Of a DNA stretch of 64,000 bases, positions 1-64,000 are shown one piece after another. Numbering within the stretch: the stretch's first letter is position 1; every line of letters starts with the position of its first letter. The stretch spans positions 1 through 64,000 of the forward strand of contig CANLQE010000002.1 of the NCBI GenBank assembly GCA_947493215.1. Reading direction: 5' to 3'. This DNA is from an uncultured Sphingomonadaceae bacterium. Lineage in GTDB: Bacteria > Pseudomonadota > Alphaproteobacteria > Sphingomonadales > Sphingomonadaceae. Made by a program: the position numbers and the translations under genes. A model generated the notes under the pieces. That model did not search any database. It was not told where the DNA came from and was given only the letters and a program-made list of their open reading frames with translations.

Positions 1-190
1 TCTTGCAAATAATCCGCTTCTTAAACAAACGGAAACCCCGGCTATAGGCTTCTTTTGCAGGATCACGGGGCTGCGAAAAACCACCGCCACTAAATCCACC
101 ACCGCCGCGACCGCCGGAACCACTGGCAAAAGCCGGCGTAGATGTAAGCGACACCGCAACAACGGCGATAAGCGCGTGCTTAAATTTCAT
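1..190 (-). CDS. Secreted Gly-rich protein, truncated by window edge
   Basis: Only the first 63 or so codons are inside the window; the C-terminus lies beyond base 1. The start ATG (188-190) follows an AGGAGG ribosome-binding site about 8 bases upstream. Residues 1-22 form a clear Sec signal peptide (Lys near the N-terminus, hydrophobic core, TPAFA cleavage site). A Gly/Ser-rich stretch follows, then a segment containing RDPAKEAYSRGFRLFKK. The mature protein should be periplasmic or exported. I do not recognise the family; the visible part is too short to assign a function. Confidence 0.6.
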   Translation of the reverse strand, partial: MKFKHALIAVVAVSLTSTPAFASGSGGRGGGGFSGGGFSQPRDPAKEAYSRGFRLFKKRIICK

Positions 191-342
191 GATGATGATC
201 CTCCTAAGACAATTGATTCTTCTATACTTCGCACCAAAAATGATATTGGTTACAGCGGGTTCCAAAAAATAATCAATGTCGATTAAAGAACGAACTTACG
301 TCTATAAGAAATCGAACTCCCCTAGAAAAGGCAAAAAATCGA

Positions 343-933
343 GTGGAACACCATCCGTGCAGAGCGGTCCTATTCACCCGCTTTCCTGATGCTGGGAAGG
401 CCAAAACCCGACTCATTCCTGCCATTGGCGCGGATGGAGCGGCGGCAATCCACAAGATATTAACCGAACGGACAATTGCTACTTTAAGATCTAGCAACTG
501 CCAAGTCGAAATTCGCTATACCGGAGCCGACAAATCCGCGTTTCAAAAATGGCTAGGCGGCGATTTGACTTTCCTTGCCCAGCCTGACGGCGACCTGACA
601 GACCGCTTGTTGGCCGCGTTATTGCCTGCCCCTGTGCTGTTCTTTGGCTCCGATACACCTGACCTAAAAGACTATCACATAGAGCAGGCCATCACCGCTT
701 TGCAGGATCATGATGTGGTTGTTGGGCCAGCAGAAGATGGAGGCTATTATTGTATCGGGGTAAATGATTCCTATCAATTCCTGTTTGAAGATATGCCATG
801 GAGCACGGATCAGGTTTTGTCCGAAACATTGAGGCGTGTGGCCGAACAAGGCATGACATGCAAAATGCTAGAAACGTTGAGCGATTGCGATACGCCCGAA
901 GACCTTGCTCGGTGGCCTTGGTTGACCGCGTGA
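343..933 (+). CDS. TIGR04282-type glycosyltransferase (DUF2064)
   Basis: 196 residues, GTG start. The N-terminus reads AVLFTRFPDAGKAKTRLIP, the nucleotide-binding signature of the CofC/DUF2064 nucleotidyl/glycosyl-transferase fold; FFGSDTPDL (about residue 98) and VVGPAEDGGYYCIG (about 125) are the other conserved blocks of TIGR04282. This family is named after its co-occurrence with radical SAM proteins and with the TIGR04283 glycosyltransferase, and is linked to arsenosugar synthesis. Here the TIGR04283 partner follows after 19 bases and a radical SAM gene is next, so the three probably form one transcript. The sugar donor and acceptor cannot be told from the sequence. Confidence 0.85.
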   Translation: MEHHPCRAVLFTRFPDAGKAKTRLIPAIGADGAAAIHKILTERTIATLRSSNCQVEIRYTGADKSAFQKWLGGDLTFLAQPDGDLTDRLLAALLPAPVLFFGSDTPDLKDYHIEQAITALQDHDVVVGPAEDGGYYCIGVNDSYQFLFEDMPWSTDQVLSETLRRVAEQGMTCKMLETLSDCDTPEDLARWPWLTA

Positions 934-952
934 ACATGACTATGGACCGACC

Positions 953-1681
953 ATGAGCAAAGTTACGATCCTGGTGCCGACGTTGAATGAGGAGCAAGCG
1001 CTTCCGCAAACCATCGGGTGTCTAGGAACACTCCATCCACCGGCTGATGAGATATTGCTGGTCGACGGCGGCAGCGAAGACGCGACCAGACAGCTGGGCA
1101 TAGAGGCGGGGTTAACGGTTCTGTCATCCCCGAAGCGTGGCCGGGGGCCACAGATAAATTTTGGCGTTTTGCAGGCTAGTGGTGATATTATCTGTGTGCT
1201 TCACGCGGACTCAACTCTACCGGTCGATGCGATTGCGGAAATTCGCAAGGCCATGGCAAATCCCAGATTGTCATTGGCCAGTTTTACGCCCCGTATCGCC
1301 GGACCAAACGGCACAAGATGGGGCTCCACCGTCCATAACTGGTTAAAGACCTGGTATATCCCCTTGCTAATGCGGCCATGGCTATTTTTTAAAGGCGTCC
1401 GATTGCTATTCGGTGACCACGCCATGTTCTTCCGGCGAGATCAGTTTCTTGAAGTCGATGGCTGTGATGAAGAAGTCGTAGTGATGGAAGAGGCTGATCT
1501 TTGCATCAAGCTAGCGCGCTTTGGTCGCACGCAAATGATCCCGCGCTGGGTATGGACATCGGATCGGCGGATAGCCGCATGGGGGCGATGGCGGGCCAAT
1601 TGGATTTACGTAAAAGTCGGTATGATGTGGGCCCTGGGCGCACGCAAACGACTGGCGGACCACTATCCCGATATTCGTTAG
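953..1681 (+). CDS. TIGR04283-type family 2 glycosyltransferase
   Basis: 242 residues. GT-A fold of the GT2 type: VTILVPTLNEEQALPQTI at the N-terminus, the metal/nucleotide block LLVDGGSEDATRQ (about residue 36), the SPKRGRGPQINFG block (about 60) and a DxD-like HADST motif (about 84). Late in the protein an EEADLCIKLARFG block and an arginine-rich tail match the rSAM-associated TIGR04283 family. It should transfer a sugar from an activated donor at the inner side of the membrane or in the cytoplasm; the acceptor is unknown. It sits 19 bases after its usual TIGR04282 partner, with start ATG at 953. Confidence 0.85.
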   Translation: MSKVTILVPTLNEEQALPQTIGCLGTLHPPADEILLVDGGSEDATRQLGIEAGLTVLSSPKRGRGPQINFGVLQASGDIICVLHADSTLPVDAIAEIRKAMANPRLSLASFTPRIAGPNGTRWGSTVHNWLKTWYIPLLMRPWLFFKGVRLLFGDHAMFFRRDQFLEVDGCDEEVVVMEEADLCIKLARFGRTQMIPRWVWTSDRRIAAWGRWRANWIYVKVGMMWALGARKRLADHYPDIR

Positions 1682-1785
1682 CTTCGACGGCCCGGAAAAT
1701 TGGTAAAATCCGGCAGAAACACATAATCATTTGCTTTTATTCGCAGATATGTAACCAAGCGGTTTAACCGGGCGAAACAATAAGC

Positions 1786-2745
1786 ATGACAACAATATCT
1801 CCATTTACAATTGCTGAAACCCGGCCTCTGGCACAAGATAAGTTTCAAAACCCACTGGTAACAGCAAAGGGCGAACCGCGTGCGTCTGTGGCGATGACCG
1901 GGCTTGAAACCCTGTGGTTCAATACCGGTACACTTTGTAATCTTGCCTGCAAAAGTTGCTATATTGAAAGTTCTCCAACCAATGATGCATTGGTCTATAT
2001 ATCGGTCGATGAAGTTCGCTCCTATCTCGATGAGATAGCCAATAATGGACTGCCGACGCGAGAAATTGCCTTCACCGGCGGCGAGCCATTCATGAATAGC
2101 GACATGATAGCAATTCTCACGCTCTGTTTGGAACGTGGCTTTGAGGTGTTGGTATTATCCAACGCCATGCGGCCGATGCGACGGTTTGAAAAACAGCTAT
2201 TAGCCCTGCCCAACCGCGATAGACTTACGATAAGAGTGAGCCTCGATCATTTCACACAACATGTGCATGAGGCCGAACGGGGACCCAATAGCTGGAACAA
2301 AGCCATGGACGGTCTTATCTGGCTTGCGTCGAATAATATCCGCACGACAATTGCCGGACGCCATTTGGATGGCGAGAGCGAGGCCGTTGGAAGGACGGGA
2401 TATGCAACGCTTTTCGCGGCTCATAATCTGTCCATAGACGCCAAAGATCCCATGGCCTTGGTCCTGTTTCCTGAAATGGATGAGAAAGCCGATGTTGCGG
2501 AGATCACGACTGCCTGTTGGGACATTCTGGACGTGGCACCTACGAGCATCATGTGCGCCTCCAGTCGCATGGTCGTCAAACGCAAAGGCGACACAAGTCC
2601 CCGCGTCGCGGCATGTACGTTGCTACCCTATGATCCACAATTTGACATGGGTGAGACGCTGGCAGAGGCCTCTCAAACCGTAAAGCTCAATCATCCGCAT
2701 TGCGCTCGCTTCTGCGTGCTCGGCGGCGCGAGCTGTTCAACCTAG
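1786..2745 (+). CDS. Radical SAM protein, divergent ArsS-like
   Basis: 319 residues. The motif CNLACKSC supplies the CX3CX2C ligands (Cys51, Cys55, Cys58) of the SAM-binding [4Fe-4S] cluster, and FTGGEPFMN is the GGEP SAM-binding motif. The following IESSP resembles the region after the cysteines in arsenosugar proteins of the ArsS type, but the protein lacks the usual CHVDAGP wording, so I call it divergent. The C-terminus is Cys-rich (ARFCVLGGASCS), suggesting an auxiliary Fe-S cluster of SPASM/Twitch type. It follows two rSAM-associated glycosyltransferases and overlaps the convergent mtnP by nine bases at the 3' ends. The reaction catalysed is not known. Confidence 0.8.
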   Translation: MTTISPFTIAETRPLAQDKFQNPLVTAKGEPRASVAMTGLETLWFNTGTLCNLACKSCYIESSPTNDALVYISVDEVRSYLDEIANNGLPTREIAFTGGEPFMNSDMIAILTLCLERGFEVLVLSNAMRPMRRFEKQLLALPNRDRLTIRVSLDHFTQHVHEAERGPNSWNKAMDGLIWLASNNIRTTIAGRHLDGESEAVGRTGYATLFAAHNLSIDAKDPMALVLFPEMDEKADVAEITTACWDILDVAPTSIMCASSRMVVKRKGDTSPRVAACTLLPYDPQFDMGETLAEASQTVKLNHPHCARFCVLGGASCST

Positions 2746-3603
2746 AGCGCGTCCGGCGACGTTTTTTAGCTTGGCTACCAATAGCGGATCACGCGCAGAC
2801 GGATCAGTAATCAGAGCAAAATCCAGCACATTGTCAATTGGACTGGCTTCGCGTTCCGCCGGTAAGCTGCGGGCAAGATGTGCGATCAGATCGCGCGCTT
2901 TTGCTGCATTGCTATGCATTTGGGCAATCACTGCGTCGACTTCAACCGGGGCTTCATTTTCTCGCCAGCAATCATAATCGGTGACCATGCCGATCAGTGC
3001 ATAGGGCAGTTCCGCTTCGCGGGCCAATTTTGCTTCTGGCATGGCCGTCATTCCAATGACATGCGCGCCCCATTGGCGATAAAGATGGCTCTCCGCACGC
3101 GATGAAAATTGCGGTCCCTCCATCGCTAAATAGGTCCCACCCTCGCGAATATTTGCGCCGGCTTTGCGTGCCGCCTCAACGGCATATGCAGATAGGCGAG
3201 AGCAAACAGGATCAGCGACGGAAACATGAGCAACCAGACCGTCTCCGAAAAAGCTTTTTTCCCGCGCGAATGTGCGATCTATAAACTGATCAACGGTGAC
3301 GAAACGACCCGGTGGCAGATCTTCCGCAAGCGACCCTACTGCCGAAATTGATATTAAATCCGTCACCCCCATTTGCTTCATGGCATCAATATTGGCGCGA
3401 AAATTCAATTGACTCGGACCAAGGCGATGTCCGCGACCGTGGCGTGGCAAGAAGACGCATTTGACGCTGCCGATATAGCCGACAAGCAGATCGTCCGATG
3501 GCTCACCCCAAGGTGTATCCAGCGATATCCATTTGGCATCTTCCAGCGCATCCAGCTGATACAGACCAGATCCGCCGATAATCCCCAATACCCATTTGCT
3601 CAT
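2737..3603 (-). CDS. mtnP: S-methyl-5'-thioadenosine phosphorylase
   Basis: 288 residues, the usual length. MTAP cleaves 5'-methylthioadenosine with phosphate to adenine and 5-methylthioribose-1-phosphate. The family's phosphate and ribose motifs are visible: GIIGGSGLY at the start, LPRHGRGH (about residue 52), SISAVGSL (about 85), AMEGPQFSSRAES (about 162). MVTDYDCW near residue 209 carries the Asp typical of 6-aminopurine phosphorylases rather than the Asn of guanosine/inosine enzymes. Its 3' end overlaps the radical SAM gene. The role may be plain methionine salvage, or removal of adenine from a 5'-substituted adenosine made by the neighbouring radical SAM enzyme (inference). Confidence 0.92.
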   Translation of the reverse strand: MSKWVLGIIGGSGLYQLDALEDAKWISLDTPWGEPSDDLLVGYIGSVKCVFLPRHGRGHRLGPSQLNFRANIDAMKQMGVTDLISISAVGSLAEDLPPGRFVTVDQFIDRTFAREKSFFGDGLVAHVSVADPVCSRLSAYAVEAARKAGANIREGGTYLAMEGPQFSSRAESHLYRQWGAHVIGMTAMPEAKLAREAELPYALIGMVTDYDCWRENEAPVEVDAVIAQMHSNAAKARDLIAHLARSLPAEREASPIDNVLDFALITDPSARDPLLVAKLKNVAGRALG

Positions 3604-3806
3604 ATTTTAGATTCCGACCTGTTTGAAAAGTTTAGAGCCGAATATGGACAGCGACGAGCCATGCCGCAACTGCAATTGCGCTCCACATCTCTATTCGGGC
3701 CGAAAGAGTTCCAAATAGCGATAATCACGATTGTGATTTACCTTCGCGCCATATCAGGGAATAGAAAAAATAAAATTTGGGACGGTTTTGAAAGAATAGT
3801 GATAGA

Positions 3807-4886
3807 ATGAAACGCTACGGGATTATTGGTGCGGGTATGATGGGCCGGGAGCATATCAGCAATATCGCGCTCGTCGACGGCGCGCAGCTGGTGGCTTTGA
3901 GTGACCCCGATGCCGGTTCATTGGAACAATCGTTGAACCATGCCAAAGCCAAAGGCTTCGCGCCAGCCACCTTTTCCCAATCGGCCACCATGATGGAGAG
4001 CTGCGCACTGGATGCCGTCATTATCGCGACTCCCAATCACACTCATTTTTCGATCATGCAGGATGTGATGCAACATCCCATCGCGATATTACTCGAAAAA
4101 CCGATGTGCACCACGGTTAAAGATGCACGGGCCTTGCATAAGGCAGCGAAGAGCCATTCGCATTTATTATGGATTGGCTTGGAATATCGGTACATGCCGC
4201 CCGTTACAAAATTCGTCGAAAATATGCATAACGGCATCACCGGTCCGGTGAAAATGCTGTCCATAAGAGAACATCGGTTTCCGTTTTTGGAAAAGGTTGG
4301 GGACTGGAACCGGTTTAGCGAAAATACTGGCGGAACGCTGGTCGAGAAATGCTGTCATTTCTTTGATCTAATGCGGCATATATTGCGTGATGAGCCCGCA
4401 CGAATATATGCAACTGGTGGTCAGGACGTGAACCATCTCGACGAGCGTTATGATGGCCGTCAGCCTGATATACTCGACAATGCTTATGTCGTTTTGGACT
4501 TTGCAAAAGGCACGCGCGCTATTCTCGATCTCTGTATGTTCGCCGAGGGATCGCAGGAGCAAGAAGAAATTTATGCGCTGGGCGACAAAGGCAAGCTTGA
4601 GGTTGCTATTCCGTCTGCTCAAATGACATGGTCACCGCGCGACAAAAGCGGACCATTGGTTGAAACAATCGAAACGCCGACAGAGGCCTTGCAAGCCGGT
4701 GACCATCATGGTGCGACATTTTTCCAATTGACCAAATTTCATGACGCCTTGCTCAACGGACATAGTGCCGAAATCTCAACATGGGATGGATTACGATCGG
4801 TCGAGATCGGCGCCGCGGCGCATGAGTCTATCGAAACCGGGTTGCCTGTAAACTTAGATATCAATTCTTCCAGTGAAGGAACGTAA
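3807..4886 (+). CDS. Gfo/Idh/MocA family oxidoreductase
   Basis: 359 residues. The N-terminal Rossmann domain has GIIGAGMMGREHISN, DAVIIATPNHTH (about residue 71) and the family's EKPMCTT motif (about 93), where the Lys helps position the nicotinamide. A C-terminal alpha/beta substrate domain carries GGTLVEKCCHFFDL with the catalytic His. Such enzymes oxidise or reduce sugars, inositols or their derivatives with NAD(P). It is immediately followed by an aldo/keto reductase with no gap, so the two are cotranscribed and probably act on the same polyol or sugar. The substrate is not deducible. Confidence 0.88.
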   Translation: MKRYGIIGAGMMGREHISNIALVDGAQLVALSDPDAGSLEQSLNHAKAKGFAPATFSQSATMMESCALDAVIIATPNHTHFSIMQDVMQHPIAILLEKPMCTTVKDARALHKAAKSHSHLLWIGLEYRYMPPVTKFVENMHNGITGPVKMLSIREHRFPFLEKVGDWNRFSENTGGTLVEKCCHFFDLMRHILRDEPARIYATGGQDVNHLDERYDGRQPDILDNAYVVLDFAKGTRAILDLCMFAEGSQEQEEIYALGDKGKLEVAIPSAQMTWSPRDKSGPLVETIETPTEALQAGDHHGATFFQLTKFHDALLNGHSAEISTWDGLRSVEIGAAAHESIETGLPVNLDINSSSEGT

Positions 4887-5840
4887 ATGAAAAAAATCCC
4901 TGAAATCGGCTTTGGTCTTTGGAAAGTGGCTCCCGCTGATTGCGCTGATATCGTTGTAGAGGCGATCAAGGCGGGTTACCGCCATTTCGATTGCGCGGCC
5001 GACTATGGCAACGAAGCTGAGGTTGGTGCTGGATTGAAAGCTGCGATTGATCAAAAATTGGTAAAGCGCGAGGATTTGTGGATCACTTCCAAGCTCTGGA
5101 ATACTTACCATCATCCTGATCATGTCGAAGCGGCGTGTCGCAAATCGCTGGTTGATTTGGGACTGGACTATCTCGATCTATATCTCATTCACTTTCCAAT
5201 TGCGCTAGAATATGTGCCCTTTGAAACCCGCTATCCGCCCGAATGGCTGCTGGATCCAGATGCAGACAATCCCGTCATGCAACGCGCACCTGTCCCGCTC
5301 CATGAAACTTGGGGTGCAATGGAACAATTGGTTGAAAAGGCCCTCGTTCGGCAAATCGGCGTGTGCAACTATAATAGCGCGCTGATCAACGACCTCATGA
5401 GCTATGCCAGGACGCCACCCGCCATGCTGCAGATTGAGGCACACCCCTATTTGACCCAAGAAAAGCTCATCAGACTGGCCGGGCAATATAAGATTGCCGT
5501 TACCGCTTTTTCGCCGCTTGCCGCATTGTCTTATGTTGAACTCGAGATGGCTGGACAGGGGGACAGCGTCTTGACGGAACCAGTGGTGCAAGATGCCGCA
5601 TCAGCGCATGGCAAATCTCCGGCCCAGATTGTTCTGCGATGGGGCGTTCAGCGAGGAACATCAATCATTCCCAAGAGCAGCAACCTCGATAGAATGAAAG
5701 AGAATCTTGCGATCACTGATTTCTCACTAACCGATAGTGAAATGAGCGCTATCTCTGCGTTGAATGCCGATCGCCGCTTCAATGATCCTGGCGTATTCTG
5801 CGAAGGCGCGTTCGGCCTGCTCAATCCGATATATGATTGA
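4887..5840 (+). CDS. Aldo/keto reductase
   Basis: 317 residues, the normal length for the AKR superfamily. The catalytic tetrad is complete: Asp35 and Tyr40 in HFDCAADYGNE, Lys69 in WITSKLW and His102 in LIHFP. The NADP-binding region IIPKSSNLDRMKEN lies near residue 258. The insert VPFETRYPPEWL after the catalytic His resembles xylose/aldose reductases. The start ATG directly follows the stop of the Gfo/Idh gene and has an AAGGAA ribosome site inside that gene. It probably interconverts an aldose and alditol, or reduces a ketone, together with its neighbour. Confidence 0.9.
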   Translation: MKKIPEIGFGLWKVAPADCADIVVEAIKAGYRHFDCAADYGNEAEVGAGLKAAIDQKLVKREDLWITSKLWNTYHHPDHVEAACRKSLVDLGLDYLDLYLIHFPIALEYVPFETRYPPEWLLDPDADNPVMQRAPVPLHETWGAMEQLVEKALVRQIGVCNYNSALINDLMSYARTPPAMLQIEAHPYLTQEKLIRLAGQYKIAVTAFSPLAALSYVELEMAGQGDSVLTEPVVQDAASAHGKSPAQIVLRWGVQRGTSIIPKSSNLDRMKENLAITDFSLTDSEMSAISALNADRRFNDPGVFCEGAFGLLNPIYD

Positions 5841-5850
5841 GGAAATTAAA

Positions 5851-6786
5851 ATGATGCAGCAGCAATGGAAAGAAATTGCGTTTCCGAAAATCGTGGAGGC
5901 CAACGCGGCCAGCGATCTTTCAGAATATTTAACATGTGAAAAAGAGCAGATTGATCGGGACCTTGGGGCAACTGGCGCGATATTGTTTCGTGGTTTTCAA
6001 GTGCCAAAAATCGATGACTTCGATATGGCGGTTCAGGCCTATGGAGCAGAGAATTTTCCCTATGCTGAGTCGCTTTCCAATGCCGTACGGATTAATCTGA
6101 CGCCCCGGGTATTCACCGCCAATGAAGCGCCGCCGGACACGAGCATATTTCTCCATCACGAAATGGCACAAACACCGATTTACCCATCCAAGCTGTTCTT
6201 TTATTGTAATATTGCCGCTGATGAAGGCGGAGCAACCCCACTATGTCGATCCGATATTCTGCTCGAGAAGATGGAAGCGGAGAACCCCGCCCTGATCACC
6301 AAATTTGCAGAGAAAGGCGTCCGCTACACTCATACTATGCCGGCCCAGGATGACGCGCAATCGGGTCAGGGGCGAAGTTGGCGCAGCACATTGGGTGTCG
6401 AGGATATAACTTCCGCAGAGGGCCGTCTTAAAAGTCTGGGATATGAATGGCAGTGGCTAAAACATGATGCGTTGCGCGTAACGTCGCCCCGGCTCGATGC
6501 TGTGCGGGTGATGCACGATGGGCGCAGGGTATTTTTCAATCAGTTGATCGCCGCCTATCGCGGTTGGGCGGACGAACGCAATAATCCTGAAAAGTCCATT
6601 TGCTTTGGTGACGGCAGCGCCATCGAGGCAGATCAAATGCAGGTTGCCATTGATCTGGCAGATACGCTGAGCTTTGATTTGAAATGGGAGGCAGGCGATG
6701 TCGCCCTGATCGACAATTTTTTGGTCATGCATGGGCGCAGGCCATTTAATGGTACGCGCAAAGTGCTCGCCTCGTTGATCAAATAG
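5851..6786 (+). CDS. TauD/TfdA-family Fe(II)/2-oxoglutarate dioxygenase
   Basis: 311 residues from the ATG at 5851, which has a GAGGA site at 5838-5842; a reading frame upstream is open but overlaps the AKR gene. The iron facial triad appears as an HxE variant (His102, Glu104 in FLHHEMAQ) with the distal His294 in LVMHGRRPF, whose Arg would bind 2-oxoglutarate. The HxE form is seen in SyrP-like and clavaminate-synthase-like members. It lies 10 bases after the aldo/keto reductase and ends overlapping the convergent symporter gene. It probably hydroxylates or desaturates a small molecule; the substrate is unknown. Confidence 0.85.
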   Translation: MMQQQWKEIAFPKIVEANAASDLSEYLTCEKEQIDRDLGATGAILFRGFQVPKIDDFDMAVQAYGAENFPYAESLSNAVRINLTPRVFTANEAPPDTSIFLHHEMAQTPIYPSKLFFYCNIAADEGGATPLCRSDILLEKMEAENPALITKFAEKGVRYTHTMPAQDDAQSGQGRSWRSTLGVEDITSAEGRLKSLGYEWQWLKHDALRVTSPRLDAVRVMHDGRRVFFNQLIAAYRGWADERNNPEKSICFGDGSAIEADQMQVAIDLADTLSFDLKWEAGDVALIDNFLVMHGRRPFNGTRKVLASLIK

Positions 6787-8515
6787 ACACCGTCCTTACA
6801 GGGGGTTTCGCGGCCCAGGCCCAATAGATTAAATTGGCCAAGATCAGTGATAGCAGGAGTGTGTAGAAGAGGCTGCTCAAGCCATCGCCTGATGCCAATC
6901 CAACATTCGAAAAGAGCAAGTAGAGAGCGATAACGCAAGAGAACAGGGTTGCCGCTAATGGCCTGGCAAAACGCCATGGTGTGAGATCAACCTTTGCGTT
7001 AAGCGTGAATTTCCAAGCTGTTTCTCTTGGGCGAAGATAACCAAGCGTCAGCATGATCGCGACTTCAACGACGAATAATATCGCATATTGATGAAGGAAA
7101 TGTAGCGTGATCACCTCATCAAAAACAAACCGTAAAAGTCCGTATGCGATGACGTGAAAGACAATTACGATCTTTGCGCCAAGGGCCGGCACACGCCGGG
7201 TAAAGAGACCGACAATGACAATCACAACGGTCGGAATGTTATAGAATCCGGTAAAAATCCGAATTATCTGCCACAGGCCTTGTTCGGCAAAATAGAGCAA
7301 GGGCGCGACAACGAACGAGAATAAAGCGATCACAACGCTAGCGATTTTCGCGATACGTACCAAATCCTGATCGCTGGCTTTGCCTTTTCGCCAAGGACCA
7401 TAAACGTCCAGACAAAATAAGGTTGCTGCGCTGTTGAGCAGCGAGTTGAAAGAACTGAACACTGCACCTAACAACACGGCAAGAAAGAAACCGGCGAGAT
7501 AAACTGGCATGACATCGCGGATCAAGCGGGGATAAGCCTGGTCAATGGACCCAAGCCCTGGACCATAAAGGTGGAAAGCAATCACCCCGGGGACCATCAT
7601 CATGAAGGGTACAAGCACCTTGAAGAAGCCCGAAAAAAGAACGCCTTTCTGTCCTTCGGCAAGCGACGCTGCGCCCAATGTTCGCTGGATGACATATTGA
7701 TTGGTGCACCAGTAAAACAGGTTGGCGAACAACATACCGGTAAACAAAGTACCAAAGGGCGTCGGATCATCCGCATTTCCAATGGCATTGAGCTTGCTTG
7801 GATGATCGTTGACCAATTTGGTCATGCCATCGCCAAAGCTTCCTTCCCCCAGCGCAATGAGACCCAGCACTGGCACCAATATGCCGATGATCAGCAAACC
7901 GATGCCATTGATGGTATCGGAAACCGCAACAGCCTTTAATCCCCCAAAAATTGCATAAACCGAACCGATCAGACCTATGGCAACGACCGTCGTTACCAAC
8001 GCCGGAAAATAACCTATGCCTAGCATTTCTGGTACGTTGAACAGCTGCATCACGGCTATCGAACCGGAGTAAAGCACCGACGGGATAGTTACTAAACCAT
8101 AGCCCAACATGAACAAAACCACCGACATCCGCCGAACATCAGCATCGAAGCGATCGTTGAGAAATTCGGGCAAGGTCGTGAACGCCCCCGCGAGGTAGCG
8201 CGGCAGGAAGATTAACGCCATTGCGATCGTGGCAACGGCAGCCGTGACCTCCCACGCCATACTGCTCAAATTATAACCGTAAGCGGAACCGTTTAGGCCG
8301 ATAAGCTGCTCCGCCGATAAATTGGTTAGCAGCAGGGAGCCCGCGATAAACACACTACTCAATCCGCGCCCTGCTAAGAAATAGCCATCCTTGCTATCCA
8401 CACTGCCGCGGGTCTTGCGCCACGAAATCCAGGCGACCAGTCCCATGAAGAATATGCAGCTCACTAATGTTATGAGAAGGTTATCTTTTATCAACAGGAC
8501 AGCTCCGATCCTCAA
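6779..8515 (-). CDS. Sodium:solute symporter (SSS/SLC5 family)
   Basis: 578 residues if the TTG at 8513-8515 is the start; a second TTG at 8492-8494 has a better spaced GGAG site and would give a protein seven residues shorter. There is no ATG early in the frame. Roughly 13-14 hydrophobic segments are visible. The N-terminal block DGYFLAGRGLSS and LLTNLSAEQLIGLNGSAY are characteristic of sugar-type SSS carriers (SGLT/YidK-like). It would import a sugar, polyol or similar solute with Na+. Its 3' end overlaps that of the dioxygenase by eight bases, which suggests that it feeds the convergent oxidoreductase module (inference). Confidence 0.88.
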   Translation of the reverse strand: MRIGAVLLIKDNLLITLVSCIFFMGLVAWISWRKTRGSVDSKDGYFLAGRGLSSVFIAGSLLLTNLSAEQLIGLNGSAYGYNLSSMAWEVTAAVATIAMALIFLPRYLAGAFTTLPEFLNDRFDADVRRMSVVLFMLGYGLVTIPSVLYSGSIAVMQLFNVPEMLGIGYFPALVTTVVAIGLIGSVYAIFGGLKAVAVSDTINGIGLLIIGILVPVLGLIALGEGSFGDGMTKLVNDHPSKLNAIGNADDPTPFGTLFTGMLFANLFYWCTNQYVIQRTLGAASLAEGQKGVLFSGFFKVLVPFMMMVPGVIAFHLYGPGLGSIDQAYPRLIRDVMPVYLAGFFLAVLLGAVFSSFNSLLNSAATLFCLDVYGPWRKGKASDQDLVRIAKIASVVIALFSFVVAPLLYFAEQGLWQIIRIFTGFYNIPTVVIVIVGLFTRRVPALGAKIVIVFHVIAYGLLRFVFDEVITLHFLHQYAILFVVEVAIMLTLGYLRPRETAWKFTLNAKVDLTPWRFARPLAATLFSCVIALYLLFSNVGLASGDGLSSLFYTLLLSLILANLIYWAWAAKPPVRTVSI

Positions 8516-9183
8516 TTTTCAAATAATCGGATATCATTCGCAACGGCTTACGACAAATGATTGAAAAAGGAAGAAGGAAGATGGCATTGGTGATTGGGGA
8601 AATGGCAAGCCACCGGAATATAGCCGGATGTTCGCGGTCCACGCAGCGGCGCTTTGCGGTGATTATCACATCCCATAGGATATGCGCGAACTCGGACTCG
8701 CAAACCAATATGCTCTGTAAACAGAAGCCCGGCGACCGGGTCGCAGATCGCCGGACTCCCATTACAATTACGGCGGCACCGCTGAAGGCTTAAGTCGCCG
8801 TAAACCATAAGATAGTGACAAATGTAAAATTAAGTGTGACTGGCCGCACAACCCACAAAAAATTACATTTAAATGATCAAATCATTGGAGATATTAGAAA
8901 TTTTTGGGCGCGTCCCTAAGAAGCGCGATGGCCGGGTCGCAATACCATCGCGCTTCCAGAGGATTGCCTAACTCGGGCGATCCCAAAGGGAAGTTACCGC
9001 CAAGGGGCAAAAGCACCCACGGTGGTGCGATACCGCTGCCCCCCACATATTTCTGTGAATAAAGCGGTATCGCCATATTGTGTTAGCGGGCGATGCCAAG
9101 GCCTGCTGTGACGGCCGTCACTAGCAAGGCAGATATGCTATGATGGATGACGGGGCAGCCACAACGGGCGGAGAGATACAGTC
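8516..9183. other. Gene-poor stretch with long inverted repeats
   Basis: No convincing protein gene in this 668-base gap. The right part is highly structured. AATGAT and ATCATT (8872-8877, 8881-8886) form a short palindrome. A perfect 12-base inverted repeat (8920-8931 with 8945-8956, arm GAAGCGCGATGG) follows, then an 8-base stem with one G-U pair around 8962-8983 (GGATTGCC with GGCGATCC) and a perfect 11-base inverted repeat (9027-9037 with 9063-9073, arm GCGATACCGCT). No T-run follows on either strand, so these are not ordinary terminators. They could be a structured RNA or a 5' leader of the DUF1353 gene. Confidence 0.45.
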
Positions 9184-9771
9184 ATGGCGCATTATACCGG
9201 AAGACCGCGATTTGAGTGGGACGAAGATGGGCGGATTATGACGCTGCTCAATCGCTTTGCCTTTGTAGATGATGCGCAATGGGTATGGAGCGTGCCGACG
9301 ATGGCACAGGTGGACGGGGCGTCAATTCCCAAATTTGCATGGTCGATACTCGGTAGCCCGTTTGTTGGCCGCTATCGCAAGGCATCGGTCGTGCATGACT
9401 GGTATTGCGATATCCGCACCCGCGGATGGAAAGCCACCCACCGGATGTTTTATGAAGCGATGCGCACATCAAAGGTCAGCGGCGCAAAGGCACGGATCAT
9501 GTATGCTGCGGTTTACTATGCCGGTCCTCGCTGGGATGTTGCAGCGGACTACGATGCGCAGCTCGCGGAAGTTGTGGCGGCAGAGACTTATAGTCTGGAA
9601 CAGCCCAAGCTGGCCGTGGAACAGATTGAGCGGGCGGACGTCACCCTCTGGCAGCGCCGCAAAACCGATCCGGCGGCGTTTCTGGCAATGTGTGACGACT
9701 TCGCCAAAAGCTGTTCCTCAATCGAGGATGTGGAGACGATGATTGAAGACCATATGGGGGCAACGGAATGA
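9184..9771 (+). CDS. DUF1353 family protein
   Basis: 195 residues. The core VDGASIPKFAWSILGSPF (about residue 42) and SVVHDWYCD (about 66) are the signature of DUF1353, a family common in phages, prophages and proteobacterial chromosomes; its biochemical role is not established. There is no signal peptide. The C-terminal 70 residues are Ala/Glu-rich and not part of the core. The stop overlaps the ATG of a possible 42-codon frame (ATGA). The gene stands alone between non-coding stretches, with no recognisable phage structural genes nearby, so it may be a relic or a domesticated gene. Confidence 0.82.
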   Translation: MAHYTGRPRFEWDEDGRIMTLLNRFAFVDDAQWVWSVPTMAQVDGASIPKFAWSILGSPFVGRYRKASVVHDWYCDIRTRGWKATHRMFYEAMRTSKVSGAKARIMYAAVYYAGPRWDVAADYDAQLAEVVAAETYSLEQPKLAVEQIERADVTLWQRRKTDPAAFLAMCDDFAKSCSSIEDVETMIEDHMGATE

Positions 9772-9896
9772 GCGGGCCACGAGAAAGGCTAGCGGCGTTG
9801 GAATTGGCAGCCGCGCTGGCGTCAGCGCGCAAAATGCCAAAAAAAATGGGAGTCGATCCTCGAATAAATTCGAGTTTCGGCTCCCACTGCGCCTGA
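9768..9896 (+). CDS. Possible 42-residue protein coupled to DUF1353 gene
   Basis: The ATG at 9768 overlaps the DUF1353 stop in an ATGA arrangement, typical of translational coupling. The peptide begins MSGPRERLAALELAAALASA and ends in a Cys. Against it, the second half runs through a long palindrome that looks like a terminator for the opposite strand (9839-9886), and no homologous family is recognised. Treat as a doubtful gene. Confidence 0.28.
   Translation: MSGPRERLAALELAAALASARKMPKKMGVDPRINSSFGSHCA
9839..9886 (-). terminator. Intrinsic terminator for a leftward transcript
   Basis: Bases 9847-9886 form an imperfect 40-base palindrome: arms TGGGAG and CTCCCA outside, CTCGAA and TTCGAG inside around a TAAA loop. 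On the minus strand it is followed at once by eight U residues (A-run 9839-9846 on the plus strand). This is a textbook factor-independent terminator pointing left. No recognised leftward gene lies to its right before 11271. Confidence 0.6.
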
Positions 9897-10490
9897 TCCG
9901 GGATGCTGTCCTCTTGCGATTTCAACGTCCGCTTTTCCGGCGTCCGGTTTCCGGGCCAATATCGTTAATGGTTATTGGTTTTCCGCATTATCGCTTGCGC
10001 AATATTGCTTCGGTTCAAACCCGATATTGGTCCAGTCACCCGACGATTGTTGTCCGCCTGATCCGTTCCGGCTTGCGCCTTTGCTTCACGGGTTTTTTTC
10101 AATCATCAATCGAAAGATCATTCTATCTTTCTTGCGAAAAACAACATGCTCGTTTCGACTATCTTCAGGCTTTAGATCGTTCCAGCGGGTCATTGCTGAC
10201 TGGTCGCTAGTTCCATTCAAACTCCGTCCGATGAACTGTATATGACACGGGTTTGCGAGTCGCTCCAAATGGCATCGCGCGACTTATCCACAGATGCTGA
10301 TCTTTCTTGTGGAAAAACAGTTGTCGGATTGTGGACAACGCCGGAAACGCGAAACCCCTTTCTTACAGATCAGCCACTGTGATAGTGATTTAGAATTGAT
10401 TTTGGCTGGCTCTTGCTCGGCGTTCAACAGAGAACATGGTAAGAATGGAGCTGAGGCCCCGTTATCAATTATCCAGATGGAAGAAAACCC
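9897..10490. other. Non-coding stretch with palindromes and DnaA-like boxes
   Basis: No convincing gene in about 590 bases. A perfect 9-base inverted repeat CCAATATCG (9956-9964) / CGATATTGG (10022-10030) is present. Three DnaA-box-like 9-mers lie at 10284-10338. On the minus strand there are small frames (10086-10193, 35 codons; 9965-10102, 45 codons from a TTG) that could be served by the leftward terminator at 9839-9886, but none has a ribosome-binding site. Confidence 0.4.
10284..10338. other. Cluster of three DnaA-box-like sites
   Basis: TTATCCACA at 10284-10292 is a perfect consensus DnaA box. The reverse-strand boxes TTTTCCACA (complement of 10308-10316) and TTGTCCACA (complement of 10330-10338) each differ from the consensus by one base. 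Three boxes in 55 bases, in a non-coding stretch, resemble part of a replication origin or a DnaA-controlled regulatory site. The classical alphaproteobacterial oriC neighbours (hemE, maf, aroE, coaE) are not in this window. Confidence 0.4.
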
Positions 10491-11057
10491 ATGTCATTAA
10501 CGAACTTGCTCGTCCCGACCTACACGCAAATGCTGAAAGCGCTCTCAGGCTGGCTGAAGAAGGCAGAAGCACAAATGCCGAAAGCAGATGCCGAAGCGTT
10601 GCTATCCGCGCATCTCGCGCCTGACATGTTTCCGCTATCAGCTCAGATTCGATTTGCCTGTTTGCAGGCTCAAGAGGCAGTATTCCGGCTTAAAGGACAG
10701 GCTTTCCCCGAAACTCTTGATGACCTTATCAATGAAGGACAGAATGCCGGTGAGCGGCCCGGTTCGCTCTTGGATGCCCAGACGCGGATCGATGAAGCTA
10801 TCGCGTTGCTGGATGACCTGACCTCTGGCGCACTCGATGCAAACCCGGACATATCCATCGCACACGAGCTTCCGAACGGTATGATTTTCGACCTGACCGC
10901 AGAGCAATATGCCCGTGACTGGGCGCTGGCCCAGTTTTATTTCCACCTCATGACCGCTTATGCGATATTGCGCAGCGAGAAGATTGAACTGGGAAAAGCG
11001 GACTACATACCGCATATGTTTGGATATCTTCGTCCTGGAACAATGCCGAAAGGCTGA
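10491..11057 (+). CDS. DUF1993 family protein
   Basis: 188 residues, cytoplasmic. The N-terminus (VPTYTQMLKALSGWLKKAE), the LAPDMFPLSAQIRFA block (about residue 42) and the C-terminal FYFHLMTAYAILR... segment are the conserved features of DUF1993, a helical family related in fold to the DinB/YfiT four-helix bundles. Several His and Asp residues in these segments could bind metal, as in DinB-like proteins (inference). It is flanked by non-coding DNA on both sides and appears monocistronic. Function unknown. Confidence 0.85.
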   Translation: MSLTNLLVPTYTQMLKALSGWLKKAEAQMPKADAEALLSAHLAPDMFPLSAQIRFACLQAQEAVFRLKGQAFPETLDDLINEGQNAGERPGSLLDAQTRIDEAIALLDDLTSGALDANPDISIAHELPNGMIFDLTAEQYARDWALAQFYFHLMTAYAILRSEKIELGKADYIPHMFGYLRPGTMPKG

Positions 11058-11270
11058 AATTTCGGCAACGGAAGGGCAGATGTCGGCGTAGAACCGGGCT
11101 GCGCTTTTATGTCCACTTGATGATCACACACCTGAATCGTTCAACGGAACGAGTCCGTTGGTCCGGCCTTTCTAATCGGGGGGGATATTTTGAAAGGACC
11201 GGACCTTCGGAACAGTCCCGGTGCCTATCGGGAGGGGGAGCGGCAACCGAGACTGAAAGAGTTTTTCGTA
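11058..11270. repeat. Three consecutive strong hairpins
   Basis: Three inverted repeats lie end to end. CAACGGA (11142-11148) pairs with TCCGTTG (11154-11160). GGTCCGGCCTTTC (11160-11172) pairs with GAAAGGACCGGACC (11192-11205) with one bulged base. AGTCCCGGTGCC (11214-11225) pairs with GGCAACCGAGACT (11242-11254) with small imperfections. No long T-run follows on either strand. The block is downstream of DUF1993 (plus strand) and of the 24-residue peptide gene (minus strand), so it may be a structured 3' untranslated region or an independent RNA. Confidence 0.5.
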
Positions 11271-11345
11271 TTAAACCTGAACGGTAGACATCAAGATGAT
11301 GGTGCTAACGGTCAGGGAGGCTACTATATTGAAAAGCGTTTTCAT
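11271..11345 (-). CDS. 24-residue hydrophobic peptide
   Basis: ATG at 11343-11345, TAA at 11271-11273. An AGGAGA Shine-Dalgarno sequence lies 8 bases before the ATG, one of the best in this region. The peptide begins MKTLFNIVASLTVS and continues as a single hydrophobic stretch of about 18 residues, so it should be a membrane-inserted micropeptide, or a signal-peptide-like leader. Followed by three strong hairpins and preceded by a palindrome (11387-11413). Small hydrophobic peptides with structured transcripts include type I toxins, but no antisense RNA is evident. Function unknown. Confidence 0.5.
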   Translation of the reverse strand: MKTLFNIVASLTVSTIILMSTVQV

Positions 11346-11386
11346 GGATTTTCTCCTGTTATCAAAAACGCCGATCAAACATCACT

Positions 11387-11413
11387 TTTCCTGTCTAACT
11401 GATAGTCAGGAAA
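11387..11413 (-). promoter_or_regulatory. Palindrome upstream of the 24-residue peptide gene
   Basis: TTTCCTGTCTA (11387-11397) and TAGTCAGGAAA (11403-11413) are inverted copies with one mismatch, 42 bases before the peptide start. It may be an operator or a leader hairpin. A second palindrome, TTTCAATTGAAA (11433-11444), and a hairpin AGTTGC/GCAACT (11458-11476) lie between it and the DUF4197 gene. Confidence 0.3.
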
Positions 11414-11486
11414 TGGTCGTCAAACCGTTAAGTTTCAATTGAAAACGGAGATCAAGTAGTTGCACATTTTGCAACTGAAATCGCGC

Positions 11487-12173
11487 CTAGAAAATGCCTT
11501 GGAGCAGCTTCTTGCCCTTTTTCAGGGGGTTTTTGCGGAAGTTTGTTTCTTCAGCACCAATATAAGAGAAGATGCCGTCCAACGCCTGTTCGGTTACACT
11601 ATCGGTCAATCCATCACGCGACAGATCAAGACCGCCCAACGAACTCAAAGAAGACAAAGAACCAAGGCTTTCGACCTGTTTATAGGCTCCGACTTCGGTC
11701 AAAGCTTTCTCAACCAGTGGCCGAACTTTGATGGCCAGTTCTTCGCCGGATGTCTTGCGCAGATACTCGGTTCCGCCCGTTCCACCGCCAGTAGCAATAC
11801 CTACTCCGTCGGTCAGCGTCAGGTTATCGATGGCAGACCGGAATATCGGCTTGGCTTCCAGAGCCGCCTTACCAGCCGCATCATTAAGGTTCTTGGTAAT
11901 ATCCTTGGTCAATCCAGCCTTGCTGGTGAAGCGCAATATTTTGGTGGCATTCTTCAGTGGGCCGGGCAGTAAAACCCGAACCGCTTTGTCTGCATAAAAG
12001 GCCCCCGGCTGCGACAATTTATCAAGCGCACCATCAGACGCATTGCCGAGCAGGCTTTTAACGCCGGTGCTCTGAGCCTGCGCCGGAGCGGATAGTATCG
12101 GGGTTAGGGATAGCGGCACCGCCAGAAATGCCGTTGCTGCACTTAGTTTCAGTTTCTTTGTAATGTTCCGCAT
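11487..12173 (-). CDS. DUF4197 family secreted protein
   Basis: 228 residues. A signal peptide covers residues 1-34 (Lys-rich start, hydrophobic core, cleavage after APAQAQ). The mature part contains the alternating helix pattern of DUF4197: the ALDKLSQPGAFYADKAVRVLLP block (about residue 50), AKPIFRSAIDNLTLTDG (about 108) and the C-terminal ALDGIFSYIGAEETNFRKNP signature. The family is periplasmic and uncharacterised. AGGAG precedes the start by 9 bases. It lies 115 bases after the leftward lipoprotein gene. Confidence 0.85.
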   Translation of the reverse strand: MRNITKKLKLSAATAFLAVPLSLTPILSAPAQAQSTGVKSLLGNASDGALDKLSQPGAFYADKAVRVLLPGPLKNATKILRFTSKAGLTKDITKNLNDAAGKAALEAKPIFRSAIDNLTLTDGVGIATGGGTGGTEYLRKTSGEELAIKVRPLVEKALTEVGAYKQVESLGSLSSLSSLGGLDLSRDGLTDSVTEQALDGIFSYIGAEETNFRKNPLKKGKKLLQGIF

Positions 12174-12288
12174 ATCCCGCTCCTGCTTTGTTATGTCTGT
12201 TGATCATAGCATAGCATTTTGGCGGCAAGCTGAATAGCTCCACGAAATTGTGTAAATAGTTGTACCCTCGCGAAATAACGCTCTCCCG

Positions 12289-12819
12289 CTATTTGCTCTC
12301 GGAGAATTGGAGCTTCCCGCTGGTTTGATCCGCCGCCTTCTCGGTCAACTGCAACAGAAACGGATCACCTTCATCGGTCTTTCCAGATAACGCGTTACCA
12401 TCTTTTTCGACGACGAAATTTTCTTCCGTCATTTTCTTTTCAAACCAGGATGTAAGATCGGTGATGCCTGTCGGTGCATCAAAACTCAAAATGACCTTGC
12501 CCCCCTGCCCATCCTTATCTTCGATATTCAAGCCGGTGACTTTGGTTCCCGGATATAGGGCAACATTGTTCATGTCGAAATCGTCACTGTCCAAAGATAT
12601 CTGAGGTAAATCGACATCCATCGAGAAGCCGTCCGTCTTGATCGAGAATTTGCTGTCTTCGCCTTCACCGCCGATTTTGACTTTGTCGGGCTTACTGCCG
12701 CCTTCGCCATCAACATCAATGGACATTTCAAAGCCGTCCCCCTGATCATTTTCATTGGCGGAACAGGCAGACAGGGCGAACGGGATGGCGGCCAAGGCCA
12801 TAAGATATGTTTTGGTCAT
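12289..12819 (-). CDS. Acidic lipoprotein of unknown function
   Basis: 176 residues from the ATG at 12817-12819, which has a GGAG site 8 bases upstream. A lipobox (ALSACS) at residues 16-20 marks it as a lipoprotein. The mature part is strongly acidic (many Asp, Glu, Gly, Lys; DGEGGSKPDKVKIGGEGED) with no recognised domain, followed by a compact C-terminal half that looks folded (YPGTKVTGLNIEDKDGQGG...). The promoter overlaps a perfect 14-base inverted repeat (12827-12862), so expression is probably repressor-controlled. Family not recognised. Confidence 0.7.
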   Translation of the reverse strand: MTKTYLMALAAIPFALSACSANENDQGDGFEMSIDVDGEGGSKPDKVKIGGEGEDSKFSIKTDGFSMDVDLPQISLDSDDFDMNNVALYPGTKVTGLNIEDKDGQGGKVILSFDAPTGITDLTSWFEKKMTEENFVVEKDGNALSGKTDEGDPFLLQLTEKAADQTSGKLQFSESK

Positions 12820-12826
12820 CAAGAAT

Positions 12827-12874
12827 CTCCATACTGTATTGTTGTAATAATACAGTATGGAGCAATTAGGTCAA
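12827..12874 (-). promoter_or_regulatory. Promoter overlapped by a 14-base inverted repeat
   Basis: CTCCATACTGTATT (12827-12840) and AATACAGTATGGAG (12849-12862) are perfect inverted copies around an 8-base centre. On the minus strand TTGACC (12869-12874) and TATTAT (12847-12852) have -35/-10 character with 16-base spacing, and the -10 lies inside the repeat. The repeat arm also contains the GGAG ribosome site of the lipoprotein gene. A dimeric repressor (TetR-like in style) bound here would block the promoter; alternatively an mRNA hairpin would hide the ribosome site. Confidence 0.5.
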
Positions 12875-12887
12875 GGCCGAGCTATCT

Positions 12888-13682
12888 TCAGGGCTCTATC
12901 GTTGCTCCCGGATTGGCCGCGTTCACAACGCCGCCGTCGACAATCAGTGTCGTACCGACCACATAATCGCCCGCACTGCTGGACAAATAGATGGCCGCTG
13001 CTGCCATATCTTCGGGTCGGCCAATGCGTTTCGCTGGAATACCTTTTTCGACGGTATTCTCATGATCACGTGCCGCTTTGTTCATGTTTGAAGCAAAAGC
13101 ACCTGGCGCGATGCCCGACATGATGATGTCGTCGGAAACCAGTTTGGACGCCATTTTGCGGGTCAGATGAACAACCGCGGCCTTTGATGCCTGATAGCTG
13201 TAGGTCTCCCACGGGTTGACCTTGAAACCATCGATCGACGCGATGTTCACGACTTTTGCCGGACGATCAAAACTGGCCGCTGCTTTCAATTGCGGGTGCA
13301 GCGCTTGGGTCAGGAAAAACAGGCCTTTGACATTGGTGTCCATCACCTTGTCCCAGCCCGCTTCGGGAAAACTGACATATTCCTCACCCCATGCGACACC
13401 GGCATTGTTGATCAGAATATCGAGCTTGTCTTCATGGTTCGCGATTTCTGCGGCCAAGGCCTTGCAGCCTTCCACCGTGCTGACATCGCCCGGCACAGAG
13501 ATACAATTGCCGCCCATTTCAGCCGCTGCAGCTTCGCAGGCGTCGGCTTTGCGGCCGGAGATATAGACTTTCGCCCCTTGGGCCAGGAAGCCTTCAGTGA
13601 TCATCCGTCCGATACCCCGATGACCACCGGTAACCAAAGCGACACGACCTTCGAGCGAAAATAGCTTGTTAAAATCCATCAT
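12888..13682 (-). CDS. SDR family oxidoreductase
   Basis: 264 residues, classical short-chain dehydrogenase. Cofactor motif TGGHRGIG (about residue 18), NNAG (about 92), catalytic Ser in VNIASIDG (about 147) and YSYQASK (Tyr/Lys about 162-166). The block after the active site (IAPGAFASNMNK) and the C-terminal DGG are standard. The sequence resembles RhlG/gluconate-5-dehydrogenase-like SDRs. It is the last gene of a leftward set with two acyl-CoA dehydrogenases, 9 bases after the first, so it probably oxidises or reduces a hydroxyacyl or keto intermediate of the same pathway. Confidence 0.88.
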   Translation of the reverse strand: MMDFNKLFSLEGRVALVTGGHRGIGRMITEGFLAQGAKVYISGRKADACEAAAAEMGGNCISVPGDVSTVEGCKALAAEIANHEDKLDILINNAGVAWGEEYVSFPEAGWDKVMDTNVKGLFFLTQALHPQLKAAASFDRPAKVVNIASIDGFKVNPWETYSYQASKAAVVHLTRKMASKLVSDDIIMSGIAPGAFASNMNKAARDHENTVEKGIPAKRIGRPEDMAAAAIYLSSSAGDYVVGTTLIVDGGVVNAANPGATIEP

Positions 13683-13691
13683 GTTGTCCCT

Positions 13692-14828
13692 TTAATAGCC
13701 GTGCATTTGAGCAACGAGATTGGTGTGATAATTGGCATCGCCCATAAATTCGGACAGCGCCCGATCACGCTTCATATAGAGGCCGATATCATATTCATCG
13801 GTCATCCCGACTCCGCCATGCATCTGGACACCTTCCCGTACCGAAAGAGCGGTAGCCTTGCCGGCCTTAGCTTTGGCTACGGACACCATCATCTCGGCCT
13901 TGGAAGAACGTTCATCCAGCATCTGTTGTGCTTTCAGAACCGTGGCCCGGGCAATTTCCATCTCACTGTATAAGTGCGCGGTGCGGTGCTGCAATGCCTG
14001 AAACGATCCGATAATCGTATCAAACTGCTTGCGGCCTTTGATATATTCTACGGTGATATCCATAGCTCCGGCACCAACGCCTAGCGTCTCCGCTGCAGAG
14101 CCTGCCCGGCCAGCGTTCAGCATCCGCTGAAGAACCGCGCCGCCTTCATCAACCTCGCCGATCACTGCATCGGCATCCACAACGACACCTTCAAATGCGA
14201 CATGGGCTGCCACGGCGCTGTCCACTAAACGCACACTGTCTCTGGCCAAACCATTGCTGCTCGTATCGACAGCAAATAAAGTAAGGCCTTTGTCTTCACC
14301 GGCGCTACCGCTCGTGCGCGCCGCAACGATTAAGGTATCAGCCGAACCGCCCTGCACGACAAATTGCTTTTTGCCATCCAGTTTAAAGCCATTGCCTTCA
14401 CGGGTCGCCGCCATGGCGATTTGATCGGGACGGTGCTTTGGACCTTCATCAATGGCCAGCGCCAACACGCTGTCGCCCGACAAAATGCCAGGCAGATATT
14501 TTTCGCGCAGTGCTTTACCGCCCGCGTTAAGGGCCTCGACACCAGCAACGGCTGTCGTCAAGAAAGGGGATGGCGTGAGATTGCGGCCAACTTCTTCAAG
14601 CACAACACCGGCCTCCACATGACCGAGGCCCAATCCGCCTTCGTCTTCGGAAACCAAAATACCGGTAAAGCCCATTTCCGCAAACTGCTTCCATAGTGCA
14701 TGAGAAAAACCGTCCTTGCAGTTTTTATCACGAAACTCGCGAAAATGAGCGACATTACCTTCGCCCTTCATAAAATCTGCTGCGCTGTCCTGCAGCATCT
14801 TCTGGTCGTCATTCAAGTAAAGCGGCAT
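13692..14828 (-). CDS. Acyl-CoA dehydrogenase (subunit-like, shorter)
   Basis: 378 residues, FAD-dependent. The conserved C-terminal helix MHGGVGMTDEYDIGLYMKRD is present, and the GRKQFDTIIGSFQALQHR motif starts the third domain. The usual middle-domain TEP motif is not visible (ALAIDEGPKHRPDQ instead), as is common in the partner subunit of alpha2beta2 enzymes such as the FadE28/FadE29-type pairs of steroid degraders. It lies 42 bases after another acyl-CoA dehydrogenase gene of different type, so a heteromeric enzyme is likely (inference). Substrate unknown. Confidence 0.85.
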   Translation of the reverse strand: MPLYLNDDQKMLQDSAADFMKGEGNVAHFREFRDKNCKDGFSHALWKQFAEMGFTGILVSEDEGGLGLGHVEAGVVLEEVGRNLTPSPFLTTAVAGVEALNAGGKALREKYLPGILSGDSVLALAIDEGPKHRPDQIAMAATREGNGFKLDGKKQFVVQGGSADTLIVAARTSGSAGEDKGLTLFAVDTSSNGLARDSVRLVDSAVAAHVAFEGVVVDADAVIGEVDEGGAVLQRMLNAGRAGSAAETLGVGAGAMDITVEYIKGRKQFDTIIGSFQALQHRTAHLYSEMEIARATVLKAQQMLDERSSKAEMMVSVAKAKAGKATALSVREGVQMHGGVGMTDEYDIGLYMKRDRALSEFMGDANYHTNLVAQMHGY

Positions 14829-14870
14829 CGCTTTTATCCTTCTAATATGGTTGTTTAACTACCCGCGCGG

Positions 14871-16064
14871 TCAAGCGTTGGGCAATTGCAATATCTGTTT
14901 AGAAACGACGTTCAGCATGACTTCGCTGGTACCGCCTTCAATACTATTCGCTTTCGTTCTGAGCCATCCACGAGCAGTCAACCCGCCATTGGAAGCATCA
15001 CTTTCCCATTCCAGAACTTCACTGCCGCCCGCTGACATGATCAATTCATGGCGGCGTTTGTTAATTTCAGTTCCGGCATATTTCATCATATTGGGCTGCG
15101 CTGGATGGCAAAGATTGGCTTTGAACGTATCACCGAAACGCTCCGCCATCGCCCGGAAAGCCAAAACATCAATGTCCATGTCCGCCATCTGCGCACGGAG
15201 CATCGGATCATCCAACCGGCCCATCTCGTCGCGGCCATATTGATCGGCGAATTTTGAGCCGAGCGATGTTGCACCGGAAGAACCGTCGCCAGAAATCATG
15301 CTGCGCTCATGGCCCAGCAGATATTTAGCAACGTCCCAACCGCGATTCACTTCACCGACCACTGAAGATACACCATCACCATAGGATTTGGGCACTTCAA
15401 CATCAGCGAAAAACGTCTCACAGAAAGCAGATTGACCGGAAATCAAGACAATTGGTTTCGTCTCCACACCCTTGTTCGTCATGTCGAACAACATGAAGCT
15501 AATGCCTTTATGCTTGCTCGACTTATCCGTCCGCGTCAGACAGAAAATCCAGTCCGCTTTGTCAGCATAGCTGGTCCATATCTTCTGGCCATTGATCAGA
15601 TAATGGTCGCCCTTATCTTCCGCAGACGTTTGCAACGAAGCAAGATCCGAACCGGAACCGGGTTCCGAATAGCCCTGGCACCAACGCACTTCACCGCGCG
15701 CGATTGGGGGCAGAAAATGCAGCTTCTGTTCCTCCGTGCCAAAATGCAGCAGTGCGGGCCCAAGCATCCAGATGCCAAAGCTCGACAAAGGCGAACGAAT
15801 TTTAAGACGGCCCATTTCCTGCAGCAATATCTTCGTTTCGGCGCGCGACAGTCCGCCACCACCATATTCTGTCGGCCAATCGGGAACAGTCCAACCTTTG
15901 GCCGCCATTTTGTCCATCCATTCTTTCTGACCAGGTTTGAAGGTTGGGTTTTTACCGCCCCAGCAAATATCGCTCTCATCCACGGCAGGCTGACGCATTT
16001 CAGGGGGACAATTGGCTTCCAGCCAAGCTGCAGTTTCTGCGCGGAAACTTTCAAGATCGGACAT
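14871..16064 (-). CDS. Acyl-CoA dehydrogenase (FadE-like)
   Basis: 397 residues. Middle-domain motif CQGYSEPGSGSDLASLQT (about residue 133) binds FAD and substrate; NGQKIWTSYADKADW follows. The C-terminal block SIEGGTSEVMLNVVSKQIL is the FAD-contacting end of the family. The N-terminus (FRAETAAWLEANCPPEMR) and insertion pattern match FadE-type enzymes found in sphingomonad and actinobacterial catabolic clusters. First gene of the leftward set with the shorter dehydrogenase and an SDR; a palindrome (16078-16093) lies just upstream of its ATG. Confidence 0.9.
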   Translation of the reverse strand: MSDLESFRAETAAWLEANCPPEMRQPAVDESDICWGGKNPTFKPGQKEWMDKMAAKGWTVPDWPTEYGGGGLSRAETKILLQEMGRLKIRSPLSSFGIWMLGPALLHFGTEEQKLHFLPPIARGEVRWCQGYSEPGSGSDLASLQTSAEDKGDHYLINGQKIWTSYADKADWIFCLTRTDKSSKHKGISFMLFDMTNKGVETKPIVLISGQSAFCETFFADVEVPKSYGDGVSSVVGEVNRGWDVAKYLLGHERSMISGDGSSGATSLGSKFADQYGRDEMGRLDDPMLRAQMADMDIDVLAFRAMAERFGDTFKANLCHPAQPNMMKYAGTEINKRRHELIMSAGGSEVLEWESDASNGGLTARGWLRTKANSIEGGTSEVMLNVVSKQILQLPNA

Positions 16065-16284
16065 GATGGTGGTTCCTTTAATTGATCGATTAACGTCTGA
16101 CTATCATAGGTCGGTGCCAAGGTTCAATGATCCGCTTGTCCAAAGATGCAAAAAATAATTGGCCATGTGGGCAGGCCGCAGATTCCGTAACGGCAAGTCA
16201 ATATATTGCTGGAATCGATTGACGGCCAATTCGCGCTGAGCCTATGTTCTCAAAAAAAATAACCCGAAAACAGGAGCCCAGAGG
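16065..16284. promoter_or_regulatory. Divergent promoter region with palindrome
   Basis: This 220-base gap separates the leftward dehydrogenase set from the rightward SDR-transporter set and must hold both promoters. TTAATTGATCGATTAA (16078-16093) is a near-perfect palindrome 14 bases before the leftward ATG and could be an operator. An A-run and AACAGGAG ribosome site precede the rightward ATG at 16285. Core promoter elements are not clear enough to place. Confidence 0.35.
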
Positions 16285-17121
16285 ATGCGATTTGAAGGCA
16301 AAACCGTTGTGATAACGGGCGGCTCATCGGGAATTGGGCGCGGGACGGTCGACTTGTTTTTAGGCGAAGGCGCGAACGTTGTCATGGGCGATATAGATGC
16401 TGACGAAGGCACCGCGATGATGTCTGCATTGGGCGACAAATTTTATTTCAAGAAATGCGATGTTACCAAAGAAGATCAAGTCAAAGCGCTGATGGACTAT
16501 GCTGCGGACAAAACCGGCGGGATTGATATTGTCTTTAACAATGCAGGTGCTGGCGGCTCACGCGATGCGATAGATGAGATTACCGGTGATGACTGGGACT
16601 TCGCAATGGCATTGCTGCTCAAGTCGGTCGCTATGGGTATCCGGCATGCAGCACCACATCTAAAAAAGCGTGGCGGTGGAGCGATAATTAATACAGCTTC
16701 GGTTTGCGCCTTCCAAGCGGGCTTTGGGCCTGTTGCCTATTCGACAGCCAAGGCTGGCGTTCTGCATCTTACCAAATTGGCGGCGGCTGAGTTAGCGCAA
16801 TATCAAATTCGGGTGAACGCTATTTGCCCAGGTTTTATTCAAACCAATATCTTTGCAACGACCCTTGGTGCGAATGATGAAGAGAAGAACCAAATAAATA
16901 CGGCCTTGGGACAAGTGGCGGCGGGCATTCAACCGGTAGCGCGTCCCGGCATTCCTAATGATATTGCCGAAACAGTTGCCTATTTTGCATCGGATGCTGC
17001 TGGCTTTGTCACCGGTACACATTTACTCGTAGATGGTGGCTTGTTGGTTGGCAGTCAGGCGAGCTGGGACCCCGAAATACCGGGCATGCTCGACGCCCTA
17101 TTGCCAGAGTCTCTCAAATGA
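16285..17121 (+). CDS. SDR family oxidoreductase
   Basis: 278 residues. TGGSSGIGRG (cofactor binding), FNNAGAGG, catalytic Ser/Tyr/Lys in INTASVCAFQAG...VAYSTAKAG and VDGGLLVGS near the C-terminus place it in the classical SDR family. A C-terminal extension of about 20 residues (PEIPGMLDALLPESLK) resembles substrate-loop tails of sphingomonad SDRs. The stop overlaps the ATG of the MFS carrier gene (ATGA), so the two are translationally coupled. Probably NAD-dependent oxidation of a hydroxylated intermediate. Confidence 0.88.
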   Translation: MRFEGKTVVITGGSSGIGRGTVDLFLGEGANVVMGDIDADEGTAMMSALGDKFYFKKCDVTKEDQVKALMDYAADKTGGIDIVFNNAGAGGSRDAIDEITGDDWDFAMALLLKSVAMGIRHAAPHLKKRGGGAIINTASVCAFQAGFGPVAYSTAKAGVLHLTKLAAAELAQYQIRVNAICPGFIQTNIFATTLGANDEEKNQINTALGQVAAGIQPVARPGIPNDIAETVAYFASDAAGFVTGTHLLVDGGLLVGSQASWDPEIPGMLDALLPESLK

Positions 17122-18548
17122 GCGTGGTTGCCGAACCGCTCCCGACCAGAACCAAATTGCTTTATGGCTCGGGGTCTATTGCCTATGGGATAAAAGATAA
17201 CGGTTTCGCGACTTTTTTGCTTTTCTACTACGAGCAAGTTGTCGGGCTGAGCGCGGATCTGGTGGGCCTTGCCATAGCACTCGCCTTGATCGCTGACGCT
17301 TTTATCGACCCCGCTGTTGGGCAAATGAGTGACAGAACGCGCACCCGAATCGGTAGGAGACATCCTTGGTTATATGGCGCGGCGCTGCCCATCGTCATCG
17401 CGTGGATATTCTTGTGGCATCCGCCCGAAGCGAGTCCGACTATAGTGTTTTTCTATCTGTTTGGCGTGGCGATGGCCGTCCGGATGGCATTTTCCGCCTT
17501 TGAAGTTCCGGCTTTAGCGTTGCTGCCTGAACTGAGCCGCGATTATCATGATCGAACAGGCATCATGCGCTTTCGATTCCTTTTTGGCTGGGCCAGCGGC
17601 CTTTCGATCATGTTCCTCGCCTATGCGATTTTCTTAGTTCCAAGCGAAGACTATCCTGTTGGGCTGCTCAATAAAGACGGTTACCAAAACTACGCTATCC
17701 TCGGCGCGATTATAATGCTGTCAGCTGTTTTAATCTCGGCACTAGGAACCCACAAGCGTGTGGTCGGAGATTATCGGCGCCAAAAGAGCCATCCGCCAAC
17801 GGCCGAGACTATGGGCCAGATCATGGAAACTTTCCGCTATCGGCCTTTCCTACTGCTCATGCTCGCGGGTGTCTTTGCATTTACGAACCAATGGCTTGTA
17901 TTTGCTTTATCGCCCTATCTCTTCACCCATGTATGGGAATTCCGTCAACCCGATTTCACTGCCTATTCTCTCACCCTGTTCGTCGCCGCAGTCGGGGCGT
18001 TTTTGGTGGTCACACCAATCTCCAAACGGCTTGGCAAAGCCAAAGCGGCATCATATCTAACGCTTGCCGCCTTGTTTATCGGCACAGCGCCATATTGGTT
18101 GCGAATGGTCGATATTTTTCCGGCACCGGGCGACGCCAGGATGCTGCCCATTCTCTTTACCCTCCTTGTCGTTGCCACAGCGTCAAGCATCTCTGCCATG
18201 ATCCTGACAATGTCCATGATCGCCGACGTTACTGATCAGCATGAATTTGACACCGGTCAAAGGAGCGAGGGCCTGTTTTCGTCGGGAATGTTCTTCATGC
18301 AGAAAGTGGTCAATGGCATCGGAATTTTGCTGGCAAGTCAGATTATCTCGATCATTCAGATGCCCAAAAACGCAACGCCGGGCTCTGTTGATCCCGCCAT
18401 TGTCGACAATCTAGCATTAATCTATGTTCTTTTGGCCACGGTGATCGCCCTGATTGGCGCTTGGGCGTACACAAAATTTCCGCTCGGCGAAAAAGATCAT
18501 GAAAACAGGTTGGCTAATGCCCAGTTGAACAACCAAGCCGCGGAATAA
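17118..18548 (+). CDS. MFS transporter, GPH/MelB-like
   Basis: 476 residues with about 12 hydrophobic segments. The N-terminus LLYGSGSIAYGIKDNGFATFLLFYYEQVVGL and the loop motif DAFIDPAVGQMSDRTRTRIGRRHPW (starts about residue 56) are diagnostic of the glycoside-pentoside-hexuronide (MFS_2) group, with the Asp that coordinates the cation in MelB-like carriers. In sphingomonads these carriers are frequent in catabolic clusters for non-sugar compounds, so the substrate need not be a sugar. Coupled to the upstream SDR by a 4-base overlap. Confidence 0.88.
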   Translation: MSVVAEPLPTRTKLLYGSGSIAYGIKDNGFATFLLFYYEQVVGLSADLVGLAIALALIADAFIDPAVGQMSDRTRTRIGRRHPWLYGAALPIVIAWIFLWHPPEASPTIVFFYLFGVAMAVRMAFSAFEVPALALLPELSRDYHDRTGIMRFRFLFGWASGLSIMFLAYAIFLVPSEDYPVGLLNKDGYQNYAILGAIIMLSAVLISALGTHKRVVGDYRRQKSHPPTAETMGQIMETFRYRPFLLLMLAGVFAFTNQWLVFALSPYLFTHVWEFRQPDFTAYSLTLFVAAVGAFLVVTPISKRLGKAKAASYLTLAALFIGTAPYWLRMVDIFPAPGDARMLPILFTLLVVATASSISAMILTMSMIADVTDQHEFDTGQRSEGLFSSGMFFMQKVVNGIGILLASQIISIIQMPKNATPGSVDPAIVDNLALIYVLLATVIALIGAWAYTKFPLGEKDHENRLANAQLNNQAAE

Positions 18549-18647
18549 ATCTGCCCTTATCGGCACGTTTCCCGTGGCAAAGCGCTATCGGCTCTGATAA
18601 GTTAATCGCATAGTTAAATCGAGAATCTTTCAAAAAGGGATATAGGC

Positions 18648-19949
18648 ATGGATTTTGATCTCACCGAAAAGCAGGAATATTGGCGCAATCAGGTGCGCGA
18701 GCATATTGAGAATCATGTCCGTCCCAGAGTCGCCGACTACCAGGCCGAAGACGAATCCGGAGATCGCTGGAAAGTCCTTCAGGTTGTTGAAGAAGAAAAA
18801 GCCAAGGCGAAAGAAAAAGGCATCTGGAACCTTTTCATGCCACCAGCCAACCCTAATTTGACGCATATCGATGATGTATTTCAGTTTGAAGGCCCCGGCC
18901 TGACCAATCTTGAATATGCCTTATGTGCCGAAGAAATGGGTCGCGTTGGCTTTTCATCGGAAGTATTTAACTGCTCTGCGCCCGATACCGGCAATATGGA
19001 AGTGTTCCATCGCTATGGTACGCTGGAGCAGAAAGAACAGTATCTGCGTCCCTTGATGAATGGCGAAATTCGTTCTGCCTTCCTGATGACCGAACCGGCG
19101 GTTGCTTCTTCGGATGCGACCAACATCGAAACCGCTATCGTTCGCGATGGCGATGAATATGTTATCAATGGCCGCAAATGGTGGTCCTCCGGCCTTGGCG
19201 ATCCGCGCTGTAAAATCGCTATTGTCATGGGCAAGACGACATTTGAAGGCAGCCGTTATACACAGCAGTCCCAAATCCTGATGCCAACTGATGCACCGGG
19301 CGTAAAAATCATCCGCCATCTTCCTGTCTTCGGATATGACGATGCACCGCATGGTCATATGGAAGTCGAAATGAAAGATGTTCGCGTGCCAGCATCCAAC
19401 ATCCTATTGGGTGAAGGCCGTGGGTTTGAAATCGCACAGGGCCGCCTTGGGCCTGGCCGTATTCATCACTGCATGCGTACCATCGGTGTTGCGGAAGAGG
19501 CGCTGGAAAAAATGGTCAAGCGCCTGCAATCACGCATCGCCTTTGGCAAACGTATTTCCGAACATAGCGTTTGGGATGAGCGGGTTGCACGGGCGCGTAT
19601 CGACATTGACATGAGCCGTCTGCTTTGCCTGAAAGCGGCCGATATGATGGACAAGGTCGGCAATAAATATGCCAAGGCTGAAATCGCAATGATCAAGGTT
19701 CAGGCTCCTAATATGGCTCTGAAAATCATTGATGATGCGATCCAAGCCCATGGCGGCGGCGGCGTCAGCAACGACTATGGCCTTGCCAGCGCTTATGCAC
19801 ATCAACGCACTCTGCGTCTCGCGGATGGTCCAGATGAAGTTCACAACCGGACTGTCGCTAAGATGGAATATGGCAAATATGCCGAAACAGCCGATGGCAG
19901 CAAAATGAAGGAAGAATTTTCTTCAGGTGATCTAGCCGTTACGCGATAG
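18648..19949 (+). CDS. Acyl-CoA dehydrogenase, ACAD10/11 and LvaC-like
   Basis: 433 residues. [16 protein letters not shown] (starts about residue 108), [18 protein letters not shown] (starts about 144) and [19 protein letters not shown] (starts about 168) follow closely the wording of mammalian ACAD10/ACAD11 and bacterial LvaC-type dehydrogenases. In those systems a kinase first phosphorylates a 4-hydroxyacyl-CoA and the dehydrogenase domain completes conversion to a 3-hydroxyacyl-CoA (established for levulinate catabolism in Pseudomonas and for ACAD10/11). An APH-type kinase gene lies two genes downstream. Preceded by an AAGGGA-type site. Confidence 0.9.
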
Positions 19950-19964
19950 AAAAGGATCGGATAC

Positions 19965-21050
19965 ATGAAAGCAGCAGTCCTGGTTGAAGCGGGAAAACCG
20001 CTCGAAATTGAAGAAGTTACTATCTCCAAGCCGGGTCCGCATGAGGTGCTAATCCGAACGGCCGCGTGCGGGCTATGCCATTCGGATCTGCACTTTATTG
20101 ATGGCAGCTATCCGCATCCCTTACCCGCGATACCCGGGCATGAAGCGGCCGGTATTGTCGAAGCCATTGGTAGCGAAGTACGTACGGTGGCCGTCGGCGA
20201 CGCAGTGGTTTCCTGCTTGTCGGCTTTTTGCGGCCATTGCGAGTTTTGTGTTTCCGGCCGGATGTCACTGTGCCTGGGCGCAGACACTCGGCGTGCGGTG
20301 GAAGACGCTCCGCGTATCACACGGCCCGATGGATCAGCTGTGGCACAAATGCTCAATTTGTCCGCTTTTGCCGAACAAATGTTGATACATGAGCATGCTT
20401 GTGTGCGGATTGATCCTGATATGCCGCTTGATCGCGCCGCGGTTATCGGATGTGCAGTCACCACGGGCGCTGGAACAATATTCAATGCCTGCAATGTCAC
20501 TCCGGGAGAGACTGTCGCTGTTGTAGGCTGTGGCGGTGTTGGCTTGGCAACCATAAATGCCGCAAAAATTGCCGGTGCCGGTCGTATCATAGCCGCCGAC
20601 CCGATCCAGGAGAAACGCGAACTGGCGATCAAGCTCGGGGCAACCGATGTCGTTGACGCTTTGGCGGATGATGCAGCTGAACAAATTTTGGACCTGACAA
20701 AAGGCGGCGTTGATCACGCAATTGAAGCCGTCGGTCGTCCGGCATCGGGCGCCCTTGCGGTCGGATCGCTAAAGCGCGGCGGGACGGCAACGATCCTAGG
20801 CATGATGCCGCTAGACCATCAAGTCGGACTCAGCGCGATGGATTTGCTATCCGGTAAGAAATTGCAGGGCGTGTTGATGGGAGAAAATCGCTTCCCGGTA
20901 GACATACCGCGTCTTGTCGATTTCTACCTGCGCGGATTGCTGGATTTGGATAGCATTGTTGCCGAGACGATTCCACTTGAGCAAATTAATGACGGTTTTG
21001 AGAAAATGAAAAAAGGTGATGCGGCACGGTCCGTCATCACTTTTAACTAA
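19965..21050 (+). CDS. Zinc-dependent alcohol dehydrogenase
   Basis: 361 residues, MDR superfamily. Catalytic zinc ligands in CGLCHSDLHF (about residue 36) and GHEAAGIVE (about 60); structural zinc Cys cluster CGHCEFCVSGRMSLC (about 88-102). The Rossmann motif VVGCGGVGLA lies near 186. It resembles class III/AdhC-like enzymes. Placed 15 bases after the ACAD11-like dehydrogenase and 19 before the kinase, it is part of the same operon and may oxidise an alcohol precursor or a hydroxy group of the degraded acid. Confidence 0.9.
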   Translation: MKAAVLVEAGKPLEIEEVTISKPGPHEVLIRTAACGLCHSDLHFIDGSYPHPLPAIPGHEAAGIVEAIGSEVRTVAVGDAVVSCLSAFCGHCEFCVSGRMSLCLGADTRRAVEDAPRITRPDGSAVAQMLNLSAFAEQMLIHEHACVRIDPDMPLDRAAVIGCAVTTGAGTIFNACNVTPGETVAVVGCGGVGLATINAAKIAGAGRIIAADPIQEKRELAIKLGATDVVDALADDAAEQILDLTKGGVDHAIEAVGRPASGALAVGSLKRGGTATILGMMPLDHQVGLSAMDLLSGKKLQGVLMGENRFPVDIPRLVDFYLRGLLDLDSIVAETIPLEQINDGFEKMKKGDAARSVITFN

Positions 21051-21069
21051 ATAGGAAGAGGGAACTTCC

Positions 21070-22131
21070 ATGAACCCACAAGAAGACATGACCGGCACTA
21101 TGGCAGTGCCTGACAAGGACAAGCTGGACGAGGCAAGTCTGGCTAAATGGATGGATGCCAATGTCGAAGACTTCTCAGGTCCGATGACCATTACAAAGTT
21201 CAAAGGCGGCCAGTCCAACCCGACTTATAAAATCGAAACCCCCGGGGCAGATTATGTCCTGCGCAAAAAGCCGTTTGGGAAATTGTTACCATCTGCCCAT
21301 GCCGTTGATCGCGAATTTCGGGTTATAGCCGGACTTTACCCCGCTGATTTTCCTGTCGCGAAACCCTATGGCCTGTGTGACGATGATGATGTCATTGGCA
21401 CCATGTTTTATATTATGGGCATGGCCGATGGCCGAACGCTGTGGGACGGTACGTTGCCAGGCATGGAACCAGATGAGCGGCGCGCGATCTATTTTGAAAT
21501 GATCGACACGCTGGCAATGCTGCACAGCTATGACCCGGCAAAATTGGGGCTGGAAAGGCATGGCAAACCAGGCAATTATTGCGAGCGCCAGATTTCCCGG
21601 TGGACGCAGCAATATAAGCTGTCCGAGATCGACAAAATTCCGGAAATGGACCAGCTGATCGAATGGTTGACCAAGACTATTCCCGAACAAAAAAGCTTTG
21701 GCATTGTCCATGGTGATTTCCGGCTCGACAATATGATTTTTTCTCATGACGAACCCAAAGTCATTGCCGTACTGGATTGGGAATTATCGACGCTAGGTGA
21801 TCCCATTGCCGATTTCGCTTATTGGCTAATGGCTTATGAGATGGAGCCAGAGGGCCGTAGCGGTTTGAAAGGCGTTGATCTAGCAGCGCTGGGCATACCA
21901 TCTCGCGAAGAAGCAATTGCCCGCTATTGCGAGAAGTCCGGTATTGATGAATTGCCACCAATGGACTGGTATCTCGCATATAATCTATTCAGAATTGCCG
22001 CGATTTTGCAGGGCATTCAGAAGCGTGTAGTAGATGGTACAGCTAATAGCGCAGCGGCGGGCGAAATGTCTGACCGCGTCACACCATTAGCGCAAGCGGG
22101 ATGGGAAGCAGCGAAACGCGCTGGCGCATAA
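21070..22131 (+). CDS. APH-family phosphotransferase, LvaA/ACAD11 kinase-like
   Basis: 353 residues, protein-kinase-like fold. [11 protein letters not shown] (glycine loop) and [20 protein letters not shown] (ATP-binding Lys region) are near-diagnostic of the kinase domains of ACAD10/11 and of LvaA, which phosphorylates 4-hydroxyacyl-CoA. Catalytic loop HGDFRLDN at residues 214-221 and the metal-binding LDWE at 235-238 are intact. In mammals this domain is fused to the dehydrogenase; here the two are separate genes in one operon. The next SDR starts 23 bases downstream. Confidence 0.88.
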
Positions 22132-22154
22132 ATTACTCAGACAGGAGCGAAAGC

Positions 22155-22949
22155 ATGGCGGACCTCAAAGATAAAGTAGCCATTGTTACAGGCGCTGGCA
22201 GCGGGATCGGACGCGCTTCTGCGCTGTTATTTGCCGAGCATGGTGCCAAGGTCATTGCCAGCGACCTTACCGACGCTGTTGAAGAGACCGCTAAGGGTTC
22301 TGAAGGTAACATCATCGCAATCAAAGCCGATGCAGGCTCAGAAGGCGATGTCGAAATGCTCGTCGAGGCTGCCGAGCAAAAATTTGGCGATCTCCATGTC
22401 TTTTTCGCCAATGCAGGCATTGGTGGCGGGTTTGAGGGTATCTTCGACAGCAGCGTGGCCGAATGGCAGGAAGTGTTACGCGTCAACCTCATCGGGCCAT
22501 TTCTGGCTGCCAAATATGCTGGCAAAGTCATTGCTGACAGCGGTCATGGCGGTTCGATTATCTGCACCGCCAGTGTTGCGGGTATCCGCTCTGGCGCTGG
22601 TGGCCCGGCTTATTCTGCCTCCAAGGCTGGCGTCATCAATCTGGTCAAGGTCGCGGCACAGCAATTTGCGACCGCCAATGTCCGCTGCAACGCCATTTGC
22701 CCGGGTATCACAGAGACCGGGATGACCCAGTTTATCTATGACAAAGCGCGGGAGAAAGGCAAAGAAGACCGGCTAGGTTATCTCAATCCGCTGCGCCGCG
22801 GGGCCAACCCAATTGAAATGGCAGAGGTCGCGCTCTTCCTGGCTTCCGACCGGTCATCCTATGTCAATGGACAGGCCATTGCCGTGGACGGCGGACTAAG
22901 CGCATCGCACCCGGTCACCCGTCAGGAATTTGGCCGAACAGCCGTTTAG
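22155..22949 (+). CDS. SDR family oxidoreductase
   Basis: 264 residues from the ATG at 22155 with AGGAGCGA 5-12 bases upstream; an in-frame start inside the kinase gene is less likely. [19 protein letters not shown], the Ser in [12 protein letters not shown] and YSASKAG form the SDR cofactor and catalytic set. In the LvaABCDE-type logic the product 3-hydroxyacyl-CoA must be oxidised before thiolysis, a job that this SDR could do (inference). Last gene of the rightward catabolic operon; converges on the secreted-protein gene at 22953. Confidence 0.88.
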
Positions 22950-22952
22950 CGT

Positions 22953-23600
22953 CTAGTTCGCGAGAGCGAGTTCACCGTCGCCCAGTTGCACGAAATCCAC
23001 GCGGCCATCGGTCGCGCCACACAAAAATACACTTTGCGAGCTGCCAGATAATCCGCCTTCGACGCGCCAACCTGCGCCATCGCGGGCTACTGATTGTATT
23101 TCTGAAACCCGCGCATTGTTCCCGGCTTGCCGTTCAGCAGCGTTGGAACAGACGTTGATCGCAGTATCCATAGAGCCGGTGCCGCGATCGCTTCGGCTAT
23201 CAGACCGTCGATTATCATAGCGACGGTCGTCATTGCGCTGGTCATAGCGATAATCGCGATTATCAGATCGACTGTCCTGCTTATTCTTTGACGCTGCGCT
23301 AGCGATGGCAGCAATACCGCCAATGATCAAAACCCCTGCCAACACATCACCAGCGTCCACGCGGTTCCGGTGCCGGCGATAGCCGCGACCATAACCATAG
23401 CCGCGATAACCCCGATAGCCGCGCGAGCTGCGCCAACCTTCAGCTTTGTCGCTGTCGGCGCTCCAGCCAAGGCTCGCAATATCTATCGCGCTAACAGGCG
23501 CTGGTGCGGGATTAACCGGTGCTGCCATGGCTGGCGCAAATCCGGTAAAAACCAATGCCGTCGATGCAGCAATGGCGGATAATTTCTTTTGAAAATGCAT
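22953..23600 (-). CDS. Secreted Arg/Tyr/Gly-rich protein, paralogue 1
   Basis: 215 residues from the ATG at 23598-23600, which has an AGGGG site; the frame is open 16 codons further upstream without support. A signal peptide (cleavage near APAMAAP) is followed by RGYRGYRGYGYGRGYRR, then a small-residue-rich hydrophobic segment GDVLAGVLIIGGIAAIASA and an Asp/Arg/Tyr-rich linker. The C-terminal 70 residues with two Cys form a compact domain ending in FLCGATDGRVDFVQLG. The plan is the same as that of the next gene. Function unknown; probably envelope-associated. Confidence 0.7.
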   Translation of the reverse strand: MHFQKKLSAIAASTALVFTGFAPAMAAPVNPAPAPVSAIDIASLGWSADSDKAEGWRSSRGYRGYRGYGYGRGYRRHRNRVDAGDVLAGVLIIGGIAAIASAASKNKQDSRSDNRDYRYDQRNDDRRYDNRRSDSRSDRGTGSMDTAINVCSNAAERQAGNNARVSEIQSVARDGAGWRVEGGLSGSSQSVFLCGATDGRVDFVQLGDGELALAN

Positions 23601-23663
23601 AACAATACCCCTATTTTCAGCAGGTCCTGTGCCCCAGAATCTACTCATATACTATATATAGTT

Positions 23664-23696
23664 GGTCCAGCCTGTCACCAGGCTGAACCATTTTTT
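23664..23696 (+). terminator. Hairpin with T-run between paralogous genes
   Basis: GGTCCAGCCTG (23664-23674) and CAGGCTGAACC (23679-23689) form an 11-base stem with one mismatch around a TCAC loop, followed on the plus strand by TTTTTT (23691-23696). The U-run serves a rightward transcript, yet both flanking genes run leftward. It may also end the leftward paralogue 2 transcript without a good U-tract. Confidence 0.45.
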
Positions 23697-23709
23697 ACAT
23701 TTCGTAGGC

Positions 23710-24219
23710 TTACCTGCGATATTTCAGATTTTTCAGGCGTACTTCTGACACCCGTCTTCCGTCGACATAGCAAGTAAACTTGCCTCGATCATATCCGCGC
23801 CGATAGCCATTTTGGACAGCCAAACGGCCCTTGACCTTATAGCCGTAGCGGGTCCGCTCGACATCACGGATCTGGGTCACGTCGGCCCGGCCATAATAGC
23901 CCGCCTTACGTTCCGTCGCCCGCACACATTTGTTCACGGCCCGGCGCGAACTGATGCGTTTACCTTTGCGATAATTATTGTGGCGATAGTTGTTGTTGCG
24001 ATAATTGCGATCGTTGCGATAACCATCATTATAGGCATAGCGATCTTTTTTGCCCGAACTGGCAATAGCTGCAATGGCTCCGATAACAACGGCTCCGGCA
24101 ATCACTTCGCCGGCGCTGATACCACCCCGGTCATAATCTTTGGCCATGGCCGGTGTTGCAGAAACGGCCAACGCAGTTGCGGCAGCGGTTCCGATCATTG
24201 CTGTTTTAAGAGTATTCAT
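23710..24219 (-). CDS. Secreted Arg/Tyr-rich protein, paralogue 2
   Basis: 169 residues from the ATG at 24217-24219 (GTGGAG upstream is the ribosome site; an earlier in-frame GTG is less likely). Signal peptide with TPAMAKD cleavage region, hydrophobic small-residue segment GEVIAGAVVIGAIAAIAS, then a basic Arg/Asn/Tyr repeat region (RNDRNYRNNNYRHNNYRK) and a C-terminal domain with two Cys (NKCVRATERKAG, FTCYVDGRR). The segment order and the hydrophobic motif match the neighbouring gene at 22953-23600, so they are tandem paralogues. Strongly basic; possibly binds the cell wall, nucleic acid or membrane. Function unknown. Confidence 0.7.
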   Translation of the reverse strand: MNTLKTAMIGTAAATALAVSATPAMAKDYDRGGISAGEVIAGAVVIGAIAAIASSGKKDRYAYNDGYRNDRNYRNNNYRHNNYRKGKRISSRRAVNKCVRATERKAGYYGRADVTQIRDVERTRYGYKVKGRLAVQNGYRRGYDRGKFTCYVDGRRVSEVRLKNLKYRR

Positions 24220-24550
24220 CTCCACTTTCCTTTCAAACTACCCGAGAACCATTTTCCGAGCTTGTGACACTCTTTTAGGGGATGGCGGTTGAGTGGAGAC
24301 TGAACTCCCTTGTCAGGAGCTGTTCAGGTTAGTAGCCACTTTTATGAACGACATAAATCCCTGTTTTCCGGGATATAGTTGCGAAGTGGACAAATTGGAC
24401 GCTTCCCTATGGGCGTCCGCGCTGCAGTGGTTTTCCATGACAATCGAGAATAAAATCGTCTGATTCATTAAGCACATCGATAGGGCTTGCGATCCAAAAC
24501 AAGCCGGAGATATTTCCATCCCCGGCCTTCAGTTATAATTTTTGGATTGC
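24220..24550. other. Intergenic stretch without a gene
   Basis: About 330 bases with no coding signal. It contains a 6-base inverted repeat GGACGC/GCGTCC (24397-24402 and 24413-24418), the motif GGACAAATTGGAC (24388-24400) that resembles a site on the far side of the TonB receptor gene, and a probable terminator for that gene (24496-24530). The promoter of paralogue 2 must lie near 24230-24290. Confidence 0.35.
24496..24530 (-). terminator. Probable terminator of the TonB receptor gene
   Basis: On the minus strand GGCCGG and CCGGC pair around a 14-base loop (GCCGG 24503-24507 with CCGGC 24522-24526), followed by TTGTTTTGG. It begins about 25 bases after the receptor's stop. The stem is short and the U-run is interrupted, so confidence is moderate. 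Confidence 0.4.
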
Positions 24551-26929
24551 CTAGAAACCTTTTCGAACCGAAAGGCCGAATGTCCGTGGCTGACCAACCC
24601 GGAAGCCCAAGCGCGCGCGCCCGCCGCGTTCCCGGTCAAAGGATTGCAGCGCATTCACATCAAACACATTGCGGACATAAAGCGTGATATCCAATTCGTT
24701 ATCAAATTTGACCCCCGCGCTAAAATTCACCAGTTCATAAGCCGGCAATCTCAAATCGACCACTGTCGCTTCATTTCCAGTGGCGCCTCCGAACGGCAAT
24801 CCCGACACAAAGGACCGCGGATTATCAACCTGATCACTGGGTTGGGTGAAACGGCTACCGACATGCTGGAAAGTACCCGTCACGAAAGCGTCACCGCTGC
24901 CAATGGGCCAGCTATAGGTCGCATCGCCCGATATCTGAAATTTGGGCACAGACGGCAGTCGGTTGCCTTCTTCGACACCACCAAGCACGGTGCCGGTGCC
25001 GTCAACGACGGTGGAATCAAACTCAGCTTCAATCAGCGAACCCGAAAGCCCTAGCTCCAGACCATCGAACACTTCTGCCGCCAATTCCCATTCGACACCC
25101 AGGCTATGGGCCTCGGGAACATTAAAGGTGATACGGGAGGAACAGGACCCGGCATCTAACGTTACCTGCAGATCGCTGATATCGGTATAGAAGGCCGCGG
25201 CGTTAAACCTTATACCGCCGCGTTGCGCCTTTACGCCTAGCTCATAATTCCACAGGGTTTCGTCGCCATAATCCTGAAATGCTCCGAATATAGCAGCATC
25301 TTGGGGCGTACATAACGGGATATTGAGAGGGTCATTCACCCCGCCAAGCCGAAAGCCTTGCGAAGCCTGTGCGTTGATCGAAATATCATCAGCGACATCA
25401 TAGCTCAGCAAGAAACGTGGTGTGACACCGTTAGAGGATGTTTGGTCCTGAACATTTGAATCCCCATTGGCAAACAGGCCGCCTGTGGAAATTGTCCGGT
25501 CTTCGCTAAAGTCATAATAGCGGATACCAGCCGTCGCGGTCAACCGGTCGGTAATCTCGTAGCTCGCTTCACCAAAGGCCGCGAACTGTTCAATCTGAAA
25601 ATCGAGATCAGAGTTAAAGGGCGAATCTGCTGGAAAACCGTTGGCAACGCCGGCGGCGGTTCCTGCTCCCAAGGTGGCATCAGTAGCCGCGTCATAACCG
25701 GGCGTCGGCAGCCTCTGCTCATATTCCCGGGTCACATCTGAATAAAACCCGCCAACAACCCACTGGAACCGGCTGTCATTATTGCTGGCAAAGCGAACCT
25801 CTTGGGTAAAGCTTTTCAGATCCGTGACATCGCGCAGATTGGATGGCAGTGAAACCGCAGCCTCTGGAAAGCCCAGATCAACCGATACAGATCCACTCAG
25901 CGCGCTGGCATCGCGACTGACCAATATTTCCCTGTCGCTGAGACTGCTGACGAAAGTAGCGCTCACCGGCCCTAGGTCCATATCGATCACCAAATCTGCG
26001 ATCAGTGTCTCGTCCTTAAATTCTTCGCGCAACAGAAGATATTGCTCGCGCTCCCCCAGTGTAATGGCCGGACGGGTGGTCGTAAACGGATTGGCAAAGA
26101 GATTAAACACTTCCTGCCGGTTGAAGCCGTCAGCGGTAATCTCCTGATAGATGACACGCGGTGTGATCGTCAGGCCTTCGATCGGTTGCAAGGTCAAGGC
26201 CAAACGGCCGCCAATGCGCTCACCGCTATTCACATCTTCGGTGACAGCGCCGCCCTCGCCCCGTGCATCCACAAATCCACCAAATTGTGTGTAGTAGCCA
26301 ACCGCCCGGATAGCCGCCTTATCCTCAACCAAGGGAATGTTCACTGCACCTTTCAGGCTGTAACCCAGATCATCACCGTCAACGAGGTTGACGTCGCCCT
26401 CAACCGTACCCTCAAATTCATTCAAGTCCGGTTGGTTGGTGATGTAACGGATCGTTCCGCCAATAGAACCGGAACCAAAGAGCGTGCCTTGCGGGCCGCG
26501 CAATGTTTCGACACGATTGAGATCGAACAGATCCAAATCCGGCGTAAACAGGGATAGCGAGATGACTGACTCATCCAGATATACGCCGACCTGTTCCTTC
26601 ACGCCTGGTTGATCGCGAACAATTTGCCCTGCTGATACGCCGCGGATAGCTACCTGACTTTGTCCGGGGCCCAAATTCTGGATGGTGAGGCCAGCCACAT
26701 TACGAGAGATGTCCTCCAACGTCACTGCACCACTTTTTTGAATATCTTCCGATGTCTGCGCGTTAATCGAGAAAGGAATATCCTGAAGATCGGCGTCGCG
26801 CTTTGTGGCGGTCACAATGATGATATTATCATCCTCTACTTCCGCTTCGCTTACGTCCTGGGCCAGCGCTGGCTGCCCCGCGATGGCAATGGACAATGCG
26901 GACAGGCTAATAAATTGCAGTGATTTCAT
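24551..26929 (-). CDS. TonB-dependent receptor
   Basis: 792 residues, outer-membrane beta-barrel with plug. Signal peptide to about residue 23 (GQPALAQD), TonB box NIIIVTATKRDADLQDIPFS (from about residue 35), and plug motifs VAIRGVSAG and RVETLRGPQGTLFGSGS (about 132-148) followed by IGGTIRYITNQP. The C-terminus ends in an aromatic residue (SVRKGF), as needed for barrel assembly. This sphingomonad-type receptor class imports diverse compounds, not only siderophores. It converges on no gene but lies beside the acyl-CoA catabolic cluster and may take up its substrate (inference). Confidence 0.93.
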   Translation of the reverse strand: MKSLQFISLSALSIAIAGQPALAQDVSEAEVEDDNIIIVTATKRDADLQDIPFSINAQTSEDIQKSGAVTLEDISRNVAGLTIQNLGPGQSQVAIRGVSAGQIVRDQPGVKEQVGVYLDESVISLSLFTPDLDLFDLNRVETLRGPQGTLFGSGSIGGTIRYITNQPDLNEFEGTVEGDVNLVDGDDLGYSLKGAVNIPLVEDKAAIRAVGYYTQFGGFVDARGEGGAVTEDVNSGERIGGRLALTLQPIEGLTITPRVIYQEITADGFNRQEVFNLFANPFTTTRPAITLGEREQYLLLREEFKDETLIADLVIDMDLGPVSATFVSSLSDREILVSRDASALSGSVSVDLGFPEAAVSLPSNLRDVTDLKSFTQEVRFASNNDSRFQWVVGGFYSDVTREYEQRLPTPGYDAATDATLGAGTAAGVANGFPADSPFNSDLDFQIEQFAAFGEASYEITDRLTATAGIRYYDFSEDRTISTGGLFANGDSNVQDQTSSNGVTPRFLLSYDVADDISINAQASQGFRLGGVNDPLNIPLCTPQDAAIFGAFQDYGDETLWNYELGVKAQRGGIRFNAAAFYTDISDLQVTLDAGSCSSRITFNVPEAHSLGVEWELAAEVFDGLELGLSGSLIEAEFDSTVVDGTGTVLGGVEEGNRLPSVPKFQISGDATYSWPIGSGDAFVTGTFQHVGSRFTQPSDQVDNPRSFVSGLPFGGATGNEATVVDLRLPAYELVNFSAGVKFDNELDITLYVRNVFDVNALQSFDRERGGRARLGFRVGQPRTFGLSVRKGF

Positions 26930-27130
26930 GACGACACCCTCTCAAAATACGCCGTTGGCCATGACTTTTCTGTCATGTGCACAGCGGTGAATTGATGCCC
27001 TTGCCCTGCATTAAAAATGGATTTTACATTTTAGGGAAGGTCAAACTCGCGTTTTCACTAGTAATTTTAACAGGGGTGGGTTTTTTGTGTCGAATTGGTC
27101 ACATATCGGACCTTTTCGTCCAATTTGGAC
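26930..27130. promoter_or_regulatory. Upstream region of the TonB receptor gene with palindromes
   Basis: The perfect inverted repeat CATGAC-N6-GTCATG (26960-26977) lies 31 bases before the receptor's start. A second palindrome, GTCCAATTTGGAC (27118-27130), lies near the amtB terminator; its reverse complement shares 11 of 13 bases with the site at 24388-24400. Either could be an operator. No core promoter is placed with confidence. Confidence 0.35.
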
Positions 27131-27162
27131 AAAAAAAGGCCGGGGTGTTTCCACCACCGGCC
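27131..27162 (-). terminator. Intrinsic terminator of glnK-amtB
   Basis: On the minus strand GGCCGG-tg-GTG and CAC-C-CCGGCC form a GC-rich stem (27138-27162 on the plus strand) around a GAAA loop, followed by seven U residues (A-run 27131-27137). It lies about 80 bases after the amtB stop codon. Confidence 0.85.
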
Positions 27163-27242
27163 ATAAAGTTGTTGTTCTCAGGAGGAACAAGATGAGGTGC
27201 CGACCTCAATTCTGGGAGGAGAGATGGCCGGCACCAAACTGG

Positions 27243-28577
27243 TTAGCCTTTGGCAAATTCCGGGTAAGCTTCGACACCGACTTCGGCGATGTCCATACCC
27301 AGCAGCTCGTCTTCTTCGGAAGGTCGAACGCCAATGGTGAATTTCAAAATTGTCCAGACGATTGCGCTGATCGCAAAGGTAAAGGCACCGATAGCGACCA
27401 CGCCAAGAGCCTGAACTCCAAGCTGTGCACCAACGCTCAGGGTCACACCGTCGACTTCGGACTGTGTATTCCAAGCTACGATGAGCGTGCCCCAGATACC
27501 GGCCAGCAAGTGAACCGGAATGGCGCCAACGACATCATCAATTTTCAGCTTGTCGAGCAATGGCACTGCGAACACTACGATCACGCCACCGATACTACCG
27601 ATAAGGATAGAAGCGGGGACAGACGGTGCCAGCGGTTCAGCGGTGATTGATACCAGACCAGCCAGAGCGCCATTAAGTGCCATTGTCACATCAATCTTCT
27701 TATAGAGAAGCTGTGTCAGGACAATTGCCGTAACCACGCCGCCAGCAGCAGCCATATTGGTGTTGACGAAAATCTTGGACACATCGCTGACGTCGCCAAT
27801 TGTACCCATGGCAAGCTGTGATGCGCCGTTAAATCCGAACCAACCGAGCCACAGGATAAACGTACCCAAAGTCGCGAGCGGAATGCTTGAACCTGGCATG
27901 ACCGTGATCTTGCCGTTCACATAGCGGCCCATACGAGGTCCGATAATCAGCGCGCCAGCCAAAGCAGCCCAGCCGCCAACCGAGTGCACAAGGGTCGATC
28001 CGGCAAAGTCACTAAAGCCGCGTTGATCGAGCCAGCCAGTGCCCCACTCCCAGCTACCCGTGATAGGGTAGATGAAGCCGGTCAGAACCGCGACAAAGAT
28101 CATGAAGGGCCAGAATTTAACCCGTTCGGCAATCGTACCAGACACAATGGATGCGGTCGTCGCACAGAAAACCATCTGGAAGAACCAGTCGGACGCCACC
28201 GAATAACCGGTTTCGACATCCGCTTCACCGACAGCTTGCATGCCATAGGGCCCGAATGTGCCAATCCAACTGGCAACGTCGGTATACATAAGGTTGTAAC
28301 CGGTGACCCAGAACATGATGCCCGCGAGGGAATAAAGACTGATATTTTTCAAGCACTGCATCGACACGTTTTTGGAGCGAACCAAACCCGCCTCCAGCAT
28401 CGCAAAGCCTGCGGCCATCCACATGACCAGAAAGCCACCGATTAGAAACAGCAGCGTGTTGAAGATATAGGCGACATTGGCGCTAGGATCAGCAACTTCA
28501 GCCGCCTCCTGCGCCAATGCAGGTGATGCCATCCCTATGGCAACTAGACCTGCAGATAATGTTAGAATTTTTTTCAT
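27243..28577 (-). CDS. amtB: Ammonium transporter
   Basis: 444 residues. A cleavable signal peptide (ending ASPALAQ) precedes 11 transmembrane segments, as in other Amt proteins. The twin pore histidines are present in STLVHSVGG and GAIPVHLLAG, and the signature DFAGSTLVH is intact. It conducts ammonium/ammonia across the inner membrane and is gated by the PII protein GlnK, encoded 17 bases upstream in the same operon. Expression should follow the sigma-54 promoter at 28966-28981. A strong terminator follows. Confidence 0.96.
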   Translation of the reverse strand: MKKILTLSAGLVAIGMASPALAQEAAEVADPSANVAYIFNTLLFLIGGFLVMWMAAGFAMLEAGLVRSKNVSMQCLKNISLYSLAGIMFWVTGYNLMYTDVASWIGTFGPYGMQAVGEADVETGYSVASDWFFQMVFCATTASIVSGTIAERVKFWPFMIFVAVLTGFIYPITGSWEWGTGWLDQRGFSDFAGSTLVHSVGGWAALAGALIIGPRMGRYVNGKITVMPGSSIPLATLGTFILWLGWFGFNGASQLAMGTIGDVSDVSKIFVNTNMAAAGGVVTAIVLTQLLYKKIDVTMALNGALAGLVSITAEPLAPSVPASILIGSIGGVIVVFAVPLLDKLKIDDVVGAIPVHLLAGIWGTLIVAWNTQSEVDGVTLSVGAQLGVQALGVVAIGAFTFAISAIVWTILKFTIGVRPSEEDELLGMDIAEVGVEAYPEFAKG

Positions 28578-28594
28578 TGATGCGCTTCCCTGTC

Positions 28595-28933
28595 TTAAAT
28601 CGCGGTATCGCCGGTTTCACCGGTCCGAATACGAACGGCATTTTCGAGCTCCATGACGAAGATCTTCCCATCGCCAATAGATTCCGTCCCCGCCGCGCTT
28701 TGAATGGCTTCAACAGCCTGCGCGGCCAATGCGCTGTCACATGCGATTTCCAATTTTACTTTGGGAACCATGTTGGTGGTATATTCAGCCCCGCGATAAA
28801 CCTCTGTCTGGCCCTTTTGGCGCCCGAAGCCCTTCACCTCAGATACAGTCATGCCCGCAACACCAACTTCCGTCAGCGCGTCGCGCACATCATCGAGTTT
28901 AAACGGCTTAATTATGGCAATGATAAATTTCAT
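28595..28933 (-). CDS. glnK: Nitrogen regulatory protein PII (GlnK type)
   Basis: 112 residues, the standard PII length. Tyr51 in the T-loop (YRGAEYTTN) is the uridylylation site. The C-terminal signature GDGKIFVMELENAVRIRTGE (starts about residue 86) is intact. PII trimers bind ATP/ADP and 2-oxoglutarate and block AmtB when nitrogen is plentiful. The linkage to amtB supports the GlnK assignment rather than GlnB. AAGAAGGGGGC precedes the ATG, and a consensus sigma-54 promoter lies 33-48 bases upstream. Confidence 0.95.
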   Translation of the reverse strand: MKFIIAIIKPFKLDDVRDALTEVGVAGMTVSEVKGFGRQKGQTEVYRGAEYTTNMVPKVKLEIACDSALAAQAVEAIQSAAGTESIGDGKIFVMELENAVRIRTGETGDTAI

Positions 28934-28965
28934 TATGCCCCCTTCTTGTTACCAAGGGCATCTTC

Positions 28966-28981
28966 GCAAAGGGCGTGCCAG
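28966..28981 (-). promoter_or_regulatory. Sigma-54 promoter of glnK-amtB
   Basis: On the minus strand the sequence CTGGCACGCCCTTTGC matches the -24/-12 consensus (YTGGCACG-N4-TTGC). The invariant GG (28978-28979) and GC (28966-28967) are separated by exactly 10 bases. The predicted transcription start is near 28954, about 20 bases before the glnK ATG. Confidence 0.88.
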
Positions 28982-29033
28982 AATCTTAACCAGCTGGATT
29001 CAAACAAAAAAGTGAATCCACAATTCTAAATAA

Positions 29034-29081
29034 AGGGTAAATTTTGGGCAGCGCCTTGGGATTGCCTAAATTTTAGGCAGC
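29034..29081 (-). promoter_or_regulatory. NtrC-like enhancer sites for glnK
   Basis: TGCCTAAATTTTAGGCA (29063-29079) fits the TGC-N11-GCA pattern of NtrC sites and is almost perfectly symmetric. A second, half-conserved copy shares 13 of 14 bases (AAATTTTGGGCAGC at 29039-29052 versus AAATTTTAGGCAGC at 29068-29081), 29 bases away, close to three helical turns. They lie about 90 and 117 bases upstream of the predicted start, as in glnA-type enhancers, and the distal one overlaps the patatin gene's stop codon. An extra repeat GGATTCA/TGAATCC (28996-29019) lies between enhancer and promoter. Confidence 0.6.
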
Positions 29082-29891
29082 ACCTTTTTCCATTCTCGCT
29101 AAGATCTCAGGAATAATCGCTGCAGTCTCCCGGCGGCCAATTTCAATCAACTCATCCGCTTTCGTGAAATTCTGCATATCGATGTGACCAACCGGCGGAG
29201 ACAGCGCAAAATCTGGGGGATCAAGCGCCAGAGAATAACGCCCCAGATTGCGCAGAGAAAGACCAACAGATGCCTTCACAATCGCTATGCTATTGGGGTA
29301 TTTGCCGTCTTTGCGGCTGATACCGGCCATTTCTACGCGGTTAATAAAGTCATCCTGCAGATTGACCGACAAGCACAAGGCATCGGGTGCCATCTCCCGT
29401 GCTGGCGATACCGGCACAGGCAGCGCTGCACCGCCATCAACCAGCAAGCGGCCATCATATTCCACGGGCTTGAAAATCCCCGGCAGAGACATGGACGCGC
29501 GAACGGCCGGTACCAGCTTACCACTATTCATGATGATCGTGTCGCCAGTTCTCAGATCAGCGGCGACGGCTGCCACTGGAATCGACAAGTCCGCAAAGCT
29601 GAGGTTACCGAGCTGCTCTTCTAGCTCTTTCTCAATCGTCCGAGCACCCATGACCGCGCCGCGTTTGAAATGCGGGTCCATGAAGCGAAGCAATGTCCGC
29701 AAATTGGCGGTGCGTGCGGTTTCCTCGAGATAGTCGAGTTTTCCAGCAGCAAAGCTTGCCCCTGCTATCGCGCCAATCGACGTGCCCGATATTGCGGCAA
29801 TTTCAATCGGCGAATCCTCAAGCGCGCGCAACACGCCGATATGGGTCCAGCCCAAACCAGCGCCACCACCAAGAGCCAAGGATAGCTTCAT
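29073..29891 (-). CDS. Patatin-like phospholipase (RssA-like)
   Basis: 272 residues, cytoplasmic or membrane-peripheral. Oxyanion-hole motif GGGAGLGWTHIGVL (residues 7-20), nucleophile Ser in GTSIGA (about residue 37) and catalytic Asp in VDGGAALPVP (about 151) make a complete Ser-Asp dyad. The family hydrolyses acyl esters of lipids. The start ATG overlaps the stop of the DUF2007 gene by four bases (ATGA), so both are coupled. The stop codon lies within a predicted NtrC site for the next operon. Confidence 0.9.
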   Translation of the reverse strand: MKLSLALGGGAGLGWTHIGVLRALEDSPIEIAAISGTSIGAIAGASFAAGKLDYLEETARTANLRTLLRFMDPHFKRGAVMGARTIEKELEEQLGNLSFADLSIPVAAVAADLRTGDTIIMNSGKLVPAVRASMSLPGIFKPVEYDGRLLVDGGAALPVPVSPAREMAPDALCLSVNLQDDFINRVEMAGISRKDGKYPNSIAIVKASVGLSLRNLGRYSLALDPPDFALSPPVGHIDMQNFTKADELIEIGRRETAAIIPEILARMEKGAA

Positions 29892-30100
29892 AAGGACACA
29901 TCCTCTGCCAAAATCGCTTTGGCCTCAGCCAGATCTTCATCGAGCACCATGACGCGCGCGGGCAAGGCGATCCCTGCCCCCTCCACAATATTCACACCGC
30001 TGTCGAAACAGACCGCTCCTACGCCAGCCGCTTCCAGCCGGCCGCGGATAATCTCGGCTTCTACACCATGCATGTGGCGGGACAGTTCGACGAGACTCAT
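29888..30100 (-). CDS. DUF2007 domain protein
   Basis: 70 residues from the ATG at 30098-30100; the frame continues open upstream into the PNPOx-like gene but the conserved domain starts with MSLVELSRHMHGVEAE. The pattern (membrane of alternating beta-alpha, AEIIRGRLEAAGVGAVCFDSG, then PARVMVLDEDLAEAKAIL) matches the DUF2007 'putative signal-transducing protein' family, a small ferredoxin-like fold related to PII-like folds. It sits 4 bases after the flavin-binding protein gene and overlaps the patatin start. Function unknown. Confidence 0.8.
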   Translation of the reverse strand: MSLVELSRHMHGVEAEIIRGRLEAAGVGAVCFDSGVNIVEGAGIALPARVMVLDEDLAEAKAILAEDVSL

Positions 30101-30104
30101 AACG

Positions 30105-30680
30105 CTATAGTTCTTTCGGGTCGAAAAAATGTTCGGTTGCGCGCGAAGGCAATCCATCAATGCTTGTTGTTGTGGCTTTGACCTTCTTGAACCACTCGTC
30201 CTCTCCGGACTGCTCATGATATTTAATCAATGTTTCGCGTTCTTTTTCCAGTTTCATATGGGGTATGCCATATCCACAGCTGCCCTGCACAGTGTCCACA
30301 GATAAGTCGAATATCTGCCGGGTTCCCGGTAATATGTCGAAATGCTGTGCCAATTCATCCCAACCATCATCCTGCGGCAACACTGGCTTGCCCGTGCCGT
30401 AAAGCCGCATGATAAGCGCAGGATTTCCGAAATTATTGAACATGATCGTGACCCGGCCTTTGTCGGCTTGGTCCGCAATCATATGGGCATGGGTTTCATT
30501 GCCTGAACCACGCAAATCTAAATATGCCACCCGGTTGGGGCCCAGCACCCGAAATACATCATAGCCTTTAGGGGAAAGATTGACCCGTCCGTCCGCCGCC
30601 GCCGTCGCCACGAAAAACATCGGTTGCTTTGCGATAAAAGCTCTGTGGTCATCATTTAATGCGTCGAAAAATTCAGCCAT
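30105..30680 (-). CDS. Pyridoxamine 5'-phosphate oxidase-like FMN-binding protein
   Basis: 191 residues. The PNPOx split-barrel is recognisable from FFVATAAADGRVNLSPKG (starts about residue 22), VAYLDLRGSGNETHAHM (starts about 51) and RVTIMFNNFGNPALIMRLYG. These match the branch that contains uncharacterised FMN- or F420/heme-binding proteins rather than true PdxH, which is longer and has a different C-terminus. It begins a leftward group with DUF2007 and patatin genes. A redox or flavin-storage role is likely; the substrate is unknown. Confidence 0.85.
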   Translation of the reverse strand: MAEFFDALNDDHRAFIAKQPMFFVATAAADGRVNLSPKGYDVFRVLGPNRVAYLDLRGSGNETHAHMIADQADKGRVTIMFNNFGNPALIMRLYGTGKPVLPQDDGWDELAQHFDILPGTRQIFDLSVDTVQGSCGYGIPHMKLEKERETLIKYHEQSGEDEWFKKVKATTTSIDGLPSRATEHFFDPKEL

Positions 30681-30693
30681 GGTCGCTTCCCAA

Positions 30694-31194
30694 CTAGTAG
30701 AAGGAACCTCCTAACAGAGTTTTCCAGATCACAACAGCAAACCAATGGATGAAAATTACTGGCCAAAGCGATTGTGAACGAATGCGAATATGCGACAGAA
30801 TGATACCGAATATCAAGGTCGCAAGCCAGAACGAGGGATGTAGGAATATCTCCGCTGATGGAGAACCAATGGTCAGTGCCTGAAAAGGATGCCACAGCAC
30901 AAAAAGGACGGTGGAAATCCACGCCGCCCATCTTGCCCATCGCGCCGCGAGCCACGACAACAGCAGTCCGCGAAAGACAAATTCTTCGGCCAATGCGGGA
31001 ATGAGAAAGAGTATCAGCGCGATTTTTACAAGACCTGCCCAGTCCGTAATCGGTGACCATTGCAGCCAGCCCGAGAGGAAGCCGATAGCGGCGATAATTG
31101 CGAGCGCCGGAACAGCGACTTTCAGTGCGGCGATCCACTGCGATACATCCGGCCAATTTTTTAGCCCGGATATGGTCTCACGAACAGCCCTCAT
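30694..31194 (-). CDS. CPBP family intramembrane metalloprotease
   Basis: 166 residues from the ATG at 31192-31194 (AAGGTGAG upstream). About four hydrophobic segments. Motif 1 EEFVFRGLLL (EExxxR) and motif 2 LFVLWHPFQAL (His) are the catalytic glutamates, Arg and His of the CPBP/Abi family; a third His occurs in VIFIHWFA. The family includes Rce1-like prenyl proteases and bacteriocin-immunity proteins. It starts 13 bases after the DUF924 gene stop and ends 13 bases before the next. The substrate cannot be deduced. Confidence 0.87.
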   Translation of the reverse strand: MRAVRETISGLKNWPDVSQWIAALKVAVPALAIIAAIGFLSGWLQWSPITDWAGLVKIALILFLIPALAEEFVFRGLLLSWLAARWARWAAWISTVLFVLWHPFQALTIGSPSAEIFLHPSFWLATLIFGIILSHIRIRSQSLWPVIFIHWFAVVIWKTLLGGSFY

Positions 31195-31207
31195 CACAAT
31201 ACTCACC

Positions 31208-31744
31208 TTACCAATTCATCCCTTGGTCAATCGCTGCCTGTTCATCGGGACGCGTGGTCCGGCCGAGAACGCTATTGCGATGGGGAAAGCGACCGAATTT
31301 TGCGATCGCATCACGGTGATTATTGGCGAATTTCTGATTGCTGCCCAGCCTGGTAAATAAGGCGACGGACCTATTCTGGTCGTCCAAGTTTTCGCTATGC
31401 ATGAACGGCATATAGAGAAATGGCCGTTTCTCCTCAGTCAGCCTCTCGTCCAAACCCTGATCAACCGCCAATTTTGCAATTTGCAAAGCCAGATGATCGG
31501 TCGAGAAAGCGTCGGCTGTGTCGCGAAACATATTGCGGGGAAATTGGTCGAACAAAATGACAGCCGCGAGCGCCGTTTCCGGCGAAGTCACGAAATCGGA
31601 AACAATCTTTGGTTTTTGCTCTTCCCAAAGCTCCAGAAACCGCTGTTTTATACTATTATCGATATCATCGCTTTTGCTCCACCAGTCCTTGGGCGAAAGT
31701 TCTTCAAACCAGAAAGTGAGAATATCAGCAGGCCAATCAATCAT
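31208..31744 (-). CDS. DUF924 family protein
   Basis: 178 residues from the ATG at 31742-31744; a TTG four codons earlier is possible. The motif ILTFWFEELSPKDWW near the start, VILFDQFPRNMFRDTADAF (starts about residue 66) and FLYMPFMHSENLDDQ (starts about 108) are the hallmarks of DUF924, an all-helical TPR-like family found widely in proteobacteria and eukaryotes. No enzymatic role is established. Part of a leftward run of small housekeeping-type genes downstream of tldD, 49 bases away. Confidence 0.88.
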   Translation of the reverse strand: MIDWPADILTFWFEELSPKDWWSKSDDIDNSIKQRFLELWEEQKPKIVSDFVTSPETALAAVILFDQFPRNMFRDTADAFSTDHLALQIAKLAVDQGLDERLTEEKRPFLYMPFMHSENLDDQNRSVALFTRLGSNQKFANNHRDAIAKFGRFPHRNSVLGRTTRPDEQAAIDQGMNW

Positions 31745-31793
31745 AACGCGCGCCAATCGCGGGCCCCAGGTTCTGGATGGGCGGTAACTAAAC

Positions 31794-33221
31794 TCAAGCA
31801 GTGCCCCCGACCGTCAATCCATCCACCAGCAAAGTCGGCTGTCCAACGCCAGCTGGCACAGACTGTCCGCCTTTACCGCACACGCCAATGCCTTCGTCCA
31901 GCGCCATATCATTGCCAATACCGGTTACTTTCGTAAGCGCCGTCGGACCATCGCCGATAAGCGTTGCCCCTTTAATCGGCGCGCCTAGTTTGCCGTTTTC
32001 AACCTTGTAAGCCTCTGTGCAAGAGAAGACGAACTTGCCGGAGACGATATCGACCTGTCCACCACCAAAGCTTTTGGCATAGATGCCGTTCTTGACGCGG
32101 CCCATCAGCTCATCGGGATCATCCTTGCCGCCGCGCATGAACGTGTTGGTCATCCGCGGCATCGGCGCATGGGCATAGCTCTCGCGGCGACCATTTCCGG
32201 TCGCGGGAACGCCCATCAGACGCGCATTGAGCCTGTCCTGCATATAGCATTTCAATATGCCGTCCTCGATCAGGACATTTTCCTGCGTCGGCGTGCCTTC
32301 GTCATCAATGCTCAGCGATCCGCGCCGCTCATTAATCGAACCATCGTCGATAACCGTCACGCCCGGCGCAGCAACGCGCTCGCCAATACGGCCGGAAAAG
32401 GCGCTCGTACCCTTGCGGTTGAAATCGCCTTCAAGCCCGTGACCAATGGCTTCATGCAATATGATGCCAGGCCAACCGGGTCCGAGCAAAACGGTTTGCT
32501 CACCAGCAGGCGCATCTACGCTTTCGAGATTAACCAAAGCCTGATTGAGCGCTTCGTCAATCGCGCGATTCCAGCGAGCTTCTTCAAAAAGCTGATCGTA
32601 TAAATAACGCCCACCCATGCCAAAACTGCCGGTTTCACGCCGGCCATTTTGTTCAGCGACGATCGAAACGTTGAGCCGGACCAAAGGCCGGACGTCGGTC
32701 GCGACAAACCCATCGGGACGGACAATCTCTACGACGCTCCAACTACCGGACAAACCAACAGAAACCTGCGCAACACGCGGATCACGAGCCCGTGCGGCGG
32801 CGTCAATTTCCTGACACAGGGCGACTTTCTTCGCGAACGGAATGGTTTCGAGCGGATTGGCCTCACCATAGAGATGTTGGTTGGAACCGCGCGGCGGTGG
32901 GGCCGCCTCGCCTTTGGCTGGATCGAGCAGTTGCAGCGTTTGTGCCGCGCGCTTGATTGCCGCTTCGCTAATTTCATTGCTATGCGAAAAACCGGTCATT
33001 TCTCCGGACACACCGCGCAGGCCAAAGCCGCTATCGGTGCTGTAATCGGCAGTTTTCAAACGGCCATCATCAAAGCCGAAACTCTCTACAGCGCTATATT
33101 GCAGGTAAAGCTCTCCGTCATCACAGGCAGAAAGGCTGCCAGATACGAGCGCCTTGGCTCGTTCCGGGTCCAATCCGTCAGGGCGGTAAAGAAACGAGCG
33201 GGGATCCATATTTTTCATCAT
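31794..33221 (-). CDS. tldD: Metalloprotease TldD
   Basis: 475 residues, the normal length. The zinc motif HEAIGHGLEGD (HExxxH) is present near residue 259, and the family's distal region SCTEAYKVENGKLGAPIKGATLIG follows. TldD works with TldE/PmbA as a heterodimeric peptidase that degrades peptides such as the CcdA antitoxin and matures microcin B17. PmbA is not in this window, which is usual because the two genes are often unlinked. Starts at one of two consecutive ATGs (33219-33221 or 33216-33218). Confidence 0.95.
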   Translation of the reverse strand: MMKNMDPRSFLYRPDGLDPERAKALVSGSLSACDDGELYLQYSAVESFGFDDGRLKTADYSTDSGFGLRGVSGEMTGFSHSNEISEAAIKRAAQTLQLLDPAKGEAAPPPRGSNQHLYGEANPLETIPFAKKVALCQEIDAAARARDPRVAQVSVGLSGSWSVVEIVRPDGFVATDVRPLVRLNVSIVAEQNGRRETGSFGMGGRYLYDQLFEEARWNRAIDEALNQALVNLESVDAPAGEQTVLLGPGWPGIILHEAIGHGLEGDFNRKGTSAFSGRIGERVAAPGVTVIDDGSINERRGSLSIDDEGTPTQENVLIEDGILKCYMQDRLNARLMGVPATGNGRRESYAHAPMPRMTNTFMRGGKDDPDELMGRVKNGIYAKSFGGGQVDIVSGKFVFSCTEAYKVENGKLGAPIKGATLIGDGPTALTKVTGIGNDMALDEGIGVCGKGGQSVPAGVGQPTLLVDGLTVGGTA

Positions 33222-33279
33222 TTCTTTTATATAGAAACGAAATCGGGGCTGCGCACCCCCTTTAGTCAGATTATTCCGC

Positions 33280-33495
33280 TTAAGACGCGTCGCCAGCTAT
33301 ATCCGCAGCGACATCAGCGGGGCCACCCATCAAAATAAAACGCCGGTCGCAATAGCCGCAATCGACATAGCCTTTTTCATCAATTTCCAGCCAAACGCGG
33401 GGATGGCCAAGCGCGGCGCCACCCGGAATTTCGGATGCGCCATCGCAAGCGTTGCGCTTTTTTGATGTTCTTACGGTTTCAGGTGTGTCGGTCAT
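33280..33495 (-). CDS. Zinc-finger CHCC domain protein
   Basis: 71 residues. The C-terminal half holds the zf-CHCC ligands in order: Cys in RNACDGA, His in LGHPRVW and the CGYC pair in YVDCGYCDRRFIL. This domain is shared with the NDUFS6 subunit of mitochondrial complex I and occurs as a small free-standing protein in alphaproteobacteria, where it is often next to unrelated housekeeping genes. A role in complex I or Fe-S handling is likely from the family. It is 58 bases upstream of tldD on the same strand. Confidence 0.88.
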   Translation of the reverse strand: MTDTPETVRTSKKRNACDGASEIPGGAALGHPRVWLEIDEKGYVDCGYCDRRFILMGGPADVAADIAGDAS

Positions 33496-33575
33496 GGCGC
33501 GGAATTAGCAACAGTGCTCTGCCAGCGCAATATATTACGTACTGATAATAAGTTGGAGATGCTCAACCTGTAAGA

Positions 33576-34127
33576 TCAGAGATAATCAACCGTCATCGTA
33601 AATGTACCGCTATAGACGCCTGCTTCTTGATCAGCGTCAACGCTCAGCCGGCCGCCGACCGTCAGCTGATAGATACCAAGCGTACCCAGAAAGCCGCGAA
33701 CAAAGGTGCTAAAGTTCCGATTGCCGTTGCCGATCGCCATCTGGTCGATATCCATGCTATCCGTGCCATTAGGATGTGTCACCGTCATGGTTCCCGGAAT
33801 AGATATTTCGACAATCTGATTTGGTCCACCATAAATGATGAAATTACCACGCCCGAACGAACCTCCGGCTAGCGTTACACCGCCAGTGCTGGTCCGGTTG
33901 CCGTTACGGGTGTCCAAAAAAACGGTCCCGGGTGCAGGTGATGGAATAATTCTGCCAAACTCCAAATCCGCGATATTCACGACAGAAAGCGGACCGATGG
34001 TTACCGCTCTGGCGTCAGCGTCCGCATCAACGGTTTGTGCAAAAGCTGCTGGCGCGCTTGCTATCCCTGCAAGCAGGAAGAGTAAGCAGCCGATAAGCCG
34101 CGGTATAATCTGGTCTCTGGTCATCAT
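33576..34127 (-). CDS. DUF4402 secreted protein, copy 1
   Basis: 183 residues. Signal peptide to about residue 30 (ends PAAFAQT). The mature protein is beta-rich with the DUF4402 hallmarks: DLEFGRIIPSPAPGTV, a NRTSTGGVTLAGGSFGRG block and a terminal GVYSGTFTMTVDYL strand. DUF4402 proteins are secreted and have an immunoglobulin/pilin-like beta-sandwich appearance; sphingomonads carry several copies. Tandem with a second copy 83 bases upstream. The role is unproven (surface fibre subunit is a plausible guess). Confidence 0.85.
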   Translation of the reverse strand: MMTRDQIIPRLIGCLLFLLAGIASAPAAFAQTVDADADARAVTIGPLSVVNIADLEFGRIIPSPAPGTVFLDTRNGNRTSTGGVTLAGGSFGRGNFIIYGGPNQIVEISIPGTMTVTHPNGTDSMDIDQMAIGNGNRNFSTFVRGFLGTLGIYQLTVGGRLSVDADQEAGVYSGTFTMTVDYL

Positions 34128-34209
34128 ATTTTACTCACTACCCACAAAATCTAAATAATCTCTATGTGTCCCGATTAATCCCCATCAACCAGGCCGCTGC
34201 TCCTAATAT

Positions 34210-34758
34210 TTACTGATAATCTATCGTCACATTGAACACCCCGCGATAGGTGCCGCCCACTTGGTTGGCACCGATCCGCAATTGGCCGCCAATCTGATAA
34301 GTTGTCTCTCCACTGGCATCGAGAGACCGGTTACGCGCCCCGTCAAAACGGAACCGGTTGACCCGCATTGTTTCCGTCCCGCCATCACGGACAATATCAA
34401 TACGATTTTCCGCCACCGTGATCCGGACGATGGTCAGCGGTGCCCCGTAAGCTGTAAAGGAGGCCGCGGTCGGAGCCCCGCCAATGGATATGGCATTGCC
34501 GTTGCGTTGATCAAGCGTGCTGGTTGCCGGGTCCATCCGGAATACTGATTGAATCGTCCCCGCTATAAAGTCGCCAAAATGTAAATCGGAATTTTTTACC
34601 ATGTTGACGCCCTGATTGACGACAACGGTCGCATCACCGCTGGCGGATTGCGCCTTCAAAGGTTGCGTCAGACCAATGCATGCCAGCGCAGACAACATGA
34701 ATGCCGCACGCGCAAAGCGGGGCTTAAATGCCCTTTTCTGGTCCCTCACTTGTTCCAC
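34210..34758 (-). CDS. DUF4402 secreted protein, copy 2
   Basis: 182 residues from a GTG at 34756-34758 with AGGA upstream. Signal peptide ends near PLKAQS. DLHFGDFIAGTIQSV, GNAISIGGAPTAASFTAYG and the final GTYRGVFNVTIDYQ match copy 1 block for block, so the pair are tandem paralogues. They diverge in between and have no shared recent duplication at DNA level that I can see. No chaperone or usher gene lies nearby. Confidence 0.85.
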   Translation of the reverse strand: MEQVRDQKRAFKPRFARAAFMLSALACIGLTQPLKAQSASGDATVVVNQGVNMVKNSDLHFGDFIAGTIQSVFRMDPATSTLDQRNGNAISIGGAPTAASFTAYGAPLTIVRITVAENRIDIVRDGGTETMRVNRFRFDGARNRSLDASGETTYQIGGQLRIGANQVGGTYRGVFNVTIDYQ

Positions 34759-34894
34759 ATTGCCATTCCTAGAGGCAAGACCCCAAAGATAAGTTTAATA
34801 TCATGCCTAATTTTTCGTTAAACGCTGTCACATTCTGTATCAAAGCCTGCGCAAAGCCTTTGATTGTAGGGGGCAAGATGGTTATGCGGTTGCC

Positions 34895-35830
34895 ATGACA
34901 GAAGCTGCAATCTCCATCGACCATCTATCCAAAACCTATGCCGGCGGCAAAAAAGCGCTGGATGACGTGACGTTTGACGTGAAACGTGGCGAGATTTTCG
35001 GACTGCTTGGCCCCAATGGCGCGGGCAAATCGACGTTGATCAATATATTGTCGGGTATGGTGAGCAAAACCAGCGGTTCTGCCAATATCTGGGGCTTTGA
35101 CATTGATGCCGATCATCGCAATGCAAAAGCCTCTATCGGTATCGTTCCCCAAGAGATCATGTTCGACCCGTTTTTCACGCCCGCAGAATCGCTGGAAGTC
35201 GTCGCTGGACTATATGGCATCAGGAAATCAGAACGCCGCACGATGGAATTGCTGCGCGCTGTCCATCTCGAAGATAAAGCCAATGCCTATTCTCGCACCT
35301 TGTCGGGCGGCATGAAAAGACGACTGCTGGTCGCGAAAGCCATGGTCCATTCTCCACCGATCTTGATATTGGACGAACCAACGGCCGGCGTGGACATCGA
35401 ACTGCGCCAACAGCTTTGGGAATATGTCGAGCAACTCAATAAATCTGGCGTTACGATTGTCCTCACAACCCACTATCTTGAGGAAGCAGAAAATCTCTGT
35501 GATCGGATTGCGATTATCAATCATGGCAAGCTGATAGCGCTTAAAACTACACCGGAACTGGTCGGAATGGCACGGGAGAAACTTGTCGAGTTAACGCTCG
35601 ACCGAGATATTTCCAAAGAGTCCGATGCGGTTACCTTTGCCGATGATCTGTTTCTGAAAGCCGAGATTATCGGTGCGCGCACTGTAGCTGTGACCTATAA
35701 TAAAGACCGCACAAACGCCGGTGGCGTCATGGAAGCCGTGCAGAAGCGCGGATATCAGATTGTCGACGTCACGACACGCGAAGCGGATCTGGAGGATGTG
35801 TTCCTGAACCTGACAAGGAAAGCAGCTTGA
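34895..35830 (+). CDS. ABC transporter ATP-binding protein (ABC-2 type)
   Basis: 311 residues. Walker A GPNGAGKST (about residue 42), signature LSGGMKRR (about 138), Walker B ILILDEPTAGVD and the H-loop TTHYLEE are complete. The C-terminal 80-residue extension ending EADLEDVFLNL is typical of CcmA/DrrA/NodI-type ATPases that work with ABC-2 permeases for drugs, polysaccharide or unknown substrates. No permease gene adjoins; the next gene is nadB, whose TTG start overlaps this stop. The partner must be encoded elsewhere. Confidence 0.93.
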   Translation: MTEAAISIDHLSKTYAGGKKALDDVTFDVKRGEIFGLLGPNGAGKSTLINILSGMVSKTSGSANIWGFDIDADHRNAKASIGIVPQEIMFDPFFTPAESLEVVAGLYGIRKSERRTMELLRAVHLEDKANAYSRTLSGGMKRRLLVAKAMVHSPPILILDEPTAGVDIELRQQLWEYVEQLNKSGVTIVLTTHYLEEAENLCDRIAIINHGKLIALKTTPELVGMAREKLVELTLDRDISKESDAVTFADDLFLKAEIIGARTVAVTYNKDRTNAGGVMEAVQKRGYQIVDVTTREADLEDVFLNLTRKAA

Positions 35831-37419
35831 GCCATTTCGACGTCATCATCGTCGGCTCGGGCGCGGCGGGGCTGAGTGCGGCGATTACACTGGCGCGGAC
35901 CCATAAGGTTCTGGTGCTAGCCAAAGGCGATCTTGCAGGTGGCTCAACCACATGGGCACAGGGCGGCATTGCTGCGGTGCTCGACGCAGGCGATACATTT
36001 GAAAATCATATCGATGACACCATGGTTGCGGGGGCTGGACTGAACCGCCGCGAAACTGTTGAATTTGTTGTCGAGAACGCGCCGGCCGCCATTGAACGGC
36101 TGGAAGAGATGGGCGTGCCTTTCAACAAGGAAGCCGAAGTCCTTCACCTCACCCGAGAAGGCGGCCATAGCCATCGCCGGATCGTCCACGTCGATGATGC
36201 CACCGGCTGGGCCGTACAGGAAGCGCTGCAAAATACCGCCGCAGCGCATCCCAATATTACACTGCAGCCCCATATGGTCGCGATTGATCTGATTGCCGAC
36301 CGCCATGCAAAAACACCGACAGGCGCCAAAAATGTCTGGGGCGTCTATGCGCTGAACAACGGTACCGGCCGGGTCGAGACATTGACATCGCGCGCCACGA
36401 TCATGGCCAGCGGCGGCGCTGGACGAACCTATTTATTCTCGACCGCACCTCGCGGTGCCACAGGTGATGGTATCGCCATGGCTTGGCGCGCAGGCGCGCG
36501 GGTTTCCAATATGGAAATGATGCAATTTCATCCCACCTGCCTGTATAATCTCGAAGTCAAAAATTTCCTGATCACAGAAGCAGTCCGTGGCGAAGGCGGT
36601 CATTTGAAATTGCCACCCGGCGTACAAGACGGCGGCGAGCGGTTCATGGATCGCTTTGATCCAGAACGCATGGAACTGGCCCCACGCGATATTGTCGCCC
36701 GCGCCAATGACCATGAGATAAAGCGGCTTGGCCTCGATTATGTCCATCTCGATATTTCTCATCACAAACCGGAATTTGTGAAACATCATTTTCCGAACAT
36801 CTATGACAAGCTCATCGGCCTCGGCATCGATATGACCAAGGAACCGATACCCGTAGTCCCCGCGCAACACTATACCTGCGGTGGGATATTGATCGACTTG
36901 CACGGCCGCACTGACTTGCCAGGTCTTTATGCTGCCGGTGAAGCCAGCGAGAGCGGCCTGCACGGCGCGAACCGATTAGCCTCCAACAGCTTGCTGGAAT
37001 GTTTCGTCTTCGGAGACGCCGCCGCCCGCGATATCGCAGAGCATTGGGATGATATGCCGGAACCGCCCGCGATACGGCCATGGGATGAAAGCCGCGTCAC
37101 TGACAGTGATGAAGAGGTGGTGATCAAACAGACGTGGACCGAAATCCGCCGCTTCATGTGGAATTATGTCGGTATCGTTCGCACGACCAAACGCCTTGAG
37201 CGTGCCCAACACCGTATCGACCTGCTGCGCGGGGAGGTTGAAGAATATTACGGGCATTTCCGGGTGACGCAGGATTTGATCGAATTGCGCAACTTGATCG
37301 AGGTCGCAGACCTGATCGTCAAATCAGCACTCGCACGCAAGGAAAGCCGGGGGCTGCATTATATTACAGATTATCCAGAGCGGTTGCCGGAAGCGGCGGA
37401 TACGGTGCTGACGCCTTAA
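35827..37419 (+). CDS. nadB: L-aspartate oxidase
   Basis: 530 residues. FAD-binding GSGAAGLSAA at the N-terminus, TTWAQGGIAAV (about residue 40), the active-site region EMMQFHPTCLYN (about 231) and GGILIDLHGRTDLPGLYAAGEAS are those of NadB. It oxidises aspartate to iminoaspartate, the first step of de novo NAD synthesis, continued by NadA (53256-54269) and NadC (51597-52445) in this window. The start is TTG overlapping the stop of the ABC ATPase gene (TTGA), an unusual but plausible coupling. Confidence 0.95.
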   Translation: MSHFDVIIVGSGAAGLSAAITLARTHKVLVLAKGDLAGGSTTWAQGGIAAVLDAGDTFENHIDDTMVAGAGLNRRETVEFVVENAPAAIERLEEMGVPFNKEAEVLHLTREGGHSHRRIVHVDDATGWAVQEALQNTAAAHPNITLQPHMVAIDLIADRHAKTPTGAKNVWGVYALNNGTGRVETLTSRATIMASGGAGRTYLFSTAPRGATGDGIAMAWRAGARVSNMEMMQFHPTCLYNLEVKNFLITEAVRGEGGHLKLPPGVQDGGERFMDRFDPERMELAPRDIVARANDHEIKRLGLDYVHLDISHHKPEFVKHHFPNIYDKLIGLGIDMTKEPIPVVPAQHYTCGGILIDLHGRTDLPGLYAAGEASESGLHGANRLASNSLLECFVFGDAAARDIAEHWDDMPEPPAIRPWDESRVTDSDEEVVIKQTWTEIRRFMWNYVGIVRTTKRLERAQHRIDLLRGEVEEYYGHFRVTQDLIELRNLIEVADLIVKSALARKESRGLHYITDYPERLPEAADTVLTP

Positions 37420-37498
37420 AAAATCGGCCACAGTCCCAAATAGCCCCGCGATCTTTTTCATGCTATCGACTGCACAACAGTACGAGGGGGAGCACGAC

Positions 37499-37957
37499 AT
37501 GAACTGGGAACTCATATTCACAATCACCAATAATTGGGCGTTGGTCATGTGGCTGATACTGGCCTTTGCACCGCGGCGAGAGATCGTGATGAAGGGCGTC
37601 TTTTATGGCGGCGTTGGCCTGTTATCGCTGACCTACGCCGTGATCATCATACCGCTCATGACCGGGATGATAGGTGGCGGAAGCGGCGGCAGTCCTGATT
37701 TTACAACGCTGGCCGGGGTTCAAGCCTTGCTGTCCAGTGACGGCGGTGCGACGATCGGTTGGATCCATTATCTTGCCTTTGATTTATTTGTTGGCATGTG
37801 GGTCGCACGCAACGCGGATAAATACGGGTTTGCCCGCTGGATACAGGTCCCCATATTGTTTTTTGTCTTGATGCTGGGGCCTTTGGGTCTAGTGCTCTAC
37901 CTGCTGCTGCGCTTCACGCGTCACAATAGAGTTGCGGATGCCGTAGTACCTCAATAA
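37499..37957 (+). CDS. Aba4-like (DUF4281) membrane protein
   Basis: 152 residues from the ATG at 37499, which has GAGGGGGAGC just upstream. Four hydrophobic segments; the stretch NWALVMWLILAFAPRR at the first helix and the DLFVGMWVARNADKYG motif (starts about residue 98) are typical of the abscisic-acid-deficient-4 (ABA4/DUF4281) family. In plants ABA4 is needed for neoxanthin synthesis; the bacterial homologues are linked to carotenoid-related or unknown functions. Monocistronic-looking, 80 bases after nadB. Confidence 0.8.
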   Translation: MNWELIFTITNNWALVMWLILAFAPRREIVMKGVFYGGVGLLSLTYAVIIIPLMTGMIGGGSGGSPDFTTLAGVQALLSSDGGATIGWIHYLAFDLFVGMWVARNADKYGFARWIQVPILFFVLMLGPLGLVLYLLLRFTRHNRVADAVVPQ

Positions 37958-38028
37958 GACACTGAGTTGAATTAAAGGATTAGAATTCCAATCTTGAAGA
38001 GAGATAAGGAATTGATAAAGGGCGTATA

Positions 38029-38949
38029 ATGGCAGATCCGTATCAGGCGTTAGGCGTGGCCAAAGGGGCCAGCGAGAAGGAGATCAAGAGCGCCTATCGT
38101 ACGCTTGCCAAAGAACTCCACCCTGATCGCAATAAGGACAACCCTAAGGCAACCGAGCGGTTCTCCGATGTAACCAAGGCCTATGACCTGTTGCTCGACA
38201 AGGATAAACGCGCCCAATTTGATCGCGGCGAAATTGACGCAGACGGCAACCCGGCCGGATATGGCTTTGGCGGCGGACAGGGCGGTGGCTATCCGCGCGG
38301 TGCCGGCGGCCAGCAATTTGACTTTGGCAGCGGCGGCTCGGATTTTGGTGATATATTTGACGGACTATTTGGCGGCGGCGGACGCAGTTCCAGCCCCTTT
38401 GGTTCTCGCCAGCAAAGCGCTCCTCCGCCCAAAGGCGCCAATGTTTCCTATCGTTTAAAAGTCGAATTTATCGCCGCTGCAACGCTCGAAAAACAGCGAA
38501 TAACCCTTGAAGATGGCAAGACCATCGACCTCAGTCTGCCCAAAGGCGTCGAAGAAGGCACGCAGATGCGGCTGGGCGGCAAAGGGCGGCAAGGCCCTGG
38601 CGGCAATGGCGATGCGATTGTGACCATCCACATTAACCGCCACCCCTTTTACGAGCGCGATGGTGATAATGTGACACTGGAGCTGCCGATCAACCTGAAA
38701 GAAGCCGTAGAAGGCGCTAAGATCAAAGTACCAACGGTAGACGGTCCAGTGCTGCTTTCGATTCCCGCAGGTTCAGATTCTGGTAAAACACTGCGACTCA
38801 AGAATAAGGGCTTTCACAATAAATCCGGTGGTCGCGGCGATCATCTGGTGACACTGATGATCACATTGCCGGAGAATGATGCGAAGCTAGCGGAATTCGT
38901 CAAAGACTGGGACAATGACGAAAACCCGCGCGCTGAAATGGGTGTGTAA
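38029..38949 (+). CDS. DnaJ C-terminal domain co-chaperone (CbpA-like)
   Basis: 306 residues. J-domain at the N-terminus with the HPD motif at residues 31-33, a Gly/Phe-rich linker (GYGFGGGQGGGYPRGAGG and more) to about residue 135, then two C-terminal substrate-binding beta domains. There is no CXXCXGXG zinc finger, so it is a type II (CbpA/DnaJB) protein that stimulates DnaK ATPase. Followed 19 bases later by a YihY family gene. Confidence 0.93.
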   Translation: MADPYQALGVAKGASEKEIKSAYRTLAKELHPDRNKDNPKATERFSDVTKAYDLLLDKDKRAQFDRGEIDADGNPAGYGFGGGQGGGYPRGAGGQQFDFGSGGSDFGDIFDGLFGGGGRSSSPFGSRQQSAPPPKGANVSYRLKVEFIAAATLEKQRITLEDGKTIDLSLPKGVEEGTQMRLGGKGRQGPGGNGDAIVTIHINRHPFYERDGDNVTLELPINLKEAVEGAKIKVPTVDGPVLLSIPAGSDSGKTLRLKNKGFHNKSGGRGDHLVTLMITLPENDAKLAEFVKDWDNDENPRAEMGV

Positions 38950-38967
38950 TCTTGACTGAGTCGTTGC

Positions 38968-39912
38968 ATGTCTGAATCTTCGCCTCTGTCCCCAGAAGCG
39001 CGGCGCGAGGAGCCGTCACGACCGGGACGGAAAAGCGAGCGAGCGACTAAAGCACTGGCAGAGGGCCATTTACCAAGGCAAATTGTCTCGGTTGTTCAGC
39101 GCACAGCCGTGGGCGTTTATAATGACGGCTTCACCTTTGCGGGAAATTTCGCCTATCTTTCGTTATTGGCGGTCTTTTCATTCTTCATCGTAGCGGCCGC
39201 CATTGCTGGCAGCATCGGTCAGACCGCCATCGGTACCGATTTTGTCGAGGCATTTTTGCGTACCGTTCCACCCTCGGTCGCCGGTGCTTTGCGCGTGCCG
39301 ATTAGCGATGCAATGGGCGCGAGAACCGGCCCCTTGCTTTGGTTCAGCGCCGCTGTTGGCCTTTGGACTACCGCCAGTCTTATCGAAACCATCCGCGAAA
39401 TCCTCCATCGCGCATATGGAGTCACGGCCCAGCGTGCCTTTTGGGAATATCGCCTAACCTCCATCAGCCTTATTATTATATCGGTGTTTTTCGCGATGCT
39501 CGCGTTGAGCGCCCAATTTATATTGGCAGGAATTAGCGAATTTCTCGGGGATTTTTTCCCGAACTTGGAGGAAAGCACGACCTGGTTCTCGCTGTCCAAT
39601 GCCCTGCCCTTTTTGATCCTGTTTGCCACTTTGTACTTGCTGTTCCGATTACTCACGCCGCGCCAATATCGCCCCCGTGCTTATCCCAAATGGCCCGGTG
39701 CAGTGTTCATTAGCGGCTGGTGGTTGCTAATTACCGGCTTGCTTCCGCTCTTTCTTAAATATGCCGCCAACTATCAACTGACCTATGGCAGTCTTGCAGG
39801 TGTCATGATCACATTGATCTTTTTCTATCTGATCGGCCTTGGCATGGTGATTGGGTCCGAACTGAACGCCGCGCTAGCGGACCGACCGCAAGCTAGAGAA
39901 CCGGACTTATGA
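38968..39912 (+). CDS. YihY/BrkB family membrane protein
   Basis: 314 residues. After a 45-residue charged cytoplasmic start there are six hydrophobic segments with the family motifs GNFAYLSLLAVFSF, LIETIREILHRAYGV (starts about residue 137) and YGSLAGVMITLIFFYLIG near the end. The YihY/BrkB family was once called RNase BN; it is now seen as a probable transporter or envelope protein of unknown function. Confidence 0.9.
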   Translation: MSESSPLSPEARREEPSRPGRKSERATKALAEGHLPRQIVSVVQRTAVGVYNDGFTFAGNFAYLSLLAVFSFFIVAAAIAGSIGQTAIGTDFVEAFLRTVPPSVAGALRVPISDAMGARTGPLLWFSAAVGLWTTASLIETIREILHRAYGVTAQRAFWEYRLTSISLIIISVFFAMLALSAQFILAGISEFLGDFFPNLEESTTWFSLSNALPFLILFATLYLLFRLLTPRQYRPRAYPKWPGAVFISGWWLLITGLLPLFLKYAANYQLTYGSLAGVMITLIFFYLIGLGMVIGSELNAALADRPQAREPDL

Positions 39913-39992
39913 GCATCGGATGATGATTTTCTGGAATATCAGGGGCATGGGCGCTATTGAGGATAAAATTTTACATCTGAAAAGGATAAGCA

Positions 39993-40796
39993 ATGAATGA
40001 ACTGATGAAGGGCAAACGCGGCCTGATCATGGGGCTAGCGAATAACAAGTCGCTCGCCTGGGGCATTGCGAAACAGCTTTCCGAAGCCGGCGCAGAACTC
40101 GCGATCAGTTATCAAGGCGAAGTCATGGCCAAGCGCGTGAAGCCGCTGGCAGCAGAACTCGGCTGCGATTTCCTTTTGGATTGTGATGTTTCTGACATGG
40201 ATCAGCTCGATAAAACCTTTGCCGAACTGGCCGAAAAATGGCCCACAATCGACTTTGTCGTCCACGCAATCGGGTTCACCAATAAGGAAGCCCTGCGCGG
40301 TAAATATTTTGACGTGACCCTCGATGATTTTCTGATGACGATGAATATCAGTGTCTATAGCTTTACCGCGGTCGCTAAACGCGCTGCGGCGATGATGAAT
40401 CCCGGCGGATCGATGCTGACCTTATCCTATTATGGCGCAGAGAAGGTCATTCCGCACTATAACGTCATGGGTGTTGCCAAGGCAGCGCTGGAAACTTCGG
40501 TTAAATATCTTGCCAATGACGTTGGGCCAGATGGTATCCGCGTGAACGCTATTTCTGCTGGACCGATCAAAACTCTGGCGGCCTCCGGCATTGGGGATTT
40601 TCGCTACATCCTGAAATGGAATGAGCTTAACGCGCCGATGCGCCGCAATGTTACCATCGATGACGTTGGTTCTTCTGCGCTTTATTTCCTGTCTGACCTG
40701 TCATCCGGCGTTACCGGAGAGACGCATCATGTTGATGCCGGCTATCATACCATTGGTATGAAACAGGAAGATGCCCCTGATATCGCGCTGGATTGA
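39993..40796 (+). CDS. fabI: Enoyl-[acyl-carrier-protein] reductase (NADH)
   Basis: 267 residues. GLIMGLANNKSLAWGIAK at the N-terminus is the NAD-binding motif of FabI. The catalytic Tyr and Lys (Y-X6-K) lie in HYNVMGVAKAALE, preceded by LSYYGAEKVIPHYN. FabI reduces enoyl-ACP in the last step of fatty-acid elongation and is the triclosan target. The stop overlaps the ATG of the GNAT gene by one base (TGATG). Confidence 0.95.
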   Translation: MNELMKGKRGLIMGLANNKSLAWGIAKQLSEAGAELAISYQGEVMAKRVKPLAAELGCDFLLDCDVSDMDQLDKTFAELAEKWPTIDFVVHAIGFTNKEALRGKYFDVTLDDFLMTMNISVYSFTAVAKRAAAMMNPGGSMLTLSYYGAEKVIPHYNVMGVAKAALETSVKYLANDVGPDGIRVNAISAGPIKTLAASGIGDFRYILKWNELNAPMRRNVTIDDVGSSALYFLSDLSSGVTGETHHVDAGYHTIGMKQEDAPDIALD

Positions 40797-41296
40797 TGCT
40801 TCTCAGAGCCGAACAATCCGACGACGAAAAACCGGTTTTTGCTGTCAACGAAGCTGCCTTTGCAACTGATGCCGAAGCGCGGCTTGTCGATATGTTGCGA
40901 AGCGATGGTGATTTGCTCTTTTCCCACGTGGCCGAGGAAGATGGCGCAATTATCGGTCATATCGCGCTTAGTCCGGTGGACGTCTTAGCAGATGATCAAC
41001 CCATTAAGGCTTTAGGATTGGGGCCAGTCGCCGTTGCTCCGAGCCACCAGAATGGTGGCATAGGATCGCAACTTGTCCACGCCGCCGCTAATTGGGCCCG
41101 ATTACATGAATGGCAGTTGATAATCCTGCTTGGCAACCCCCGCTATTATGCACGCTTCGGTTTTTCGGTCGAGGACGCCAGACCATTTTCCTCCCCTTTT
41201 GCTGGTCCCTATTTTCAAGCACTCTGGCTTGACGTGCCCGTGCAAAAGCCGCAGTCAGGGCGAGCAGAATATGCGCCCGCCTTCGGTCGCCTGTAA
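40796..41296 (+). CDS. GNAT family N-acetyltransferase
   Basis: 166 residues from the ATG at 40796. The acetyl-CoA pyrophosphate loop is visible as VAPSHQNGGIGSQLVHAA (about residue 80), and the motif GNPRYYARFGF (about 113) identifies the YhbS-like branch. It probably acetylates a small molecule or protein. Coupled to fabI by overlap of stop and start, and 30 bases before aroC. Confidence 0.9.
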   Translation: MLLRAEQSDDEKPVFAVNEAAFATDAEARLVDMLRSDGDLLFSHVAEEDGAIIGHIALSPVDVLADDQPIKALGLGPVAVAPSHQNGGIGSQLVHAAANWARLHEWQLIILLGNPRYYARFGFSVEDARPFSSPFAGPYFQALWLDVPVQKPQSGRAEYAPAFGRL

Positions 41297-41326
41297 AACA
41301 AAAAGTGGGCCAATAGATGAGGGTAT

Positions 41327-42394
41327 ATGAGTTTTAACAGTTTCGGCCGCGTTTTTCGCTTTTCCACGTGGGGAGAAAGTCATGGACCTGCCCTTGGCGC
41401 GGTTGTCGACGGCTGCCCTCCGGGGTTGGAATTGAGCGAAGCGGACATTCAACCATTTCTGGATGCCCGGCGGCCCGGCCAATCCAAATATACCACCCAG
41501 CGTAAAGAACCCGATCAGGTCAAAATCCTGTCGGGCGTGTTCGAAGGCAAAACCACCGGCACGCCGATTTCGTTGATGATTGAGAATGTTGATCAACGAT
41601 CAAAGGACTATAGCGAAGTCGCGAAAGCCTATCGCCCCGGCCATGCCGATTATGCCTATGACGCCAAATATGGTTTTCGCGATTATCGCGGTGGCGGACG
41701 TTCCAGCGCACGCGAAACCGCCGCGCGGGTGGCAGCAGGAGCTGTTGCCCGTCTTGCGATCCCCGAAGTGTCCGTTTGCGCATGGGTCGCGGAAATTGGC
41801 GGCGATGCTATTGATATGGCCAATTTTGATGCTGATGAAATTGGGAACAATCCGTTTTTCTGTCCCGATGCACTTGCGGCCAAACGCTGGGAAGCATTGG
41901 TTGATGGCGCGCGCAAGGATGGCAGCAGTTTAGGCGCGATCATTGCCTGTGAAGCAACCGGTGTTCCGGCCGGATGGGGCGCACCCGTCTATGCCAAGCT
42001 CGACAGCGAAATCGCGTCAGCGATGATGACGATCAATGCTACGAAAGGCGTCGAAATTGGCGACGGCTTTGACGCCGCCCGTCTGCGCGGTGAAGACAAT
42101 GCCGACGCCATGCGACCAGGAAATGAAGGGCCACGATTTGCCTCCAATCATGCCGGGGGAACAGCAGGCGGAATATCCACCGGGCAACCTATATTTTGCC
42201 GCGTCGCGTTCAAGCCGACCAGTTCTATCCTGACACCAGTGGAAACTATTACTCGTGACGGTGAGGCAACCGAGATTACGACAAAGGGCCGCCATGATCC
42301 CTGCGTTGGCATTCGCGGCGTACCGGTCGTCGAAGCCATGATGGCCCTGGTGCTGGCAGATCAAAAATTACTGCACAAAGCGCAATGCGGATGA
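41327..42394 (+). CDS. aroC: Chorismate synthase
   Basis: 355 residues. [20 protein letters not shown] near the start, the RPGH region (about residue 102), [21 protein letters not shown] (starts about residue 122, split here only for length) and the [13 protein letters not shown] block (about 276) are all conserved in AroC. It converts 5-enolpyruvylshikimate-3-phosphate to chorismate with reduced FMN, the last step of the common aromatic pathway. A ribosome site is weak (GAGGGTAT). The other aro genes are not in the window. Confidence 0.95.
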
Positions 42395-42405
42395 GCACTA
42401 TATAG

Positions 42406-44205
42406 ATGATCGACCTCGTCCTTCATGTCATTGATGACTATATTCAGGCGCATAAAGCGATAATCGGCCTTGTTGTATTGGGCTTCCTCTTCGCGGGCTT
42501 CATCATGGAGCGGTTCCCGGCGGCAGTTGTAGCCGTGCTTGGGGCCTGCACCTTTCTGTTCCTTGGAGTCATCGACTCCGACGGGCTTTTCTCGGTTTTT
42601 TCCAATACCGCGCCGATCACCATTGCCGCCATGTTCATATTGTCCGGCGCGTTGCTGAGAACTGGGACAATCGATGCGATCGCCGGTTTCATTATTGAGC
42701 GAGCTAAAAAAAGACCCAAACTGGCGGTAGTCGAAATGTTCTTGGGCGCTTTTGTCGCATCGGCTTTCATGAACAATACACCGGTTGTGATTGTGTTGAT
42801 ACCAATCATCATTCGTTTGTCCCGCGCTACCGGTATCTCTTCCAAAAAACTGCTCATCCCCTTAAGTTTCATCTGTATATTGGGCGGCACGACGACCTTG
42901 ATAGGAACATCAACCAACCTGATTGTTGATTCCGTTGCCCGCGACGGCGGCATGGATGGATTCGGGATTTTTGAAATTACGCCTTATGGTTTAGTGGCAG
43001 CGGTGGCTGGTACAATCATGATGGTCTTGTTTAGCAGCTGGCTGTTGCCCAGTGGTCAGGCTGGCGGCGAATTTGCCAGCAGTGATGAAAGTGACTTTCT
43101 GACCGAACTGACTGTCCGCAACAGATCATCTGCCATCGGCAAAATGCTTTCAGAGGTTCCGATCATCCGCCGGACCAGTGTGAATGTCTCCGCAGTAAAG
43201 CGGCTCAGCAGCTATATTCGACACGACTTGGAGCATCATGAATTACGCGCTGGCGATCGGATTGTCGTCCGGCTTGATCTTGCCGAACTCATATCCCTGC
43301 GGTCGTCCGAAGACTTTAAAATCGGTATCGTTCGGTCCGGAGATGTCGGGCCACTGGGCGAGGAGCTGGTGGAAGCAACAGTGGCACCCGGCCATCCCAG
43401 CATCGGTAACCGCCTGTTTGACATCCCCTTTCTAGGCCAGTTGAACGTCCGCATCTTGGGCATGACACGCTTTCGCAATTTACCGCGGTCAGATCTCACC
43501 AATGCCCGTATCCATGCTGCAGACCGTTTGCTCGTCACCGGGTCGAGCAAAGACATTCAGCGGATGTATGAAAATCCCAATCTATTTGGCGTCGGCCAGA
43601 CCAAGATACGGGCCTTCCGCCGGGACCGTGCACCCATTGCTATTGGCGCGTTGGTCGCTGTGGTCGCTCTCGCCGCGCTGAATATCATACCACTAGCAGT
43701 CGCGGCTATATTGGCGGTTGGCGCGATATTATTGGCACGCTGTATAGATGCAGAGGAAGCATGGGGATCGATTGACGGCAATGTACTGGTGCTGATTTTC
43801 GGGATGTTGGCTGTTGGCCTTGGCCTGCAACAAGCGGGCAGCGTAGACCTGATTGTCGGCTATCTTACGCCTGTGCTTGAAACCATGCCGCCATGGGCTT
43901 TGGTCTTCTCAATCTATGTCTTGTCGGTGATCATGACTGAAATTGTGACCAATAATGCGGTTGCGATCATCATCACGCCGATTGTTATTGCGCTTGGTAA
44001 CGACTTGGGTGTCGATCCAAGACCTTTGGTTATCGCGGTGATGTTTGCTGCCTCCGCCAGTTTCGCGACACCCATTGGCTATCAAACCAATACTTTGGTC
44101 TATGCCGCAGGCAATTACCGGTTCACCGATTTCTTCAAGGCTGGCATCCCGCTGACCTTTGGCGTTGGACTGGCCACCTGTCTGGCGATCAGTTTTACGA
44201 TGTAA
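42406..44205 (+). CDS. SLC13-family carrier with RCK_C domains
   Basis: 599 residues. Two halves of a divalent-anion:Na+ type membrane domain (hydrophobic segments at about residues 5-180 and 405-598), with MNNTPVVIVLIPIIIR and TNLIV motifs, separated by a cytoplasmic part with two TrkA-C/RCK_C-like domains (about residues 225-390; SDFLTELTVRN and GDRIVVRLDLAELI). Such proteins transport sulfate, dicarboxylates or phosphate, sometimes regulated by ligands of the RCK domains. It follows aroC by 11 bases. The substrate is not known. Confidence 0.85.
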   Translation: MIDLVLHVIDDYIQAHKAIIGLVVLGFLFAGFIMERFPAAVVAVLGACTFLFLGVIDSDGLFSVFSNTAPITIAAMFILSGALLRTGTIDAIAGFIIERAKKRPKLAVVEMFLGAFVASAFMNNTPVVIVLIPIIIRLSRATGISSKKLLIPLSFICILGGTTTLIGTSTNLIVDSVARDGGMDGFGIFEITPYGLVAAVAGTIMMVLFSSWLLPSGQAGGEFASSDESDFLTELTVRNRSSAIGKMLSEVPIIRRTSVNVSAVKRLSSYIRHDLEHHELRAGDRIVVRLDLAELISLRSSEDFKIGIVRSGDVGPLGEELVEATVAPGHPSIGNRLFDIPFLGQLNVRILGMTRFRNLPRSDLTNARIHAADRLLVTGSSKDIQRMYENPNLFGVGQTKIRAFRRDRAPIAIGALVAVVALAALNIIPLAVAAILAVGAILLARCIDAEEAWGSIDGNVLVLIFGMLAVGLGLQQAGSVDLIVGYLTPVLETMPPWALVFSIYVLSVIMTEIVTNNAVAIIITPIVIALGNDLGVDPRPLVIAVMFAASASFATPIGYQTNTLVYAAGNYRFTDFFKAGIPLTFGVGLATCLAISFTM

Positions 44206-44321
44206 TTCCGTTTCTGCAGTAAGTGTTGCCTTAATGACGCTTGCCGAAGCACTGCCAGAACGATAGGTCTCAAGACTGATAGAGGGGTTCATCAAATAGC
44301 CCTGAAAACGGGGAGTATGCG

Positions 44322-45560
44322 ATGTTGTCATTCTGGTTCAAAATACCGCTTTGGCAGCGGGTTATCGCAGCTCTGGTTTTAGGGGTCATCACTGGTCTCG
44401 TCTGGGGACCAGAAGCGGAAATGATCAAATGGATTGGTGATTTCTTCATCAAGGCCATCAAGATGCTGGTCGTGCCGCTAATTTTCTTCTCGCTGGTTGC
44501 CGGCGTTGCATCCCTTGGTGATCTGCGAAAACTCGGTAGTGTAGGCGGGCGGGCGATGATATTATTCATCATAACCGGTCAGATTGCAGCATGGCTCGGA
44601 CTGGCATTGGGCACGTTTTTCCAACCCGGCAAAGGCGTCGACACGGACTCGCTCCAGAAAGGCGAAACGCCCGCACCCAATGAAACCTCCGCCATTGATA
44701 TGATCCTCTCGATTGTCCCGGACAGTCCGGTACAGGTCATGGCCGACGTGCGGGTCCTGCCGCTGATCGTATTCGCGCTGCTGATCGGTATCGGCATCTT
44801 AATGGCAAAAGAAGAGGGCAGACCGCTCGCCAAGATTTTCGATAGCGGCGCCATCGTGATGCAAAAGGTAACGATGATCGTCATGGAACTAACGCCCTTT
44901 GGCGTCTTTGCCTTGATGGCATGGGTTGCCGGTACGCTTGGCCCCGATGCGCTTATCTCACTGGCAAAACTGGTTGGACTCAACTATCTTGGCTGTTTGC
45001 TGATTATCGGCGTGATGTATTCAGCAATGATCAAATTTGTCGCCAAGCTGCCAGTGATTGATTTCTTCCGCGGCATCGTCGACGCGATTGCTGTCAGCTA
45101 TTCCACCGCCTCGTCCAACGCGACCCTGCCGGTGACGCTGCGCTGCGTAGAGCGTAATCTGGGCGTCAGTAACTCGGTGGCCAGTTTTGTTGTTTCGCTC
45201 GGTGCGACGATCAACATGAACGGCACCGCGATGTATCTTGGGCTCGCGACCCTGTTCGGTGCCCAGATTTTCGGCGTGGACCTGAGCTTTGGCGATTACG
45301 TTCTAATCGCCATTACTTCAACCCTGGGCGCTATTGGTGCGGCGGGTATTCCCGGCGCTGGCTTGATCATGATGGCACTGGTCTTTGGCAGTGTCGGCGT
45401 GCCGCTCGAAACCATCGCCTTTGTTGCTGGTGTTGACCGGATTATGGATATGATGCGCACGACAACCAATGTTTCGGGTGATGCTGCGATTGCTACCACG
45501 GTGGCCGTGATGACCGGCGAGATAGATCTGGAAGAAATGGTCTCGGCGGACGATGTCTAA
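44322..45560 (+). CDS. Dicarboxylate/amino acid:cation symporter (DAACS)
   Basis: 412 residues with eight membrane helices and the two re-entrant hairpins of the GltP/DctA family: serine-rich hairpin YSTASSNATLPVTL (starts about residue 260), NMNGTAMYLGL (replacing the usual NMDGT) and GIPGAGLIMMALV. The Na+/substrate motifs are largely intact. It would import glutamate, aspartate or C4-dicarboxylates with H+ or Na+. A GGGAGT site precedes the ATG. It converges with the flavoprotein gene at 45574. Confidence 0.9.
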   Translation: MLSFWFKIPLWQRVIAALVLGVITGLVWGPEAEMIKWIGDFFIKAIKMLVVPLIFFSLVAGVASLGDLRKLGSVGGRAMILFIITGQIAAWLGLALGTFFQPGKGVDTDSLQKGETPAPNETSAIDMILSIVPDSPVQVMADVRVLPLIVFALLIGIGILMAKEEGRPLAKIFDSGAIVMQKVTMIVMELTPFGVFALMAWVAGTLGPDALISLAKLVGLNYLGCLLIIGVMYSAMIKFVAKLPVIDFFRGIVDAIAVSYSTASSNATLPVTLRCVERNLGVSNSVASFVVSLGATINMNGTAMYLGLATLFGAQIFGVDLSFGDYVLIAITSTLGAIGAAGIPGAGLIMMALVFGSVGVPLETIAFVAGVDRIMDMMRTTTNVSGDAAIATTVAVMTGEIDLEEMVSADDV

Positions 45561-45573
45561 GACCCCTGAGGGT

Positions 45574-46770
45574 TTAGAGCATCGCCATATCGACCGGTTG
45601 TTCCAGTAATACGCGTCCGGCTAGCTCGAACACCGCGGGCGCTGTTGCGATATGCTGGGTGGCGACATGAGCATCGCGGAAGCGACGCTGCAGGCTGCTG
45701 CCAGAATAGACGGCAGCGCCGCCGCCTAATGTGTAAGCGGTTTTACAGACCTCGGCCGATGTCTCCGTGGCATGGGCGCAGGCCAGTCGCAAATCGGCTC
45801 GGGCCTTGGGTGAGATATCACCACTGCCCTGTGCTTCTTGCCAAGCCTTTTCAACGGCGCCTTCCAAAAAACTATACGCCCCGCCAAGCTGTGCTGTAGC
45901 GCGGGCGATATCGACCTGAACAGTCGCGCGTTGCGCCATGCTGCGGCCGCCACCAGGCGTTTTTTTATTGATGGCCACCTCCTTGATTTCCTCAAGAGCC
46001 GCGTGCGCATTGCCCAAAGCAACAGACGAGACGCCCAGCGCCAATAAACCGAACAATGGGAATTTATAGAGCGCGCCGCTATCGCGCGGCTGATCACCAA
46101 CAAAGGACACGCTGCGTCCCTTTGGAACCTTAATATCCTCGACGCTAAAATCACCAGAGCCAGTGCCCTTCATTCCAGAGACATGCCAGCTGTCGATAAA
46201 GTTAACCTCGCTAACCGGAAAGAACAGCATCCGATGATAGGGAGCGCCATTTTCGAACTTTTGCAACGCGCCATCCTTGAAGATCATCGCACCGCCGCCA
46301 AGCCAGCTGCAATTGGCCGACCCCGATCCCCACTGCCACTGCCCAGAGAGCAGATAATGATCACCTTTATCCTCCGCTTTGCCCATTGGTGCGAAAACAC
46401 CACCAGTAATCACATCATCCGGACTGAAAATATCTTTGGCCGGTGCCTCGTCCATATAGGCCGCGCCCAGCGTAGAGGTTACCGCGATCATCGCACACCA
46501 ACCGGCGCTGGCATCGGCTTCGGCCATTGTCGCGATCAGCTGCATAAATTCCAGCGGCGGCAATTGCAGTCCTCCAAGAGAGGCTGGTTTGGAGAGATTA
46601 AACGCACCCGCAGCCGCCATTTTTTTTGCCAGATCAGCAGGAAGGCGGCGTGCCTTTTCCGTATCGGCCGCCCGGTCAGCTATTTCCGGCAACAGTGCCA
46701 ACAGCGCCTTGCCTGTGCCATTCCCGATCCCGCCGATATCATATTGCAAGCCAGCCATCCGCATCTCCAT
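45574..46770 (-). CDS. Acyl-CoA dehydrogenase-like flavin monooxygenase
   Basis: 398 residues. The fold is that of acyl-CoA dehydrogenases, but the motifs are those of the two-component monooxygenase oxygenase branch (HsaA/HpaB C2/DszC-like): ADASAGWCAMIAVTS (starts about residue 88), GGVFAPMGKAEDKGDHYLLSGQWQWGSGS, and a C-terminal QRRFRDAHVATQHIATAP. Such enzymes use reduced flavin supplied by a separate reductase to hydroxylate aromatics or organosulfur compounds. No reductase gene is adjacent. An alternative is a dehydrogenase-type desulfuriser. Confidence 0.85.
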   Translation of the reverse strand: MEMRMAGLQYDIGGIGNGTGKALLALLPEIADRAADTEKARRLPADLAKKMAAAGAFNLSKPASLGGLQLPPLEFMQLIATMAEADASAGWCAMIAVTSTLGAAYMDEAPAKDIFSPDDVITGGVFAPMGKAEDKGDHYLLSGQWQWGSGSANCSWLGGGAMIFKDGALQKFENGAPYHRMLFFPVSEVNFIDSWHVSGMKGTGSGDFSVEDIKVPKGRSVSFVGDQPRDSGALYKFPLFGLLALGVSSVALGNAHAALEEIKEVAINKKTPGGGRSMAQRATVQVDIARATAQLGGAYSFLEGAVEKAWQEAQGSGDISPKARADLRLACAHATETSAEVCKTAYTLGGGAAVYSGSSLQRRFRDAHVATQHIATAPAVFELAGRVLLEQPVDMAML

Positions 46771-46833
46771 TAATTTGGGGCACCATAAGAGTTACTATTT
46801 GTCGATCCAGCAAAAACATTTACTAATGGATTC

Positions 46834-48387
46834 ATGCGCGTAATCGCTCTTGTGGGTTTTGTCCTTTTACTTGTCGGATCACTGGCCGGATGTGGCAATC
46901 CCGACAATGCCGACACCCTGCCCGGTCCGGGTCAAATTGTCCGCCTGTCCGATTCCGAGATAAAGGGCCTTGATCCGCAGAAAATATCGGACCTGTCGTC
47001 ATTGCGCATCGCAGCGGATCAGTTTGAAGGGCTGACACGGCTGAATGCTTCTGGCGAGGAGGAACCGGGACTCGCGGAGAGCTGGAGCGTTTCGGACGAT
47101 GGGTTGCGATGGACGTTCCAACTGCGCGATGGATTGCGATTTTCTGATGAGATCGGCTTTAATGCGACGCTTTTTCCACAAATATGGAACCGCCTTCAGG
47201 TTGCCGAGACAGCCTCGCCCACCAAGGCTCTGTTCGACAATATAACGTCGGTTAGCGCGAACGGCGAGGCATCGGTAATAGTGACGTTACAATCCCCGGC
47301 GCCATATCTGCCAGTGCTTCTGGCTCATCCGGCAATGGCCGCGTTACCACTCCATCGCATCGCGCAAGCGGGAGACAAATGGACCAGCGAGCGGCCGATG
47401 GTCACTAGCGGCCCTTATCGACTGACGGCATGGCAGCTCAATGATCATGCGCGGATGACACGCAATCCTCAATGGCATGACGCGCCCGCGCCGACAGCCA
47501 ATATAATCTGGAAACCAATGGACGACGGTCTGTCTGCCATGCGGCTGATACTCGCAGGCGGCGCAGATGTTGCGGCCGATTATCCGGCAAGCCGTCATCA
47601 ATGGTTGAAGGAAAACCATCCGGGTCTGGCGCATAGCGTGCCTTATCTCGGCAGCTATTATTTTGCCTTCAACGTTCGCAAGCCGCCTTTTGACGATATC
47701 CGTGTTCGCACCGCGCTGTCCATGGCCGTGGAAAGGCAATGGATTGCTGGCAAGGTGATCGGAATCGATAATATCCCGGCCTGGAACCTGTTGCCGCCCG
47801 ATCTAACCGGCGGGATCAGCGCCAAACCTGTCTGGGCGAGTTGGCCTCGAGAACGGCGTCTAACTGCGGCTCGGGATTTGTTGCAAGAGGCCGGCTATGG
47901 CCCCTCTAATCCCTTGGAATTTGAGATAAGGTTCAATAGCTCCTCCGAACATCGCCGCGTTTCGGTTGCTTTGGCCGCTATGTGGAAGCCGATTAATGTA
48001 AAGGCACGTTTGTTCAACAGTGAGGCCGCGCTGCATTTCGCGGCCCTGCGCACGCATGATTTTGCATTGGCGCGATCAGGTTGGATTGCCGACTTACCGG
48101 CCGCTGAGAATTTTCTCACCGTCCATCAAACGGCCAACGGTTCAGGAAATTATTCAGGATACGATAATCCGGCCTATGACGCGATTGTTGCTCAGGCAAT
48201 TGCGACCGCTGATCCAGACAGAAGAGATGCACTCATGCGGCAGGCGGACGAAATGCTGATAGATGACATGCCGATATTGCCTCTCTATTTCTACGTCACC
48301 CGTTCACTCGTCAGCAAACGGACTGCGGGATGGCAGGATAATATTTCCAATGTGCATCCCAGCCGGACTCTGCGTATAAGTAAATGA
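46834..48387 (+). CDS. ABC transporter substrate-binding lipoprotein (SBP_bac_5), copy 1
   Basis: 517 residues. A lipobox (GSLAGCGN, Cys at about residue 21) follows a hydrophobic signal. The SBP_bac_5/DppA-OppA fold is clear: LDPQKISDLSSLRIAADQFEGL, YTLTAWQLNDHARMTRNPQW region, YLGSYYFAFNVRKPPFDDI and VRTALSMAVERQWIAGKV (about residues 285-310), ending with DDMPILPLYFYVTRS. Solute should be a peptide, nickel or similar. The next gene is a second such protein overlapping by four bases; no permease or ATPase gene is in the vicinity. Confidence 0.9.
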   Translation: MRVIALVGFVLLLVGSLAGCGNPDNADTLPGPGQIVRLSDSEIKGLDPQKISDLSSLRIAADQFEGLTRLNASGEEEPGLAESWSVSDDGLRWTFQLRDGLRFSDEIGFNATLFPQIWNRLQVAETASPTKALFDNITSVSANGEASVIVTLQSPAPYLPVLLAHPAMAALPLHRIAQAGDKWTSERPMVTSGPYRLTAWQLNDHARMTRNPQWHDAPAPTANIIWKPMDDGLSAMRLILAGGADVAADYPASRHQWLKENHPGLAHSVPYLGSYYFAFNVRKPPFDDIRVRTALSMAVERQWIAGKVIGIDNIPAWNLLPPDLTGGISAKPVWASWPRERRLTAARDLLQEAGYGPSNPLEFEIRFNSSSEHRRVSVALAAMWKPINVKARLFNSEAALHFAALRTHDFALARSGWIADLPAAENFLTVHQTANGSGNYSGYDNPAYDAIVAQAIATADPDRRDALMRQADEMLIDDMPILPLYFYVTRSLVSKRTAGWQDNISNVHPSRTLRISK

Positions 48388-49904
48388 TGATCCATTTCTC
48401 ACGCCCTGATTTCAAAGCGCTCATTTCTATTGCAGCGGCATCTGTATGCCTTGCGTCATGCACTGTGGCCGGCGATGAGGACCGTGCGCGCGTGACGGTC
48501 ATCGATGATGGCGAACCTGCCATAAAGCCGGTTGGAATCAAGTTAAACTATGCCTCAGCAACCGCACGGGCAGCGATCGCAAGGGGCTTGGTCGGATTTG
48601 ATGAGCAAGGCCGTGTCGTTCCGGCACTGGCGGCGCGCTGGATCGTGACGGACGATGGCCTCAGCTATATTTTCCGCCTCAATGAAGCCAAATGGGATGA
48701 TGGACGTCAAGTCACGGCGGAACGGATCGCGCGACTGTTACGCGAACGCATTGCTGAATTGCGCCCTAGTCGTTTGGGAAAAGATTTAGAGGCAATTGAC
48801 GAGATTATCTCGATGACCGGTCGCGTTATAGAAATCCGTCTGAAATCTCCCCATCCCAATTTTCTGCAGCTCATGGGACAACCGGAAATGGGATTATTCC
48901 GCGCTGGCCATGGCGCTGGCCCGATGAGCCAGATCGAAAGTAATCGCACCTATACACTGGGTATATTCAATCAGGTCGCAACCGATGCCGAGAATGAAGA
49001 AGAGGACAATTCTTCCCCAAACGAACAACCCGTTGACGACCCGCGCCGTGTTACCCTGCGCAGCGAAAGCGCCGCCAAAGCGCTTGCACGCTATACCGCT
49101 GGCTATACTGATCTACTTTTGAACGGCCAATTTCATCACCTTCCGTTGGTGGATGAGGCTGGTGTGAACAGCAATGATTTACGGTTGAATCCAGTTGCCG
49201 GACTGTTCGGGCTCAAATTTATGCGTGCCAATGGATTCTGGTCTTTGCCGGAAAACCGAGAAATATTGTCGATGGCAATTGATCGGCCGGCATTGCTAAC
49301 CTCTTTTCCCAACGTGACCGCTTGGCAAAGCCGTCAGAAAATCATTCCCGATGCCTTGAACGTCCCCAATATTAACGCGCGGCCGGATTGGACCAGCATG
49401 AACATGCAGGAGCGACAGCAATTTGTTCGCGAACATGTAAGGCGCTGGGAGGCACTGGAAGGACCGGTTATTCCACTGACGATCGCATTGCCTGATGCCG
49501 CAGGGGCAGACATTTTATTCCTGCGGGTTCGCTCGGACTTGCGCCGTATTGGCCTTGATGCACGCCAAGTTTCGCTGGATCAAGACGCAGATGTAAGATT
49601 GATCGACGAAATTGCGCCCTATGATAGTGCCCAATGGTTTTTGTCGCAGCTTACCTGCGCGAAAACACCGGTCTGCCTGAATGACGCGGATGCCAAAATT
49701 GCGGAAGCCAATGCGGCGACCAATTTACAAATCAAGGCCCGTCTTTATGCAGAGACAGAGGTCATTTTGGTCCAACATTATAACTATATTCCGCTGGCCG
49801 TCCCAGTTCGCTGGTCGATCAGCAGACCCGGCCAGCGCGGCTTTGCGGTCAACCCGCGCGGCTGGCATCCATTGAATCCACTGGTTGGTATCCCTATATC
49901 CTGA
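48384..49904 (+). CDS. Substrate-binding lipoprotein (SBP_bac_5), copy 2
   Basis: 506 residues. Lipobox LASC at about residue 27. The family core is divergent: LVGFDEQGRVVPALAARWIVTDDGLSYIFRL is normal, but after MGQPEMGLFRAGHG an acidic insert EDNSSPNEQPVDD interrupts the domain, and the later core (GLFGLKFMRANGFWSLPENREILSMAIDRPALL) is preserved. The C-terminal VILVQHYNYIPLAVPVRWSISRPG block matches SBP_bac_5. Overlaps copy 1 (ATGA), so the two are coupled. With no permease nearby the pair may serve a transporter encoded elsewhere or function as sensors. Confidence 0.85.
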   Translation: MMIHFSRPDFKALISIAAASVCLASCTVAGDEDRARVTVIDDGEPAIKPVGIKLNYASATARAAIARGLVGFDEQGRVVPALAARWIVTDDGLSYIFRLNEAKWDDGRQVTAERIARLLRERIAELRPSRLGKDLEAIDEIISMTGRVIEIRLKSPHPNFLQLMGQPEMGLFRAGHGAGPMSQIESNRTYTLGIFNQVATDAENEEEDNSSPNEQPVDDPRRVTLRSESAAKALARYTAGYTDLLLNGQFHHLPLVDEAGVNSNDLRLNPVAGLFGLKFMRANGFWSLPENREILSMAIDRPALLTSFPNVTAWQSRQKIIPDALNVPNINARPDWTSMNMQERQQFVREHVRRWEALEGPVIPLTIALPDAAGADILFLRVRSDLRRIGLDARQVSLDQDADVRLIDEIAPYDSAQWFLSQLTCAKTPVCLNDADAKIAEANAATNLQIKARLYAETEVILVQHYNYIPLAVPVRWSISRPGQRGFAVNPRGWHPLNPLVGIPIS

Positions 49905-49936
49905 TCAGAACAGCGGAGAATTTAGTGGGAGTGCGT

Positions 49937-50359
49937 ATGGCGATTTCGGAAGAACAATTGAAACGCTTGGCCGAACAATTGCCAGATGTGAGCCGCGATC
50001 CGCAAGCGGTCCGAACCCGTGTCGAAGCCATGGAAAAGATATTGGAACGCGCCTTTATCATTCCCGGCATCAACAAGCCCATTGGGCTCGACTCTCTAGT
50101 CGGTCTGATCCCTGTTGTCGGCGACATTGCGACCGCCATCATGGGTGCCTATATCGTCTGGGAAGCCCGTAATCTGGGCATGTCGAAATGGCAGCTCACC
50201 CGGATGGCAACCAATGTCGGGATTGATACAGCCTTGGGCGCGATTCCGCTAGCTGGCGACGTTTTCGACTTTCTCTGGCGCTCCAATAGCCGCAATTTGA
50301 AGATTATCACAAAGCATCTCGACAAGCATCATCCCGGGACGCGAACGCTAGACGGTTAA
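49937..50359 (+). CDS. DUF4112 membrane protein
   Basis: 140 residues from the ATG at 49937 (a GTG twelve bases upstream is in frame but GTGGGAG serves the ATG). The middle segment IGLDSLVGLIPVVGDIATAIMGAYIVWEARN and the following TNVGIDTALGAIPLAGDVFDFLWRSN contain the repeated GxIPxxGD pattern of DUF4112, with two hydrophobic stretches. Function unknown; small integral membrane protein. Its last four bases overlap the convergent RNase T2 gene. Confidence 0.85.
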   Translation: MAISEEQLKRLAEQLPDVSRDPQAVRTRVEAMEKILERAFIIPGINKPIGLDSLVGLIPVVGDIATAIMGAYIVWEARNLGMSKWQLTRMATNVGIDTALGAIPLAGDVFDFLWRSNSRNLKIITKHLDKHHPGTRTLDG

Positions 50360-51090
50360 GCACCGCGCCAAATTTTAACCGGCGCGTCATCTTTCATAGC
50401 TTTCATATTCACCGGACAGCGCCGAGGCCGAAAGCTGTTGCCCAAACATAGACGCACTTCCTGCAGCCAGCCGCGCCGATTGACTTTCAACCGCATCATG
50501 TCCGGTCGCAGACCGTCATTGGCCGCAGCAAAAGCATTGCGGAACGCTCCGGCGGTCAGCGGTTTGCGTGAAAGCCGGTCCATATTGGGGAATTCCACGG
50601 CACCAAACATGATCCGCGAAATACGAAAATAGGTTTCCGGCCGCTTGGTCATGCAAGTGCCATGCTTGGCCCACTCCTTCGCCATTAGACGTGTCGAAGG
50701 AATCATACAGAAATTGCGTTTCACAAGCGCCGGTGGCAAAGCCCGGGCCGCGCGGCACCATTGGGGATAGCTGGTCCCCTGCGCGTCTGGCCACAGCCCG
50801 TGCAGGATGAAACCAAAGCTGCCGTCATCCCCGCTACATTGCGTTTTTTCGCGTGGGCTATCCTTGCGCAGACGGCAAAATTCCGGCGACCAGCTCATCG
50901 CCAGCGTATAGCCGCTAATCGGCTTGATCCGGCGCGGCTCATCGGCAGGTTTGCGTGCTGGCGGCGGAGCATTGGACAGTGAGGGCGCACGGCATTGATA
51001 GGATTGGGCTTCGGTGACTGTACTGGACAAGAAAAAACCCATTGTCATGAAAGCAACAGATAGCTGCCAATAATTGCCACGCTTTTTCAA
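50356..51090 (-). CDS. Secreted RNase T2 family endoribonuclease
   Basis: 244 residues. Signal peptide to about residue 29 (ends TVTEAQS). Catalytic segment CAS1 FILHGLWPD and CAS2 KEWAKHGTC carry the two active-site His residues of RNase T2; four or more Cys (CRAPS, FCRLR, QWCRAA, RLCLGN, RRCPVN) fit the disulfides of the family. It cleaves RNA to 2',3'-cyclic products in the periplasm or outside (RNase I-like in E. coli). Overlaps the next leftward gene by four bases. Confidence 0.93.
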   Translation of the reverse strand: MKKRGNYWQLSVAFMTMGFFLSSTVTEAQSYQCRAPSLSNAPPPARKPADEPRRIKPISGYTLAMSWSPEFCRLRKDSPREKTQCSGDDGSFGFILHGLWPDAQGTSYPQWCRAARALPPALVKRNFCMIPSTRLMAKEWAKHGTCMTKRPETYFRISRIMFGAVEFPNMDRLSRKPLTAGAFRNAFAAANDGLRPDMMRLKVNRRGWLQEVRLCLGNSFRPRRCPVNMKAMKDDAPVKIWRGA

Positions 51091-51578
51091 TCGAAAACCT
51101 CATCATAGCTGGTTGGCTTAGTTTCAAACCAGCTGACTGCATCCTTGCGAAACAACAGGCATGACGCAACCATGTTCAGAAAAGTAGAAAAGAAAGCAAA
51201 AGCGTTGAGATGGTCTGGCAGCACAAGATCACTGAAATTGAGTCCAAACTCTTCGGGGACAGAAGAAAAATTGACAAAAACTACGATAATTTCGACAATC
51301 ACAGAAATCGTTGCAAAGCACGCAAATACAACTTGCACCCACTTTGCCCATCGCTTTGCTTTAACCGCAACAAAGAACCAGATCACTGCAGAAAGAGCGA
51401 ATGCTAGAATCCAGCCCGCAATTAGAATAGCTCGAGCAAATCCAGGAGTTTCGAAATCCGCGTCCATGGTTGTGATCTGTTGATCCCACATGGCAATGCC
51501 GTCAACAAAGGCCGTAGCAAATGAAATCCAATATAGGCGTTCAAACCAGATAATCGACGAAGGGCGCTTGTGTTTCAT
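51087..51578 (-). CDS. Four-helix membrane protein of unknown function
   Basis: 163 residues with four hydrophobic helices (around residues 10-28, 50-72, 82-104, 128-146). The first loop FVDGIAMWDQQITTMDADFETPG is acidic and may face outside. No family is recognised. The stop codon overlaps the ATG of the RNase T2 gene (ATGA), so it may be coupled to it. Likely an inner-membrane protein. Confidence 0.6.
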   Translation of the reverse strand: MKHKRPSSIIWFERLYWISFATAFVDGIAMWDQQITTMDADFETPGFARAILIAGWILAFALSAVIWFFVAVKAKRWAKWVQVVFACFATISVIVEIIVVFVNFSSVPEEFGLNFSDLVLPDHLNAFAFFSTFLNMVASCLLFRKDAVSWFETKPTSYDEVFD

Positions 51579-51596
51579 TGGTCTGGAACTGCTTAA

Positions 51597-52445
51597 TCAA
51601 ACCTGCGCGAAGTCCAACCCGATATCTGCCGCTGGAGCCGATTGGGTCAAGCGGCCCACAGAGATAAAATCAACGCCGGTGTCAGCCTTGTCGAAAATCG
51701 TATCCAGCGTGACGCCGCCCGATGCTTCGGTCACCACGCGCCCGCCGATAAGCGTCACAGCCCCGCGTAAAGTCGCAGGCTCCATATTGTCGAGCAGTAA
51801 ATGAGTCGCCCCTGCCGCCAGCGCCGGCTCGATCTGATCGACCCGGTCCACTTCAACGATGATCCGCTCAATACCGGCATCGACGGCGCGTTTGACCGCT
51901 TGGGTGATATCGCCAGCCACAGCAACATGATTATCCTTGATCATAGCCGCATCCCAAAGACCCATGCGGTGGTTTTGCGCGCCGCCCATACGGGTCGCAT
52001 ATTTTTCCAGCACCCGCAGGCCCGGGATCGTCTTGCGCGTATCGAGCAAGGTGCAGCCGGTGCCGACAATTTTCCGGACATATTCGTTGGTCATGCTGGC
52101 AATGCCCGTGAGATGTTGCACCGTGTTGAGCGCGCTGCGTTCGGCAGTGAGCATCGCGCGGCCCTTTCCCTTCAGGCGCATGATATCGGTGCCAGCTTCC
52201 ACCGCCTCGCCTTCCTGTGCGAGGATTTCAATCTCGACATCGGCATCAAGCGAGCGGAAAAATGCCTCTGCAATCGGAAGACCTGCGATAACCGCATCAT
52301 GGCGACTGTCCATGACACCGGTAAAGATAGCATCCTCCGGGATTACCGCTTCGGATGTGACGTCGCGGCCGGTGGGGCCAAGATCTTCAGCTAAGGTAGA
52401 AGCGACGAAGGCGTCGAGGTCGAAACGGTCTAGATTGAAGGTCAT
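51597..52445 (-). CDS. nadC: Nicotinate-nucleotide pyrophosphorylase (carboxylating)
   Basis: 282 residues. TSEAVIPEDAIFTGVMDSRHDAV near the start, AERSALNTVQHLTGIAS (starts about residue 102), LLDTRKTIPGLRVLEKYAT (about 134) and the GGGVTLDTI block are conserved in quinolinate phosphoribosyltransferases. It converts quinolinate and PRPP to nicotinate mononucleotide. Third step of de novo NAD synthesis with nadA just upstream, separated by the unrelated gene at 52491-53219, and nadB at 35827. Confidence 0.95.
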   Translation of the reverse strand: MTFNLDRFDLDAFVASTLAEDLGPTGRDVTSEAVIPEDAIFTGVMDSRHDAVIAGLPIAEAFFRSLDADVEIEILAQEGEAVEAGTDIMRLKGKGRAMLTAERSALNTVQHLTGIASMTNEYVRKIVGTGCTLLDTRKTIPGLRVLEKYATRMGGAQNHRMGLWDAAMIKDNHVAVAGDITQAVKRAVDAGIERIIVEVDRVDQIEPALAAGATHLLLDNMEPATLRGAVTLIGGRVVTEASGGVTLDTIFDKADTGVDFISVGRLTQSAPAADIGLDFAQV

Positions 52446-52490
52446 GCGTTCAAATGTCTTTCTGCAAATGGAATGGCTGAGCCCGCTCGC

Positions 52491-53219
52491 TCACTCAATC
52501 TCTTCCAGTTTCCAACCGGAACCTCGATCTATCAAACGATAATTCAGGCGCTCGGCTTGCTCCAACTCTTCCTCGAAGCTCAAATCAGAAGCTACCACTG
52601 CCGCGCTGCTTGCTACCGTTAGGCGGATTTCGTTATTGCCGACCCAATTGTCGATCCGCCAATCCAATCCCTCAAGCAGTCCGTTGGTAAACTCATAAAC
52701 CATCTGCGTGCCGTCTGGGTCAATCTTCCAAATACCCAGACCTTCTAAATTGCCCCAACCGGCTGCAGTTCTTTGAGCGGAAGCGAACATCGTTGCATCG
52801 TCGGAAAACGCCGGCCTGACGCCGGTCGCCAATATTGCACCTGAACCGGCGCGATCAATAACGTGATGACCATCAGCCTCCATTCCATAGGTGTGGAAAC
52901 CAAAAAAGCGTCCGTCGCCACTAATCCAGAATTGCTCAACAACATTCCAATCAATGACACTGAAACAGACTGCTGCGCCGCCCAATGCCTCGATCGTCAT
53001 GACTGTTTTGGTTGATCTAGCAATATTGTTATATTCACCAGGTACGGAAACAGGTTCGTCGCGCACGCCTTCCGTTGCATCGGGTGATATGGAAATTTCC
53101 TTACAGGACGCAGACGGCGAAGTTTCATGGTGATTCATCGCAAATGCCGTCCAAGGGGCACAAAATACAGCCAAAGCCAATGACGTTAAGACCGGCTTAC
53201 CTGTTTTTCTTAACGTCAT
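52491..53219 (-). CDS. Secreted protein of unknown function
   Basis: 242 residues from the ATG at 53217-53219, which has GGAGGG six bases upstream; the frame starts six codons earlier without support. Signal peptide to about residue 27 (FCAPWTAFA). The mature part has Cys-Lys-Glu near its start and a mixed beta-rich pattern (WISGDGRFFGFHTYG, NLEGLGIWKIDPDGTQMVYEF). No domain is recognised. It lies between nadA and nadC on the same strand, 46 bases before nadC, but has no obvious link to NAD synthesis. Confidence 0.65.
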   Translation of the reverse strand: MTLRKTGKPVLTSLALAVFCAPWTAFAMNHHETSPSASCKEISISPDATEGVRDEPVSVPGEYNNIARSTKTVMTIEALGGAAVCFSVIDWNVVEQFWISGDGRFFGFHTYGMEADGHHVIDRAGSGAILATGVRPAFSDDATMFASAQRTAAGWGNLEGLGIWKIDPDGTQMVYEFTNGLLEGLDWRIDNWVGNNEIRLTVASSAAVVASDLSFEEELEQAERLNYRLIDRGSGWKLEEIE

Positions 53220-53255
53220 AAAAACCCTCCGGAACATGAAAAGTCGAATTGACCT

Positions 53256-54269
53256 CTACCCCTTGTGCGCCAAATCAGTCGGTCCCAGATCGCCCTGCCC
53301 CACAGTCGCGCTGGCCATTTCCATCATCTTATCGATCGACTTGCGGGCCTGCAGGCGGAGCTCTTCATCCATCTCGATACGCGGTTCGAGGTCACGCAAG
53401 GCGACGTAGAGCTTCTCCATCGTGTTGAGCGCCATATAGGGGCAGATATTGCAATTGCAGTTGCCATCTGCACCGGGCGCGCCGATGAAATTCTTTTCCG
53501 GAACCGCTTTTTCCATCTGGTGGATGATATGCGGCTCGGTCGCGATGATAATCGTATCGCCTTCAAATTCCTTGGCATATTTCAGGATCGCGCTGGTCGA
53601 ACCGACCATATCGGCATGATCCAAAATATAGGCCGGGCATTCCGGGTGCGCCGCAACCGGCGCATCGGGATGCTGGGTTTTCAGTTTCAGCAGCTCGGTC
53701 TCGCTAAACGCTTCATGGACGATACAAACACCGGGCCACAACAACATGTCGCGGCCAGTTGTCTTGGCAATATAGCCACCGAGATGTTTGTCCGGGCCAA
53801 AGATGATTTTCTGATCCAGCGGGATTTGCGAGAGAATATGCTCAGCAGACGAGCTCGTCACAATAATGTCTGACAGCGCCTTCACTTCGGCGGAGCAGTT
53901 AATATAGGTGAGCGCGATATGATCAGGATGTTCGTCGCGAAACGCTTTGAATTTATCCGGCGGACAGCTGTCTTCCAGACTGCAACCCGCGTCCATATCC
54001 GGTAGCACGACGATTTTCTCCGGTGACAGGATTTTCGCGGTTTCCGCCATGAATTTCACGCCGCAAAAGGCAATGACATCCGCATCGGTTTCCGCGGCCT
54101 TGCGCGACAATTCAAGGCTATCGCCGACAAAATCGGCAATATCCTGAATTTCGGGTTTCTGGTAATAATGGGCGAGGATGATCGCGTTGCGTTCTTTACG
54201 CAGACGGTGAATTTCCTCGATCACATCTACCCCGGCCAAGCTGCCGCCAATTCCACCACGTGCGTCCAT
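53256..54269 (-). CDS. nadA: Quinolinate synthase
   Basis: 337 residues. Three conserved Cys for the [4Fe-4S] cluster: TYINCSAEVKA (about residue 124), LLWPGVCIVHEAF (about 182) and CNICPYMALNTMEKL (about 275). The KFMAETAKIL and LHHEVPD-like region (YYQKPEIQDIADFVGDSLELS near residue 36) match the family. It condenses iminoaspartate with dihydroxyacetone phosphate to quinolinate. Works with NadB and NadC of this window. Confidence 0.95.
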   Translation of the reverse strand: MDARGGIGGSLAGVDVIEEIHRLRKERNAIILAHYYQKPEIQDIADFVGDSLELSRKAAETDADVIAFCGVKFMAETAKILSPEKIVVLPDMDAGCSLEDSCPPDKFKAFRDEHPDHIALTYINCSAEVKALSDIIVTSSSAEHILSQIPLDQKIIFGPDKHLGGYIAKTTGRDMLLWPGVCIVHEAFSETELLKLKTQHPDAPVAAHPECPAYILDHADMVGSTSAILKYAKEFEGDTIIIATEPHIIHQMEKAVPEKNFIGAPGADGNCNCNICPYMALNTMEKLYVALRDLEPRIEMDEELRLQARKSIDKMMEMASATVGQGDLGPTDLAHKG

Positions 54270-54323
54270 TGTTGTTTCCTTTAAGTAGCTTACCGCGCCT
54301 ATGCCACGAGGCAGCAGCGAAGA

Positions 54324-55406
54324 TCAATCATCGATGCGGAATTTCATGATCCGCGCTGTCACGGACTGATCCGCGTCCATTCCCCCTATGATATAGTGAT
54401 CATCACCCGATTTTACGAGACCACGATGATCCATGCTGGGCTCCGCCAGCTTGCCGAGTTCGGTCCATTGATCTGCTTTCAGATCATAGCCAAAGACACG
54501 GTCTGTGGGTTTCGCAGGGACTGTGTCATAGCCAATTCCATCATAGTTATAGGGATTGTCGCCGCCGCCTGCAAACAGGATTAGGCCGCGACCATTATCA
54601 CCCATGGCCGCCATCCGGTAGCGCGGAGCACCGGGGTGCGTTTCAATCGCACGCCACGTAATCAGCGCCGGGTCACCTGGATCAATATCGCCTCGCCACG
54701 CAAAGGGAGCTGCTGCAAATTTACGTCTTCCGTTTACCAGTCCAGCGACAGCAACACCGTCGGTTATAATCATGCTGTTGTTGGCCAGCCCGCCAGCATG
54801 GCCAAATACCGGCTTTCCGGGGAATTCCGTTGCCATGCTCCATGTATCAAATTGAGTGTCATAAAGCTGGACCAGAGCAACATTGCCCTCATCATGCCAG
54901 CCAGATACCAGATAAATATAACGCCCACGATAAGGCAATACGACCATATCATCTACCGGGTTCGGCATATCGGCAAGACGTTCATAGTCCTTGGTTTTTG
55001 GATCAAAGGCGAATATCTCGGGGGTTGAAACTTCATCGCCATTTTCCGCGACGGTATAACCGCCGAAGAGATATATCTTGCCGGCCACGGTGACGGCGGA
55101 GCTGGCCAAGCGCCCTTCGTTTACCGGCACCGACGCAATTTCTTCGCATTCCTTAATGCTAATAATACAGGCAAAGGCGGCATTGCTGGCGTCTTGCCAT
55201 GTCTTGCCGGATTTCAAACCGTTGAAGCTATAGAGCGTGGGGCCATCTGGACCTTCCGCCAAGGCCACAGCATTGTTGCTGATTGGTACAGGCAACTCAA
55301 ATTCCGCGACCGTGGAAACCGGTTGTTCCGAGGGTTCCTGTCCACATGCGCTCAAAGTCAAAGCCACGCCCAAGCCAATAAGGCCTTTTGTCCTACTATT
55401 TCTCAT
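54324..55406 (-). CDS. Kelch-repeat lipoprotein
   Basis: 360 residues. Lipobox LSAC at about residue 21. Kelch-type beta-propeller repeats are visible: AGKIYLFGGYTVAENGDE, VVLPYRGRYIYLVSGWHDEG, MIITDGVAVAGLVNGR, GLILFAGGGDNPY, DDHYIIGGMDAD, each with the Gly-Gly and aromatic positions. Such proteins bind ligands or sugars on the outer envelope. The ATG overlaps the stop of DUF4230 (ATGA), so it is translated with its neighbours. Function unknown. Confidence 0.8.
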   Translation of the reverse strand: MRNSRTKGLIGLGVALTLSACGQEPSEQPVSTVAEFELPVPISNNAVALAEGPDGPTLYSFNGLKSGKTWQDASNAAFACIISIKECEEIASVPVNEGRLASSAVTVAGKIYLFGGYTVAENGDEVSTPEIFAFDPKTKDYERLADMPNPVDDMVVLPYRGRYIYLVSGWHDEGNVALVQLYDTQFDTWSMATEFPGKPVFGHAGGLANNSMIITDGVAVAGLVNGRRKFAAAPFAWRGDIDPGDPALITWRAIETHPGAPRYRMAAMGDNGRGLILFAGGGDNPYNYDGIGYDTVPAKPTDRVFGYDLKADQWTELGKLAEPSMDHRGLVKSGDDHYIIGGMDADQSVTARIMKFRIDD

Positions 55407-56104
55407 TCCGCTCCTTGCTTGTCCTTATCCGCCAGCACATCTTTGATCGATCGAGACACATCCCAGCGATCCGGATTATCGGGGCCGCGTTCAAAACCGA
55501 AAAAGGCATCCACCCTGGCATCCAATCCTGCGGCGCGCAGCGGCAAGACGAAGCTGGTTTCCACCGCTCGCCGTGCGGCATCCCGTGCCAGACGCATTTG
55601 CAGCGGGTTCCTAGCTTGTTTTGCCAGTTCCGAGACACCCTTTTTGCGATTGGCTTGATCCAATGTCTTTTCAGCGTCCGTCAATGCCATTAATATTCCG
55701 CCGTCATCATAGCTCTGGATACGGTCAATCTGCACCTCAGGCCGCGCAATCTCTATCGGCGGCATTTCCACCGACAGCGTTCTTGTTTCCGCATCCCAGC
55801 GAACATTGTCAGCGTCCAGCTTCGCCAGATCGACTTCATAGCGCACCGACCCGGGCATGATCAGCGTCTTGCGCGCAGACAGGCCCATTCGGGTGACCGT
55901 AGTCGTTACTGTTGCATTATAACTGGCAGAAAACACGGTAAGACGGTTCTGTTCGCGCAACCCATCAAGGCTGGCGCTGGCAATAGATACCGGATCAGGC
56001 GTGAAGCTGCTTTCAAACTTCGACAGCAGCAACCATGACAATACGCCCAATATTACCAGCACGCCCGCCATAATCGCCAAAGGAATGGCGAAGCGGCGAT
56101 TCAT
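55403..56104 (-). CDS. DUF4230 family membrane-anchored protein
   Basis: 233 residues. An N-terminal transmembrane helix (residues 8-27) and a periplasmic body that contains the DUF4230 sequence pattern: ENRLTVFSASYNATVTTTVTR (here EQNRLTVFSASYNATVT), TLIMPGSVRYEVDLAKL, and the C-terminal LRAAGLDARVDAFFGFERG. Function unknown; the family is found in diverse bacteria. Four-base overlap with MBL at one side and kelch gene at the other, thus an operon. Confidence 0.82.
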   Translation of the reverse strand: MNRRFAIPLAIMAGVLVILGVLSWLLLSKFESSFTPDPVSIASASLDGLREQNRLTVFSASYNATVTTTVTRMGLSARKTLIMPGSVRYEVDLAKLDADNVRWDAETRTLSVEMPPIEIARPEVQIDRIQSYDDGGILMALTDAEKTLDQANRKKGVSELAKQARNPLQMRLARDAARRAVETSFVLPLRAAGLDARVDAFFGFERGPDNPDRWDVSRSIKDVLADKDKQGAE

Positions 56105-56979
56105 GCGGACATTTTCCAGATGTCTCCGTCGAGCGCAACAATCTCACGGTTCTGCAAATCTATCAGATGCGCGCGCACCGATTGGCCAGCGGCCCCTTTC
56201 AGACGCGGATCAAGACCCTTATACATTTGCGTCACCATATCAGGAATGGCAGACGCGCCGCTTTCCAGCAGCTTGAGGATCTGACGCTCACGCTGTTTGC
56301 GGTGACCCATCATGCCCCGCACCAGCTGCCGCGGCTTGTCGACCTTTTTGCCATGGGCCGGATAGTAGACCTTGTCTTCTCGTTCATAGATTTTTTGCAA
56401 GCTAGCCATATAGTCTGCCATATCCCCATCTGGCGGCACAATGACGCTCGTTGACCAAGCCATGACATGGTCCCCGGTAAACATCGCGCCGGATTCCTGC
56501 ACCGCAAGGCATAGATGATTGGATGTGTGACCCGGCGTGGCTACCGCCTCAATGGTCCAACCGTCGCCAGCTAAGGTTTCGCCGTCGACCAAGATCCGGT
56601 CCGGTTCATAAGTCTTGTCAAAACTTTCATCGGACCGCGGCCCATCATCCTGCAAGACTAATGGTGCGCAGCCGATAATCGGTGCGCCAGTGCGCGCGGC
56701 CAACGGCTTTGCCGCCGGACTGTGATCTCGGTGCGTATGGGTGCACATGATCGCGCTAATCTTGGCATCGCCAACGGCCGCCAGAATCGCATCAATATGA
56801 TCGTCTATCGCTGGCCCCGGATCAATCACCGCGCGATCGGTTTTATTCCCCACAACATATGTCTGTGTACCGGTATAAGTATAGGGGCTGGGATTACCCG
56901 CTAGCACGCGCGCGACCAACGGTTCCATCTGTTCGGACAGACCGGTTGGGAACTTGCTCGGATCAAAATCTACATTCAT
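56101..56979 (-). CDS. MBL-fold metallo-hydrolase (LACTB2-like)
   Basis: 292 residues from the ATG at 56977-56979. The zinc motif THTHRDHSPAAK (HxHxDH, about residues 79-85), TPGHTSNHLCL (about 151) and GDHVMAWS (about 170) complete the beta-lactamase-fold metal site; the C-terminal 80 residues form the winged-helix extension of LACTB2-like endoribonucleases/hydrolases. It probably hydrolyses RNA or a thioester. First gene of the leftward three-gene operon with DUF4230 and kelch genes. Confidence 0.87.
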   Translation of the reverse strand: MNVDFDPSKFPTGLSEQMEPLVARVLAGNPSPYTYTGTQTYVVGNKTDRAVIDPGPAIDDHIDAILAAVGDAKISAIMCTHTHRDHSPAAKPLAARTGAPIIGCAPLVLQDDGPRSDESFDKTYEPDRILVDGETLAGDGWTIEAVATPGHTSNHLCLAVQESGAMFTGDHVMAWSTSVIVPPDGDMADYMASLQKIYEREDKVYYPAHGKKVDKPRQLVRGMMGHRKQRERQILKLLESGASAIPDMVTQMYKGLDPRLKGAAGQSVRAHLIDLQNREIVALDGDIWKMSA

Positions 56980-57028
56980 GATCAAGATGTGGCATATTCA
57001 GGCCATAAAACAACCATCAATATCATGA

Positions 57029-57067
57029 CAAAATCGAGAGCGAACCTAAATAAGGGCCGCTCCCGAT
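57029..57067 (-). terminator. Intrinsic terminator of the M56 peptidase gene
   Basis: On the minus strand ATCGGGAGCG (complement of 57058-57067) pairs with CGCTCTCGAT (complement of 57033-57042) over 10 positions with one G-U pair, with an extra GCC/GG at the inner end, followed by TTTTGT. It lies 27 bases after the stop of the BlaR1-like gene. Confidence 0.7.
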
Positions 57068-57093
57068 CTTGTGACGATAGGTTTTTGACTGTT

Positions 57094-59232
57094 TCAGGTC
57101 ATGGAAAGCTGCGCCTTAAGCTCTTTAATATCGCGATCAAACGCCTCGATTTTCAGCTTGTCTTCCGCGTCTTTGTGGTGGCACTCGGCGGCTTTGGCGC
57201 GCTTTTTTTCCAGAGTTTTCAATGTAATTTTTAGCCTCACTTGCTGATCCACTTTGCTACATCCGACAACGCTAGCCCATGCGCGGTCATTCGTTGTGCC
57301 ACGCCCAGCAAAGGCGATCTTTTTGTTCATCGCGGTACAGTCCGCATTTGAACTGCTAGCGCTCCGGGATTGGCTCGAACGTCTGGAAGCGGCCTTGAAA
57401 TTAGGCTTGAAGGCCATTTGAGAGACATCCCAAATTCGGGCCGCCATGTTTTTCGCTTCCTGGGTTGTCCACTCCGCCTCACGTGTGGCTTCCTGCGCAT
57501 CGCGCACGGCCTCGCGAGCATCGCGTTCCGCTTCGCGGACCGCTCTTGCGGCCTCGCGTTGCGCTTCACGGATATCACGCTGCGCTTCACGCAACGCACG
57601 GTCGATTTCGCGCTGTGTCTCCCGGTCCAATTTCGATTTCTCTTTGTTTTCTCGTTGCCATTCGCGTTGGGCCTGCTTCAATTCATTTGCGGCTTCAGCA
57701 AGCTCTTGACGCATTTCCGCACGATCAGCTTTGGCTTCTTCTAAAGCTTCTTCCGCCTCAAGGCGTGACTCTTCGGCTTCCGCGACCATTTCCCGGATTT
57801 CGGCTTTGCTCAGCCGCTTGTTAGTCCGCAAAACCACGGTCCGGCCATTATATTTGATGCGGTGAACATGTTCTTTGCCACTGGCCCGCACTTTGGCCCA
57901 GTCCTTCTCGCCGTTCAGCATGGTGATGTTAATCGTACCATTAGACTTGTCATGCGCGATGAATTCCAGGTCTTTAGGCGCAACAGGCGGCGCGGGAGGC
58001 ACCGGTGGAACGGGTGCTACTGGCGTCCAGCGCGTGCTCATATTTTGTTTGGAAACAGCCATTTTTTTGAGCTTTTTGGCAATTTCTTTGTCTTTTAGCT
58101 TCCGTTTGGATTGAAACTGAAAACTACCTGATTCATTTTCAACTGTATATTGATAACCATCCTTGTTTTTCTCGGCCACCACAACGCCATTACGGCCTAC
58201 ATCAACGCTGGTGCTTCTTGTACGGATTTTAACCCCGTCCTTCTCACCATTCACGTCAACGCTGGCACTTTCATCATCAATCACATAGCTATCTTCTTGT
58301 GAATGCGCTTCGACTTCGACGGCATAAGTCACCGTGGCCGTTAGCGGCAAAGCCGCCACGGTACTTGCGCCGACCATCAAGGCACCCATACGCTTACGGA
58401 AAGCAGACTTCTCAGACTGGCCAAGCATTTTTAGCCGGTCTTTAATTTTGTTCTTTTGGTTCAACGGGCTGGCTAGGCCAAGCTTATGCCCCGACACAGA
58501 TTTCGCGATGGTCCGGCCATAAACGGCCCGCAAGTCGCGCCCGCCGTTTTCCAGGATACGCGCATCACAAGCGGTTTCTTGGTCCTGCCGAAAGGCGATC
58601 CAAGCATACCAAGCCACCGGATTGAACCAGTGCAACGACAAAATGAGAAGACCGACAAAGTTCGCCGCCAAATCACCCGATTCATGATGAGCAATTTCAT
58701 GTTCCAATGCCAATTCGCGTTCCCGCGGCGCATAGTCGCGGAAGAAATTAGTTGGTACGGCAATATATTTTTCGAACAATCCAAAGGCCAACGGCCCGCT
58801 GACGGCTGCGGTTTCCAGGATTTTAATCCGCCCGTGGCGTCCAACAAGCCGGCCATCGGAGACAATATCTTCGCGAAACTGAAAATAAGCAGCCAATTTG
58901 CTGATAAAAAGCATGCCCGCTCCGCCCAGCCAGACAACCAGCGCGATCATTATCCAATCAACAGATGCCAAGGCGCTGACCGCCATGGCTTCGGTTGGCG
59001 CGACCATTGCGATGTCCGAAAGCAGTGGGGTCGCTGCAGCAGCTTCACCCGTTTCCAAAGGCGGCGGCGCTTTTAGCGTCAATGTCGGCATGAAAAGGCG
59101 TGCAAGTGGCAAGACCCAAAGCAGATATGCGATATGCGCCCCGAAGAAATGGCTGACAGGCTTACGAATTATCAGCACTAATATCATGAGCAAGGTCATC
59201 GACACCATCGTGTCCATCATCCAGTTGGTCAT
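57094..59232 (-). CDS. BlaR1-like M56 family metallopeptidase
   Basis: 712 residues. Four transmembrane helices near the N-terminus and around residues 90-115, the zinc peptidase motif HEIAHHESGD (His178, Glu179, His182) and QDQETACDARIL define the antirepressor domain of M56. After a further hydrophobic segment (about residue 295) comes a long periplasmic or extracellular part: beta-rich repeats, a Pro-rich linker (VPPVPPAPPV), and a highly charged coiled-coil (Arg/Glu/Ala repeats of REA-type, about residues 490-605). There is no penicillin-binding domain, so the signal differs from beta-lactam. The ATG overlaps the blaI stop. Confidence 0.9.
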   Translation of the reverse strand: MTNWMMDTMVSMTLLMILVLIIRKPVSHFFGAHIAYLLWVLPLARLFMPTLTLKAPPPLETGEAAAATPLLSDIAMVAPTEAMAVSALASVDWIMIALVVWLGGAGMLFISKLAAYFQFREDIVSDGRLVGRHGRIKILETAAVSGPLAFGLFEKYIAVPTNFFRDYAPRERELALEHEIAHHESGDLAANFVGLLILSLHWFNPVAWYAWIAFRQDQETACDARILENGGRDLRAVYGRTIAKSVSGHKLGLASPLNQKNKIKDRLKMLGQSEKSAFRKRMGALMVGASTVAALPLTATVTYAVEVEAHSQEDSYVIDDESASVDVNGEKDGVKIRTRSTSVDVGRNGVVVAEKNKDGYQYTVENESGSFQFQSKRKLKDKEIAKKLKKMAVSKQNMSTRWTPVAPVPPVPPAPPVAPKDLEFIAHDKSNGTINITMLNGEKDWAKVRASGKEHVHRIKYNGRTVVLRTNKRLSKAEIREMVAEAEESRLEAEEALEEAKADRAEMRQELAEAANELKQAQREWQRENKEKSKLDRETQREIDRALREAQRDIREAQREAARAVREAERDAREAVRDAQEATREAEWTTQEAKNMAARIWDVSQMAFKPNFKAASRRSSQSRSASSSNADCTAMNKKIAFAGRGTTNDRAWASVVGCSKVDQQVRLKITLKTLEKKRAKAAECHHKDAEDKLKIEAFDRDIKELKAQLSMT

Positions 59233-59597
59233 CCCTTCAACTCCCTCAACAGCTCTTCGATTTCTCGGATATCGTCATCGCTAAGCTCATCAGCTTCAGC
59301 CAGATGAGCAACCAACGGCGTAACTTTCCCACCGAAAAGACGATCAACAAACTTACGTGAAACACCAGCAAGATATGTATCTCGCTCCACCAATGGTGAA
59401 TATAGGAAACGCCGACCATCGCGCTCCGTGCCGATTACGGCTTTGGCAGCGAGCCGGGATAACAGAGTTTTGACAGTTTGCAGCGACCAGCCTTTTGCTT
59501 CGGCAACACGGTCAGCCACTTCGGTAGCGGTCAAGGGTGCGGTTTGCCACAGCACCTCCATAATCTCGTGTTCAGCGTCACTGATACGTTCGGCCAT
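59229..59597 (-). CDS. BlaI/MecI/CopY family repressor
   Basis: 122 residues. The winged-helix DNA-binding domain reads SDAEHEIMEVLW...TATEVADRVAEAKGWSLQTVKTLLSRLAAKAVIGTERDG (residues 6-60), the wording of BlaI/MecI. The C-terminal dimerisation region with LVERDTYLAGVSRKFVDRLFGG contains the region cut by BlaR1-type proteases. It should repress its own operon and be cleaved when the M56 sensor is triggered. Overlaps the antirepressor gene by four bases. A BlaI-type operator lies 56 bases upstream of its ATG. Confidence 0.92.
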   Translation of the reverse strand: MAERISDAEHEIMEVLWQTAPLTATEVADRVAEAKGWSLQTVKTLLSRLAAKAVIGTERDGRRFLYSPLVERDTYLAGVSRKFVDRLFGGKVTPLVAHLAEADELSDDDIREIEELLRELKG

Positions 59598-59652
59598 TTC
59601 CCTTTTCTCCCGAGCATAGCTGCCGAATGCGAAGGGCGCATCCTCACTATTG

Positions 59653-59704
59653 ACTACATCTGTAGTTTCATCGACTGTAAATGTAAATGTGTAATTTTAC
59701 ATTT
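59653..59704 (-). promoter_or_regulatory. BlaI-type operator and neighbouring repeats
   Basis: ACTACATCTGTAGT (59653-59666) contains the TACA-N2-TGTA core typical of BlaI/MecI operators with perfect arms. Nearby ATGTAAA (59681-59687) and TTTACAT (59696-59702) form a second, wider inverted pair, with a TGTAAA direct repeat (59676-59686). Together they would control the blaI-M56 promoter. Confidence 0.65.
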
Positions 59705-59841
59705 GCGGCGAATGGAGGGCCTGCCGCGTCCTCGATCGTGACAGATTTGTAAGAGCCTTTTTGTCGAAAAAGTTTACAACAACGGCCAAGTTAACAACGC
59801 TTTAATCATCTAAGTGCTTAACAAATATGATATCCAGAAAA

Positions 59842-59858
59842 CTGGCACGAGCGGTGCA
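59842..59858 (+). promoter_or_regulatory. Sigma-54-like promoter upstream of candidate sRNA
   Basis: CTGGCACGAGCGGTGCA matches the sigma-54 consensus (YTGGCACGRNNNTTGCW) at every position but one (G for T in the -12 element). The invariant GG (59844-59845) and GC (59856-59857) are separated by 10 bases. A transcription start is predicted near 59869. Confidence 0.6.
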
Positions 59859-59868
59859 AGGTTACGAG

Positions 59869-60013
59869 TGTTCCTATGTTTCACACCCATGAAACAAAAA
59901 ATGAGGGGGACAGCGTACTGGTCTCCGCCGTCCCCTCTCATTACAGATTTTAGACTACTCACTACTTATACCCACATTCAAACGGCTCGGATCTCCTAAT
60001 CCGGGCCGCTTTT
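59869..60013 (+). ncRNA. Candidate small RNA with three stem-loops
   Basis: About 145 nucleotides between a sigma-54-like promoter and an intrinsic terminator. Stem 1 is perfect: GTTTCA (59878-59883) with TGAAAC (59890-59895). Stem 2 is long: TGAGGGGGAC (from 59902) pairs with the GTCCCCTCTCA region (to 59940) with one bulge and a loop containing GGTCTCC. Stem 3 is the terminator (59983-60008). C-rich single-stranded loops (GTCTCC, CTCCTA) resemble the anti-Shine-Dalgarno loops of many alphaproteobacterial sRNAs. A 61-codon frame overlaps it but has no ribosome site and runs into the hairpins. No known sRNA family is recognised. Confidence 0.55.
59983..60012 (+). terminator. Intrinsic terminator of the candidate sRNA
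   Basis: CGGCTCGGAT (59983-59992) and ATCCGGGCCG (59999-60008) form a 10-base GC-rich stem with one G-U pair around a CTCCTA loop, followed by CTTTTG. No protein gene ends nearby on the plus strand, so it must serve a non-coding transcript. Confidence 0.75.
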
Positions 60014-60098
60014 GATTCGTCATTCGCGAAGCTTCAACCCTTTGGGTTGCCGCGTGCAACATAGGCTAAGCGCCCATGACGCAGAACCGATGTAAGAC

Positions 60099-60188
60099 AT
60101 GAATCTGAAATTGATCGCTGGCGCGATTACATTTGGTAGCTTTTATCTTGGGGTCGGGACGCGGTTGATCACAATGCCTGACAGTTAA
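60099..60188 (+). CDS. Possible 29-residue membrane peptide
   Basis: ATG at 60099, TAA at 60186-60188. The peptide has one hydrophobic stretch (LIAGAITFGSFYLGVG) and a charged start (MNLKL). There is a weak TAAG site 5 bases before the ATG. It may be a small membrane protein or a chance frame; the stretch is near the sRNA terminator and converges with grxD. Confidence 0.3.
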   Translation: MNLKLIAGAITFGSFYLGVGTRLITMPDS

Positions 60189-60201
60189 GTCAAAATGTAA
60201 A

Positions 60202-60537
60202 TCAGCTAGCCGCTGGTGCGACCTTTTTCTCGGCCATCAGTTCACCAAGTTCGCCCGCTTCATACATTTCCATCATGATATCGCTACCGCCGACAAATTC
60301 GCCTTTGACATAAAGCTGCGGGATGGTCGGCCAGTCGGAAAATTCCTTGATGCCCTGACGCACTTCCATGTCCTGCAGAACATCTACTGAATCAAAGCCG
60401 ACGCCGAGATGTTCAAGGATCGCTACTGCCTTGCTAGAAAAGCCACATTGCGGGAACAACGGCGTACCCTTCATGAACAGGACCACATCATTGGATGTGA
60501 CCATGGTATCGATTTTTGCGTTTACTGCGTCACTCAT
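60202..60537 (-). CDS. grxD: Monothiol glutaredoxin Grx4
   Basis: 111 residues from the ATG at 60535-60537, spaced correctly from AGGAG; two codons upstream another ATG lies too close to it. The CGFS active site (PQCGFSSKAV, Cys31) and the WPTIPQLYVKGEFVGGSDI block (starts about residue 69) identify a Grx4-type protein that carries [2Fe-2S] clusters with BolA. The bolA gene lies 22 bases upstream, forming a Grx4-BolA pair. Confidence 0.95.
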   Translation of the reverse strand: MSDAVNAKIDTMVTSNDVVLFMKGTPLFPQCGFSSKAVAILEHLGVGFDSVDVLQDMEVRQGIKEFSDWPTIPQLYVKGEFVGGSDIMMEMYEAGELGELMAEKKVAPAAS

Positions 60538-60559
60538 CTTCATTCTCCTTGTGCAGGTT

Positions 60560-60793
60560 CTACTCTGGAACCCCGGTGGTCAGCTGCAAAGCATGCAGCT
60601 CTCCGCCCATTTTACCTTTTAAAGCCGCATATACGGCCTGATGCTGTTTTACCCGGTTCATGCCGGCAAATGCAGGCGCTAAAACTTTGGCCGCATAATG
60701 GTCGCCATCTCCAGCCAAATCCTGAATCTCTACCTCAGCGTCGGGAAAGGCTTCCAAGATCATCGCTTTGATATCGTCACTCGCCATGGGCAT
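60560..60793 (-). CDS. bolA: BolA family protein
   Basis: 77 residues. Class II KH-like fold with the GDGDHYAAKVLAPAFAGMNRVKQHQAVYAAL block, including the cluster-liganding His in GDHY and the invariant HQ and Lys residues in NRVKQHQAVYAAL. BolA proteins partner with monothiol glutaredoxins in Fe-S trafficking, and grxD is next. Start at the first of two ATGs (60791-60793 or 60785-60787); neither has a strong ribosome site. Confidence 0.9.
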   Translation of the reverse strand: MPMASDDIKAMILEAFPDAEVEIQDLAGDGDHYAAKVLAPAFAGMNRVKQHQAVYAALKGKMGGELHALQLTTGVPE

Positions 60794-60804
60794 ATCAGAA
60801 AATC

Positions 60805-61131
60805 CTATTCGGCTTCTTCGATGAATTGACGACGCGCCTCGACCATCTTGTCGGTCAATGCCGTGCGAATACCAGCATCGTCAATATCAACGCCTGCAGA
60901 GGTCAGGTCACCCATTAGTTTGCGAATAACGTCTTCATCGCCTGCCTCTTCGAAATCCGCTTGAACGACAGCTTTTGCATAGGAATCTGTTTCTTCTGCG
61001 GTCAGGCCCATTTTTTCGGCCGCCCATTCGCCAACCAAACGATTCCGCCGCGCGGTCAGTTTGAACTGCATTTCCTCATCGCGCGCGAATTTATTCTCAA
61101 ACGCTTTTTCACGATCACCAAAACCGTTCAT
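60805..61131 (-). CDS. DUF1476 protein, ATP-synthase inhibitor zeta subunit
   Basis: 108 residues. FGDREKAFENKFARDEEMQFKL at the N-terminus is the defining start of DUF1476, the alphaproteobacterial zeta subunit that inhibits F1-ATPase in Paracoccus denitrificans; the four-helix part RRNRLVGEWAAEKMG...DVIRKLMGDLTSAGVDI follows. It should block reverse ATP hydrolysis by inserting its N-terminus into F1. Located directly upstream of bolA (11 bases). Confidence 0.9.
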   Translation of the reverse strand: MNGFGDREKAFENKFARDEEMQFKLTARRNRLVGEWAAEKMGLTAEETDSYAKAVVQADFEEAGDEDVIRKLMGDLTSAGVDIDDAGIRTALTDKMVEARRQFIEEAE

Positions 61132-61220
61132 AATTTTCCCTAACTAGCTTTCATCCATCACTGGATCATGTTGAATAGAAATAGGCATTGGCCGCATCAG
61201 CGACAAGAGGCCCGCGATGA

Positions 61221-62222
61221 TCAGTCCGCAACATTCACAACCAGCTTACCAATCGCGCCGCGATCCGCCATTTTCTGAATAGCTTGTCCGGCATCGGCAA
61301 AGTCGAATATTTCCGATACGCGCGGTTGAATCATACCTTGTCCCCAAAGCTTGAACAGGCGGTTGATATGGGACCGGTTACCCGCTGGATCGCGCATCGC
61401 ATAAGCGCCCCAGAAAACACCGCAAACATCACAGGATTTTAGCAGCGTCAGATTGAGCGGCAATTTGGCAATACCTGCTGGAAAACCGACGACCAGAAAA
61501 CGACCTTCCCATGCTATGGAGCGCACAGCCGGTTCGCTATAGTCACCACCAACGGCATCATAAATAATATCAGCGCCATTGGGCCCAACAGCAGCTTTAA
61601 ACTGAGCCGACAAGGCTTTGGACTGATCCTTGTCAAACGGTGCCCGGCCATAAACGACCGTTTCATCAGCACCGGCCGCTTTCGCAAAAGCCGCTTTTTC
61701 TTCGGAAGAAACCGCCGCGACAACGCGCGCGCCAAAGGCTTTACCCAATTCAACCGCTGCGATACCAACGCCGCCAGAGGCGCCGAGTACCAAAAGCGTA
61801 TCGCCTTCCTTGATACGGCCGCGATCAACCAAAGCGTGGATGGATGTGCCATAAGTCAGGATGAGCGCGGAGGCGTCTTCAAAGCTAACTGTATCGGGGA
61901 TTTTGAACACACTGTTATGATCGACAGCGACTTTTTCCACCAAACCACCATGACCGGTAGTCGAAGCAACACGGTCGCCGACTTTCAGACCTGTCACGCC
62001 TTCACCGATCTCGGCAATGACACCAGATACTTCACCGCCGGGCGCAAATGGCCGGGGCGGTTTAAATTGATACATATCCTGAATGATCAGAACGTCGGGA
62101 TAGTTGATGGAACACGCTTTGACATCAATGACCACCTGGCCCTTGCCAGCAGCCGGATTATCAACCTCAAGCATTTCAAGGCTATCTGGACCACCAACTT
62201 TTGTGGACATTAATGCTTTCAT
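61221..62222 (-). CDS. NADPH:quinone oxidoreductase (zinc-free MDR)
   Basis: 333 residues. MDR fold without zinc ligands, with INYPDVLIIQDMYQFKPPRPFAPGGEVSGV (start at about residue 34), the nucleotide motif LLVLGASGGVGIAAVELGKAFGA (about 143) and DIIYDAVGGDYSEPAVRSI (about 220). These are typical of quinone oxidoreductase/QorA or enoyl reductase-like MDRs. Role likely NADPH-dependent reduction of quinones or activated alkenes. AGGAAGAAAT before the ATG. Separated from leuD by 38 bases. Confidence 0.88.
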   Translation of the reverse strand: MKALMSTKVGGPDSLEMLEVDNPAAGKGQVVIDVKACSINYPDVLIIQDMYQFKPPRPFAPGGEVSGVIAEIGEGVTGLKVGDRVASTTGHGGLVEKVAVDHNSVFKIPDTVSFEDASALILTYGTSIHALVDRGRIKEGDTLLVLGASGGVGIAAVELGKAFGARVVAAVSSEEKAAFAKAAGADETVVYGRAPFDKDQSKALSAQFKAAVGPNGADIIYDAVGGDYSEPAVRSIAWEGRFLVVGFPAGIAKLPLNLTLLKSCDVCGVFWGAYAMRDPAGNRSHINRLFKLWGQGMIQPRVSEIFDFADAGQAIQKMADRGAIGKLVVNVAD

Positions 62223-62260
62223 TATTTCTTCCTCTTTTCCTAACGAATCTTCAAATGCGC

Positions 62261-62854
62261 TTAAGCAGCAATTGGCTTGTGCCAGCTTTGTGCAGAATCG
62301 ACCCTGTTTTCATGCGCCTCTATGGCATCTGATTTTGCCATTGTCAGGTCTATTTCATCCAACCCATCCATCAAGCATTGTTGCCGAAAAGGATCCATCT
62401 CAAATGTGAAGCGATCCTGAAACGGTGTCGTCACACTCATGCTTTCCATATCGATTGTAACGGGATCGGTTTTGGCGACTTCCATCAAACGGTCAATCGC
62501 TTCCTGCGGCAAAGCAATGGCAAGCAGCCCGTTTTTAAACGCATTACTGGAGAAAATATCCGAAAAGCTCGGCGCAATAATCGCCTTTATACCCATGTCA
62601 TCCAGCGCCCATGCTGCATGCTCGCGGCTAGACCCACAACCGAAATTGTCGCCAGCGATCAGGATGGAAGCTCCGGCATATTCGGGATCGTCGAAAACAT
62701 TTCCTTCCTGTGCGCGGATCGATTCAAAGGCGCCTTTGCCCAGCCCGTCACGCGAGATTGTTTTAAGCCATTCCGCCGCAATGATGACATCAGTATCGAC
62801 ATTTTTCTGACCAAAGGGAATGGCGCGCCCCTCGACCGAGCGAACTGGTTTCAT
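62261..62854 (-). CDS. leuD: 3-isopropylmalate dehydratase small subunit
   Basis: 197 residues. [18 protein letters not shown] near the start, [19 protein letters not shown] (about residue 69) and [19 protein letters not shown] (about 91) are conserved in LeuD. With LeuC it isomerises 2-isopropylmalate to 3-isopropylmalate in leucine synthesis. The start overlaps the stop of the small membrane protein gene by four bases, which lies between leuC and leuD. Confidence 0.95.
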
Positions 62855-63084
62855 TCTTCACTCTCTTCATCGTCATCAACCGGTTCATTTTCGTAGCGTG
62901 TACCGGGTTTCGGTTTGTCAGCGTTAAACTCGTCCAATTTACGCATCTTGTGGCGACCGGCATAGATCAACGCCGCAGCAACCGCCGCAGAGCCGACAGC
63001 GGCACCCACTTTGGCGCCGGTTGACCATTTGCCCTTCTTCTCTTCACTGCCATCATCTTCGGGCTTTTTCTTGTCTTCTGCCAT
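62851..63084 (-). CDS. Small membrane protein between leuC and leuD
   Basis: 77 residues. Highly charged termini ([17 protein letters not shown] and [11 protein letters not shown]) surround one hydrophobic helix with Ala/Gly/Val ([18 protein letters not shown], residues about 27-44). It lies in the leu operon, 9 bases after leuC and overlapping leuD. No family recognised; a similar small gene is common between leuC and leuD in sphingomonads (recollection, unverified). Function unknown. Confidence 0.75.
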
Positions 63085-63093
63085 ATCTAAACC

Positions 63094-64000
63094 TTATCCT
63101 ATCAATTCACGAACATCAGTAAGCTTTCCCGTAACCGCCGCTGCTGCTGCCATGGCGGGAGACATAAGATGCGTTCTAGCACCTGGTCCCTGACGGCCAA
63201 CAAAATTGCGATTGGATGTAGAGGCACATCGTTCGCCTGGAGGTACTTTATCAGGGTTCATGCCCAGACAAGCTGAACAGCCGGGTTCGCGCCATTCAAA
63301 ACCGGAATCGGTGAATATCTTGTCGAGCCCCTCTGCTTCGGCCTGCGCTTTGACGAGACCAGAGCCGGGGACGACAATCGCCCATTTCACGCCGTCTGCC
63401 TTTTTACGTCCATCCAGAACTTGGGCAGCAGCGCGCAAATCTTCGATCCGGCTGTTGGTACAACTGCCGATAAAGATATTTTCCACCGGCACGTCGCCCA
63501 TGGCTTGGCCCGAGGTTAGCCCCATATAGTCCAAGGACTTGCGCGCGGCATCCCGCTTGGAAGCATCGGCAAAGCTCTCTGGAGCAGGAACATGGCCCGT
63601 CACGGGCACAACATCTTCAGGGCTGGTGCCCCAAGTCACCGTTGGCGCGACATCTGCAGCTTGGATCGTGACACTTTTGTCAAACCGCGCGTCATTGTCG
63701 GTGGGCAGGGTTTTCCAATAGGCCACCGCCGCATCCCAATCGGCCCCTTTGGGCGCCATGGGCCGGCCTTTCAGATAGGCAAAAGTCTTTTCATCCGGCG
63801 CAATTAAACCAGCGCGCGCGCCGCCTTCGATGGACATGTTGGACACGGTCAATCGGCCTTCAATCGACATTTGCTCAAACACTTCGCCGCGATATTCGAT
63901 AACATGACCGGTTCCGCCCGCGGTACCAATTACGCCGATGATATGCAGGATCAGATCCTTCGGACTGATGCCGGGGCCAAGCAATCCTTCGACCCGGATC
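63094..64000 (-). CDS. leuC: 3-isopropylmalate dehydratase large subunit, C-terminal part
   Basis: The reading frame runs to the right edge and continues beyond it, so the N-terminal third is outside (about 300 residues visible of about 470). [37 protein letters not shown] and the cluster cysteines in [16 protein letters not shown] (Cys) and [11 protein letters not shown] (two Cys) are present; [25 protein letters not shown] near the end is invariant. Active with LeuD, encoded two genes downstream. Confidence 0.95.

Follow-up and report, generated by a model that had tools for sequence, protein, structure and literature searches.

Small RNAs (sRNAs) that act by base pairing and depend on sigma-54 are a known kind of regulator with several examples, among them Qrr (LuxO) and GlmY. 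In these systems transcription of a trans-acting sRNA is driven by an enhancer-binding regulator, and the sRNA pairs with mRNA leaders. The RNA described here would act in the same way; it differs from them in having no Rfam family match, another activator and another predicted target. Alphaproteobacterial sRNAs of the cuckoo/alpha-r14 type carry C-rich anti-Shine-Dalgarno sequences in hairpin loops. The present RNA is unlike them in its seed (CUGGUCUC), promoter type and lineage, and again no Rfam match was found.

SuhB of Sphingopyxis granuli TFA is a 61-nt, growth-rate-regulated sRNA that acts on thnR, and is described as a trans-acting sphingomonad sRNA that lowers translation at a leader (PMC6563040), a mode of action that we predict for the present RNA as well. 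By that description the two are set apart, the present RNA being ~145 nt long with a PrsR-type sigma-54 promoter, and SuhB (61 nt, under other control) was set aside as its identity. The promoter arrangement resembles that of the PrsK-PrsR/sigma-54 PEP-CTERM regulon, in which motif 1 is 17 nt long, ends in TTTACA and is followed, after a spacer with a mean of 62.8 nt (SD 10.6), by a 17-nt sigma-54 motif (PMC1569441). PrsR is the proposed binder of this PEP-CTERM box (Haft 2006, PMC1569441). In a DAP-chip assay in D. vulgaris, promoters of PEP-CTERM genes were enriched by a regulator that had been predicted to control them (PMC3333781), and in Aquincola high transcription of a PEP-CTERM gene requires RpoN1 (PMC9850573). 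Our locus shares with the regulon described there (PMC1569441) the length and 3′ end of the box, the spacer and the sigma-54 motif; it differs in that its promoter drives a non-coding RNA.

The predicted transcript and its promoter

The window, the whole stretch of DNA that we analyzed, comprises 64,000 nucleotides from an uncultured Sphingomonadaceae bacterium. The locus contains the following features:

59762-59778, + strand: predicted PrsR activator site (PEP-CTERM box) TGTCGAAAAAGTTTACA, 17 nt, separated by 63 nt from the sigma-54 element downstream
59790-59813, + strand: conserved sequence GTTAAC..TTTAATCATCTAA, lying between the box and the promoter, its columns partly conserved in a 28-locus alignment
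59842-59858, + strand: sigma-54 -24/-12 promoter CTGGCACGAGCGGTGCA, with GG (59844-59845) and GC (59856-59857) separated by 10 nt
59869-60013, + strand: predicted sRNA transcript, ~145 nt, its 5′ end placed from the promoter and its 3′ end from the terminator
59877-59896, + strand: hairpin 1, of clade-dependent sequence (GTTTCACACCCATGAAAC type, CCTCCTTTCAGGAGG type and others)
59900-59942, + strand: hairpin 2, with a long, GC-rich stem and, at 59916-59925, the 10-nt loop UACUGGUCUC
59918-59926, + strand: seed CUGGUCUCC, complementary to GGAGACCAG, which lies two bases upstream of the start codon of the flp pilin gene
59983-60013, + strand: intrinsic terminator, with a stem at 59983-60008 followed by CTTTT, and UCUCCUAA in the loop region

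The predicted RNA (59869-60013) folded at -46.3 kcal/mol, compared with a mean of -27.7 in 200 shuffles (z -5.3), and no shuffle was as stable. The sequence of hairpin 1, at one and the same position, was of at least two dissimilar types, GTTTCACACCCATGAAAC and CCTCCTTTCAGGAGG, and the hairpin fell outside the RNAalifold consensus. Eight of the nine bases of the seed CUGGUCUCC lie within the loop of hairpin 2, the last C being paired in the predicted stem, and this 9-mer is the only one of its kind on either strand of the window. Between hairpin 2 and the terminator, the predicted fold leaves a largely unpaired segment that carries UACCC, and the terminator loop holds a second UCUCCU motif resembling an anti-ribosome-binding-site sequence. 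A terminator scan over 2 kb yielded one terminator against 1.6 expected, which is not above chance, and the case therefore rests on conservation.

A blastn search found the locus in 29 of 32 same-genus genomes including its own (L001-L029). A covariance model added the locus of a further genome of the genus (G024), and the remaining two genomes, G001 and G008, both incomplete, gave no locus by either method. The model also matched 59867-60013 in the own genome, which as a training sequence matches by construction. When 60 genomes were searched by blastn, matches at E<=1 were obtained in 44, those outside the genus being short and at E 0.036 or worse. A consensus fold was computed on 27 copies, without L025 and L026, which are both cut by contig ends. 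It contained 26 pairs, with 96.7% of cells paired versus 91.8% in shuffles, and slid controls reached at most 51.6%. Eight consensus pairs were changed on both sides, compared with 4.7 in shuffles (4 of 500 shuffles reached 8), and doubly changed cells numbered 42 versus 15.2 (0 of 500 shuffles reached 42); further pair types, 20 versus 19.0, were not above the shuffles. The terminator helix was 97.5% paired, and 5 of its 12 pairs were doubly changed. Homologues contained indels, including a one-base insertion in the stem of L022, and thus no protein reading fits the transcript. These results suggest that the stretch from ~59869 to 60013 is a conserved, structured and apparently non-coding transcript.

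Rfam 15 gave four matches at E<=10 in the window segment 55000-64000, none reaching its gathering score, and the only one overlapping the sRNA had an E-value of 9.8 and lay on the opposite strand; on 14 homologous loci only two tRNAs reached gathering scores. Among the matches listed in a search of the open-licence literature, we found no description of this RNA or of an sRNA acting on Flp pilin in sphingomonads. The sRNA thus appears to be new as a family, as a PrsR-regulon member and as a predicted pilin regulator.

Several proposals of the initial annotation bear on these results. It had read 59842-59858 as a sigma-54 promoter with intact GG-N10-GC spacing, and the element is present there and stands ahead of the conserved loop in all 29 same-genus loci. 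Its view of the locus as a non-coding RNA with three hairpins and an intrinsic terminator agrees with the z-score, the paired changes and the indels that break any reading frame, and, on the conservation with covariation that it had named as a check, the locus was present in 29/32 same-genus genomes with 42 doubly changed cells versus 15.2 in shuffles. Its remark that the RNA belongs to no known family holds for Rfam 15 in the window and at the 14 homologous loci.

The upstream box, PrsR and the spread of the element

An alignment of the upstream DNA of 28 loci, in which the motif TGTCG-N7-T-N-ACA was first seen, placed a conserved box before the promoter. The box was found in 28 of the 29 same-genus loci, with a spacer of 63 nt in 27 and 64 nt in one; in the 29th, L015, it differs by one base. 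TGTCGAAAAAGTTTACA agrees with the published motif 1 in length, in its 3′ end TTTACA and in spacing, the described features by which the two were compared. The box at 59762-59778 is therefore predicted to be a candidate PrsR site of the PEP-CTERM/exosortase regulon. The GTTAAC..TTTAATCATCTAA element downstream of it is possibly a DNA-bending site or a second activator site. Farther upstream, beside a BlaI-type operator, the window contains TGTAAATGTGTAATTTTACATTTG (59682-59705), an imperfect inverted repeat that close relatives keep.

The own genome encodes PrsR (TIGR02915, 671 bits; cut-off 502.6), PrsK (TIGR02916, 546.9; cut-off 300) and the XrtA-associated glycosyltransferase EpsB2 (TIGR03013, 497.6; cut-off 393.35) in one cluster, and an adjoining PrsT-like gene scored under its cut-off. 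Only one PEP-CTERM match exceeded the Pfam cut-off in this genome (21.8 bits; cut-off 20.7), its NCBIfam scores being under the cut-offs. Upstream of this gene (G000 C3:25145-25700, L224) we found TGTCGGATTAACTTACA, a 63-nt spacer and TTGGCAAGAAAATTGCT, the same arrangement as at the sRNA. With the strict box-plus-promoter pattern, the sRNA was the sole match in the own genome, and the PEP-CTERM copy was off by one box letter. The box at the sRNA precedes a non-coding RNA and not a PEP-CTERM protein gene, and what we claim for the two is shared control. Two other box-like sites of this genome, C1:2575240 and C1:304120, were rejected, with no sigma-54 element at the expected spacing; both contain GTCGGTTAATTTTACA, and one lies a few kb from prsK-prsR.

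The genus covariance model was run against 298 family genomes and gave 6 strong matches, all in the same genus, and 10 weak ones. Four of the weak matches (L095, L099, L100 and L101, from two other genera) had a recognizable box, promoter and loop on a stem of different sequence. The other six (L094, L096, L097, L098, L102 and L103) look like chance terminator matches and were discarded. A pattern consisting of box, promoter and CTGGTCYC loop, with spacers of 50-80 permitted, was then applied to a collection of one genome per species (84,980 species), and at least 120 stretches matched. The box and promoter letters are demanded by this pattern, and their conservation in this set is therefore not independent evidence. 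Among the 120 matches listed, the spacer was 63 or 64 in 116, the loop lay within a hairpin of at least 8 closing pairs in 99 (6.1 expected with arms shuffled), and 64 different stem arms were present. The hairpin 2 loop thus recurs on unlike stems in other genera.

Record labels of the matches listed, by our reading of the names, assigned 106 of the 120 to a sphingomonad group, 11 only to Alphaproteobacteria, Proteobacteria or Pseudomonadota, and 3 to others (Leeia, Accumulibacter and Cytophagales). In the match labelled uncultured Cytophagales (L125), the element is of the sphingomonad kind and is flanked by BlaI and M56 genes; its bin label is therefore probably wrong. Sphingopyxis granuli NBRC 100800 has the element too (L150). 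Two matches were rejected as sRNA loci: L115 (Pacificimonas pallii), apparently a signal-peptide gene behind the same promoter, and L136, a misfit with a spacer of 57. L116 is truncated where its stretch stops, and in L148 no such hairpin accompanies the box, spacer and promoter; all four were kept in every count over the 120 matches listed.

In the family set, the pattern was present in 79 of 298 genomes and 35 of 96 genera, and a reversed-pattern control in none of the 298. We inspected 46 of the 79 genomes individually. Two pattern matches, in G188 (L346; 52-nt spacer) and G243 (L347; 51-nt spacer), come with signal-peptide reading frames and were rejected, which leaves at most 77 pattern-positive genomes. 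In the other direction the pattern undercounts, as the RNA of G007 was found by the model and missed by the pattern. PrsR was detected in 253 of the 298 genomes, namely in 76 of 79 pattern-positive versus 177 of 219 pattern-negative genomes (Fisher p 7e-4, the 79 including G188 and G243), and the strict pattern is accordingly absent from 177 PrsR-positive genomes. The pattern-positive genomes without a PrsR match were G125, G206 and G329, with completeness of 97, 67 and 90%.

Some further arrangements were observed in these sets. L115, L346 and L347 have PrsR-type promoters just before signal-peptide frames that resemble PEP-CTERM or secreted protein genes. Two pattern matches per genome occurred ~0.4-1.2 kb apart in G280 (C5), G316 (C6) and G238 (C81), all of genus g72, and on separate contigs (C88 and C135) in G080. 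At Erythrobacter-type loci, the next terminator-like hairpin repeats the loop, as if the seed had been duplicated; the repeated loop is CTGGTCC in L132, L147, L192, L193, L195 and L211 and TTGGTCA in L126 and L222. In G267 (L349), the first hairpin too has GGTCTCC in its loop.

The initial annotation had suggested a link to a nitrogen or stress response. The sigma-54 promoter is compatible with such a role, and with nine strong sigma-54 activator domains (>170 bits) encoded in the own genome another activator could act here; however, the conserved upstream site fits the PEP-CTERM box in sequence and spacing, the PEP-CTERM gene of the same genome has the same arrangement, and the element co-occurs with PrsR. 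The suggested link is not supported, the conserved site matching the predicted PrsR box instead. With a PrsR-type box upstream, a nitrogen origin was set aside, and we consider it highly improbable that the RNA is part of a nitrogen (NtrC) or general stress response.

The genomic neighbourhood could also point to a cis element or a small-protein gene tied to the adjoining grxD-bolA or blaI. Among the 120 matches listed, GrxD was encoded within 1 kb downstream in 69, farther away in 17 and not found in 34 (12 of them with short flanks), and BlaI was encoded within 250 nt upstream in 43. In 106, a gene for BlaI or an MBL-fold protein lay no more than 250 nt upstream or one for GrxD no more than 5 kb downstream. 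Against this, the RNA stays while its neighbours vary, grxD being convergent and kilobases distant in some loci, and indels break reading frames whereas paired changes keep the stems. Since the grxD neighbourhood is frequent but variable, a cis role on grxD is unlikely, and a cis element or small-protein gene as the whole explanation seems to us very improbable. We favour a trans-acting sRNA under a predicted PrsR/sigma-54 promoter.

The flp pilin leader as predicted target

We searched the own genome for the complement of the loop ahead of a start codon (GGAGACCA-N0-14-ATG) and obtained 17 matches (16 sites), compared with 8 for a reversed control. Four of the GGAGACCA-ATG sites stand at open reading frames of at least 50 amino acids: one is the Flp pilin gene, and the others are L232 (rpmI-like), L240 and L242. 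The flp gene (PF04964, 64 bits) has GGAGACCAG two bases before its ATG, and a tandem flp paralogue upstream is without the GGAGACCAG site. The initial annotation had considered the C-rich loops typical of RNAs that pair with ribosome-binding sites, and the loop of hairpin 2 does match a predicted one, that of the flp pilin gene.

Flp was found in 272 of 298 family genomes; of the 79 pattern genomes, 76 had it (p 0.10, not significant), and those without it are G188 and G243, whose matches are not the RNA, and the draft genome G073. The flp leaders were compared in 42 RNA-positive genomes from 20 genera (5 of the genomes from the own genus), with the best-scoring flp copy taken from each. Of these 42 genomes, 41 had GGAGAC in the 20 nt preceding the flp start, versus 2 of 7 PrsR-negative genomes (p 6e-5). 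The seven are G072, G084, G136, G166, G253, G293 and G324, the last three assigned by their absence from the PrsR match list. The site also occurred in 12 of 14 PrsR-positive, pattern-negative genomes (G007 being set apart as RNA-positive by the model), where it could be plainly conserved or could face an RNA too divergent for the pattern.

The loop contact was not longer in matched than in mismatched pairs of sRNA and leader: 2838 of 20,000 permutations were as good for genomes and 4908 for genera. Its duplex energies somewhat favoured matched pairs (83 and 618 of 20,000 permutations). A nested co-fold of the RNA with the flp leader did not form the loop contact, a method that cannot form a kissing contact.

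When pairs were read side by side, we found that the 5′ part of the sRNA is complementary to the flp leader farther upstream, in each group differently. In G096 and G233, UGGUCUUC pairs with GAAGACCA; in G342, AGUCUUCAGUA pairs with UACUGAAGACU over 11 nt; and in G270, GCAGUCUC pairs with GAGACUGC. This second contact spans just 5 nt in four genomes of the own genus and 7 nt in a fifth. The longest Watson-Crick run had a mean of 6.36 in matched versus 5.33 in mismatched genome pairs, and none of 20,000 permutations was as good for the 42 genomes or for the 20 genera; with G-U pairs allowed the result was weaker (302 for genomes and 1321 for genera), and duplex energies gave 0 and 355, all of these permutation figures being other than clean p-values because the contact had been noticed by eye and the segment limits chosen before testing. 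Control leaders, taken at 60 pattern loci each from other genomes than the flp test, gave no signal, with 2092 (GrxD), 4928 (BolA) and 1339 (zeta-type inhibitor) of 5,000 permutations as good. At the level of sequence comparison, the sRNA and the flp leader change in step between genera.

These data also bear on whether flp is the target. The sRNA could be real and PrsR/sigma-54-driven with GGAGACC simply the conserved ribosome-binding site of the pilin gene, and the loop could act on other, similar mRNAs. The 12 of 14 pattern-negative genomes with GGAGAC before flp are in line with this, as are the failure of the loop run to separate matched from mismatched genomes and the 17 own-genome matches (16 sites) versus 8 in the control, four of the sites being at open reading frames of at least 50 amino acids. 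However, at the upstream contact sRNA and flp leader change in step between genera, the leaders of three neighbouring genes gave no such signal, and GGAGAC stands at flp in only 2 of 7 PrsR-negative genomes. We consider it unlikely that flp is not the target.

Proposed mechanism and its meaning for sphingomonads

The best explanation, and probably the right one, is that the locus encodes a trans-acting sRNA that is activated by PrsR and sigma-54 and blocks flp pilin translation while matrix production is on. This reading is drawn from sequence, namely from architecture, conservation, paired RNA changes, complementarity and coordinated sRNA-leader change. PrsK would phosphorylate PrsR, which would bind the box at 59762-59778 and activate sigma-54 RNA polymerase at 59842-59858, as is thought for PEP-CTERM matrix genes. 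The sRNA loop CUGGUCUC would pair with GGAGACC(AG), the putative ribosome-binding site of the flp mRNA for the Tad/Flp pilin, and a lineage-specific second contact between the 5′ part of the sRNA and the flp leader would add to this in many genera. Cells that are producing exopolysaccharide and PEP-CTERM matrix would thereby have pilin translation blocked, both the repression and the physiological switch being what we infer.

A broader proposal, which we put forward tentatively and with less than even confidence, is that across the sphingomonads Tad pili are switched off by one ancient PrsR/sigma-54-driven sRNA as the exosortase/PEP-CTERM matrix is switched on, with a two-site contact to the pilin leader that has been re-tuned in each genus. 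The sRNA may be a steadier member of the PrsR regulon in this group than the matrix proteins that gave the regulon its name.

If true, sphingomonads, for which we found one studied sRNA, SuhB, in the literature, would gain a widely conserved regulatory RNA, and the PrsK-PrsR system would acquire an RNA target. The matrix and Tad pili programmes would be linked by one testable base-pairing contact, and since sRNA and leader change together, the target could be tested directly in a laboratory sphingomonad.
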